Translations under genes and position numbers: made by a program | NCBI GenBank assembly: GCA_022729855.1 | Contig: DZBG01000010.1 | Span: 1 to 43,169 of the forward strand | DNA length: 43,169 nt | Source of the DNA: Bdellovibrio sp. | Lineage (GTDB): Bacteria > Bdellovibrionota > Bacteriovoracia > Bacteriovoracales > Bacteriovoracaceae | Direction of reading: 5' to 3' | Shown: positions 1-43,169 of the stretch, one piece after another | How positions within the stretch are numbered: the first letter of the stretch is position 1 | How the letters are laid out: the number at the start of each line of letters is the position of its first letter | Notes under the pieces: model-generated | Seen by the model: the letters and a program-made list of their open reading frames with translations, nothing else | The model's database searches: none | What the model was told of the DNA's origin: nothing

Positions 1-2
1 AC

Positions 3-54
3 AAACGTTCTGACGGTAGGGGCAGATAACCTGCACCACTTTAGGGACAATATC
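3..54 (+). repeat. Left copy of 52-bp terminal inverted repeat
   Basis: Bases 3-54 are the exact reverse complement of the last 52 bases of the window; identity ends at base 55. Read on the + strand in the frame of codon 4-6 it encodes the same peptide as the right-hand copy (start NVLTVGADNL), then diverges and meets a TAG at 61-63. It lies immediately upstream of a lipoprotein signal peptide that has no start codon. It could be a genuine repeat or a fold-back/chimera artefact. Confidence 0.9.
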
Positions 55-83
55 TCCTTATAGCCTTTATTCTTGTCTCTACC

Positions 84-584
84 GTGGCCTGTGTTGGAAC
101 AGGATCTCGTACTCCTATTCCTGTGACAACGACTCAAGATGGTTTAAAAGGAGTGGCCAAAGACCAACCTCCTTTAGAAATGGAGAGTTCGGTCAGGCTT
201 ATTTCAAGAGAAGCTGGGGATTTTGATTTAGCAAGTCTTTACCTCTCAAATTACTTAAAAGTGAACACATTGCCTGCACTCCAATTTTATAATAACGATG
301 AAATTGTGGGAGAAATGTCAGCTGAAGAGAGAGCTGAATTTGTCCTTATTCCTGCTGCTACAAACCTGAATGTGACTCAGGCAGATATAGATAGTGGAGA
401 AGTAAATGGGAACACGATTGCTTCTAATAAAATTGTTGTAGGCCAAGTTTGGTCTTTGAAGAAGATTAGCCCAACTCACTCATTTTCTCTTATTTTTCAA
501 ATTATCAGTTATAAGCCAGGTTTGAGCTTAAAAATTGAATATAAACTCAAAGAGTTTTTCTATCGTAATTCGTCTACTTTTTAG
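84..584 (+). CDS. Putative lipoprotein, 5' end lost at window edge
   Basis: I do not recognise the family. The only ordinary start codon in frame is GTG at 84, but the open frame extends back to 45 and reads as the end of a lipoprotein signal peptide (YLLIAFILVSTVAC), with TVAC as lipobox and the cysteine codon at 90-92. The true protein therefore probably starts upstream of 84. No ATG, GTG or TTG lies in frame between the TAG at 42-44 and base 84, because the sequence up to base 54 is the left inverted repeat. The mature part (about 165 residues) is hydrophilic with a Thr/Pro stretch after the Cys and a basic, aromatic C-terminus. It is likely an envelope-anchored protein. The gene stands alone before the next + strand gene. 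Confidence 0.6.
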   Translation: MACVGTGSRTPIPVTTTQDGLKGVAKDQPPLEMESSVRLISREAGDFDLASLYLSNYLKVNTLPALQFYNNDEIVGEMSAEERAEFVLIPAATNLNVTQADIDSGEVNGNTIASNKIVVGQVWSLKKISPTHSFSLIFQIISYKPGLSLKIEYKLKEFFYRNSSTF

Positions 585-653
585 TCAGTCTAAATTTCTA
601 AAGCATTGAAAAAACACTCTAGGCGATGGCCTCCTATTTGCTTAGATTAAGGT

Positions 654-2993
654 ATGAATTTCAGGTTCAGACCTCTTTATTTTGCCCTCATCTGGGCCAT
701 TGTCTTTAGTGCCTCCGCACAGGATATGCCGCGCACTCGTCTGTGGCCTGATAAATGGTTAAACGATATCAACAAAAACATCGACCGTTCAGGGTCTCAG
801 CTTACCAACGTTATTTTCGATCAAATTGATGATTTTGATTATACTTTTGTTGAAACCATCGATTTCAAACTTAAGGGCGGAATCAAACGAACTGTTTTTG
901 ATAACCAAGATGTTCTTGGAACATGGACAGTGAATGATAATATAAAAATTGAAATGGGCCACGATAAAGCCGAAGTTTCTGTCCCACTAGGCCCGAGCGT
1001 TATTTCACCACTTGCTTTTAAATTAGGTATTGGTGGAAGCATCTCTGTTTCTCACGTGAGACAGGTTAAATCATACGAATACCATACTCTTCCAAAAGTT
1101 GATGAACTGGGTGAAGGAAACGTAGAAGAGCAGGTGACTCGCTCACGTTGGTTTGAATTTGATCCTTCATCACGTCCAAGACTTTCAAAAATTTGGAATC
1201 CTCTTCTGGCCGGCACACGAATTCCTTGGACTAAAAAATCTCTAGGGAGACTGGCTGAAGGTGAGCTCGTTTCTTATTCGACAAGTGGATATGTCTCAAC
1301 TGGACTCGAACTAGGTATTGTCCCCATCAAGTTTTATAAGGATGCAAATCTTAATCTATCAGTCGGGGCGAAGGTTTATGTTTCAGGTGAATTTAGAATT
1401 ACGGTCTTAAAAGAATCAGAAAGATATGTTCGTGTGAAAGTGACTAAGATAAATTCGCGCGGAACTGAAGTCACTGCAGGTTCATCAGCTAAAGATATTG
1501 AAGTATTTGAAGGATTCACAGCCCTAGGACAAGAGCACTTAGGAAAAGTTAAAGTGAGTGTGACTCCTTTTAATTTTTCAATGAAAAGAGAAAGAAAAAA
1601 GCAATACGATTTAGGTTTTAGATACGATATGAATGATCCAGAAGCGGAAGCTGCTTATGAAAGTGCTTTAATAGGGCAGTTTGAGCATTCAGAAGTACTA
1701 CTTAAGAGTAAAAGTAAATCGATTGAACATATCCTGACTCGTAATTCAATTGAGAGGAGCAGAGAGCGGGGCTTGGCCTTAGGTGTGGACTGGTTTATTA
1801 AAACAAAAAGTTCAAGAAAAAGATCAGATCTTGAGGCAGATATTGTTCTTCCAGATGGAAATAAGAAAATTTTTAAAAGTTCTGCCGAGCTTTCGAGAAC
1901 ATGGTCTTCTGTTTGGGGGGATGGTGAAAAGAAAAGTTATAATTTCATTACTCTTTTTGATCAGTATGCGTACGAGAAGGGTGAGGCCAATAGTTTTCAG
2001 CTTGTAACCGAAGGCTTGATTGAAGACGTGCGCACATCCGGTGAAGAGATTACTGGTTATATTAATAATGTCGAAAAAATCATTGGTAATACTGATGTCC
2101 TTCCTGATTTACCCATTTTTGTTCCTTCAGATAAAAAAGAAGGGAAATTAAAGAAGGCGAGATATAAACGATCATCATTTTATTTTGGGCAGTTCTTCTC
2201 TCAAAAACAGTTAGTGAAGTTTATTAATACTCCACCTGCAAAAGCTCTTAATATAGCTCAAAGAAGTTTTAGCAATTCAAGTGAAATCAATAAAGGGCGT
2301 CGAACAAGACTCTTCTATAAGCGATGGATGAAAATTCAAAAGGCTTATCAGCAAGTAAGTTCAAGTTCTGATTTAGTGAAAGTGCTAAAAAACGTCGCCG
2401 ATCTTTTTAAGATGTATGGAAAGGCCATTGAAGGAATGAAGACTATTCTAATGAGTCTTAATGGAGAAGAAATCGATTATTTCCTCACGGCCTCAAATAG
2501 TTCATTTGGCCGTATTCAGCTCCGTGGTAAGCATCCTACTAATGCAGAAAAACTTTTAACTCTTGCTGATGATACCATCAATTTCGAAAACACCGTGGGA
2601 ACAAGTCGCGCTGATGCTGCTATGGTTATTAAAGATGTTAAAGCAGAGCAGTTGGCCGACAAAACAATCAAAATGACTTTTACTCTTCCCAAAAATGCAA
2701 ACTATCTCTTCTTTAGAGTCTTGCGTTCGAGTGGATGGAAAAAAATCAAAAATATCAAAGAGCTTGTTTTCTTTAACAAGAATAAATTTGTGGAAGGAGT
2801 GAATGAGTGGATCATTGGACCAGACTCAACATCTAGTTTAGACAGAGCTCTTTATGATTCTTTCATCAAAACCGAATACTACACAATTCAAATAAGTGGA
2901 TCACAAGATCGTTTTAGATGGGGGCGTACAGAATCAGCTCGATTTAAAGTCACTGTTCCTGAGGAACAAGAAAATCTAGTTGAAGTCAGATAA
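654..2993 (+). CDS. Large exported protein of unknown function (779 aa)
   Basis: The ATG at 654 follows an AAGG ribosome site (TTAAGGT). The N-terminus is basic, then a hydrophobic run ending SASAQ, a good Sec signal peptide with cleavage near residue 22. The body has no transmembrane helix and no motif that I can name. It alternates short beta-rich stretches with a lysine/arginine-rich middle (residues about 305-420, for example KRERKKQYDLG) and a helical region around 540-600. The last 100 residues look like a beta-sandwich, FNIII-like module (KMTFTLPKNA, then an RFKVTVPEEQ end), which is only a shape impression. It is likely periplasmic or secreted. Its stop codon abuts the stop of the convergent flavin-reductase gene with no intervening base. 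Confidence 0.8.
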   Translation: MNFRFRPLYFALIWAIVFSASAQDMPRTRLWPDKWLNDINKNIDRSGSQLTNVIFDQIDDFDYTFVETIDFKLKGGIKRTVFDNQDVLGTWTVNDNIKIEMGHDKAEVSVPLGPSVISPLAFKLGIGGSISVSHVRQVKSYEYHTLPKVDELGEGNVEEQVTRSRWFEFDPSSRPRLSKIWNPLLAGTRIPWTKKSLGRLAEGELVSYSTSGYVSTGLELGIVPIKFYKDANLNLSVGAKVYVSGEFRITVLKESERYVRVKVTKINSRGTEVTAGSSAKDIEVFEGFTALGQEHLGKVKVSVTPFNFSMKRERKKQYDLGFRYDMNDPEAEAAYESALIGQFEHSEVLLKSKSKSIEHILTRNSIERSRERGLALGVDWFIKTKSSRKRSDLEADIVLPDGNKKIFKSSAELSRTWSSVWGDGEKKSYNFITLFDQYAYEKGEANSFQLVTEGLIEDVRTSGEEITGYINNVEKIIGNTDVLPDLPIFVPSDKKEGKLKKARYKRSSFYFGQFFSQKQLVKFINTPPAKALNIAQRSFSNSSEINKGRRTRLFYKRWMKIQKAYQQVSSSSDLVKVLKNVADLFKMYGKAIEGMKTILMSLNGEEIDYFLTASNSSFGRIQLRGKHPTNAEKLLTLADDTINFENTVGTSRADAAMVIKDVKAEQLADKTIKMTFTLPKNANYLFFRVLRSSGWKKIKNIKELVFFNKNKFVEGVNEWIIGPDSTSSLDRALYDSFIKTEYYTIQISGSQDRFRWGRTESARFKVTVPEEQENLVEVR

Positions 2994-3620
2994 CTATTTC
3001 TGAATCTGCGCCTTCATTAGTCTTTCTAATTGAAATACTGAATCCGTTTTAAACCAATCATTTCCTGCTCCACGACCTACGGCCTTAAGAAGGTGAGATT
3101 GAATCTTTCCGTCCTTCATAACTGATTCATCAGCATGGATGAGCTTTACTTCACCAGTAATAAGCGAGCCGGTACCAGGTGTGTTTCCGTAGCAGAGCAT
3201 ATCGCGAAAAACACATTCAAAATGAATGGGAGACTCTTTTAAGCGCTTCGCTTTCACCATTTCAGAGTCCATAGGAGTCAGATGAGCAAAGTTAAATTCA
3301 TCCTCACCATAAGGAAGCTCAGTAGAAGCCGCATTTACCTTAAGGTGGTTATCTTCAGTACAAAAATTGACGACAAATTCACGTTCGCGAAGGATATTTT
3401 TAACCGTATCCTTGAACTCCCCATCTGAGGAACGTATCATAGGACAGAAGGCCACAATCATCGGTTGAGCTGAAATTGCTGTAAAAAATGAAAAAGGTGC
3501 TAAATTATTTGAGCCATCAATATTGCGAGTAGAAATCACTGCAATTGGTCTTGGAATAATTGAACCAATTAAAAATTTATAATTATCAGCAAATGCACCA
3601 TTGGTTTGGAATGTTTTCAT
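2994..3620 (-). CDS. Flavin reductase-like FMN-binding split-barrel protein
   Basis: This is a DIM6/NTAB-type flavin reductase domain of about 208 residues. The diagnostic region is N-terminal: GSIIPRPIAVIST, then NLAPFSFFTAISAQP, the usual FMN-binding face of this fold, followed by a VVNFC strand. Family members use FMN or FAD in small redox reactions or supply reduced flavin to a monooxygenase; the partner here is unknown. I chose the ATG at 3620 because AAAAGGATCCAC places a Shine-Dalgarno site at proper spacing. A longer frame starts at a GTG at 3635, but that would put the ribosome site inside the gene. It is divergent from the MBL gene with only 36 bases between starts. It lies near, but is separated from, the homogentisate genes on the same strand. 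Confidence 0.85.
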   Translation of the reverse strand: MKTFQTNGAFADNYKFLIGSIIPRPIAVISTRNIDGSNNLAPFSFFTAISAQPMIVAFCPMIRSSDGEFKDTVKNILREREFVVNFCTEDNHLKVNAASTELPYGEDEFNFAHLTPMDSEMVKAKRLKESPIHFECVFRDMLCYGNTPGTGSLITGEVKLIHADESVMKDGKIQSHLLKAVGRGAGNDWFKTDSVFQLERLMKAQIQK

Positions 3621-3656
3621 GTGGATCCTTTTCACTTATTTTAGGAAGAAAACCCT

Positions 3657-4541
3657 ATGTTTAAAAGTTTAATCACACTCATTTTCTGTTTTTCACTTAT
3701 TCCTCATGCTTTTGCCGAAATAAAAGTGCGTTGGCTCACAGTAGCATCTGTGATTATTGAAGATGGAGAGTCTGCCATACTTGTGGATCCAGCTTGGACA
3801 AGGCCAACTCTTCTAAATGCATTAGGGCTATCAAGACTAAAAAGTGATGAGAAATTAGTAGAGAGTGAACTTAAAAAACTGAATATTACAAAAGTTGATG
3901 GAATTTTTACAAGTCATCAGCATTTTGATCACTCTTTAGATGCACCAGTTGTGGCCAGACTTACAGGTGCTGTTAATTATGTAGATGAAAATTCACTTCT
4001 CATTTCAAATGCCTTTAAAGACCCAAGAATTAAAACCAAAATGATAAGTGATAATGGTATTATTGAAATTGGAAAATTTAAAATTACCACAATGAAACGT
4101 GAGCATGCTGCTATTCGTGCTATGGGGACAAAATTTTTACCGGGCGCAGTTCCCGCAGATTTTGATTTCGGTTTTTGGCAATATCACGAAGGTCAGACTT
4201 GGTTTTACTTAATTGAACATCCAGAAAAAAATATTCTTCTTGATCAGGCCAGTGAATCTCGTCCTGATTTAATTGCTGGTAAAACTAAAAAAATAGATGT
4301 TTTAATCCAAGGAATAGCTAACAGAGAGAGTGATAAAGTTTTTCTTGATGGATATTTAAAGATTTATAATCCAAGTGTGTTTATCCCACTTCATTTTGAT
4401 AATTTCTTTAAACAGTTTGATGGAAAAGATCCAGGAAGATTATATGGAGTCAAGTTTGAGGAAATTCTTGGTAAAATTAAAAAAGAATTTCCCCAAACTA
4501 AAGTTATCGATCCGGTTTACGGAGAAGCATACTCTCTTTAA
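3657..4541 (+). CDS. Exported metallo-beta-lactamase-fold hydrolase
   Basis: Residues 1-20 form a Sec signal peptide ending AFA. The mature protein carries the MBL zinc motif HQHFDH (H87, H89, D91, H92), with likely further ligands H150 (KREH), D196 (NILLDQ) and H246 (IPLHFD), so both metal sites look intact. This places it with periplasmic or secreted MBL-fold hydrolases close to the UlaG/YcbL-like group; the substrate cannot be told. Length (294 aa) is ordinary for the fold. The start ATG follows AGGAAGA at good spacing. The 3' end overlaps the convergent gene on the other strand by 4 bases. Confidence 0.85.
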   Translation: MFKSLITLIFCFSLIPHAFAEIKVRWLTVASVIIEDGESAILVDPAWTRPTLLNALGLSRLKSDEKLVESELKKLNITKVDGIFTSHQHFDHSLDAPVVARLTGAVNYVDENSLLISNAFKDPRIKTKMISDNGIIEIGKFKITTMKREHAAIRAMGTKFLPGAVPADFDFGFWQYHEGQTWFYLIEHPEKNILLDQASESRPDLIAGKTKKIDVLIQGIANRESDKVFLDGYLKIYNPSVFIPLHFDNFFKQFDGKDPGRLYGVKFEEILGKIKKEFPQTKVIDPVYGEAYSL

Positions 4542-5347
4542 AAATCTAGAGAGAGTTTTGTTGTCGTACTTGCTACACCATTTGATCTTGCTACTTCGGC
4601 CCCAATTTTAAACAAAGCGAGTTGGAAGTTAAGACCTAAGGCTCCATATGTTCCATCGTTAGAAACAGACTGTTTTTGTGAGTTAGTGAAAGCAAAAATT
4701 GTTCCTCCACCTGCTGCACTTACATCAATATCACTGCTCACGTGAAATGTTCCAACTTTAAGGTATGGAGTAAGCATTCCCAAAAACTCTTTAGAAACAC
4801 CAATCCAAAGACTGCTCGTTTTACTTTTGAAATTAATGGTAGAGTTGACATCAGTACCTGATGTTGATGAGTTATTGATTACCTGATCATATTCAAAATT
4901 TGAACTTGAACCATTAAATCCAACAGCAAGATCTAGAGGAAGTCCAAAATATCCTCCTGCATTCCAACCAATTCCGATTGAGCTACTTCTAATTTCTGCA
5001 TCGCTGGCCTTAATTGTAGGAATCGCAGTGATCTCAACAAAAAGTTCAAGTGGAAAGTGAGCACGGACCATAAGGCCTCCGTGTGGAAGATTTTTAAAAT
5101 CTTTTCCATCTCCACCATTTCTATTAATAACTTTTTCTAAATCTTTTGAACGAGTCGCCCCACCAACAAGACCAACTTCAACTCCCCAAAGTCCATTTGT
5201 CTCAGGAGCAGAAACTGCAGTATGAGAGAAGTTTGCACCCATTTCATTTGAGACATCTTTTAGATCTGATTTTGTTATATTATCTAAATTAATATCTGCA
5301 GCGATCGCACTTGTTGAAATTAAAGTAAGTAGTAACATCCATTTCAT
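4538..5347 (-). CDS. Outer-membrane-like beta-barrel protein
   Basis: This 269-residue protein starts with a short signal peptide ending SAIAA and finishes with the alternating strand TTTKLSLDF, whose terminal Phe is the usual outer-membrane insertion signal. Between lie glycine-rich amphipathic strands (VEVGLVGGATR, GIGWNAGGYFG, LYLKVG-like segments). It resembles DUF6588-type proteins, but I hold that only loosely. The start has a clear AAAGGA site. It begins 18 bases after the homogentisate dioxygenase stop on the same strand, so it is probably the last gene of that operon. A role as a porin or sensor for the aromatic substrate is possible but is inference from position. The 3' end overlaps the convergent MBL gene by 4 bases. 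Confidence 0.75.
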   Translation of the reverse strand: MKWMLLLTLISTSAIAADINLDNITKSDLKDVSNEMGANFSHTAVSAPETNGLWGVEVGLVGGATRSKDLEKVINRNGGDGKDFKNLPHGGLMVRAHFPLELFVEITAIPTIKASDAEIRSSSIGIGWNAGGYFGLPLDLAVGFNGSSSNFEYDQVINNSSTSGTDVNSTINFKSKTSSLWIGVSKEFLGMLTPYLKVGTFHVSSDIDVSAAGGGTIFAFTNSQKQSVSNDGTYGALGLNFQLALFKIGAEVARSNGVASTTTKLSLDF

Positions 5348-5365
5348 TCAAACATTCCTTTGTAA

Positions 5366-6460
5366 TTATTTAGTCATCCAACTTTTCCAGTATTCAGTAT
5401 TCTCAAGTCTTTTAAAATCATCGGTCATATCGAGCGGGTAGCGAGCATCAATCATCACCGCAAACTCATCTGTGAATTCTTTCTCATCAGCTTTGGCAAA
5501 GGCCTTAGGGTGTGGACCATGGTTAATTCCTTGCGGATGGTATGTAATGGCACCAGCATCAATATTATCTCGAGAAAAGAAGTTTCCTTGATGATAAAAG
5601 AGGACCTCATCATAATCAATATTAGAATGGTAGAAGGGAACCTTAAGAACTCCTTCAGATGTGTGCTCAAGTGGACGTGCTACAAATGAGCAGATCACAA
5701 AATTGTGACAAACAAAGGTCGTATGTCCCGACGGAGGAATATGGTACCTGTGTGAGGTTACTGGACAATAATCGTAGATTGAAACTTTCCAAGGATATAG
5801 TGATCCTTTCCAACCAGCTGCATCTAGAGGATTAAATGGATAAGTCACATGAGTGATCTTTCCACGGTGTTTAATATCAATTTGATATGAGCTTAGATTT
5901 TGCTCGCTACCTTTAGCTGATTCAGGGACAAATTTCGCTGTCTGGTCGTAAAGAGCATTAGGTCCTAAAATTCCGCGAGTTGGTTCTTCGAATTCTGAAC
6001 GAGACTCCACTTTTAAAAACTTCGTAGCTGTTTTGATATAGGTTTTATAAGTCGTCCCACGTGGCATAATGATATAGTCACCCTTAACATAAGGAATATG
6101 GCCGTAAGTTGTTTCGATTGTTCCTTCACCTTCGTGAATAAAAAACATCTCATCATGATCAGCATTTCTAAAAAAAGTCTCATAAGGCTTATCTCTTGTT
6201 CCAAGATAAACTTCGATGTCATTATTAAAAAGAATTTTTATAAACTTATTTTTTAAACTCGATTCATCAAAGAGTGGAGGTAGATTACGAGGGCGAAGTT
6301 CTCCTACAATATGAGTCCAGTCTGTTGGTCTATTCTCATGGTAGATATGAGACACACGTCCGAAAAAACCTTTTCTTCCATGCTCTTCTTCAAAAGTCCC
6401 TTTTGGGATTTTTACGTGGGCCTGTTTCGTATAAGTTCCACTTGCTTTAAAGTTTTCCAT
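5366..6460 (-). CDS. hmgA: Homogentisate 1,2-dioxygenase
   Basis: This enzyme opens the ring of homogentisate to maleylacetoacetate using Fe(II) and O2, the central step of tyrosine degradation. The 364-residue protein has the double-cupin layout of the family. The first cupin is around DHDEMFFIHEGEGTIET (residues 101-117). The second holds the iron site: H278 and E285 in YHSNIDYDEVLFYH, and H314 in GINHGPHP, with the typical GHTTFVCHNFVICSFV strand before it. It is shorter than the eukaryotic enzyme (about 440 residues), as is common for bacterial forms. The start ATG is preceded by AGGACTTAAG. It sits 8 bases downstream of the FAH-family gene and 18 bases upstream of the barrel gene. Confidence 0.95.
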   Translation of the reverse strand: MENFKASGTYTKQAHVKIPKGTFEEEHGRKGFFGRVSHIYHENRPTDWTHIVGELRPRNLPPLFDESSLKNKFIKILFNNDIEVYLGTRDKPYETFFRNADHDEMFFIHEGEGTIETTYGHIPYVKGDYIIMPRGTTYKTYIKTATKFLKVESRSEFEEPTRGILGPNALYDQTAKFVPESAKGSEQNLSSYQIDIKHRGKITHVTYPFNPLDAAGWKGSLYPWKVSIYDYCPVTSHRYHIPPSGHTTFVCHNFVICSFVARPLEHTSEGVLKVPFYHSNIDYDEVLFYHQGNFFSRDNIDAGAITYHPQGINHGPHPKAFAKADEKEFTDEFAVMIDARYPLDMTDDFKRLENTEYWKSWMTK

Positions 6461-6468
6461 CTTAAGTC

Positions 6469-7488
6469 CTATGGTTTTGTATTTGGAGTTCCTACAATAT
6501 TTTTTAGTGTTCCAATGCGATCAATTGTGAGCTCTAGTTTGTCACCTGGCTGAATCCATTTATCTAATTCTAGTCCACAACCTGTTCCTACTGTGCCTGA
6601 TCCTAAGAAGTCTGTAGCACGAACCCATTCTTCCATTGAGAGATGTTCAACCATCTCTCCCCATGAGTAATGAGAATCTCCAGACATCCCACGTGACCAC
6701 TCTGTTCCGTTTACCGCTGCGGTCATAAGAAGATTTGGCTCTTCATAATTAAATTCATCAAAGGTTGTGATAACCGGACCTATCACTGAGCACCAATCTT
6801 TGCCTTTAGCAGGCCCCAGGCGAATAGACATTTCTTTTTTCTGAATATCACGTGCAGAGATATCATTAAGAATAGTGAATCCGAAAATATGGTGTTTAAT
6901 ATCTTTTGCTTTGATGTTTTTTCCATCACGTCCGATGACTACACCAAGTTCAAGTTCATAATCTAAAAGTTGCGAATAATAAGGCCATGGAATGATTTCA
7001 TCTGTTCCAATAAAGCCTGTATTTCCACCTTTATAATACGCAGGGATTTCATACCATGCTGGAGGAACAGGTTCGTTTCTTTTTTCAAAACCTTTTTTGA
7101 CATGTTTTTCATGAGCATAAAAATCACGATACATATTGATTTGATCAATCGGTGTATCAAACTTCACATCACCAACAACATCAAGAATATTGAAAGCAAT
7201 ATCAGCTCCCGTTTTTGTTTTTAGAACACCTTTTTTTAGAAGCTCAATATAAAGAGCATCAATCTCATGAAGTTTAGAAATCGCTCCTTCTTGGAGAAGG
7301 TTAAGAAAACGTGAAAGCGATGAAGGAGTGAATAGTTCTGCTCTTTCAATTGGATTGTAATAACCCATGATTTCAAATTGAGCTTGGGCCACAAAGTTAA
7401 CGTCTACAATGGTATGCTCGTCATGGAAAAAACCAAGTCTTTTAATGACGCCAAAAGGAGTCTGTCTTTTATAGGTACAAACCTTCAT
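6469..7488 (-). CDS. Fumarylacetoacetate hydrolase family protein (probable fumarylacetoacetase)
   Basis: In the tyrosine pathway this enzyme cleaves fumarylacetoacetate to fumarate and acetoacetate. The 339-residue protein shows the family's metal-binding set: D122 in MYRDFYAHEKH, E178 and E180 in LLDYELELGVVIG, and D209 in TILNDISARDIQ. H126 in the first motif is the likely catalytic His. The GTGCGLE segment near the C-terminus also fits the fold. Size and context, directly upstream of homogentisate dioxygenase, favour true fumarylacetoacetase over other FAH-superfamily hydrolases. The start overlaps the aminotransferase stop by one base (TAATG) and has a strong GGAGG site, so translation is probably coupled. 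Confidence 0.9.
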   Translation of the reverse strand: MKVCTYKRQTPFGVIKRLGFFHDEHTIVDVNFVAQAQFEIMGYYNPIERAELFTPSSLSRFLNLLQEGAISKLHEIDALYIELLKKGVLKTKTGADIAFNILDVVGDVKFDTPIDQINMYRDFYAHEKHVKKGFEKRNEPVPPAWYEIPAYYKGGNTGFIGTDEIIPWPYYSQLLDYELELGVVIGRDGKNIKAKDIKHHIFGFTILNDISARDIQKKEMSIRLGPAKGKDWCSVIGPVITTFDEFNYEEPNLLMTAAVNGTEWSRGMSGDSHYSWGEMVEHLSMEEWVRATDFLGSGTVGTGCGLELDKWIQPGDKLELTIDRIGTLKNIVGTPNTKP

Positions 7489-8612
7489 TAAATCCTCCCA
7501 AACTTTTTATCGTATCCAGGAAGAACTTCTTCCATCGCTTCAAAAAAATGTTTCATTTCATCTTTCGTCCCAATTGAAATACGGACATGGTCTGGCATTA
7601 AATTGGCCTTGAGCGGACGAATAATAACACCGTAGTTAAGTAGTTCATTGAACAGATACATACTGGCTTCTTCTGAACCAGTTTTGAGAGTAATAAAATT
7701 CGTCACAGAAGGAATCGGTTTAAAACCCTTTGCCGTTAAAAAGTTTACCGTCTCTGTATAGCGCTTTTTATTATTATCGAGAGTGCGTTTTAAATGTGGG
7801 TAATCCTTAAGAGCACCGTATGCACCTTTCTGAGCAATAAGACTTGGCTCAAACGGAAGTTTTACTTTATGTAAATTTCCAATGAGGTACTCATGTCCAA
7901 AACCATAACCACAACGAACTCCCGAAATTCCAAAAGCTTTTGAGAAGGTTCTGAGAGTGATCACGTTGTCATAACGATAGTTCATTGAATCTGGATAATC
8001 CCAGCATTCTCTCGCAAATTCAAAATAAGCTTCATCTAAAATCACGATGGTGTGACTTGGCACATGCTTCATCAAATAATCAAATTCTTCTTTTGTAATA
8101 TATGTCCCTGTAGGGTTATCTGGGTTCGCGATATAAACGATTTTGGTATTTGGAGTAATCTTTTTGGCCATAGCTTCTACATCGTATTTGTAGTCTGACT
8201 TTCTTGGCACTTGAATGAGTTTTGCCCCCACTGATTTGGCCAGAATAAGAAAACCAATAAAAGTATTCTCACTAGTCACAACTTCTTCATTAGGTTGAAG
8301 AAAGGCACGAACAATATAACCCATGATTCCTTCTGAACCATTTCCAAGAATAATATTGGCCGGCTTTAGGTTATAAAGTTCACAAAGAGCATTTTTTAAT
8401 TGGTGAGCAAACATATCTGGGTAGCGATGAACATCCCAAAGAGCGTTAGTCATTTCACGAATGGCCATAGGTGATGGACCCAATGGATTTTCATTACTGG
8501 CCAATTTTGAAATTTTAGTGAGACCTTTTTCACGGGCCAGTTCATCAATTGGCTTTCCAGCTTGATAAACCTCTAGTTTTTCAATGTAGTCAGGGACGAG
8601 CTTTTTTTGCAT
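7488..8612 (-). CDS. hisC: HisC-family PLP aminotransferase, probably acting on tyrosine
   Basis: This is a fold-type I, class II aminotransferase of the histidinol-phosphate type. From the ATG at 8612 (374 aa) it shows ASNENPLG (residues 38-45), the N163-P-D-N-P-T-G motif, D193 (ILDEAYFEF) contacting the PLP pyridine, and the Schiff-base lysine K225 in RTFSKAFGISG followed by RCGYG. HisC-type enzymes also transaminate tyrosine and phenylalanine. As first gene of an operon with FAH and HmgA, and with no other his gene here, tyrosine to 4-hydroxyphenylpyruvate is the likelier job. The frame is open to a GTG at 8654, but that would run under the fabI leader. The ATG with a weak GAGAA site is preferred. 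Confidence 0.88.
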   Translation of the reverse strand: MQKKLVPDYIEKLEVYQAGKPIDELAREKGLTKISKLASNENPLGPSPMAIREMTNALWDVHRYPDMFAHQLKNALCELYNLKPANIILGNGSEGIMGYIVRAFLQPNEEVVTSENTFIGFLILAKSVGAKLIQVPRKSDYKYDVEAMAKKITPNTKIVYIANPDNPTGTYITKEEFDYLMKHVPSHTIVILDEAYFEFARECWDYPDSMNYRYDNVITLRTFSKAFGISGVRCGYGFGHEYLIGNLHKVKLPFEPSLIAQKGAYGALKDYPHLKRTLDNNKKRYTETVNFLTAKGFKPIPSVTNFITLKTGSEEASMYLFNELLNYGVIIRPLKANLMPDHVRISIGTKDEMKHFFEAMEEVLPGYDKKFGRI

Positions 8613-8649
8613 AGCGTTCTCTTTGGTATTTTTTAGGTGAGAAAACGCT
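8613..8649. promoter_or_regulatory. Inverted repeat between divergent hisC-type and fabI genes
   Basis: AGCGTTCTC at 8613-8621 is mirrored by GAGAAAACGCT at 8639-8649, an imperfect inverted repeat with a 2-base bulge and a 17-base spacer. It lies in the 78-base gap between the two starts and touches the aminotransferase start codon. It could be an operator for the catabolic operon or a leader hairpin. No promoter hexamers around it are convincing by eye. Confidence 0.35.
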
Positions 8650-8690
8650 ATCACACAGGTAAAGTGAATGAAAAGAAAAGCGAGGTTCAG

Positions 8691-9461
8691 ATGAAACTAC
8701 TAGAAGGTAAAAAGGCCCTAATTTTGGGTCTGGCCAATGATCGTTCAATTGCGTGGGGAATCACTAAGGCATTTAAAGAACAAGGGGCTTCGATTGCTCT
8801 TTCTTATATGAATGAAGCTATTCAGAAAAGAGTTGTGCCACTCTCAGAAGAAATTGGTGCAGATTTTATTTTTGAGATGGATGTGACTAATGATGCTCAC
8901 TATGAATCAATGAAAAAAACTGTTGAAGAGAAGTGGGGGAAATTTGATATTATTGTTCACTCATTGGCCTTCGCTGACAAAGAAGATTTAGCAAAACCAT
9001 TTATTCATACCAGTCGCAAAGGCTATGCAATGGCCTGTGATATTTCTGCTTTCTCACTTGTGGGAATTGCCGATGCTCTGGCTCCTTTAATGAACGATAA
9101 TGGTTCTATTATCAGCATGACTTATTATGGCTCACAAAAAGTGATCAAGAATTATAATGTTATGGGAGTAGCCAAAGCTGCCCTTGAAGCATCAACTAGA
9201 TATCTTGCTTATGATCTTGGGCCACGTGGAATTAAAGTAAACTGTATTTCAGCAGGACCAATTAAAACTCTTGCTGCCTCAGGGATTTCTGGATTCCGAA
9301 CACTTCTTTCTCAGGTTGAAGAAATTTCTCCTATGAAGAAGAATGTGACTTCAGAAGATTGTGGGGGAGCTGCTGTTTATCTTGCTTCATCTCTTTCGGG
9401 TGGAGTGACAGGACAGGTTCTTTATGTTGATTCAGGGTTAAATATTCTCGGCGGATTCTAG
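8691..9461 (+). CDS. fabI: Enoyl-[acyl-carrier-protein] reductase (NADH), FabI type
   Basis: This enzyme reduces trans-2-enoyl-ACP in the last step of each fatty-acid elongation cycle. The 256-residue SDR protein has the FabI-type cofactor loop GLANDRSIAWGI (residues 13-24), the catalytic pair Y155 and K162 in NYNVMGVAKAALEAS, a second Tyr in TYYGSQ (145-146), and the closing strand GQVLYVDSGLNILGGF. These follow E. coli FabI closely. The ATG at 8691 is chosen because CGAGG lies 6 bases before it and the protein then begins MKLLEGKKALI like other FabI; the longer frame from 8637 adds a non-homologous leader. It is the first gene of a + strand unit with DUF309, EI24 and GT9 genes. Confidence 0.96.
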   Translation: MKLLEGKKALILGLANDRSIAWGITKAFKEQGASIALSYMNEAIQKRVVPLSEEIGADFIFEMDVTNDAHYESMKKTVEEKWGKFDIIVHSLAFADKEDLAKPFIHTSRKGYAMACDISAFSLVGIADALAPLMNDNGSIISMTYYGSQKVIKNYNVMGVAKAALEASTRYLAYDLGPRGIKVNCISAGPIKTLAASGISGFRTLLSQVEEISPMKKNVTSEDCGGAAVYLASSLSGGVTGQVLYVDSGLNILGGF

Positions 9462-9865
9462 TGGATTACAGCTTCGGCCAATTCACTCCTGAGCATCTTG
9501 AAAAGATGCGAGAAGGAGTGGATCTTTTTAACGAGCAAAAGTATTGGGAGTGCCACGAGTCTCTTGAGGATGTGTGGATGGAGGATCGAAATGATCCTGC
9601 TCGCAATGTTTACTGGGCCGTTATTCAAGTTGCCGCAGCTTGTATTCATTACCGTGACTCCAAAATAACTGGGGCCCGTGGAATGATTTATAAGGCGAAG
9701 GAAAAGTTTCGTCGTTGTCGTGAACAAAATATTTTAACTGATATTGTGTTCCAGTATTTAGACTGGGAAGAACTCGAAAAGCTTTCAATGGCAATTCCTG
9801 AGGAAGCTGAATTAGAGGATTTTGTGAGTTTATTTGATTTTCGTTTTAAACATTTTCCAGCGTGA
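9461..9865 (+). CDS. DUF309 domain protein
   Basis: This small helical protein (134 aa) carries the DUF309 signature: NEQKYWECHESLEDVW (residues about 24-39) and, one helix later, YWAVIQVAAACIHYRD. The two histidines and acidic residues of these helices are the conserved core. No biochemical function is established for the family. The GTG start overlaps the fabI stop by one base (TAGTG), with GGCGGA a few bases upstream, so it is probably translationally coupled to fabI. It is followed after 6 bases by the EI24-type membrane gene. Confidence 0.88.
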   Translation: MDYSFGQFTPEHLEKMREGVDLFNEQKYWECHESLEDVWMEDRNDPARNVYWAVIQVAAACIHYRDSKITGARGMIYKAKEKFRRCREQNILTDIVFQYLDWEELEKLSMAIPEEAELEDFVSLFDFRFKHFPA

Positions 9866-9871
9866 GGTTGT

Positions 9872-10636
9872 ATGCGTGGAGTAGTTGCATCGTTTTCTTT
9901 GGCCATTAAAACTGTTTTTAAAGATCCGATAAACGTGATGCTTTTTATGATCCCCACATTGTTTGCGATCGTTCTTTATTTATTAGTGTTCTCATTCATT
10001 ATTTATAATGTGGATACGATGACTAATTATATGAAGATCTATATGCCGCAAAGTCTTCATACTGGAATTTTGTCTTATATTATTACAGGGATTCTGATTT
10101 TCTTTTTCTTCTTATTAATGAATTGGACTTACGTTATTTTAGTAGGGATTCTTGCAGCACCTTTTAACGATATGTTGAGTTCACGTATCGAAAAGAAGCT
10201 CTCTGCTGAACCATTAATGAATAAGTCACAAACTTGGAAAGAGCTTCTTGGGCGACTTGTTTCTACCTTCACTAATGAGTTTAAGAAAATCTTATTTATT
10301 GTTGTTTTAGGGGCCCTGGCCTTTGTCATGAACTATATTCCTGTGCTTTATCCCGTGGCCATCATCCTCTCTTCCTTACTAATAGCGGTTCAATTCATTG
10401 ATTATTCGTGGAGCCGCCACGATATTAAGGCAAAAGAATGCTTTATTGATTTGGTCAAAAACTTTTTTCCTTATACTGCCACTGGATTTATCTTCTTATT
10501 GTTCATCTCTGTGCCGATAATAAATGCATTCGTCCCAGCTTTTGCAACAAGTTACTATACGGTGTTATGGCTATACAGACAGAACAAGATCAAGTTACCG
10601 ATGAGCCCAGTGATGGAGACGCTATTAGAATCATAG
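9872..10636 (+). CDS. EI24/CysZ-type polytopic membrane protein
   Basis: The 254-residue inner-membrane protein has about four hydrophobic segments: residues 20-46, 67-95, 140-172 (a long pair) and 198-225. The loop APFNDMLSSRIEKKL after the second segment is the hallmark of the EI24 domain, the family that includes the sulfate transporter CysZ. Whether this one moves sulfate cannot be told, since no cysteine-biosynthesis gene is nearby. The ATG is preceded by a GAGGTTGT-like site. Its last 70 bases overlap the start of the glycosyltransferase gene in another frame, an unusually long overlap. Confidence 0.85.
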   Translation: MRGVVASFSLAIKTVFKDPINVMLFMIPTLFAIVLYLLVFSFIIYNVDTMTNYMKIYMPQSLHTGILSYIITGILIFFFFLLMNWTYVILVGILAAPFNDMLSSRIEKKLSAEPLMNKSQTWKELLGRLVSTFTNEFKKILFIVVLGALAFVMNYIPVLYPVAIILSSLLIAVQFIDYSWSRHDIKAKECFIDLVKNFFPYTATGFIFLLFISVPIINAFVPAFATSYYTVLWLYRQNKIKLPMSPVMETLLES

Positions 10637-11625
10637 CGGTTAAATTACCGTTTGATTTGCAGGAGAGAGTGCACACGTTTCCTTTCCTGCATGCACTTCG
10701 TGATTTTTATCCTGATGCCGAACTTCATTTCATTACCCCTCAAAAAAATATCGAAGTCCTTAATTTATTGCCGTTTACTGCTTTCTATCATGAGTTCGAT
10801 GATGGTGAGATCAAAACTGTTTTTGATGTTCACCGCTTTTGCGCTCATATGGTTATCGGAAACGTAGATCTCTTTATCTCGCTGACAAATTCGTTTGTAG
10901 ACGGCTGTATTGGTATTGCTTTACGTGCAAAAAAACGTCTTGGCTTTGGTGATGGTTGGAAGAGTCTTCTTTTTACGGAAAAAATTAATCGACCAGTTGG
11001 GCATCATCTCACTGAAGATTTTAAGGCCTTGTATAATCATCATACTCATAAAGAAGTAAATGCTCGCTTGCGAGTAACTAGTCGAGAGCTGCCTCTTAGT
11101 GCACCTGAATGGGAAGACTCAAGTTATATAGCTATTAATCTCTCTCCTTTAAGAGAATCAATGATTGCTGACGAGTGGAGAGAACTGGTGGCGCTTTTTG
11201 AAGACCAGCACATTATCTTTTTTGCGTCTGATGAAACGGAAAAAGTTCTGTCTCATGTAGAACTTTTTATGAAGCAGCTTTCACCTAAAAATCAGTATTC
11301 ATTTATCAAAACAGGAAACTGGATTGAGTTTGGAAAGCTCTTTGCTCACTCAAGGGGAGTCATTACTTATGAAGGTGCAGCAGCTGCCGTTGCGGCCTAT
11401 ACAGGGGCACAGACTATTGCGCTCTATGATCGCCAAGATCCACAACGAATGGGACCATTTTATTTTTTAGCTGACGTTATGATTTGCGGAGTGAATGACC
11501 CAAGTCTGGTCCAGACAGTTGGGGCGAATAAAAATGTCGGTCAGGTGAGAAAAGTTTTTGATATGACTGAGATCTATACTCGCGCTTTAGAATTTTTTAA
11601 ATTAGCGATTAAAAAATCTAGTTAG
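10567..11625 (+). CDS. Glycosyltransferase family 9 (heptosyltransferase-like) protein
   Basis: The 352-residue protein has a GT9 (GT-B) outline. The N-terminal domain begins IRIIAVKLPFD and continues with PFLHALRDFYPDAELHFIT, as in heptosyltransferases. The C-terminal donor domain contains GNWIEFGKLFAHSRGVITYEGAAAA-type sequence, where heptosyltransferases have a D/E-G-x-x-x-H loop; here the motif reads YEGAAAAVAAYTG. The acceptor is probably a lipopolysaccharide core sugar, but this is not provable. The only plausible start is ATG at 10567, inside the EI24 gene, since no ATG, GTG or TTG occurs in frame before the first conserved strand; the ribosome site is weak. The first 20 residues (acidic) are not part of the fold. 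Confidence 0.78.
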   Translation: MAIQTEQDQVTDEPSDGDAIRIIAVKLPFDLQERVHTFPFLHALRDFYPDAELHFITPQKNIEVLNLLPFTAFYHEFDDGEIKTVFDVHRFCAHMVIGNVDLFISLTNSFVDGCIGIALRAKKRLGFGDGWKSLLFTEKINRPVGHHLTEDFKALYNHHTHKEVNARLRVTSRELPLSAPEWEDSSYIAINLSPLRESMIADEWRELVALFEDQHIIFFASDETEKVLSHVELFMKQLSPKNQYSFIKTGNWIEFGKLFAHSRGVITYEGAAAAVAAYTGAQTIALYDRQDPQRMGPFYFLADVMICGVNDPSLVQTVGANKNVGQVRKVFDMTEIYTRALEFFKLAIKKSS

Positions 11626-12016
11626 TTTTAGGATCAGCAAATTTCTTATCCTTGCTGAAAATAAAATTTGTGCTTTTTCCATTATCTCTTGTGATCGTAA
11701 AATAACCCAAATTAGTAAAAACAAAACATGTGAGTGATTGCGGAAGGTCTGCAATTGTGAGAGCACAAACTGGTTCCATACGAAGGACAACTTCAGTGGG
11801 CTTACAAAATAATTTTGACTGGGTAAGAGTTTTAATCGCAAGTTTTGCTGACTCTGTATCGAGTGAGAGTTCTGCAGATTCTTGCCACTCTTCTTTACTA
11901 AGTTGGTGAAGCCCAGAAAAGCGTGATGTAGGCATTAGCTTATCAAGGCATGTAATATCTTGAGCAAAGGCAGTAGTTGCTAGCACCGTCATCGCAATGA
12001 TTATTAAGACCTTCAT
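11618..12016 (-). CDS. Small exported protein, unknown function
   Basis: I chose the ATG at 12016 because AGGA stands 4 bases before it and the protein then begins with a clean Sec signal peptide (MKVLIIIAMTVLATTAFAQ, cleavage before Q19). The mature part is about 113 residues with four cysteines (in ITCLD, LFCKP, PVCAL, LTCFV), which could form two disulfides. The longer frame up to 12097 is leader-like and would run into the valS terminator hairpin. It is likely periplasmic. Its 3' end overlaps the convergent glycosyltransferase gene by 8 bases. Confidence 0.7.
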   Translation of the reverse strand: MKVLIIIAMTVLATTAFAQDITCLDKLMPTSRFSGLHQLSKEEWQESAELSLDTESAKLAIKTLTQSKLFCKPTEVVLRMEPVCALTIADLPQSLTCFVFTNLGYFTITRDNGKSTNFIFSKDKKFADPKTN

Positions 12017-12060
12017 TATTCCTAATCCTTTATCTTTTTTTAATATTTTGGCAAAGAATA

Positions 12061-12110
12061 GACGAAACGAAAAGGGAGCAAAGTTTGCGTGACGCAAAGT
12101 ATTACTCCCT
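12061..12110 (-). terminator. Intrinsic terminator of hisS-valS
   Basis: Read on the - strand, just after the valS stop, GGGAG (12109-12105) pairs with CTCCC (12078-12074), enclosing a second inverted repeat TTTGCGTCACGCAAA. The hairpin is followed by TTTTCGTTTCGTC. It separates valS from the small exported gene downstream on the same strand. Confidence 0.7.
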
Positions 12111-12115
12111 AAGTA

Positions 12116-14779
12116 CTACATAAAGCTATTGAGAATTTTATCGAGAGATTCTAATTTTTCTTGGAACGTCGCAGCTTTCTCCTTCACTTCGGCCAAAACC
12201 TCAGGGGGAGCGTTGCTTACAAAATTAGTGTTCGCTAACTTGGCCTCAACCTTACTGTAGTCGGCCTTCGTTTTATCCATGTCTTTTTTGATTCGGCTCA
12301 CCTGATCTTGAATATCAATAAGGCCTTCAAGTGGAATAAAAATTTCAGTGTGCGTAGTCGCTAGAGAAGCTGATTTTTTAGGACGTTCAGAAGACTTTCC
12401 ACGAATCGTTCCCGATTTCACGTTTGCTAAATCTTTTAAAAAGTGACGTGACTCGTACATAAACTTAGCGAGTTCTTTATCATCTGTGAAAAGTTTTACA
12501 TCAAGTTCATCTTTTGGTTTGAGATTCACAGATGAACGAATATTGCGGATACCAGTTGTGATATCGCAGAACTTATTCATCATCGTTAAGACTTCTTCAT
12601 TTTCAAGATTTTTATCAAACTCAACATACTCTTGGTCTGTCACTAAAGACTTTCCGTTTTCAAGAATCGACCAAATTTCTTCAGTAATAAACGGAGTAAT
12701 AGGGTGAAGAAGAATCATCACTTTGCGGAAACAATACTTAAGCATTGTGGCGCGAATAATTTTAGCTTTCTCGTCATTACCGTTAAGAATATTTTTTGAA
12801 AGCTCGATATACCAAGAGCAAAGTTTGTCATAAACGAATTGATAAATAGCAGAGCTTGCATCATCGTAACGGTAAACATCGAGAGATTCATTTATCGTTT
12901 TTGCGACAGCATTAAGCTCGGCTAAAATCCATTTATCATGCAAGTGCCATTCAGATTTTATTGGTAGCTCGTCTTTTGCTTTATCGAGATAAGGGGCAAT
13001 AAATCTGAAAGCATTCCAAACTTTATTCATAAAGTTTCTGTAACCCTCAATTCTTTCTGGATCAAGATTGATGTCACGGTTGTATCCAGAGCTTGCTGCT
13101 AGAGTGAATCTCACAGCATCTGCCCCATACTCTTTGACCATTTCAAGTGGATCAATTCCGTTACCGAGAGACTTACTCATCTTGCGTCCTTGTTTATCGC
13201 GAACAAGGGCGTGGATATAAACATCTTTAAAGGGAGCTTTATCAGTTACCTTCATTCCCATCATCATCATGCGGGCAACCCAGAAGAAAATAATATCAAA
13301 GCCAGTGATGAGGACAGTGTTTGGATAAAAACGATCAAATCCTTTTTCTTTCATGGCCTCTTCGTCTGGCCATCCAAGAGTAGACATTGGCCAGAGACCT
13401 GATGAAAACCAAGTATCAAGTACATCTGCATCTTGATAAACATCTGTATCTTTACACTCAATACATTCTGTCGGATTTTCTTCCGCGGCCCATTGATGTT
13501 TACAGCTTCTGCAATAAAAAACAGGAATCTGATGTCCCCACCAAAGTTGGCGAGAAATACACCAGTCTTTTGGATTACGAAGCCATGAGAAATAAGTGTT
13601 CTCCCATCCTTTCGGATAGAAAGTCATCTCACCATCTTCAACGGCTTTGACTGCACGGTCTGCCATTGATGTTGTATTGACGAACCATTGCTTTGAAACG
13701 ATTGGCTCAACGATCTCGCCTGATCTTTCCCCATGGCCAACTGGATGAACGTGATCTTTTTTCTCAACCAAGATACCAAGTTCATTCATTATTCTTTCAA
13801 CTTCTGCACGAGCATCTTTAGGCTTAAGACCTTCGATCTCTGGAGCATTAGTATTAAAAGTTCCATCAGCGTTAAGAATATTAATAATCGGAAGACCATT
13901 ACGTTTTCCAATTTCGAAGTCATTAAAGTCATGTCCTGGAGTTACTTTTAAGCATCCAGTTCCTTTATCAATGGCCACGTGCTCATCCCCAATAATAGGA
14001 ACTTCACGGTTACAGATTGGAACAATCGCTGTTTTACCAATAAGGTCTTTAAAGCGTTCATCATTTGGATTTACGGCAACCGCCGTATCGGCAAACATTG
14101 TTTCAGGACGAGTTGTGGCAATGATGAGTTCAATATTTGGGTCTTCTTTTACTTTGTATTTCACAGAGTAAAAGTTTCCTTTTACTTCTTTGTGATCTAC
14201 TTCAGCATCAGAAATTGCTGATTGAAGGATAGGGTCCCAGTTGACGATATAGTCAGATTGATAGATGAGACCTTCATTATAGAGTTTTACAAAAAACTTA
14301 CGAACGGCTTTATTCGGAACTTCATCCATTGTGAAAGTGGCATAGTCCCAATCACATGAAACACCCATTTTTTTCTGTTGGTTTACAATCTCTGCACCAT
14401 ATTGCTCTTTCCAGGCCCAAATACGTTTAAGAAACTCTTCACGACCGAGATCATGTTTCGTTTTCTTTTCAGTTTTATAAATAAGTTTTTCAACAACTGC
14501 TTGAGTTGAAATACCGGCGTGGTCTGTTCCTGGAATCCAAAGAGTCTCAAAACCCTTCATTCTTTTATAACGAGTCAATACATCTTGAGTTGTGGCATCG
14601 AGAGCATGACCCATATGAAGCTTACCTGTCACATTTGGTGGAGGCATAATAAGAGTGAAGGTTTGGTTCTGCTTACCCTTCTTAGGTTTAAAGCTCTGGT
14701 TCAGCATCCATGTCTGGTACCATTTATCTTCAATCCCTTCTGGAGAGTAGGTTTTTGGTAGTTCGTTTTGGATATCCAT
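12116..14779 (-). CDS. valS: Valyl-tRNA synthetase
   Basis: This class I synthetase charges tRNA-Val and edits mischarged threonine. The 887-residue protein has the HIGH box as HMGH (residues 55-58, after PPPNVTGKL), the KMSKS box in GRKMSKSLGNG near residue 530, and the ValS/IleS-type CP1 editing insertion between them (TTRPETMFADTAVAVN). A Cys4 zinc knuckle (CRSCKHQW then CIECKD) lies in the stem-contact region. The C-terminal end (about 820-887) is a coiled coil of the ValS arm. The start ATG uses AAGGA that lies in the last codons of hisS, only one base separating the two genes, so it is the second gene of a hisS-valS unit ending in the hairpin at 12074-12109. Confidence 0.98.
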   Translation of the reverse strand: MDIQNELPKTYSPEGIEDKWYQTWMLNQSFKPKKGKQNQTFTLIMPPPNVTGKLHMGHALDATTQDVLTRYKRMKGFETLWIPGTDHAGISTQAVVEKLIYKTEKKTKHDLGREEFLKRIWAWKEQYGAEIVNQQKKMGVSCDWDYATFTMDEVPNKAVRKFFVKLYNEGLIYQSDYIVNWDPILQSAISDAEVDHKEVKGNFYSVKYKVKEDPNIELIIATTRPETMFADTAVAVNPNDERFKDLIGKTAIVPICNREVPIIGDEHVAIDKGTGCLKVTPGHDFNDFEIGKRNGLPIINILNADGTFNTNAPEIEGLKPKDARAEVERIMNELGILVEKKDHVHPVGHGERSGEIVEPIVSKQWFVNTTSMADRAVKAVEDGEMTFYPKGWENTYFSWLRNPKDWCISRQLWWGHQIPVFYCRSCKHQWAAEENPTECIECKDTDVYQDADVLDTWFSSGLWPMSTLGWPDEEAMKEKGFDRFYPNTVLITGFDIIFFWVARMMMMGMKVTDKAPFKDVYIHALVRDKQGRKMSKSLGNGIDPLEMVKEYGADAVRFTLAASSGYNRDINLDPERIEGYRNFMNKVWNAFRFIAPYLDKAKDELPIKSEWHLHDKWILAELNAVAKTINESLDVYRYDDASSAIYQFVYDKLCSWYIELSKNILNGNDEKAKIIRATMLKYCFRKVMILLHPITPFITEEIWSILENGKSLVTDQEYVEFDKNLENEEVLTMMNKFCDITTGIRNIRSSVNLKPKDELDVKLFTDDKELAKFMYESRHFLKDLANVKSGTIRGKSSERPKKSASLATTHTEIFIPLEGLIDIQDQVSRIKKDMDKTKADYSKVEAKLANTNFVSNAPPEVLAEVKEKAATFQEKLESLDKILNSFM

Positions 14780-14780
14780 C

Positions 14781-16106
14781 TTAGTTTCCTTTCACAATCT
14801 GAGACATTCCATCCACATCACTGAGGGCAATAGTGTGGATTTCTCTAGTTATTAAATTTTTAAATTGAATTTCATTTTTAACGAGTTCATCGGCACCTAG
14901 AATCACTGCAAACTGATGCCCGCGTTTTTCAGCATAACCAAAAATCTTCTTTGGTTTTACTTCACCTAAGTAGAGTTCTGTCTTAATGCCTTTTTGACGA
15001 AGTTTCGCCGCAAGTTTGAAAGATGCGTTCTCAATGCTTGAATCCATATATGAGATAAGGACTTCAACTTCTGGCCTTGAAAGATCAGGAAGAAGATTAT
15101 GTGTTTTTAAGAAATCCGTAAAAGTCACGTCTCCTAAACCAAAACCAACTCCAGCGAGTGGTTGTTCGTTAAAAATTTGAAGAAGATTAGCAAAAGCACC
15201 GCCTCCGGCAATGGCACGACGGTTCTCAGGGTGCTTATCAAAAATTTCAAAAACGATTCCTGTATAATAATCAAGACCGCGAACAATGGTCGGATCAAAT
15301 TTTACATATTCATTAAGTCCAAGGGTTTCAATTAAATTGAAAAAAGAAACAAGAGGAGCAATGGCCTCAGATGAATCATTATTTTTTTCAACATAAGTGA
15401 TCACATCTTGAATATTTTGAAGAAGAAGGTATTCATTAAAAAGAGCCGCTTTTTTCTCGTCACCAACAGTCGTAAGAACTTCGGCCTTAAATTTTTCTTC
15501 TGGCATCTTGGCCTTTTTATCAACGAGCTTATAAAGCTTCGTCGCCATGGCCTCTTCGATCCCAATCACTGACTTAAAAACAAAATCAACAAAACGACGG
15601 TCATTGAGAAGAATTTCAAACATCTCTGATGTTCCACCAAAGCTTCTGATAATATCCACTGCGAGTTGGATCATTTCTACTTCGCCTAAATTATCAGGAG
15701 CACCAAAAATATCGGCGTTGTATTGCCAGAACTCACGAAGGCGCCCTTTCTGCATTTTTTCATAGCGCATAAGGTTTGGTGTTGAATACCAACGAAGTGG
15801 TTTAATCGTTTCACGGTGAATTTGTGCCACCATTCTTGCTACTGTTGGAGTCATCTCTGGACGAATGGCCACAAGACGATCGCCACGATCTGTAAAAGAA
15901 TAGATTTGCTCACTGATAAGTTCTTCACCAGACTTAGCAAGGTAGAGGTCCACTTCTTCTAAAAGAGGCCCATCATAAGCCTCATATGAATAAAGCTGAG
16001 AGACTTCGGCCATCTTTCCAAAAATAAAATTTCTCAGTCTCATGTCTTGAGGAAAGAAATCACGAGTACCTTTATAAGGATTTTTATTCAGGGCCATGTT
16101 GCTCAT
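14781..16106 (-). CDS. hisS: Histidyl-tRNA synthetase
   Basis: This class II synthetase charges tRNA-His. The 441-residue protein shows KGTRDFFP (residues 12-19), RPEMTPTVAR (82-91), motif 2 in LMRYEKMQKGRLREFWQYN (112-130), the histidine-A loop VRGLDYYTGIVFEIFD around 285, and motif 3 in AGVGFGLGD. The C-terminal anticodon-binding domain follows (VEVLISYMDSS onward). Two starts are possible: ATG at 16106 touches an AAAAGG site with almost no spacing, while ATG at 16097 (three codons in) sits at about 10 bases from it and may be the real start. It is the first gene of the hisS-valS unit, with a TATAAT box 36 bases upstream. Confidence 0.97.
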   Translation of the reverse strand: MSNMALNKNPYKGTRDFFPQDMRLRNFIFGKMAEVSQLYSYEAYDGPLLEEVDLYLAKSGEELISEQIYSFTDRGDRLVAIRPEMTPTVARMVAQIHRETIKPLRWYSTPNLMRYEKMQKGRLREFWQYNADIFGAPDNLGEVEMIQLAVDIIRSFGGTSEMFEILLNDRRFVDFVFKSVIGIEEAMATKLYKLVDKKAKMPEEKFKAEVLTTVGDEKKAALFNEYLLLQNIQDVITYVEKNNDSSEAIAPLVSFFNLIETLGLNEYVKFDPTIVRGLDYYTGIVFEIFDKHPENRRAIAGGGAFANLLQIFNEQPLAGVGFGLGDVTFTDFLKTHNLLPDLSRPEVEVLISYMDSSIENASFKLAAKLRQKGIKTELYLGEVKPKKIFGYAEKRGHQFAVILGADELVKNEIQFKNLITREIHTIALSDVDGMSQIVKGN

Positions 16107-16141
16107 ACCTTTTGCAAAATAAACAAACCAAATGCTTAGGG

Positions 16142-16147
16142 ATTATA
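16142..16147 (-). promoter_or_regulatory. Probable -10 box of hisS-valS promoter
   Basis: On the - strand, a perfect TATAAT lies about 36 bases before the hisS start in an AT-rich leader. The -35 region at 17-base spacing (TGTATT) is weak. No hairpin or T-box-like structure is seen in the short leader. Confidence 0.5.
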
Positions 16148-16196
16148 CAAAACCTGCTCTCAAAAATACAGGGAAAGGGTGAATTGATGACTTGTG

Positions 16197-17072
16197 TTAT
16201 TCAATAGGTAATTGCTGATCAATTTTCTTTTGGATGTCCTCAGAAATAGGTGAGAGATCCTCAGGGGTAAGCTTTTCAGTTTGCTCTTTGGCCTCCTGAC
16301 GAGTTGCCTCAGAGGCCTCTTTCAGACTTGGAGTGGGAGGGTCCTGTAAATTCTTAATTTCAGAAGGTGAAACATTGAGAAGTTCACCAGGGATATTAAA
16401 GGTCATGGTCGTCACATCACTTTGACTACTAGAGGCATAACGCTTGAGCAAAAGGGCACGTTGATTGATTCTCTCAAGAGTCACCCAGCTCACTGTTCCG
16501 GCGAATTTATTAAACTCATCTGGATTTAAGCTTTCAATTTGGTCACACCATGCAGCCGCGTATTTCATGAAGCGCAAAAATCGCACGGTTTTAATTTGTT
16601 TCTCACCAGTGAAGAGTCCGGGGCGAAGGTCTTGGCCCGCAAGAATTAATCCATCAGCTTCGGCCACTTTCATTTCTGCTAGGATTGATTGCACGATCCA
16701 TCTCGAAAATGAATTATAAGTTTTTTGGTTTTGCTCCCATTTTGCAAAAAGGCGTTGGATATTTGCACTATTGGGAGCAAAGGGGCGAGACTTTGGAATT
16801 TTATACTCTAAAACATTTTTGATGATTTCAGATTTCATTAAAAAAAAGATCGTATTTTTTTGAAGAGGGGCAAGATTAGTATTCAAGTCTTGAGACATGG
16901 CCACAAGCTTAAACTGATCGGCCTTTGATTTTGCTTCAAGTTTCAATGACTCAAACATAAGCTTAAATTCATAGGGGACACGGTCATTGACTGTCGTAAA
17001 ATCTTTATTAAATCCCAGACACTGAAGACTTGTAAGAGCAAGAATAAGGAGAGTGAATTTTTTAAAGTCCAA
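16197..17072 (-). CDS. Exported protein of unknown function (291 aa)
   Basis: I do not recognise the family. A TTG start (17072) follows GAGGATTTAAAGA at good spacing and gives a signal peptide (MDFKKFTLLILALTSLQCLG). The Cys in SLQC is not a proper lipobox because Gln precedes it, so this is probably a normal secreted protein. The mature protein is mostly alpha-helical with no repeat, and ends in a low-complexity tail rich in Pro, Glu and Lys (residues about 240-291). It is the last of four same-strand genes that overlap one another (11 bases with the gene before), so it is probably translationally coupled and works with the two exported proteins encoded upstream. Confidence 0.72.
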   Translation of the reverse strand: MDFKKFTLLILALTSLQCLGFNKDFTTVNDRVPYEFKLMFESLKLEAKSKADQFKLVAMSQDLNTNLAPLQKNTIFFLMKSEIIKNVLEYKIPKSRPFAPNSANIQRLFAKWEQNQKTYNSFSRWIVQSILAEMKVAEADGLILAGQDLRPGLFTGEKQIKTVRFLRFMKYAAAWCDQIESLNPDEFNKFAGTVSWVTLERINQRALLLKRYASSSQSDVTTMTFNIPGELLNVSPSEIKNLQDPPTPSLKEASEATRQEAKEQTEKLTPEDLSPISEDIQKKIDQQLPIE

Positions 17073-18147
17073 TCTTTAAATCCTCTTTTGTATTATAAAT
17101 CCCTGGGCTCTTTAAGGTATCATCGCCAAGGTCACTTACACCTTCAAGAACATAGATATTTTCTCTCACTGGAACAAGAATGCGTCCATCCATATTAATA
17201 ATTTGAGAAACTTGTTCTAAATCACTCTTTATGACGACTTGTTTATTAACGAGATTAATCTGAGCGACTTCTGTTTGTTTTGAACCAATCTTACGATTAT
17301 GCTCTGTCGCTTTTACAAAATAGATAGAGTTTTCTAAGCAAACCATTCTTCCGATATCATTATCATCCGATTCATAAAGAGTGGTGAAATTATTTAAGCT
17401 ATAGCCTTGAGTATTTTTGCTCATGGCTATTTTGGAAAATGATCGAGTGTCGGTATAGGGAAACTCCCCATAGGCGAGATATGATTTACTTTGGCAAAGT
17501 TCTAGTCTGTTTCCTAGACGAGGAGACTTGTAAATCACTTGGGTTTTCTTTTTTGGGATATTGAGAGAGAGAATCGCTTCATAACCTTGCTCATTCATAT
17601 CAGTATAAACAACAGTCTCAGGATTGAGCATAACGACCTGAGGTTGAAAGAAAGGATTGTTTCTGTTTGAAAGTTTAATTTCAAAAGTCTTCTTCGTTTT
17701 TAATTGCTGAATCTGAATACTTCTCTCATAAGGCTTGTACCAAGAAATATATTCATCTACGAGATGGAGGCGAGGGAATCTTCCAATCCCCACTTCATAG
17801 AGAGTAATATTTCCTTTCGCGAGATAGGAAATCTGATGATTTTTCATTAGGTTCGGTTCGTTATGAAAATTAGGAATAGTTTCTAAAATTAGTTTTATTC
17901 CATTGTCAGAACTACTCATTTGAAAACTAGCATTTGAGTCAGTAGTCACAAAATCTTGATTTCTAAAATTGGTAGAAAGATTAAGCACACCGGGCTTTTT
18001 TTGATAATAAGTATAGCGTCCAGAGCTATCAATGAACTTTATATTTTGGAGAGCTTGTTTTGTCAGAAGACGTGGCAAGCTCTTCCCTGCAGCGAAGGCA
18101 AAATTTATTGAAACAAGAATAAGAAGTACAATCTTAGTATATGCCAT
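17062..18147 (-). CDS. Exported beta-rich protein, possibly propeller-like
   Basis: The 361-residue protein starts with a Sec signal peptide ending INFAFAAG. The mature chain is a succession of short beta strands with recurring patterns of the kind HLVDEYISWYKPY, TVVYTDMNEQGYEAIL, SYLAYGEFPYTD and NSIYFVKATEHN. These resemble the blades of a beta-propeller of the TolB/YncE shape. This is an impression of fold, not a family match. The start overlaps the stop region of the Cys-rich gene upstream by 14 bases, and its 3' end overlaps the next gene by 11. The three exported genes form one block. Confidence 0.72.
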   Translation of the reverse strand: MAYTKIVLLILVSINFAFAAGKSLPRLLTKQALQNIKFIDSSGRYTYYQKKPGVLNLSTNFRNQDFVTTDSNASFQMSSSDNGIKLILETIPNFHNEPNLMKNHQISYLAKGNITLYEVGIGRFPRLHLVDEYISWYKPYERSIQIQQLKTKKTFEIKLSNRNNPFFQPQVVMLNPETVVYTDMNEQGYEAILSLNIPKKKTQVIYKSPRLGNRLELCQSKSYLAYGEFPYTDTRSFSKIAMSKNTQGYSLNNFTTLYESDDNDIGRMVCLENSIYFVKATEHNRKIGSKQTEVAQINLVNKQVVIKSDLEQVSQIINMDGRILVPVRENIYVLEGVSDLGDDTLKSPGIYNTKEDLKIGL

Positions 18148-20089
18148 TTAATGTCCAAAGCCTGATAGGGTGTTGATTTTGATAGGCCTTAATTCCAGAG
18201 AAAATCTGGCTCCATCCAATAAGACGAGGTGCTTGAAGTGAATCCGCTCCCGTTCTTACCACTAAACTCATTGAACCTTCTTCCTCTACGATTCCATCAA
18301 TAAGAAGAGGAAGGACAGTACATTGATTTAAACTTTGAGCTCCAAAATAACTTGGAAGTAACTCCTCACCGCAGGCAATACCGTGGATAAGGCCCTTAGG
18401 GTGTTTTTTGAAAAACTCTCTCATCTTAGTCAGATTGCTGATTGAGACCCCATTCTTTTTATAGTCATGAGTGAGAATATAATTTTGAGAAAAACGCTCA
18501 TCCTGAATATTTAATGGAAAATAATTAAATGTTATTTTGTTCTTTTGTTTAATGAAAGTGACTTCGCGATCATTGAAGTAAACTTTGAAATCACAGTGTG
18601 AACTAAAACATGTTTCAGGTTGGTAAGAGATATAGCAGCCAGTTTTATATTCAAGCATATTAGGATTGAATGTTTTGCTGGTAATCATCTTACAAGTAAG
18701 ATTTCGATCTGCCGCTCGAGTACTTTTTAAAATTGTGGCCACAACATTAGTTAAAGATTCTGGTTTTCCTGGGTAGTCACCCATAATTGTTTTTAAACAA
18801 ACTTCTTTTTGGTTCACTCTGTCTTCATAACAAGTTTGAAGAGTCCACGTTTCATCTGTTTCAAATCGTTTAATGAAATCATAAGTAGCAGAGCTAGATC
18901 TCACCGAGCAAGGTCCTTGAACTGGCACCTCTGGAGTAGGCTCAAAATGTCTGTAGAGTCTCCCTAAATTCATGACTGCTTGTTGATCACTACTTCCAGC
19001 ACAGTCTCTATAATCAGCATTTAAGCTTGAGTAATTAAGGGCCTTAGATAATTGTTCGCAGTCCATCTGTGGAACAAGGCCTGCTTGAGGAGAATTAGGA
19101 AACATACATTTTTCAGGATTTCTTTTAATCTGATTGATACAAGTCTTGATACTCGCCACTGAAATTGCCCCATTGTCAGGCATATCAGCACAAAGCGGTC
19201 TTAAATAAAGATCACTCTTAGTTCCGTTTAAGACTTTCGACCAAAATGAAACACTTAAAAATTCATCGCAAAATAATTCTTCATCATCAAGATGGTTACA
19301 GAGAAGACTGAGATAATCTTTTTGAGAGACGTTAAGCTTTTTTTCTAAAATCTTGGCCAAGCTTGATCTGGCGGCTGCTTCTTTAAGATCTTTAATTGTA
19401 TTTGGCTTTTTAGAATCTTCCAGCACTTGATTTAATTGACATAAGTAAGCCGTTTTAGAATCTGAGAGCCACTCTAATAAAACATTATGGCACTGCTCAC
19501 GACTCACTGGGAGAGTGAATTGAGTTTTGGTAAGAACCGTGTCTAAATTTTTTACTTGGAATTGATTAATAAGTTTTTGAGTCTCGGGACAATCACTTAG
19601 GACTACTTTATTTAAGAAGTCTTTTTTATCAATAAGAGCTGACTCTCTTTCGCCTTCCTTGTTGATATAAGCAATATAAACATCTTGGATTGATCCACTG
19701 GTTGTTTTCACAAGGTCAGTGATAATTAAGTCGTAGAGGAAACATTTATTCTTGGAACCAAGTCTCAGAAAACCTGGATCAGAATGAAGAATAATAGAAT
19801 TTAAAAAATCAGGATCAAGGTCGATTTTTTGAATATCAGTTAAATCTTTAAGATTTTTTTTGTTTTTTGAAAGAAGCTCACCCTTCTTTGAAAATTTTTG
19901 CTCATCGATTTTGATAAGTTGCTCAAAGGTTTGAAACATCGCCGGATATTTTAAATCCTGAGACTTCACTTCAAGGGGAGATTCCAAATTTTGGGCGTGA
20001 GAATATGATGGATAAAGGTGCAGTCCAAGAAGGACCGCACCTAATATTTTATAAAACCGATTTTGCAAGAATAGAGGCCACATCTTCAA
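18134..20089 (-). CDS. Cysteine-rich exported protein (651 aa), unknown function
   Basis: The signal peptide lies within the first 32 residues (basic NRFYK, hydrophobic ILGAVLLGLHLY, end SHAQ). The mature protein has about 20 cysteines, an even number spread along the chain, which suits many disulfides in the periplasm or outside the cell. The last 110 residues (from about 540) form a compact segment with GLIHGIACGEELLPSYFGA, then SLVVRTG, and end LWTLNGIY. A protease-like or binding fold is possible but I cannot name it. The start codon lies 41 bases inside the end of the Fe-S oxidoreductase gene. GAGGA before the ATG supports it, and no later start would keep the signal peptide. Confidence 0.75.
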   Translation of the reverse strand: MKMWPLFLQNRFYKILGAVLLGLHLYPSYSHAQNLESPLEVKSQDLKYPAMFQTFEQLIKIDEQKFSKKGELLSKNKKNLKDLTDIQKIDLDPDFLNSIILHSDPGFLRLGSKNKCFLYDLIITDLVKTTSGSIQDVYIAYINKEGERESALIDKKDFLNKVVLSDCPETQKLINQFQVKNLDTVLTKTQFTLPVSREQCHNVLLEWLSDSKTAYLCQLNQVLEDSKKPNTIKDLKEAAARSSLAKILEKKLNVSQKDYLSLLCNHLDDEELFCDEFLSVSFWSKVLNGTKSDLYLRPLCADMPDNGAISVASIKTCINQIKRNPEKCMFPNSPQAGLVPQMDCEQLSKALNYSSLNADYRDCAGSSDQQAVMNLGRLYRHFEPTPEVPVQGPCSVRSSSATYDFIKRFETDETWTLQTCYEDRVNQKEVCLKTIMGDYPGKPESLTNVVATILKSTRAADRNLTCKMITSKTFNPNMLEYKTGCYISYQPETCFSSHCDFKVYFNDREVTFIKQKNKITFNYFPLNIQDERFSQNYILTHDYKKNGVSISNLTKMREFFKKHPKGLIHGIACGEELLPSYFGAQSLNQCTVLPLLIDGIVEEEGSMSLVVRTGADSLQAPRLIGWSQIFSGIKAYQNQHPIRLWTLNGIY

Positions 20090-22058
20090 CTTGTAAGTCC
20101 TCAGTTGTTTTAACTGTTCCTTTAGAGGAATTGAAGTTAATCATACAATATGAGCATGAAGTTGCAAGTTTCTCTACCTTAGTTTCACCAATTTGCTCTA
20201 AACGATTAAGAGCAAGGTGTTTACCTTCAGGTAGCTCATACCACATATTTCCTCCACCCATTCCGCAGCAGAGTGCTTTATCTTTATTTTTTTCCATTTC
20301 TTTCAGAGTGACCCCTGGAATTGATGTCAAAATATCACGTGGGGCATTGTATTCGCCGTGGTGACGTCCAAGATAACATGGATCATGGAATGTTAAATGG
20401 TCCTTAACTTCTTTAAGGGCCTTAATTTTTCCAGTACGAAGTAAGTCAGAAAGAAGTTCAGTATGGTGAACCGTCTCAAAAACCCCGTCTTCAAATTTTG
20501 CATATTCTTTTCCAATGGTATGCAGACAGTGAGGACAATGAGTCACAACTTTACCAAAATCGTATTGGTTCATATTGGCAATATTCTCAATGGCAATTTC
20601 ATAGAATGAGTACTCATCACCGAAACGACGAACAGGATCTCCGTTACATTTTTCAGTTTTCCCCATGACTGCAAAGCTTACACCGGCTTTTTTCATCAGA
20701 GCGATAGTATCTTTTACCACTTTTTGATTTGAGCCATCATAAGAGCCAGCACAACCCACGTAATAGAGGTAATCAACTTTTTTTCCAGCTTCAATAACTG
20801 GAACATCGAGTCCATCGGCCCACTTAAATCGATCGTCCTGAGCAATACCCCAAGGGTTACCCTGAGTTTTAATTTTGTTTACTGCATCGGCTGCTGCAGG
20901 AGGAAGGTCCCCCATAGTGAGTGCTTTATAACGTTTAAGATCCATGATTAATTGAACGTGTTCAATATTTGATGGACACTCTTCCATACAAGCACCACAA
21001 GTCGTACACGAATCAAGCTCGTTTGATGAGTACATTGGGTTTGTTTCATCCCAAATACTAAAATCAATAACTGGATTGGCATCAAGAGCATCACGCATCT
21101 TTGTCACAATCGTTTTTGGATTAAGAGGTTTGTCTGCAAGATTAGCTGGGCACACTTGAGTACAACGGCCGCACTCTACGCAGGCCTCAGTATCAAGACG
21201 CTCTTTCATTGTTAGTTCAGAAGATTTTCCTAAACCAAATGTTTCAGCATTCTCATTATTAAAATCCATAGGATTTAAAACGGCACCTCTTCTCGCTGGA
21301 GTGAGAAGGGCATTGAGTGGAAGGGCTAAAATATGGAAGAACTTTGTATGACCAATACTTGCGATAAAGGCCATAGTGTTAACCATATGGAAAAACCAAA
21401 GACCTCTGTAAGTCATGGCCCAAGCTGAATCACTGAGTCCGAATGTTGAAAACATTGAAGCAATGGCCCATCCAACTGGAGACCAACGTGCCTCACCTGC
21501 TGGCATTCCTGTTCCAAAAATACGAATTCCCTCAAGAGCAAAACCAATAACAACGAGTGCCAGAAGCATCCCATACATGAATTTTTCACTATTAGGTTTT
21601 GTGGCAGCAAGATAATCAGGTTTTTTAATATAGCGACGGTAGAAAGCTAGACTTAAGCCAAGGAGAATGAAGACACCACCAATATCGGCTAAAAATGAGA
21701 CCACAATATAAACTGGTCCATGAAAAACCTTGAAGGGAGTATCAAAATGAATGGCCACAAATTCAGTGGCAATCCATAAAGTGATGAATCCGTAAAAAAT
21801 CATCGAATGGAAAAGACCCACAAACGGATCACGTGTGACCTTACCTTGAAAAAAAATCGTTTTAAGGAAATTTTTAAAGTTAAGTTGTTTGGGTAGAATT
21901 TGTTTCCAATCTTTACCCTGAGTCACAAAGACGTATTTTTGGTAAAGACCTTTAGCAAATACTGCTGTGGCCAAAGCTAAACAGGCATACATGGCAATCT
22001 TCATCCACGCGGGGATGTTCCACATAATCTCTCTGGTAGCTTCTAAGCTCATGTCCAT
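20049..22058 (-). CDS. Membrane-bound Fe-S oxidoreductase, EtfD/FadF (HdrD-related) type
   Basis: The likely role is to pass electrons from electron-transfer flavoprotein, or a similar donor, to the quinone pool. The N-terminus is a five-helix cytochrome b/NarI-like domain (helices near 20, 90, 125, 170 and 228) with candidate heme histidines (H84, H113, H224, H237). Next come two ferredoxin [4Fe-4S] motifs, C293-x2-C-x2-C-x3-C and C351-x2-C-x2-C-x3-C. The C-terminal half holds two CCG-type domains (CPHCLH with HDPCYLGRHHGEY and LCCGMGGG, ending SCSYCMINF). This order is that of HdrD-like EtfD/FadF proteins. Start: ATG at 22058, just after AGGAGGCCGA; the longer frame opens with TTG at 22088 and lacks a ribosome site. 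It is first of a four-gene overlapping unit. Confidence 0.88.
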   Translation of the reverse strand: MDMSLEATREIMWNIPAWMKIAMYACLALATAVFAKGLYQKYVFVTQGKDWKQILPKQLNFKNFLKTIFFQGKVTRDPFVGLFHSMIFYGFITLWIATEFVAIHFDTPFKVFHGPVYIVVSFLADIGGVFILLGLSLAFYRRYIKKPDYLAATKPNSEKFMYGMLLALVVIGFALEGIRIFGTGMPAGEARWSPVGWAIASMFSTFGLSDSAWAMTYRGLWFFHMVNTMAFIASIGHTKFFHILALPLNALLTPARRGAVLNPMDFNNENAETFGLGKSSELTMKERLDTEACVECGRCTQVCPANLADKPLNPKTIVTKMRDALDANPVIDFSIWDETNPMYSSNELDSCTTCGACMEECPSNIEHVQLIMDLKRYKALTMGDLPPAAADAVNKIKTQGNPWGIAQDDRFKWADGLDVPVIEAGKKVDYLYYVGCAGSYDGSNQKVVKDTIALMKKAGVSFAVMGKTEKCNGDPVRRFGDEYSFYEIAIENIANMNQYDFGKVVTHCPHCLHTIGKEYAKFEDGVFETVHHTELLSDLLRTGKIKALKEVKDHLTFHDPCYLGRHHGEYNAPRDILTSIPGVTLKEMEKNKDKALCCGMGGGNMWYELPEGKHLALNRLEQIGETKVEKLATSCSYCMINFNSSKGTVKTTEDLQVEDVASILAKSVL

Positions 22059-22072
22059 TCGGCCTCCTAGGA

Positions 22073-22085
22073 CTGCACTGTGCAG
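22073..22085. promoter_or_regulatory. 13-bp palindrome in leader of the Fe-S oxidoreductase gene
   Basis: CTGCACTGTGCAG is a perfect inverted repeat around one central base, six bases upstream of the AGGAGG site on the - strand. It sits in the 99-base divergent gap and could be a regulator's operator (for example a TetR- or FadR-like protein). No regulator gene is in the window. Confidence 0.35.
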
Positions 22086-22097
22086 CAATTAAAGTGA

Positions 22098-22126
22098 TTA
22101 AACCTTAGTAAAAAAATGAATATACT
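22098..22126 (+). promoter_or_regulatory. Possible promoter of the 22158 gene
   Basis: TTAAAC (22098-22103) and TATACT (22121-22126) are separated by 17 bases. The -10 is good (5 of 6) and the -35 poor (3 of 6). The start codon follows after 31 bases with a CAGGATGGCAGG ribosome site. Confidence 0.4.
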
Positions 22127-22157
22127 AACCTTAATATTTTAATATCAGGATGGCAGG

Positions 22158-22781
22158 ATGGATAGTTCTTTCCTTATTTGGCCCAGTTTTGTGTTGGGTT
22201 TTTTTTCATTAATTTTGTTCACTAAAATGGTGGTTCAGTTTGGAGTCCCCAAACACCCATTAAAATTTTTTGGATATACCATTACTTTAAGTTGGACCAT
22301 GCTCTGGATAGGAGCAAGTTTAGTTCAATTGGATATTATGGACATGACAACTTGGGAGAGATGGAGAAGTGTTTTTCTCCTCTGGCCAGCGCTTGGAATG
22401 TTTATGGAAGCGGTTTCTCAAATGGGACAATTTTCTCAAATCCAGCAGAGAATTATGACAAGGCTTCCGATTATTGGGTCTCTTCTTGCTCTTTCGTTCA
22501 TGCCACAATGGGTGCCTTATTTAGTCGGAATATTTTTATTGTTAGTGGCCGCTATCTTTTTATTACATGTGGGGAAATTTCGTTTTCATAAGAGGATTTT
22601 TCTTAAATTTATCTTCTTTCTTGCACTCTCGGGACTATCGATCTTTTTTCCAGAAGTTTTACGCAGCTGGTTTTTGATGGTGGTATTATTAATCTCTAGT
22701 ATTTATTTTTTCTTACTACAAAACACATTTTGTGTGACGGCTCATCTAGAACAGTTTGAGGCCAGGGAGATAGGGGTATGA
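22158..22781 (+). CDS. Polytopic inner-membrane protein, unknown function
   Basis: The 207-residue protein is almost all membrane. Hydrophobic segments lie near residues 8-26, 37-55, 70-85, 100-135 (probably two), 148-164 and 170-188, giving six or seven helices. A short charged tail ends HLEQFEAREIGV. No substrate motif is visible. The ATG follows GGATGGCAGG. The stop overlaps the next gene's start (ATGA), so the membrane protein and the lipoprotein are probably made together. It is transcribed away from the Fe-S oxidoreductase. Confidence 0.75.
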   Translation: MDSSFLIWPSFVLGFFSLILFTKMVVQFGVPKHPLKFFGYTITLSWTMLWIGASLVQLDIMDMTTWERWRSVFLLWPALGMFMEAVSQMGQFSQIQQRIMTRLPIIGSLLALSFMPQWVPYLVGIFLLLVAAIFLLHVGKFRFHKRIFLKFIFFLALSGLSIFFPEVLRSWFLMVVLLISSIYFFLLQNTFCVTAHLEQFEAREIGV

Positions 22782-23797
22782 AGTTATTTTTGTTAATCAG
22801 TCTCATTCTTCTTGGAAGTTGTGCTCAGGTAACATCACTCAATTTAAGAAAGCATGAGTTTGGTCAGCAACCCAGTCGTATTATTTGGTTTCAAATTGCG
22901 GGCCTTGAAGAAGAACACTTGGCGATGATTCGTTTTTCTCAAGTTCAAAATGCACCAACATCTTTTGAAAATGCACTTTGTGTAGGAAAAACTTGGGATT
23001 ACTCACTCGCAAAATTAAGAAATTCCGCCTCTAACGAATTTATGTCTCAAGTCGTGGGTAAGAAAAGTATCAAAGGGTCTTGCGAGGACACAAATAACCG
23101 TGCAGTGTGGAGCTATCTTGCAACATCAGGTTACCGTACAGGAATCTTAGAGATCAAAGCCGATGAAAAAGAAAGCCTTATGTCTTTCGTTCCCTGCGAG
23201 AAAGGTCCCAATTTCTTAAAGACACTTCATATGTGGATAATGAGTAAGCCACCTGCAAATGCGTCTACGTTTCATTATGTAGAACCAATTGCAATGAAAG
23301 AGGATGTTGTGAATTATGATCGCAGTTGTGGAGTTAAAGGTTGTAGTGCTTCCATTGCCAATAACTATATGGCCATTTATGAAAGCTTTCAGAAAAACTC
23401 ATCAAAACATATTTTTATCGTGAGAGATTTCAGTTATTTAAAAGCACTTAAAGAAAAAAACTTTATTCTTGCACGAGATATTCTCAGAGACTTAGAAAAA
23501 ACTTTGGCCATCGCTCAAGAGAATGGAAGAAAACAAGGAAATCTCATTCTTGTGAGTACTGCTGAAACAATGCTAGTGGATTTTCCTGATCAGGGAGTAG
23601 GTTGGTACGATTTTGAAAAAGATGGAAGTAAGGCCACAGTTAAACGTCAAAAACTCATGAATACAGTCTTTGCTTACGGTGCCCGTTCAGAAAACTTTTG
23701 TGGAGTTTACGAAGGTGCATCATTACTTGAACGCATGTTAAGTGGACCTAAGCAGCAGGGACTTGAGTTCAAGTTCATTAATCCATTTAAGGATTAG
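22778..23797 (+). CDS. Lipoprotein resembling a degenerate alkaline-phosphatase-fold protein
   Basis: The signal peptide ends LLGSC with the lipid Cys at 15. The fold clues are the first strand IIWFQIAGLEEEH (residues 35-47, where the superfamily has a metal-binding Asp), the strand NLILVSTAETM near 256-266 (where active enzymes have a T-A-D-H metal motif) and the end VFAYGARSENFCGVYEGASLLERML, very like the C-terminus of bacterial alkaline phosphatases. The Asp/His metal ligands are replaced (TAET) and no clear nucleophile is seen, so it is probably a catalytically dead relative acting as a binding or structural protein. It overlaps the membrane gene by 4 bases and the convergent Hsp33 gene by 4 bases. 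The family call is by eye. Confidence 0.68.
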   Translation: MKLFLLISLILLGSCAQVTSLNLRKHEFGQQPSRIIWFQIAGLEEEHLAMIRFSQVQNAPTSFENALCVGKTWDYSLAKLRNSASNEFMSQVVGKKSIKGSCEDTNNRAVWSYLATSGYRTGILEIKADEKESLMSFVPCEKGPNFLKTLHMWIMSKPPANASTFHYVEPIAMKEDVVNYDRSCGVKGCSASIANNYMAIYESFQKNSSKHIFIVRDFSYLKALKEKNFILARDILRDLEKTLAIAQENGRKQGNLILVSTAETMLVDFPDQGVGWYDFEKDGSKATVKRQKLMNTVFAYGARSENFCGVYEGASLLERMLSGPKQQGLEFKFINPFKD

Positions 23798-24624
23798 TGC
23801 ATCTTTAAATCATCTTCTGAAATTTTGTAATTTTTATGACAATAGTCACATTTAATTTCAAGAAATTCTTTACCTTCGAGTACTGCCGCATTGTCATTTC
23901 CATAGAGGGCCAAAACATTTTTTACCATGCGCTCTTTTGAACATGGACAGAAATAATTGATTTGGCGACTTCCCATATAGGCAAGGCCATGATCTTCAAA
24001 AGTTTTTACGATCACTTCAATATCTGAGTAAGATTTTTCAAAAACGCTGTGAAAAAATGGCATGTGCTTTTTAATATAATCAGCGCGAGAAGTGGATTCA
24101 TTCGTCACTAAATTTACATTTAGCTCAGGTAGCTTAGTGATCATGACACTTTGATCAGTGATATTGGCCACACTCACTTCACTGTTTGTTTGATAAGATT
24201 CCTCAAAAATTTGATTGAGAACTTCTTTTGTTTCAAGCTGCTTAAGATCAATAATTGACGTGTAGGGACTCTTATCATTAGCAAAACTTTTAGTGATGCG
24301 TGCTTTGCCGGTAAGTTTCATCGGAAACTGATTAAATTCTTCAGGTAACAAAAGTGTTCTCGTGTGTCCTGAATATGTGGTTTCAATTTTTAATCTGAAA
24401 TAAGGATCTTCAGAATCAATATAGATTCCTAGATTTTCTCCTGGTTTCAGAAAGAAAATCGCTGGCATAACGCCTAGAATGATCTCTCTGAAATAGGCAA
24501 ATCCACTACCTTGGATATTATGGATGAGTGCCAAGTCATAAATAAGTTTTTGTCCTTCAAGAAAATGCACGTTGAATCCATTTTTATGATCTAGAAAACT
24601 GTAAAGACGACTGACCTCTAACAT
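23794..24624 (-). CDS. hslO: Hsp33 redox-regulated chaperone
   Basis: Hsp33 is a cytoplasmic holdase switched on by oxidative unfolding. The 276-residue protein is close to the usual length (about 290). The zinc-binding redox switch is complete at the C-terminus: C226 and C228 in YFCPCSKERM, and C259 and C262 in IKCDYCHKNY. The N-terminal domain shows the expected LALIHNIQGSG-like segment and an ITKSFANDKSPY turn; the family's usual long glycine-rich stretches are less clear, so it is a divergent member. Start ATG with GGTGA 6 bases before. Divergent from the AddB-like gene with 66 bases between. Confidence 0.88.
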   Translation of the reverse strand: MLEVSRLYSFLDHKNGFNVHFLEGQKLIYDLALIHNIQGSGFAYFREIILGVMPAIFFLKPGENLGIYIDSEDPYFRLKIETTYSGHTRTLLLPEEFNQFPMKLTGKARITKSFANDKSPYTSIIDLKQLETKEVLNQIFEESYQTNSEVSVANITDQSVMITKLPELNVNLVTNESTSRADYIKKHMPFFHSVFEKSYSDIEVIVKTFEDHGLAYMGSRQINYFCPCSKERMVKNVLALYGNDNAAVLEGKEFLEIKCDYCHKNYKISEDDLKMH

Positions 24625-24690
24625 AATATTTCACCTTGAAGATTGGATGATGACCTTTTTACCCTAAAAGTTATAGAATGACTCCTGAAT

Positions 24691-27087
24691 ATGTTGCAAT
24701 TAGTTTATTACGGAGCACCACAACAGTTTATTGAAGAGATGTCTTCCACTTGGGAAGTTTCTGAGACTGTATGGATCGCTCCTAGCCCATCAAAAACCGA
24801 TGCTCTCCGCGAGCAGCTCCAATCAGTCCTGAAGACTCAGGTCACATCAATTACTATGGCAAAGTTTTTGTCAGAATTGGTCGCGGCCTGTCCTGATAAA
24901 ACTATTGGTGAAAAAGTTAAACGCAAGGCCGATCTTCTTCTGATTTTCGGTGCTCTTCGCACAAAATATTCACCTGATCTTAGTTTTGAAGAATTTGTGA
25001 TGGGGTATAATATTTTTTCTGAAATTCGAAGTTTTTCATTGGATCTTGTTGCGATGGAGAGTGTCCTTGCTGAATACGATGAGAAAATTAGAAAGGCGGT
25101 TCTTCTCTTTTGGCAACTTCTCGATAGCCTTCAATTTTATGATGAGCACGCGCTGACTCAATCACTATCAGAAAATCTAAGGGCCCATGATTTTTATGAA
25201 GGAAAACAGAAAAATTTTATTTTCTGGGGTTTTGGACATTTAAACGGGCAACAGATCGATTTATTAAAAGCACTTAGTATTCGTCATAATATTATTGTTC
25301 CATTGCCGGCTCAAATTAAAGGACAGTTAAAAAAATCAGACTGGCCAAGCTGGCTCATGGATCACAAAGTGGAAGAATCAGAGGTGGGATTTTTAACGAG
25401 TAAGGTAAGTATTAATCGTCGTTGGATTAATACAAGAACTGTTTCACCTGCTATAAAAAATTGGGTGAGTGAAAATCCTGATCAAAAACTTCAAATCCTT
25501 ATTGGAGTGAATAAACTCACTCCCAACGATTTGCATCTTATACCTTTAGATAGATTTAATTGTAAGGTGCCCATTGATTGGACATTGATTGAAAGAGCAA
25601 AATTTCATGATGTCTTAGTTTCGGCAATAGAAGAGATTCCTCATACTCATGAATTAAAAAACTGGTTAACTAAACTGGCCAAGCTTGAGCGAAGACCTAA
25701 AGAGCTTAAAGTTATTCAATTGTATTTAGAGGCCTTAAAAAAATTGGATGATCTCAGTGATGAAGCTTGGGAAATTAATGATTTTTTTCTTCATGTTTTG
25801 GGTGATGTGGTGGCCCTTAATGCTCCAAGATTAAGTACAGTCCCCCTCGTATCAGGAGAGTCCTTAGTACAAATTTTTGATCTCTCTCAAATTGATCAAA
25901 TTGTCGCAGATATTCCGCTCATGGTTGTTCTAGATGAGAGGTTTGATGAACCGTTGAGTCTTCAACCTTTGTATTCAGAAAAAATAGAAAAAGAACTTAT
26001 CAGTATTGGCCCAGTGAAAAGGCCAGAATTTGAACTTAATATTAAAAGATCAGAATTTTTAAGACTGATGGATGAGAGAGCGACAATTTTTCTTCCTCCT
26101 GAGTTGCTTAAGCACCAACTCATTTGGAAAAGATTTTTTGAAAATGTTGAATGGATTGATATTGAAGCCAAACAATCGACTAAAGAAACAAAACTCAAAG
26201 ATGTATTAAAAAAGTATGTTCAAAGTTCTGTGACAGAGAAGTTTAGTTTCTCGGCCTCAAAGGTGCAAACCTATGTGGATTGTCCTCAGAAATTTTATTT
26301 TCAATATATTGATAAAATATTTCCTCGAGTTCAGTTAAAACAAGATATTGATCCTATGGATGCCGGAACTTTTGTTCACCATATGATTGAATTATATTTA
26401 AAATCTCACACAGAGATTGATGAAGGGATTCTTTGGAGTTTGATTAAGTCGGAGATGAGTATTCTAAAAACTCAGAATCATCTTCAATTATCAGAAGAAG
26501 TTGAGCATGAACGAAGCATTCAGTATTACCACAGAACACTCAATGGTCTTAGCTATCTTAAGCAATTATCAACAGTCTTAGAGTTTGAACCTAAGTGGGT
26601 TATTGAGGATTCATTTCAGTGGAACGATAAATTTAAACTGAATGGACAAATTGACTGCTTTTATACTTCAGAAAATTTATTAGTCGTTCTCGATTTTAAA
26701 TCGTCTGCAGCCTCGGCATCAAGTTTTACGGACGTAAAAAGTCTGGAGTCCATCCAGCTTTGGGTTTACCTCCTTGAGATGAGCAAGCGTTGGGAAAAAC
26801 CACCATCACAAATTGTGATGGGCTATGTGGTTCTTGAAGCTCCTCAAAAATCAAAACTTCTCGTCTGGGGAGAAGATACTTATGAACAAATTAAAATCAA
26901 TAAGTTTACGAGTGTTAAACTGATGGAGAACGATGTTTCAAATGATATTGAAACAGGAATAAACCATATAGAATCTATCGTCCAGGCGATGAGGGAAGAT
27001 AAAGACTTTTCTCCTCAACCTAGAAAAAAGACCGCATGTCTTTTTTGTGATCTTCAATCTTACTGCTTAAAAGGAAATACTGTTTAA
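24691..27087 (+). CDS. AddB-like PD-(D/E)XK nuclease subunit
   Basis: The protein (798 aa) is probably the second subunit of an AddAB-type double-strand-break helicase-nuclease. The C-terminal third is a RecB-family nuclease: FSASKVQTYVDCPQKFYF with C531, GTFVHHMIELYL, D655 in LNGQID, D668 and K670 in VVLDFKSS, and the closing C783-x2-C786-x5-C792. With C531 these form the four-Cys iron-sulfur set of AddB. The N-terminal two-thirds occupy the place of the inactive helicase of AddB. The Walker A loop is absent (WIAPSPSKTDAL stands there), so it is not expected to bind ATP. The ribosome site of the ATG at 24691 is weak. Its stop overlaps the next start by one base (TAATG). Confidence 0.85.
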   Translation: MLQLVYYGAPQQFIEEMSSTWEVSETVWIAPSPSKTDALREQLQSVLKTQVTSITMAKFLSELVAACPDKTIGEKVKRKADLLLIFGALRTKYSPDLSFEEFVMGYNIFSEIRSFSLDLVAMESVLAEYDEKIRKAVLLFWQLLDSLQFYDEHALTQSLSENLRAHDFYEGKQKNFIFWGFGHLNGQQIDLLKALSIRHNIIVPLPAQIKGQLKKSDWPSWLMDHKVEESEVGFLTSKVSINRRWINTRTVSPAIKNWVSENPDQKLQILIGVNKLTPNDLHLIPLDRFNCKVPIDWTLIERAKFHDVLVSAIEEIPHTHELKNWLTKLAKLERRPKELKVIQLYLEALKKLDDLSDEAWEINDFFLHVLGDVVALNAPRLSTVPLVSGESLVQIFDLSQIDQIVADIPLMVVLDERFDEPLSLQPLYSEKIEKELISIGPVKRPEFELNIKRSEFLRLMDERATIFLPPELLKHQLIWKRFFENVEWIDIEAKQSTKETKLKDVLKKYVQSSVTEKFSFSASKVQTYVDCPQKFYFQYIDKIFPRVQLKQDIDPMDAGTFVHHMIELYLKSHTEIDEGILWSLIKSEMSILKTQNHLQLSEEVEHERSIQYYHRTLNGLSYLKQLSTVLEFEPKWVIEDSFQWNDKFKLNGQIDCFYTSENLLVVLDFKSSAASASSFTDVKSLESIQLWVYLLEMSKRWEKPPSQIVMGYVVLEAPQKSKLLVWGEDTYEQIKINKFTSVKLMENDVSNDIETGINHIESIVQAMREDKDFSPQPRKKTACLFCDLQSYCLKGNTV

Positions 27088-30000
27088 TGGCACAGGCAAA
27101 TCCGGAGCAATTAGAAGCAATCGAACATCAGGGAGGGGTTCTCCTTAAGGCCGGAGCAGGCTCAGGAAAAACTTTTGTTCTCGTTCAGCATATTAATTAT
27201 CTGACTGACCTCTGGTTTGAGGAATATCAAAAACAAAATGAACAAAACTGGGAAAGCTTTATTAAGTCAAAGTTTTCTAAGCTTGTGATGATGACTTTTA
27301 CTAAGAAAGCTGCAGGGGAGATGAATATTCGTCTCCATGAAAAATTTCGTCAAAAATTATTGGCCTCACCAGATGAAACCAAAAAAATATGGCAACAATG
27401 TTCTGAGGCTCTTCCCTTGCTTACCGTGACAACCATTGATGGCTTTTGCCGTAAACTACTTACTTCGGGAATGATTACCGGGGCCAACCCTAGTGCTCCT
27501 GTTATTTTTAGAACAGAAAGAAGAGATCAGATAAAAAAAATCTATCAAAATTGGCTAAGCACACAATCCAATCTTGATGATGATAGCAGAGAGCTTTTAT
27601 TTAAAGAACAGAAGGCCATCGTGAAGTCTCTCGTTGAGGTTTTTTCAGATCCAGGTCTTCGTATCAAATGGCGAAACTTTAAACTCTCAGAAATTAGTCT
27701 TAAGGCCAGTGAGAAGTGCTTAGAGGAATCTTTCGAGATTAGTCCTTTTGAGCAATTAATTCTAGAAATTGAAAACTTAGAAATACCATCAGAAGTGAAA
27801 GAACAAAAAGCTTTTGATAAAAATATACTGGCGATTAAGGCCACAGGGCTGCCTAAGGTGAGCTCACTTGATAGTCTTCTCTCTTATATGCAGGTTTTGC
27901 AAGAGATGAGAATGACTGCTCCCTCTAAAAATACTGCCACACCAATTGCTCTGGCCATTCACGAGCAACTCAAAGAATTTAAACCATGGATCAAAAAATG
28001 GAATGAAGTCTTTACGGCGTTTACTGAAGATTTAGATTCTAAGATTATCCCTTGGGCGAAACTCTTTCATGATGTCTTTATCTATATTGATGAACACCTT
28101 GATCTTAATCAAGGGGTGACTTTTGGTGATATGGAATACTTGGTGGCCAACGGTCTGGAACATGCAAGTGTTCGAGAAAAAATTAAAGAGAATTATACAT
28201 ATTTTATTGTCGATGAATTTCAAGATACTTCCGAAGTTCAGTTCAATATCATTCGAAATCTGATCAATAATGATTTTAATAAACTTTTTTGTGTAGGCGA
28301 TGAGAAACAGGCCATTTATGGATTTCGTGGTGGGAGTATTAAAATCTTTCGAGATTGTCAAAAATTAGTTCCCCGTACTCTTGATCTGTTTAATAACTAC
28401 CGTTCTCTTCCTGTTGTGATTAACTTCAATAATAGTTTGTTTGAAAAAATTATGACTTTAGGTGAGGAATTTCTGGGACATGATATTTATGCTTATAAAG
28501 CAGACCCTCAGCGTGTTCCTTCTGAGATCAACCATGCTTCGCTTGGGCAGTTAGAAATCTGGAAAACAAAATTGCCAGAAATTGAAGTTGAGTCAGAATC
28601 TGAATATGATGATGAAACGAGAAAGACAAAAAAATGGTCTGTTGAATTAATCAATAAAGCCGAGGCCATGGTTCTTGCTGAGGCCATTGAGTCTCATCGC
28701 AAAGAATCTCCAGAAAAAGATCAGGCAATTCTCTATCGTAAATTAAGGCCAAGTCTAGATCTTATCCAAGAACTCATGGGACGGAAAATCGGTTTTACTG
28801 CCCAATTTAAGTTCTCATTAAGTGAAGATCCTATTATTACACTCTTCATCTTAATGCTAAAACGTGAACTGATAGAGGGCGAGATCAAAAATACTTTCGT
28901 GACCCGAATGGCTGCGACTCTTTTTGATATTATCGAACTTAGTATGCCTGACAATTTTTCTGAGTATCTTGCGCAATATGATTTGGATAAAAAATTCTGG
29001 GGACTGACTTGGGCCTTTAGAAAATTTTTGTTCCGTCTCGGTCTCTCAGTTGAAAATTACGATTTAAATTTAGATCAGATTGATTTACTGGCCCATCTCT
29101 TTGAACAAGATGAAGAAGTTATCTTAGGGGAAATGAAATCAGATGATGATAAGTTGAGTTTAGATTTCAGATGGGGCACTAACTCTTCAAAAGTTATTTT
29201 GATGACGGCTCATGCCTCTAAAGGACTTGAGTTTGATTTTGTTTACCTCGGCGGTATTTATACCAATGGGGCAGAAAGAAATAATACCGATCTTATTGGA
29301 AAACTTCCGGGAAGTTTTTCTTGGTACCGTGATCTCTCTACAAAAGATAAAGCCCTTACTCCTCAGTTGAAACTGGAAAGAGATATAGAGTCTTTAAAAA
29401 ATTTTTCTGAATCAAAACGTTTATTCTATGTAACTTGTACCCGCGCCAAGGAGAGACTTGTCTGGGTTGATCTTGATTATGATGCTGATCAATTTAGCCT
29501 GAATCAAAACTCATGGATTAAAGGTCTTAATATTTGGCGTGATGGGTTTGCTGATAATCAAATTAAAATTGAATATCACGACAGTATATTAAATGAAGCT
29601 GAACTCACAAAACTTCCTGTGCAGCTTCCTCTTTTTCATTTTGATAATATGGGGATCGGTTCTAAAAGTGAAAATGAGAAATTTGATTTAATTATTACTC
29701 CTGAATTATCTGTGACAAGACTTAGCTCTGTTACTCAGTGCCCGAGAAAGTACTATTATCAGAATGTTTTAAAAATGGAGGAGGAGCAGGTTAACACTTA
29801 TTCTCCCGTTGATGATTCTGTGGATGAAGTCGTGGTTTCTTCTATGCAAAGAGGGACTGACCTTCACTTATATTTGAGTCTTGCCATTAAAGGAACGGGA
29901 GTTCTTTCAAGACGAGCTTATGAATCAAACGAGCGAGATAAACTCCAATGGGTTCTTGACCAAGTTTCTCTCTTAAAGGGGACTCACAAATTAATAAGTG

Positions 30001-30380
30001 AGGAGCCTATTAAGTTTAGCTTCTTTGGACATATGATTTCAGGTATCCCTGACTTTTACACTCTTCCTCTTGATAACAAATCGAACCCAGAAATTTGGGA
30101 TTTTAAAACAGGACGAATTACAGAAGAGAAGCTGTATCCCTATTGGTTCCAGCTAAAATGCTACGCTTACGCCTTATACCAAATCGGTCAAATAAATAAA
30201 GAGCAGAGCTTTGAGTTGAAGTTGTGCTTTATTGATGAACAAAAATTCCTAATCCAAAAGATAGATTATGAAACTGTCGTGGCCGAGTTACTTGATTATT
30301 GGAATCAAGCTCAACGTCCCGAAGTGATTAATCTTGATCATTGTAGTCAGTGTCCCTATGGTGAGATTTGCCCAAGATAG
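27087..30380 (+). CDS. AddA-like UvrD-type helicase with C-terminal nuclease
   Basis: The 1097-residue motor subunit carries SF1A helicase motifs: NPEQLEAI (Q motif), Walker A GAGSGKT (23-29), Walker B DEFQDT (376-381), GDEKQAIYGFRGG (motif III region), MTAHASKGLEFDFVYLGG (motif V) and RLFYVTCTRAKERL (motif VI). The end is a RecB-type nuclease domain: C885 in SVTQCPRKYYYQ, RGTDLHLYL, D989 in GIPDFYT, D1005 and K1007 in WDFKTG, and C1086-x2-C1089-x5-C1095. It thus has four cysteines like an iron-sulfur nuclease, whereas classical AddA nuclease domains are not known for this. It would unwind and trim broken DNA ends for RecA with the upstream AddB-like partner, whose stop it overlaps by one base. 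Confidence 0.9.
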   Translation: MAQANPEQLEAIEHQGGVLLKAGAGSGKTFVLVQHINYLTDLWFEEYQKQNEQNWESFIKSKFSKLVMMTFTKKAAGEMNIRLHEKFRQKLLASPDETKKIWQQCSEALPLLTVTTIDGFCRKLLTSGMITGANPSAPVIFRTERRDQIKKIYQNWLSTQSNLDDDSRELLFKEQKAIVKSLVEVFSDPGLRIKWRNFKLSEISLKASEKCLEESFEISPFEQLILEIENLEIPSEVKEQKAFDKNILAIKATGLPKVSSLDSLLSYMQVLQEMRMTAPSKNTATPIALAIHEQLKEFKPWIKKWNEVFTAFTEDLDSKIIPWAKLFHDVFIYIDEHLDLNQGVTFGDMEYLVANGLEHASVREKIKENYTYFIVDEFQDTSEVQFNIIRNLINNDFNKLFCVGDEKQAIYGFRGGSIKIFRDCQKLVPRTLDLFNNYRSLPVVINFNNSLFEKIMTLGEEFLGHDIYAYKADPQRVPSEINHASLGQLEIWKTKLPEIEVESESEYDDETRKTKKWSVELINKAEAMVLAEAIESHRKESPEKDQAILYRKLRPSLDLIQELMGRKIGFTAQFKFSLSEDPIITLFILMLKRELIEGEIKNTFVTRMAATLFDIIELSMPDNFSEYLAQYDLDKKFWGLTWAFRKFLFRLGLSVENYDLNLDQIDLLAHLFEQDEEVILGEMKSDDDKLSLDFRWGTNSSKVILMTAHASKGLEFDFVYLGGIYTNGAERNNTDLIGKLPGSFSWYRDLSTKDKALTPQLKLERDIESLKNFSESKRLFYVTCTRAKERLVWVDLDYDADQFSLNQNSWIKGLNIWRDGFADNQIKIEYHDSILNEAELTKLPVQLPLFHFDNMGIGSKSENEKFDLIITPELSVTRLSSVTQCPRKYYYQNVLKMEEEQVNTYSPVDDSVDEVVVSSMQRGTDLHLYLSLAIKGTGVLSRRAYESNERDKLQWVLDQVSLLKGTHKLISEEPIKFSFFGHMISGIPDFYTLPLDNKSNPEIWDFKTGRITEEKLYPYWFQLKCYAYALYQIGQINKEQSFELKLCFIDEQKFLIQKIDYETVVAELLDYWNQAQRPEVINLDHCSQCPYGEICPR

Positions 30381-30388
30381 AAGTTAAC

Positions 30389-30424
30389 TTGAACCGTAAA
30401 CATTCCATGTTAGAATAATTCTAA
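30389..30424 (+). promoter_or_regulatory. Promoter of the Glt-like operon with palindrome over -10
   Basis: TTGAAC (30389-30394), a 16-base spacer and TAGAAT (30411-30416) form a reasonable sigma-70-type promoter 49 bases before the first gene. The -10 box lies inside a perfect 15-base palindrome TTAGAATAATTCTAA (30410-30424), which might bind a regulator that blocks the polymerase. Confidence 0.55.
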
Positions 30425-30464
30425 TTACTTAAATCAAAACTTCTTTGATAAGCGAGTTCTAGTT

Positions 30465-31172
30465 ATGAAAATGTTTTTGTCGCTTTTTGTTTTTATCTTT
30501 ATTTTAGGCGCTGCTCAAGCAAGTGAGAAATCAGTTTATGATTTTTCGTGGCTTGATCAGGATAAAGAAATTTATGTTCTACAAAATCGAAAGTTTAGAA
30601 AAGACGGACGATTTTATATTGGGGCCAATGGTGTGAAAACGCTGAGCGGAGCCTTTGTAGATTCATATGGTGTCAGTTTAAGAGCTGGCTATTTCTTTAA
30701 AGAAGATTGGGGAGTTGAATTTTTATACGGAAAAAATTCCGGAGATGAAAATGATACTGCTAAAGGTGTAAAGAGCCAGGGAACGGTTCCTTTCTATCGT
30801 AAGATTGATACTTATTACGGTGGACTTCTTACATGGTCACCATTCTACGCAAAAATAAATACCTTTAATCAAATTTTTTACTACGACTGGACCTTTGGTG
30901 CTGGTCTTGCTTCAGTAAAAACTCAAGATAATAGAGGAAAGTTTGATTCAATTCCAAGTAATGCTCTGACAAGTGAAGATGCTGTTGCAGGAATTTGGAA
31001 TATTGGTTTCAGATTTTATCTTACTCAAGCTTGGTCATTAAGATTTGATTTTACTGGTTTTCATTATAACGCTGAAAAAACAAATCGTCAGGGTTCAAGT
31101 GGAGCTGTTTCAAAGTCTAGTACACTAAATAGTACTTACGATATGGGCTTTGGTTTAAATTATTCATTCTAA
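30465..31172 (+). CDS. Outer-membrane beta-barrel protein, first gene of Glt-like cluster
   Basis: The 235-residue protein begins with a signal peptide ending AAQAS and ends in the strand TYDMGFGLNYSF with terminal Phe, typical of outer-membrane barrels. Amphipathic strands run through the chain (GRFYIGANGVK, YGVSLRAGYFF, WGVEFLYG, WNIGFRFYL, WSLRFDFTGFHY), about eight in all. It looks like the myxobacterial/bdellovibrio outer-membrane beta-barrel domain family that accompanies gliding and TPR clusters. By position it could fill the role of GltA, GltB or GltH of Myxococcus xanthus. It is followed after 15 bases by a TPR gene and opens an operon that ends at the terminator at 38695. Confidence 0.82.
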   Translation: MKMFLSLFVFIFILGAAQASEKSVYDFSWLDQDKEIYVLQNRKFRKDGRFYIGANGVKTLSGAFVDSYGVSLRAGYFFKEDWGVEFLYGKNSGDENDTAKGVKSQGTVPFYRKIDTYYGGLLTWSPFYAKINTFNQIFYYDWTFGAGLASVKTQDNRGKFDSIPSNALTSEDAVAGIWNIGFRFYLTQAWSLRFDFTGFHYNAEKTNRQGSSGAVSKSSTLNSTYDMGFGLNYSF

Positions 31173-31187
31173 TTAAGGAGAACACGG

Positions 31188-32609
31188 ATGTTCTCAATGA
31201 AAATAATTCTTGGTTTATGTATAAGTTTATCTCTCTCACCGGTTTTCGCTTCTTATAAAGATGCCGAGAGTTCTTATGGGAAGGGGTCGATATCACTTGC
31301 AGGATACAGAAGAATCCTTATTAATCTCATTAACGATGGTTATGCCTTCGCAGCTGTACCATGGATGAAAGATTATTTAGTGAAAAGTTCTGGCTCTCTG
31401 GATGGTGAAATGGAAATTGCTCTTGATAAGTTACTAACAGTGACTGGAGTACATCCATTTGAAAATCTTCCTGAGAAAATACTGAATAGATCACGCTCAA
31501 TTAATATCCGTTATATCTTAGCGAAAAAACTCTTTAAAAAAGAGCGATACCAAGAAGCGCTTGGGCAGTTGGGTAACCTTGATTCAGATCATCCTAATTA
31601 TCCGTTCTCATCACATTTGAAAGCTTCTATCTTATCAGTTCTAGGTAATCATGCAGCGGCTGAGATTGAGTTTAAAGATTGTGTAAGAGGCTCTCTGCGT
31701 GAAAAAAGCGATACGAAAAGCTTATTAAGACAAAGACAGCTTCAAATTAATCATGATTACTGTGTGGCCGGAATTGCAAGAAATTCTTTCGCCGTAAAAA
31801 ATTATGACAAGTCAGATCTAAGTTACTTAGATATTCCAAAGAGCTCTTATATCTGGCCTGAAATACTCTTTGAAGAGGCTTGGAATAGTTATTATCAAAG
31901 AAGTTATAATAGAACTCTCGGTAAGCTTGTTTCTTATAATGCTCCTGTTTTTGATTTTATTTTTAATCCAGAAATTGATGTTCTTAAAGCACTCACTTAT
32001 ATGCGTATGTGTCTATTTGAAGATGCTAAAAAAACGGTTGATACTTTTTATAGCTCACTTTTAAATCCTTCAAGAAAATTGAGAACTTTTCTTCTTTCAA
32101 AAGGAAAAGATTACTCATACTTCTATCAAATTGTTTCCGATCATGAGCAAGGAAAACCACTTTCTTTTGATCTCCTAGATACACTTATTAAGGCCTATAG
32201 AAAAGATATGGCCTATCACGAAATGAAGGGAAGCTTAACTGAAGCCTTAGTAGAATATAAAAGAGTGACGGAGCTTCCACGTTCGACCTTTAGATCAAAC
32301 CTGATGAGAAATATTAAGCAAACTGTTTCAGATTATCGTCGTTATATTGGTCTTGGAGCACGTGCTTACTTGGTAAAAACTTATGCTGATTTGTTTATTT
32401 CATTTCAAGATATGAGTTATATCAAGCTCGAGGTTCTAGCTCAGAGGAAAGAAAGACTCTACCGTACGGATGCTGTTGTAGGAAAAAAACGTGGAGATAT
32501 CCAGTATATCAAACGTAATGAAAAGCAATACTTCTGGGATTTTAATGGTGAGTTCTGGGCCGATGAATTAGGTGACTATGTTTTTGCGTTGAGGTCAGAA
32601 TGCGAATAG
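31188..32609 (+). CDS. Exported TPR-like helical protein, Glt-like cluster
   Basis: Residues 1-21 form a signal peptide (end PVFAS). The mature 450 residues are helical with degenerate TPR pairs: ILAKKLFKKERYQEALGQLG, then PFSSHLKASILSVLGNHAAA, and later LFEEAWNSYYQRSYNRTLGKL. It is probably periplasmic. A strong AAGGAG stands 8 bases before the first ATG (31188), favouring it over the ATG three codons in. By size and place it may correspond to GltC or an equivalent scaffold, but sequence identity is not claimed. The 3' end overlaps the next gene by 10 bases, so translation is probably coupled. Confidence 0.78.
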   Translation: MFSMKIILGLCISLSLSPVFASYKDAESSYGKGSISLAGYRRILINLINDGYAFAAVPWMKDYLVKSSGSLDGEMEIALDKLLTVTGVHPFENLPEKILNRSRSINIRYILAKKLFKKERYQEALGQLGNLDSDHPNYPFSSHLKASILSVLGNHAAAEIEFKDCVRGSLREKSDTKSLLRQRQLQINHDYCVAGIARNSFAVKNYDKSDLSYLDIPKSSYIWPEILFEEAWNSYYQRSYNRTLGKLVSYNAPVFDFIFNPEIDVLKALTYMRMCLFEDAKKTVDTFYSSLLNPSRKLRTFLLSKGKDYSYFYQIVSDHEQGKPLSFDLLDTLIKAYRKDMAYHEMKGSLTEALVEYKRVTELPRSTFRSNLMRNIKQTVSDYRRYIGLGARAYLVKTYADLFISFQDMSYIKLEVLAQRKERLYRTDAVVGKKRGDIQYIKRNEKQYFWDFNGEFWADELGDYVFALRSECE

Positions 32610-35485
32610 TTTTTGGTATTTTAGTCTTAATATTCTGTATGAATGTGGCCATGGCCCAAAGAATTTCCCTTGATGAAAGAAGGGCGAAGATTATTCTCAT
32701 TATTAATGAGGAACTTGAAGAAGTGAGCCGCTTGGCCAAAACTCAGAATTACTCTAACCCAGATACTTTACTTCGTATGTCAGAGTTGAACCTTGAAAAG
32801 GCCCGCCATTATCGTGAAGCTGAGAACGAGAAATTTCTAAGCATCGATCCTGATAGAAGAAGAAGCGTCTCTAAGGCCCAGTATTTCAAAACATCAACTG
32901 ATCTTTTTGAGAAGGCCAATGATATTGCTCTCAAAATCGCTAATAAATACAAAAGATATAGTGGACTAGGGGATGTTTATTTTATTCTTGCCAATAATTA
33001 TAAAGAACTGGGTGAGCATAAAAAAGCCAGAGTCTACTATGGTCTCGCTTCAAAGAAATCACCAAAGAATGACAAAATTACTGCTAAATCAAATCTAGCA
33101 CTGGCTGATTATTATTTTAATGAGTCAGAATTCTCAAAGGCCATTCCGCTTTATGAATTCTCATTAAATAGAACGAATGAAGCATGGTGGACTAAGGATG
33201 CCTACAATCTTGCTTGGTCGTATTACCGAACAAGAAGATTTGATAAGGCGATCAGCTTGATGCTTCAAGTGCATGACAAAAGTGGTAATGCAAAATATGT
33301 AAATATGCGTCCTCAGGTAGAGCGAGATATCGGCATTTTTTATGTTGATGCTAACAAGTTGAATGAGGCCATCAAATTTTATGAAAAACTTGGATTGAAC
33401 TATACAGAGCAGTTTTTGAAAATTGCCAACAATATTGCAAGCCAAGGTCGATTTGCTCAAGCGGAAAAACTCCTAGAGCAGGCAGAGAAATATGAAAAAG
33501 ATCCTAATCGCAGAAACGAGATTCTTATTTCAGAACTTGATCTCTTTGACAAATTTGCAAAAATTGAACGCCATCTTGCCGTATCAAAAGAGTTAACGGA
33601 GAAATTTCAAAAGCAACAACTGAATGCTGATCAATTTAAAAAACTTCAATACCATGTAAATAAAAAAGCAGCTGAATTACAAAAAGCTGTGGCTTCAAAT
33701 TTATATTCAAATGTGGCCAAAGTGAGATCTCTTAAAGCAGAGCAATCGATTGCTTATTTTGATCTTGCTGGGAAGCTATCTCCTGGTGATGAAGCTGAGA
33801 AAGTTTTTTTTCAAGGTGAAACGGCCTTTGCAGCTAAAAAATATGGTCGCTCAATTAATTATTATATGAAAAGTTATGATCTCTCAAAAGTGAAGGGCGA
33901 TCGTAAAATTATGGGTCAGTCGGTAGAGGGGATGCTTGCAGCTCTTGGACAAAATGTTTTTGTGAGAAATAAGCGTGCTGCAGGAAAATATTACATTCCT
34001 GTTTATACTAAATATTTAGAGACAGATAAGAAATCAGCGAGAGCAAAGTCTATTTATACAAAACTATTTAATGCCTATTTTGATAAGAATATGATCACTG
34101 AGGCAGAAGCCTTAATGCGTGATTATGCCAATGAGCATTCATCAGATTTAAAAACTCAAGAAGCCATGCTGGCCAAGGTGATGGAATATTATCGTCAGAA
34201 AAAGAATGATGCTAAAATTAATAGCTATATTGCAGCCATCAACGATGGCGAATTTAAAGTCTCACCAAAGTATGCTTCTACACTGAAAGCATTACAGACA
34301 AAAATGCAGATTGAAGGTGTTCAGCAATCTTTAGAGAAAGGTGACAAGGCCGTGGCCCTGAAGGGATATCATGGTATTTACTCGGGAGCCGATAGTACCT
34401 CAAAAGCAAAGGCCAATGCCGCTTACAACTTATCAGCTCTCTATTTTGAAATGGGTCAAAGTGATGCCAGTTATCAATGGGGGGCAGTTGCCATTAAAGA
34501 AATGGATACTAAAGATGTTGTAAAATTTAGTGATTCGATTCTCACAATTGCAACTTCACTTTTTTTAAAACAAAGATTTGATCTCGCCTCAGATCTTAAT
34601 CACCGTTATGTTTTAAAAACCTGTAAAAATAATAGTTCCAATAAAGGACTCTCATTTAAAAATGGGATTTTTCTCGCTCTTGCAGATGGGAAGATAGACA
34701 AGGCTATGGAGATCTATGATCTTGCCCCTGTTTGTCAAATCTCTGATGCTATTTTAGCTGATGTCGGATTTGAGCTTATCAAAGACCTCATGATTGTGAA
34801 AAGATTTGAAAGTGCTGAAAAAGTGATAAGTGATCTTGAAAGGAACTCGAAAAATCATGCCATGCTTATTAAGCCTCTTGATGATTTAAAGAATATCTAT
34901 ACTGGTGTAGGTGATAATGAAAAAGTGCGAGATTTAAGTCGTAGAATCAATTCTTATTACCAAGATTCTAAAAATAAAAGAATGGATATCCCTGTTGAGG
35001 CCGTTGATTTAGTAGCGATGGACCTCATCCCACGTATCCTGGCGAAGAAAAATCAGATTGAAGGAATTAAACTTAGTTTTCCCGAAAATACCTATAACTC
35101 GTTAGTGAAACAAAAATTAGCTCTCCTTGATCAGTTAACTGTAGAAGTGACGGCCATTCAAAAAACCGGTTCAGGTAAAGGTATTGTTGCAGCTTATAGA
35201 TTGGCGATTGAATCTTATGAGAACTTTGGAAAAGAAATTATGGATTTTACTCCTGAAGGCAAAGGAGATGAGTACGTCGTTAGTTTTAAAAAGGCCATGA
35301 GTAATGTTTATAACCCAATTCTAATGAATGCCAAAAAGCAAAGAGCTGAAGTGAAAAAGCTCATAGAAAATAATAAAATCCTTAGTGAGAATAATTCTGC
35401 AGTCATGTGGGGAAGTGATCCACTTACTCGTCAGTTTCTTCCTGATCAACCTGTGGTCATGATGGATAGAGGAGGTAGAAAATGA
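32600..35485 (+). CDS. Large periplasmic TPR protein, GltD/AgmU-like
   Basis: The 961-residue protein has a signal peptide ending NVAMAQ and then an array of TPR-type helix pairs along most of its length, clearest at residues 115-290 (YFILANNYKELGEHKKARVYY, LADYYFNESEFSKAIPLY, YNLAWSYYRTRRFDKAISL) and again near 595-640. No enzymatic motif is visible. It would be a long periplasmic scaffold. In Myxococcus the Glt (A-motility) locus carries a comparable long TPR protein, GltD (AgmU), followed by GltE, GltF and GltG, and here the next three genes match that order in type. The assignment rests on architecture and order, not alignment. Confidence 0.82.
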   Translation: MRIVFGILVLIFCMNVAMAQRISLDERRAKIILIINEELEEVSRLAKTQNYSNPDTLLRMSELNLEKARHYREAENEKFLSIDPDRRRSVSKAQYFKTSTDLFEKANDIALKIANKYKRYSGLGDVYFILANNYKELGEHKKARVYYGLASKKSPKNDKITAKSNLALADYYFNESEFSKAIPLYEFSLNRTNEAWWTKDAYNLAWSYYRTRRFDKAISLMLQVHDKSGNAKYVNMRPQVERDIGIFYVDANKLNEAIKFYEKLGLNYTEQFLKIANNIASQGRFAQAEKLLEQAEKYEKDPNRRNEILISELDLFDKFAKIERHLAVSKELTEKFQKQQLNADQFKKLQYHVNKKAAELQKAVASNLYSNVAKVRSLKAEQSIAYFDLAGKLSPGDEAEKVFFQGETAFAAKKYGRSINYYMKSYDLSKVKGDRKIMGQSVEGMLAALGQNVFVRNKRAAGKYYIPVYTKYLETDKKSARAKSIYTKLFNAYFDKNMITEAEALMRDYANEHSSDLKTQEAMLAKVMEYYRQKKNDAKINSYIAAINDGEFKVSPKYASTLKALQTKMQIEGVQQSLEKGDKAVALKGYHGIYSGADSTSKAKANAAYNLSALYFEMGQSDASYQWGAVAIKEMDTKDVVKFSDSILTIATSLFLKQRFDLASDLNHRYVLKTCKNNSSNKGLSFKNGIFLALADGKIDKAMEIYDLAPVCQISDAILADVGFELIKDLMIVKRFESAEKVISDLERNSKNHAMLIKPLDDLKNIYTGVGDNEKVRDLSRRINSYYQDSKNKRMDIPVEAVDLVAMDLIPRILAKKNQIEGIKLSFPENTYNSLVKQKLALLDQLTVEVTAIQKTGSGKGIVAAYRLAIESYENFGKEIMDFTPEGKGDEYVVSFKKAMSNVYNPILMNAKKQRAEVKKLIENNKILSENNSAVMWGSDPLTRQFLPDQPVVMMDRGGRK

Positions 35486-36378
35486 TGAGAATTATTGGTT
35501 TAGCATTAGTCTCACTTTTCATGATTTCTTGTTCTACAACTAAAAAAAGTTCTGAAGTTGATGTAGATAAAGTTTCAAACGAAGCCTTTAAAAAAGAGAA
35601 GCCTCTTCTCTTTGGGGCAAGTAATGATTATTATGCAGGATCGATGGCGGTTGAAAATCCTGCTTTGCAGGATGAAACAATTGATCGTCTCTCAAGTGAT
35701 GAGTTAAGTAAGATTGATCCTAAAGGGGATGAATTACTTGGTCTCGCTATTACGTGTGCTCAAGGTGATGAGAAAAATGCTGCAAAATTGATTGATGATC
35801 TCTACCAAAAATATCAAAATTTTCCTAGCTATTGGACTCAAGTGGCGAACTGCTATTTAAAGCAAAATCAGAATAGAAAAGCTCTTCTTTTTTACAATAA
35901 GGCCCTCGAGTTATCATCTTCATATGCACCGGCGTTAAATAATATTGGGATTCTTTATTATAGAGAAGGCCAAACGCAAAAAGCACTGGTGGCCTTTGAG
36001 AAAGCAAACGCTAAAGCCCGTTTTGCTAAAACTCCAAGATTAAATCTAGCTAAACTTTATCTAAGTTATGGTCTCGCTGATCACGCAAGGCCAATTATTT
36101 CTGGATTAGCGAATCAAACGCCAAATGACTCTGACCTTATTGTCACACTAGCGAATGTTTCATTTGTAAAAGGTGACTATCAAGAAGCTTTGAAGCAGTT
36201 CTTTAGATTAGATCAGAAGCTTTGGTCTCAAGCTGATATTGGATTAAATGTCTCTTATGCTCTTTATAAAATAGGGAAGCAAAAAGATGCATCAAATGTA
36301 TTAAGTAGAATTTCGAAACCTAAAAACTCACTTCTTAAGAATTATTATGAAGAAGTGAAAAATATTGTTGGAGAATAA
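35482..36378 (+). CDS. TPR lipoprotein, GltE/AglT-like
   Basis: The signal peptide ends LFMISC with the lipid Cys at 17, followed by a Ser/Thr/Lys linker. Residues about 110-260 hold four TPR units (YWTQVANCYLKQNQNRKALL, APALNNIGILYYREGQTQKA, LNLAKLYLSYGLADHARPI, VTLANVSFVKGDYQEAL). Being a TPR lipoprotein directly behind a large TPR scaffold and ahead of an FHA/AgmX protein, it corresponds well to GltE (AglT) of Myxococcus. It is probably anchored in the outer membrane facing the periplasm. The start overlaps the upstream stop in ATGA fashion; a second ATG immediately follows the first, so the protein may begin at either Met. Confidence 0.85.
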   Translation: MMRIIGLALVSLFMISCSTTKKSSEVDVDKVSNEAFKKEKPLLFGASNDYYAGSMAVENPALQDETIDRLSSDELSKIDPKGDELLGLAITCAQGDEKNAAKLIDDLYQKYQNFPSYWTQVANCYLKQNQNRKALLFYNKALELSSSYAPALNNIGILYYREGQTQKALVAFEKANAKARFAKTPRLNLAKLYLSYGLADHARPIISGLANQTPNDSDLIVTLANVSFVKGDYQEALKQFFRLDQKLWSQADIGLNVSYALYKIGKQKDASNVLSRISKPKNSLLKNYYEEVKNIVGE

Positions 36379-36380
36379 AA

Positions 36381-36629
36381 ATGAAATTATTTTTCATGAC
36401 AATTTTAATGTTTGGCTCTCTTTCTTTACTCGCTCAAGAGAAGAATATTAGATTTGAATATAAAAAATTTGAAAAATTTGATCTTGATGAAATTGGAGTA
36501 CAAGGAGAAGCTGGGTCACCAGGTGATATCTCAGTGAATCCAAGGACTCGTGATAAGTTTAAGAACAAGCTTCCGGAAAGACAAAATTTTAATAAAGAAA
36601 TGCGTAAGGCCATACAAGGCATAAGATAA
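36381..36629 (+). CDS. Small exported protein, position of GltF
   Basis: This 82-residue protein has a signal peptide (MKLFFMTILMFGSLSLLAQ) and a charged mature part of about 63 residues without cysteines or membrane segments. It ends with a basic helix (FNKEMRKAIQGIR). I recognise no domain. It lies 2 bases after the TPR lipoprotein and 11 bases before the FHA protein, where Myxococcus has gltF, so it is probably a small periplasmic component of the same machine. Its reality is supported by the signal peptide and the tight spacing. Confidence 0.75.
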   Translation: MKLFFMTILMFGSLSLLAQEKNIRFEYKKFEKFDLDEIGVQGEAGSPGDISVNPRTRDKFKNKLPERQNFNKEMRKAIQGIR

Positions 36630-36640
36630 GAGAGGATAAA

Positions 36641-38689
36641 GTGGATCTGCAAAAAGATGTTGCAAAGAAACTATTTGAGCTTAAACCTGTTGATAGCAAA
36701 CATAAGGTTAGGGCCGCTGTAGTTGGTAAAGGAAGAATCCTTATCGGAAGAAGTGAGAGCTGTGATGTGATCATTAATCACGAAGCAGTTTCAGCTATTC
36801 ATGCAGTGATGGAAATTCTTGATTCCAAAGCGATTATTTATGATATGAACTCTACAAATGGTTCTTATGTAAATGATGATAGAGTGATCGTAAAAGAAAT
36901 TTCTGTTGGCGATCATGTTCGCTTTGCTGATGTTGAACTTATTTTTAAAACTTACAATCCAATCGATTCACTTCCACCTGTACTTGATACTTTAGAACCT
37001 GCTCAAGGGCCAGCTTCAACTATTCTGCCTGAAGTTCCAGCTGTTCAAGTAAAAAAAGAACTGCCGAAAGCACCGGTCGCAAGTACTGTTCCACCTAAAG
37101 CTCCTAGTTTATCTGAAAATAGCTTACCATCAGTTGTTTATCCTCTGGCCAGTGATCCAAAAGCTGAGTTCAGTGAATATATTTTTGAAGATAAAGAAGT
37201 TCTTTATCCAATCTTTAAATACGATTCGGCTAAGCAAGCAGTCGAAGTGATTATTCTTTTTAAAGATCAGGTTTTTAGCGTAGATTATCTTCCTGAAAAG
37301 AACGGGACATTTTATATGTCAGGTCTTTTTGAAAAAGATAATGAAGTTGAATTTCCATATTTAGGCAGAACTGAAAAGATTCCTTTTGTTGATATTAGAT
37401 CTGGCACAATTACTCTTCAAACTCTTCCAGGTTATGATGTACTTGTTTTAGGTGATAAAAGAAAGACAACAGAGCATGTTGCGACATCAATTGATTTGCA
37501 GCCACAAGATATTGTTCGTTTAAGCAAAGAAGATTTACAAATTTATGTAAGGCAAGTTCAATCTCCACCCTCTGTTGCTCATGCACCAGTTTTTAAAAGA
37601 GATCCAGACCTAAGAAAGTATTTATTACTATTTCTCTTCTTAACAATTGCTTTCTCAATTGGTCTTAATCTTATTCCTGCCGATGAGGATGAAAAAAAGA
37701 AAGAAGAAGATCTCGCTCCCGAAAGACTTGCACGTATTCTTTATAAGCAACCACTCTCTGTGGCGAAAACTAAAGCTGTTGAAAAATCACCAGTGAAAGA
37801 AAAAACTGCTCAGAAAGCTCCTGACAAAGAAGCTGTCAAAAAAGAAGTTCCAAAAGAGCCACAAAAAGTAGTTAAAAAACCGGATGTGATGGATATTAAA
37901 CATCCATCAAACAAACCTGATCCAGGTAAGAAGACAGCGAAGGAAAAACAAGTTGTGAAGAAGGCCATTACTCCGCCTAAAAGACCAACTCCTCCTAAGC
38001 CTTCATCAGCAGCTCCTGCTAAAGCGCAAGCCCAAGCAGCCCCTGGTGGAGCGACTTCACAACTTGCGATGAAAACTGCAGGTCATGTTGAAGTTTATAA
38101 GTCTGCTGATTTCTCAAGTACAGTAAGTACAATGGTGGCCAAAGGTGGATCACTTTCAAATGTTTCAACTAAAGGTGCTGTTGGTTCAGTGGGATCACTC
38201 TCTGGAGCTGGTTCAGTTAGTGGGACTGGTACAGGGTCTGTGAAAACAGCGACGATAAGTTCTGATGTTGGTAGTTTAACTGGAGCTGCTGACGGTAAGC
38301 TTGGTGAATCTGCGGGGGCCGAAGGTCTATCATCGAAGAAGGCCATCTATACCGCAGGAATACCAGCCGAGACAGTTGTTCTTGGTTCAATGGATCCAGA
38401 TGTTATTCGCCGAATCCTGATGGAAAATCTTCCTCAGTTTAGATATTGCTACCAAAAAGAGCTGGAACGAAATGGCCTTGAGGTGAGTGGTGTTGTGAAG
38501 CTTAACTTTGTTATTGGTGCCTCAGGTAATGTTTCAGCTGCCGGAGTTGATGGTGGTTCTGATATCCCAGCAGACGTGAAAAGATGTGTGGTTGGTGTGC
38601 TTAAAGGTATCAGCTTCCCTGAGCCAATGGGTGGCGGTACTGTTGAGGTGAAACAGCCAATGAACTTTTATCCTAAGAAAATTAGATAA
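36641..38689 (+). CDS. FHA - TM - AgmX/PglI-C protein, GltG-like
   Basis: The 682-residue protein spans the inner membrane once. Residues 20-105 are an FHA domain with its phosphothreonine-binding residues (G36-R-S38, S51-x2-H54, then STNGSYVN at 71-78). A Pro-rich linker and a second beta-rich domain (about 165-305) follow. The single membrane helix is at about 327-346. Then come a Lys/Pro-rich periplasmic stretch (350-460), a Gly/Ser-rich stretch (470-565) and, from 585, the AgmX/PglI C-terminal (TonB-like) domain with C603 (FRYCYQKELERN) and C649 (KRCVVGVL) as a likely disulfide and FPEPMGGGTVEV near the end. This is the layout of Myxococcus GltG (PglI). GTG start with GAGAGGA. Last gene before a strong terminator. 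Confidence 0.88.
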   Translation: MDLQKDVAKKLFELKPVDSKHKVRAAVVGKGRILIGRSESCDVIINHEAVSAIHAVMEILDSKAIIYDMNSTNGSYVNDDRVIVKEISVGDHVRFADVELIFKTYNPIDSLPPVLDTLEPAQGPASTILPEVPAVQVKKELPKAPVASTVPPKAPSLSENSLPSVVYPLASDPKAEFSEYIFEDKEVLYPIFKYDSAKQAVEVIILFKDQVFSVDYLPEKNGTFYMSGLFEKDNEVEFPYLGRTEKIPFVDIRSGTITLQTLPGYDVLVLGDKRKTTEHVATSIDLQPQDIVRLSKEDLQIYVRQVQSPPSVAHAPVFKRDPDLRKYLLLFLFLTIAFSIGLNLIPADEDEKKKEEDLAPERLARILYKQPLSVAKTKAVEKSPVKEKTAQKAPDKEAVKKEVPKEPQKVVKKPDVMDIKHPSNKPDPGKKTAKEKQVVKKAITPPKRPTPPKPSSAAPAKAQAQAAPGGATSQLAMKTAGHVEVYKSADFSSTVSTMVAKGGSLSNVSTKGAVGSVGSLSGAGSVSGTGTGSVKTATISSDVGSLTGAADGKLGESAGAEGLSSKKAIYTAGIPAETVVLGSMDPDVIRRILMENLPQFRYCYQKELERNGLEVSGVVKLNFVIGASGNVSAAGVDGGSDIPADVKRCVVGVLKGISFPEPMGGGTVEVKQPMNFYPKKIR

Positions 38690-38694
38690 TCTCA

Positions 38695-38721
38695 AATGGC
38701 CCTTCGGGGCCATTCTTTTTT
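38695..38721 (+). terminator. Intrinsic terminator of the Glt-like operon
   Basis: AATGGCCC and GGGCCATT form a perfect 8-bp stem closed by a TTCG tetraloop and followed by CTTTTTTC. It stands 6 bases after the FHA gene's stop and clearly ends that operon before the ABC transporter genes. Confidence 0.92.
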
Positions 38722-38789
38722 CAACTAGTTAGAATCTCCTTAGAAGCAAAATTAAGTAAAGTACTCAGGTAATTAACCGATAAGACTTT

Positions 38790-39683
38790 ATGAAAAATTT
38801 CATCAGCTTGAAGAACGTTTACAAAAATTATGACAAGAGAGTGATCCTAGAGGACTTCAGTTTTGATCTCCCTGAGGGAAAATTTATTACTTTGATTGGT
38901 TGTAATGGTGCTGGAAAATCCACCACTTTGAGATTATTAGCTGGGGATGAGCCCATTACCAAAGGTGAGCTTACAGTTTTTGAAAAAGATCCTTATTCAT
39001 ATAGTTATCCTTTTAGAAAAGATGTTTTCCTCATTCATGAAAATTATGAAATTCATCTTCACCATACAATGCTTGAGATGATTAAGATTTATCGCGAAAC
39101 TTTTCCTCGTTGGAGCAATAAAATTTTCAATCAAATGGCCAAAGATAGAAAAATTTCATTAAAAAAGAAATTCTCAGAATTATCACGTGGCCAAAAAATG
39201 CAATTCTTACTGATGATGGCCTTGGCCTCTCGTCCAAAGGTGCTTTTACTCGATGAGATTACATCGGTGATTGATATAGATGGGCAACGCTATTTCCTAG
39301 ATTTACTGAAGCAATTTACTGTTGATGGTGGGACAGTTGTTATCACTACCAATATCCTTTCAGAGCTCAATGAATATACAGATCATTTAGTTCTCCTGCA
39401 GGATACTAAACTTAAACTCAATAATTCCGTCGCTCAAATCCAAGAAGATTTTGTGATTTTAGAGAAACTCAAAGATCATGAGATTTTTGCAAATACTAAA
39501 ATTTCAAAGATTAGATCTTCTGGCTATGATGTGAAAGAAATCTATCTCGTCCCTGTAATCCTTTATCAAAAATATTCTGATCTTGAAGACTGTCTCACTA
39601 GCTACAAACCAAAATTGGAAGACATCTTAATTTTCCATTTTAAATTTAAAGAGAATACCCATGAAGATGAATTGGTGGCTTAG
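38790..39683 (+). CDS. ABC transporter ATP-binding protein
   Basis: The 297-residue protein carries a complete ATPase: Walker A GCNGAGKST (residues 37-45), signature LSRGQKMQ (about 131-138), Walker B VLLLDEIT (about 151-158) and a switch region ending VVITTN where most family members have a His (here Asn/Thr). The C-terminal 80 residues are an extension of the kind found in exporter ATPases of the CcmA/NatA group. Substrate unknown. It overlaps the membrane-protein gene by 23 bases, so the two probably form one transporter. The ribosome site (TAAGACTTT) is poor. Confidence 0.9.
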   Translation: MKNFISLKNVYKNYDKRVILEDFSFDLPEGKFITLIGCNGAGKSTTLRLLAGDEPITKGELTVFEKDPYSYSYPFRKDVFLIHENYEIHLHHTMLEMIKIYRETFPRWSNKIFNQMAKDRKISLKKKFSELSRGQKMQFLLMMALASRPKVLLLDEITSVIDIDGQRYFLDLLKQFTVDGGTVVITTNILSELNEYTDHLVLLQDTKLKLNNSVAQIQEDFVILEKLKDHEIFANTKISKIRSSGYDVKEIYLVPVILYQKYSDLEDCLTSYKPKLEDILIFHFKFKENTHEDELVA

Positions 39684-40899
39684 GCTATACACGATTCCTA
39701 CATTAACAGAAGTTGCCAAGGCAGCTGGAATCAGTTTAGCTATTGATTTGTTAACAAGTCATTTTCTTAATATGACAGAAAGTGGGTATGGGCTTATAGC
39801 TTATATTTTTCTTTGTTATAGAATTTTTAGTGAAATCTATCAGTCGGGAATGGGAAGAAATATTGCCTTTCATAAATCTCACCACAATTTTAATGAACTT
39901 GATAAAGCGCTCACAGGTGAGTCTATGGCCTACTCTTTAGGTGTCGTGTCTATCATTTGGATGACAATTATATTCTCAAATTTATTTGGGGGAGGATTCG
40001 ATTCAAGTTCAGGGATAGGAAATTTATTATTTCACAGTTTTTCCATTTCACTATTAGGCTCAATTGCTATCTTTCTCTTCCTCTCAAACTTTAGAATGTA
40101 CGATAAAAAAGTCGAGTCTCCCCTGAAAAAGATGGGGGTTATAGGAAAACTTGTCTATTTTTTCACTGGTTATGCTCTCATTATTTTTTTCGCCTTTGCA
40201 TCCATTTTTATCGCGAGTCTGTTTAAACTTGAAATTGAGACTCTAGGGATTATCATTGCCATGGGGTTTACTATTGCTGGGATCATCGATCGCAGACGAC
40301 TCTATTTTCATTTGAGGAAAAAAGATCATACCATAAGATCTTATATTAAATGGTCTGTCCCTGGATTGGCCGGAACTGTTGCATTGTTTTTTGTTATTTC
40401 TTTATTCGTCGGAAGTGATTTTAATAACAAGAAGTTAAGTGCAGAAAATAAAGTTTTAACTTTAGATACTTGGAGTAATTTTTCTCCGAGATTTGAATTA
40501 GATGTTTTTAAAACAATACTACCTTATACAAACTACACTGATGCCGATTTGGCCTATATGAAAGCCCCTGAGGGATTTAAAGAGATTCCCGTAGAAGAAG
40601 TCCTGACTGAGTTCACAGTAGAGAATGTGACTCATTACTTCTCTTACTCTGAGCCTACTGAGAGAAATATGAAATATCTTAGTGAATATATGTTCGCTAA
40701 TATTGATAAGTGGAAAGATGAATACTTGGCACAAAGATTAGTAGATAGAGTTACTAGTAAGTGCAAAAAATGTTGGGTAAGTGATCATGAGAGAAAATTG
40801 ATTACTGAGAAAACTAAATTTAAATGGCCAAAAGAAATTCAAATTGAAAAACGAAGTATCGCCTCTGAGCCTGTTGAAACAGAATCAGAGGAAATTTAA
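39661..40899 (+). CDS. ABC-associated membrane protein with C-terminal soluble domain
   Basis: The 412-residue protein has about six hydrophobic segments in its first 260 residues (near 15-32, 38-56, 90-107, 125-142, 165-185, 188-206, 235-254). A soluble C-terminal domain of about 150 residues follows, with a CKKCW motif (CxxC) near residue 375 and an acidic tail. I do not recognise the family, but its start lies 23 bases inside the ATPase gene and it is probably the permease. The first ATG (39661) or one two codons later could be used. Its stop is 3 bases from the convergent OmpA gene. Whether the soluble domain is cytoplasmic or periplasmic is not clear from charge alone. Confidence 0.75.
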   Translation: MKMNWWLRLYTIPTLTEVAKAAGISLAIDLLTSHFLNMTESGYGLIAYIFLCYRIFSEIYQSGMGRNIAFHKSHHNFNELDKALTGESMAYSLGVVSIIWMTIIFSNLFGGGFDSSSGIGNLLFHSFSISLLGSIAIFLFLSNFRMYDKKVESPLKKMGVIGKLVYFFTGYALIIFFAFASIFIASLFKLEIETLGIIIAMGFTIAGIIDRRRLYFHLRKKDHTIRSYIKWSVPGLAGTVALFFVISLFVGSDFNNKKLSAENKVLTLDTWSNFSPRFELDVFKTILPYTNYTDADLAYMKAPEGFKEIPVEEVLTEFTVENVTHYFSYSEPTERNMKYLSEYMFANIDKWKDEYLAQRLVDRVTSKCKKCWVSDHERKLITEKTKFKWPKEIQIEKRSIASEPVETESEEI

Positions 40900-40902
40900 T
40901 GC

Positions 40903-42150
40903 CTATTTATAAATTCTAAACTCAACTCGTCTATTTGCGGCTTCAGTAGGGTACTGCTTAAGGGCAGCATCACCGTAAGCAACAACTGAGAGCTTTGATT
41001 CAGGAATACCATGTGAAGCTAAATAGCTTCTTACTTTTCCCGCTCTCTCTTCACTTAATCTTTGATTAAGTTGAGCTGTTCCTGTTTTACTAGCATAACC
41101 CTCAATCACAATATGTTTAATATCAGGATTCTTATTATAGGCCTTAACTAGGGTGTCGATTTTCACAGCTTGCTGGCCTGAGATCGCTGAGCTGCCATTA
41201 TCAAAATAGATATGTTCAACTTGCTGAAGAATACCTAATTTCTTTTCTTCATCTCTTTTTGTGACCTTAGGCTTTGGCATCTCCCTTGGTGTTGGCTGAA
41301 TGATTACTTCTACTTTTTTAGCTGCTTCGCTAAATTTTAAACCTGCAAATAAAGTATAGTTGTCACGGTCAAGTCTACTGAGTCCAGCCGCCCCTGCGCC
41401 GAAGTATGTCGAAAGGAAGCTCGTTGTTTTATGCTTCATTGTTAAAAAATATGTCCCTTCATCTTGGCCATAGTCATTTCTGACAACAAAATTTCTATAA
41501 GTTTCAAAGTTAGCATTCCAAGAATCGTTAATATCGTAAGAAAGACCTAGTTGGGCCAAGAGGAGATCTCTGTAATCAATAACATCGTAGATATTTTTTC
41601 GGCCAGTGAAGTAACCCACAGATCCTAGAATATGCCAATTACTTGAGAGATGCTTCTCGGCCACCGCAGAAAGAGATCCAGCGACTTCATCAACTGAAGA
41701 AAAACTATTTCTTGCACCAGTAGGGAGAAAAACTTGTGGGTTTAGTGAAAAACTCCATCCGTTTTCTTTGAAAAAATTAATTTTTGATTTTAAGACTGTG
41801 TCACCCATGAAGTAACTTGTTTCATCGTCACTTCTATTACGGTTGATGAGAGTGTCTGCTGCAATCGTAATATTATCTCTTAAGTAATAAGTGTAGCTAA
41901 ATGTAAAAGCATTGAACTGCTTCAAGTAAAGACCATTAGAGATATTATAATTAGTGTTAGTAATCGAAACAGGTGAGTGAATATGCGAAAAGCTAGCGGT
42001 TAAGACATAATTTCCAGAGAATTTTTCTAAAAGTGAGTCATCTAAAACTGAATAGCGATAACTGTCAGAGAATCGGAAAGTTTGTAAATTAACGGCCAAG
42101 AGAGGGGAAGTAACAGCGGCCAATACCGCTGTTAGAATATTTTTTTTCAT
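40903..42150 (-). CDS. OmpA-family outer-membrane protein
   Basis: The 415-residue protein starts with a signal peptide (MKKNILTAVLAAVTSPLLAV). Residues 20-285 are strand-rich with many aromatic residues, compatible with a beta-barrel. After a Pro/Lys linker, the last 110 residues are an OmpA/MotB-type peptidoglycan-binding domain: IYFDNGSSAIS, then IEGYASKTG, NQRLSEERAGKVRSYL, VAYGD and NRRVEFRIY. The Asp normally found in the G-H-T-D segment is replaced (GYASKTG), while the conserved Arg (NRRVEF) is kept, so binding of diaminopimelate may be altered. It lies 10 bases downstream of the anchor-domain gene on the same strand. Confidence 0.88.
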   Translation of the reverse strand: MKKNILTAVLAAVTSPLLAVNLQTFRFSDSYRYSVLDDSLLEKFSGNYVLTASFSHIHSPVSITNTNYNISNGLYLKQFNAFTFSYTYYLRDNITIAADTLINRNRSDDETSYFMGDTVLKSKINFFKENGWSFSLNPQVFLPTGARNSFSSVDEVAGSLSAVAEKHLSSNWHILGSVGYFTGRKNIYDVIDYRDLLLAQLGLSYDINDSWNANFETYRNFVVRNDYGQDEGTYFLTMKHKTTSFLSTYFGAGAAGLSRLDRDNYTLFAGLKFSEAAKKVEVIIQPTPREMPKPKVTKRDEEKKLGILQQVEHIYFDNGSSAISGQQAVKIDTLVKAYNKNPDIKHIVIEGYASKTGTAQLNQRLSEERAGKVRSYLASHGIPESKLSVVAYGDAALKQYPTEAANRRVEFRIYK

Positions 42151-42160
42151 TTAGAAAGTC

Positions 42161-43169
42161 CTACTTACATTCAATTTTTTTCTTCGTTTTGATCAATAGT
42201 TTTGGCAACTTCAGCATTCGTGTATCATCAGAGAAAACTAGTGATACTTTTTCACCTTTAATGACAGTTTGCATCTCTTTACTATTTAGATCAAAAATAC
42301 TTTCTAGATTATAAACCATTTTTAGTCTCATGCAGCTTTTATCACCACAATTCCACTTACTCTGATCAAATTGCTCAGTATAAAGAGCGCTTACTGGAGA
42401 GCTATATTTATCCCAGAAGTTCCAGTTTTTAAGAGCTTCCCATGAAGCGAGCTCAAATTCTTTTCCTGAACATTTTCTTACGTTCGAGCTTGTTGATAAA
42501 CACAGTGATTCAGTATCTTTAAAATTATCAAGAACGATTTTTTGAACCTCTACTCCAAAATTAATACTCGTCACTTCGTCTTTAATTTTTGGCATCTCGT
42601 ATTGAACATAAACCTGTGAGTCTTTTACTGTATACATATCAAGAGCTGAATAATATCCATTCACTTCTGTACCATAAAGAGTCTGAAGCTTAGCATCTGT
42701 TCCTGCTGCTTTTGCAAGGTAAGGAAGTACAGGTACCGCTGCTCTGGCTTTTGGAATGGCCGAAAGAACAATTTCATTCTCTTCATAGCAAACTTCTTTG
42801 ACCTTCCCTTTCCCTGAAAGACTTAGAAGAAGAGATTTTTTGTTATCAGTTTTTAAAGTAAGAGTTCCTGTATGTTTTCCAATTGCATTCGGTTTGTAGA
42901 TGATATCAATCAAACAGTTACCCGGTTGAACAACTTCATTACATGTTCCTCTAAGTCCTGGAAAGCTTCCTCCATTATATGAGAACTGACTTCCACCTTG
43001 AAATGATGTCTCAGTTATTTTCACAGCAAGAGATCCGATATTTGTAAGCTCAACTTGTTTTGCACTTGAGCTTCCTACTTCTACGTTTCCAAAATCAATT
43101 TTATTTCCAAGGATTTCGATATTGTCCCTAAAGTGGTGCAGGTTATCTGCCCCTACCGTCAGAACGTTT
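42161..43169 (-). CDS. Choice-of-anchor-D domain protein, 5' end beyond the window
   Basis: The frame is open to the right edge, so this is the C-terminal part (about 335 residues) of a longer protein. A GTG at 43024 is in frame but lies within a domain and is not a credible start. Residues encoded at about 43115-42790 form one ASH-like choice-of-anchor-D module: LGNKIDFGNVEVGSSSAKQV, ELTNIGSLAVKI, a two-Cys loop (TCNEVVQPGNC) and GTLTLKTDN. The rest is a Cys-containing segment of unknown fold ending KTKKKIECK. Such modules are usual in secreted or surface proteins of this bacterial group. The 5'-most 52 bases are the right-hand inverted repeat and are in frame with the gene. The OmpA-family gene follows. 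Confidence 0.8.
   Translation of the reverse strand, partial: NVLTVGADNLHHFRDNIEILGNKIDFGNVEVGSSSAKQVELTNIGSLAVKITETSFQGGSQFSYNGGSFPGLRGTCNEVVQPGNCLIDIIYKPNAIGKHTGTLTLKTDNKKSLLLSLSGKGKVKEVCYEENEIVLSAIPKARAAVPVLPYLAKAAGTDAKLQTLYGTEVNGYYSALDMYTVKDSQVYVQYEMPKIKDEVTSINFGVEVQKIVLDNFKDTESLCLSTSSNVRKCSGKEFELASWEALKNWNFWDKYSSPVSALYTEQFDQSKWNCGDKSCMRLKMVYNLESIFDLNSKEMQTVIKGEKVSLVFSDDTRMLKLPKLLIKTKKKIECK
43118..43169 (-). repeat. Right copy of 52-bp terminal inverted repeat
   Basis: This is the exact reverse complement of bases 3-54. Here the repeat lies inside, and in frame with, the anchor-domain gene (peptide NVLTVGADNL and following residues), so this copy looks like native coding sequence, and the left copy is the one out of place. 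Confidence 0.9.

Follow-up and report, generated by a model that had tools for sequence, protein, structure and literature searches.

The six genes at positions 30465-38689 of the window (the whole stretch of 43,169 bases that was analysed, namely contig C110 of a 2.80-Mb draft genome in 177 contigs) most likely encode the Glt components, the half that spans the envelope, of an Agl-Glt machine such as is known from Myxococcus and Bdellovibrio; the motor would be encoded by aglR-aglQ-aglS, convergent to them on contig C18, and the output is likely slow surface gliding and prey attachment or invasion. To this reading as a whole, we assign a probability of roughly 0.85. The locus belongs to the already known Agl-Glt type and is an ordinary member of it. 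Its nearest named relatives, of which the FHA proteins are approximately 55-62% identical, are MAGs of Bacteriovoracaceae and bins that carry the label Bacteriovorax stolpii. Hereafter, the Glt genes of the window type are referred to as set 1, and those of the type of a second locus of this genome, on contig C58, as set 2. The comparisons with M. xanthus and with B. bacteriovorus HD100 rest on curated profiles and on published papers.

Gene content of the operon

The ORF listing gave six open reading frames on the same strand with gaps of -10 to +15 bp, in the order barrel (OMP)-GltC-GltD-GltE-GltF-GltG (Table 1), as the tight operon of the initial annotation had it, and the translations show signal peptides and a lipobox (MISC). 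A promoter and a terminator of its own had also been proposed for the operon. The terminator, located 3' of the gltG gene, is a strong and clear one with a perfect 8-bp stem (38695-38714) followed by a T tail, but the promoter is a consensus match only (9/12), and promoter-like sites were rarer in the upstream region than in its shuffles.

Table 1. Features of the Glt operon, of the contig end and of the joined motor locus (window positions unless a contig is named)
Feature	Position	Strand	Basis
Promoter-like site, TTGAAC-16-TAGAAT, TG before second hexamer	30389..30416	+	consensus match only, 9/12
8-strand outer-membrane beta-barrel, GltA/B/H-like	30465..31172	+	TIGR04565, AlphaFold model, conservation
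GltC, exported helical-solenoid protein	31188..32609	+	NF033756, model, alignment
GltD-like exported TPR protein, 961 aa	32600..35485	+	TPR matches
GltE-like TPR lipoprotein, lipobox MISC	35482..36378	+	TPR matches
GltF (CglF), small exported protein	36381..36629	+	NF033764
GltG: FHA ~34-95, TM near 328-345, periplasmic linker, AgmX/PglI TonB-like C-terminus 584-676	36641..38689	+	profiles
Intrinsic terminator, AATGGCCCTTCGGGGCCATT + T tail	38695..38721	+	sequence inspection
3' part of choice-of-anchor-D-like gene, IS-interrupted	42161..43117	-	5' part on C18 beside aglS
Target-site duplication, 8 bp, GAAATCCT, in window as AGGATTTC	43110..43117	.	common to end of C18
Insertion sequence end, TIR GATATTGTCCCTAAAGTGGT, contig break	43118..43169	.	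C18 follows
aglRQS	C18:23207-24889		MotA/ExbB-type + two ExbD-type proteins

For the first gene product, the annotation as an outer-membrane barrel is supported: in the curated profile search it matched OMP_myx_plus (TIGR04565) with 101 bits (cut-off, 60), its AlphaFold model has eight long strands (pLDDT 83), and the best PDB fold matches of the model were OmpA/OmpW (E = 2e-7). By class the barrel is GltA/B/H-like, and its position fits GltA; in M. xanthus, the G2 cluster is gltK-B-A-C (PMC3169522), and its A-C end, with a barrel next to GltC, is matched by the barrel-GltC pair of the window. Each Glt set of the genome contains one OMP_myx_plus barrel. A motif, WLDxDKxxYVLQNR, is invariant on the N-terminal side of the barrel (window 30537-30602), and the stretch was recognisable in the alignment of other families of the phylum.

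Of the two exported TPR proteins described earlier, the one encoded from 32600 has TPR matches; the one encoded from 31188 is a softer case, being without a clear Pfam TPR and matching the GltC profile NF033756 (E = 3e-25; 89 bits; model positions 257-619; below the equivalog cut-off of 450), and its model is a helical solenoid (pLDDT 84) with a disordered tail. The likeness to gltD-E-F-G that had been noticed is thus correct but too narrow, since the TPR-like gene that comes first encodes GltC, which extends the match to (OMP)-C-D-E-F-G. No family-specific profile matched the putative GltD, a TPR protein of the right kind and place, of which the identity is suggested by position and co-conservation. 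As for the gene at 35482, TPR matches and the lipobox agree with the annotated TPR lipoprotein; the GltE profile match was weak (2e-5) and not the best-scoring one, and its identity as GltE rests on position. The small exported protein expected between GltE and GltG matched the CglF profile NF033764 (E = 8e-4; 19 bits; below the cut-off of 90) and was conserved, with a conserved motif, in 20 of 20 fetched relatives. The last protein has the annotated architecture, in which an FHA domain (E = 3e-14) and an AgmX/PglI tail (NF033768; 65.5 bits, over the cut-off of 40) flank a single TM segment, and it matched the GltG profile NF033760 (E = 4.5e-40; 138 bits; equivalog cut-off, 650); a PDB sequence search with GltG returned generic FHA domains only.

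The matches to the GltC, CglF and GltG profiles were on the right genes, which agrees with the Glt-like identity and the D-E-F-G order first proposed. None of the operon proteins reached a Glt equivalog cut-off, which makes them diverged relatives rather than equivalogs of the Myxococcus proteins. In comparison with the Agl-Glt system of M. xanthus (G1, gltD-J; G2, gltK-B-A-C; M1, aglRQS), the types and order of D-E-F-G are alike, and the AglR/Q/S motor type, the conserved aspartates and an MglA in the genome are common to both. In contrast to the separate clusters of M. xanthus, the window genes form one operon with the motor convergent alongside; the window set also differs in having one barrel, no GltJ found, and profile scores far below the equivalog cut-offs. 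The earlier epithet 'compact' holds only in the sense that a single barrel is present and GltJ was not found: only two AgmX/PglI tails were detected in the 99% complete genome, both of GltG, and neither GltI nor GltK was seen at either of the two Glt loci. GltJ is essential in Myxococcus; here, either GltG alone or another protein may do its job.

Proposed mechanism and output

By inference from Myxococcus, proton flow through AglRQS would move the inner-membrane protein GltG, which in that organism interacts with AglR and transmits force (PMC3169522, PMC5349195). The TonB-like C-terminus of GltG would span the peptidoglycan, aided by the periplasmic GltC, GltD and GltF and the lipoprotein GltE, its tail would touch the barrel cyclically, and the barrel would hand the force on to a surface adhesin; no adhesin is encoded in the operon itself. 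Two candidate docking elements can be assigned by our own inference. The WLDxDKxxYVLQNR stretch of the barrel is a possible docking site, that is, a TonB-box-like contact for GltG, and the C-terminal tail of GltC (GEFWADELGDYVFAL, window 32520-32606) suggests a docking peptide because it is near-invariant in the family alignment yet predicted to be disordered; its pattern GEFWxDExGxY was recognisable in the other families of the phylum.

By analogy with Myxococcus and Bdellovibrio, the machine likely serves gliding or prey contact. B. bacteriovorus has four tonB/agl operons (PMC2797640), and one of them, Bd0828-Bd0838, contains the same core set and has been put forward as the apparatus with which it glides (PMC3169522). 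Which machinery Bdellovibrio-like predators use for gliding is described as still unidentified (PMC13104615). The search for MglA suggested in the initial annotation found it on contig C5 (E = 1.7e-88 to M. xanthus MglA), the gene adjacent upstream being only weakly MglB-like (E = 0.05).

The main rival to gliding or prey contact, which we consider rather unlikely, is that the same machine has a non-gliding output, in which a surface polymer is moved or exported or the envelope is remodelled, as by Nfs in Myxococcus sporulation. The Nfs machine is likewise a Glt-type paralogue set in one cluster; it uses the shared AglRQS motor, whereas the window set has its own. Such an output would be in keeping with the Glt-like nfsA-H genes serving sporulation and with core sets found in bacteria without known gliding (PMC3169522), as well as with the lack of an adhesin in the operon and the absence of GltJ. 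However, the window contains no polymer-synthesis genes, MglA is present in the genome, and agl mutants of B. bacteriovorus are defective in attachment and biofilm predation: in an aglS mutant (Bd0838), prey attachment, killing and rounding fail (PMC6561027), and the aglR Bd1481 mutant and the Bd1483 mutant are less effective on biofilms (PMC2277423).

The motor and the contig break

The absence of proton-channel genes, from which it had been concluded that the motor must be encoded elsewhere or that the machine works differently, is literally true within the window, but the window stops at an insertion sequence (IS), beyond which the joined contig carries the motor genes at a distance of a few kb. 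The suggested genome search for AglQRS detected aglR-aglQ-aglS on C18 and on C58; the six ExbD-type matches of the genome are those of the TolR/ExbD loci on C80 and C130 plus two each on C58 and C18. The order on C18 is trxA, gmhA, aglR, aglQ, aglS, the start of a choice-of-anchor-D-like gene and the contig end. In the alignments, the TM aspartate (the proton site; Asp24 in AglQ as well as in AglS) is invariant in AglQ (80 of 80 rows) and AglS (80 of 80 rows), and the C18 AglR is approximately 63-86% identical to the AglR proteins adjoining the operons of relatives.

IS ends with the inverted repeat occur at both edges of the window (1-54 and 43118-43169), and a 15-base core of the IS was found in 24 copies in the genome, all near contig ends. 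When the 12 left-type and 11 right-type IS ends were paired (132 pairings), five pairings shared a duplication of 8-9 bp and the others shared at most 4 bp; the right ends of C18 and C110 are one of the five. A 4-bp duplication, ATAT, was considered and rejected, as these four bases are part of the IS end and the actual duplication comprises 8 bp. When the flanks were joined with the IS and one duplicate removed, an uninterrupted reading frame was obtained. The proposed C18-C110 join is based on three observations, namely the shared target duplication, the restored ORF and the synteny, and it places the stop codons of gltG and aglS approximately 5.5 kb plus one IS apart, in convergent orientation. 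The motor was seemingly missing because a mobile element broke the assembly at the edge of the window, and the false claim of a motorless machine can be removed. Besides the anchor-D gene, the region separating gltG from the motor contains a pair of ABC transporter genes and one OmpA-like gene (window 38790-42150). Neither the ABC pair nor the OmpA-like gene was seen at this place in the relatives examined, whose gltG and motor are separated by 6 bp to 3 kb. Note that the duplications pair C18-C110, C92-C110, C54-C103, C31-C123 and C115-C166, and are usable to scaffold the draft.

That the Glt set of the window borrows the motor of the C58 set, or runs without one, is very improbable and largely refuted for this genome. 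The window contig by itself contains no motor, a relative (G023) has a set-1 GltG with only a set-2 type motor, and Nfs shares AglRQS in Myxococcus; against this stand the AglRQS triplet on the joined contig, with its AglR so close to the operon-adjacent AglR of relatives, the target-duplication join and synteny, and the fact that set 2 has a motor of its own. An unrelated TPR/FHA secretion or polymer-export cluster is hardly credible and can be regarded as refuted, since, although the TPR proteins match many families in the curated profiles and the FHA domain also resembles the T3SS YscD-type domain (PF16697, 1e-9), the OMP_myx_plus, GltC, CglF and GltG profiles account for four operon genes out of six and follow the expected order, the operon contains neither an ATPase or secretin gene nor any export gene, and AglRQS is adjacent.

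Conservation in relatives and the second set

The locus of relatives reads AddA, OMP, C, D, E, F, G, convergent S, Q, R, gmhA and often trxA. Among 79 loci of Bacteriovoracaceae and relatives (70 informative, as 9 end too early), the motor is convergent downstream in 56 and on the same strand in 5, and 9 are without a motor within at least 5.5 kb; 18 of 20 separately fetched regions, a sample overlapping the 79, agree on the convergent motor, and it is also convergent in L247, from another family of the phylum. The six-gene order is far beyond chance because OMP-C-D-E-F-G is kept in 52 of the 53 related loci with full upstream sequence. A GltC-type match was found in 60 of 77 genomes of the phylum sample. 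In L156, L169 and L176-L178, the motor follows gltG directly on the same strand, as in Bdellovibrio-like genomes, and an inversion is the probable origin of the convergent motor. A Bdellovibrio-like genome of the same phylum (3.77 Mb) has the layout OMP-OMP-C-D-E-F-G-R-Q-S and differs from the window in the same direction of the motor and in its two barrels. Orthology with Bd0828-0838 was unsupported by the trees, in which the window set is inside a Bacteriovoracaceae-type clade, apart from the Bdellovibrio-like set; set 1 is more closely related to set 2 than either is to the two Bdellovibrio-like sets that were examined.

The order on C58 (L019:4385-15728) is vWA lipoprotein, OMP, GltC, GltF, AglR, AglQ, AglS, GltD, GltE, GltG. 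All core parts and a motor of its own are in common with the window set, but the gene order is different, a vWA/MIDAS lipoprotein stands first, and the core residues of the FHA domain are mostly lost. A role of this domain as a conserved phospho-threonine reader was considered and rejected, as it is not kept as a requirement across the rows of the two sets: in the window FHA domain the four canonical residues (R, S, H and N) are all in place, but of the 92 set-1 rows 60 have the R and 64 the S, and of the 19 set-2 rows 3 have the R (the rows partly repeat the same genomes). In the GltC and GltG trees, the two sets are together inside the family clade, with a longer branch for set 2, and in the AglR tree set 2 forms one clade beside or within set 1; an AglR tree rooted with the TolQ and ExbB of the genome itself was discarded owing to long-branch artefacts. 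The C58 set thus appears to be a faster-evolving paralogue, duplicated within its own lineage. Since the GltC, GltG and AglR trees agree that set 2 split as a unit, the simplest reading of the sequences would be one whole-machine duplication, with each Glt set retaining its own motor. In G023 (L072, L175), a 99% complete relative, a set-1 Glt operon and only a set-2 type motor were found, and motor sharing between the sets is possible there.

The vWA protein of C58 matches the NCBIfam Bdellovibrio MIDAS adhesin family (3.8e-15), and its gene immediately precedes that of the barrel in 17 of 18 set-2 loci of relatives (L205-L222). In B. bacteriovorus, Bd1483 is a MIDAS adhesin, and a mutant lacking it showed no defect on E. 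coli (PMC11003981); no mention of Agl or Glt was found in the text of that paper. Bd1483 sits at the end of the agl operon Bd1473-1483. This in-operon adhesin makes the second set a more interesting lead than the window set. We tentatively suggest, as a possibility still short of even odds, that Bacteriovoracaceae carry two lineage-duplicated dedicated machines, the slow set 1 (single barrel, no GltJ, convergent motor) and the fast set 2 with its own vWA/MIDAS adhesin, one of which may propel the cell while the other grips or drags the prey, and that one GltG may do the work of the GltG/GltJ pair. The family-wide one-locus Agl-Glt set with its neighbouring motor is a clean deletion target in cultured Bacteriovorax or Halobacteriovorax, and the conserved in-operon MIDAS adhesin of set 2 connects an adhesin family already known from predators with a machine that generates force, in a way that is directly testable.
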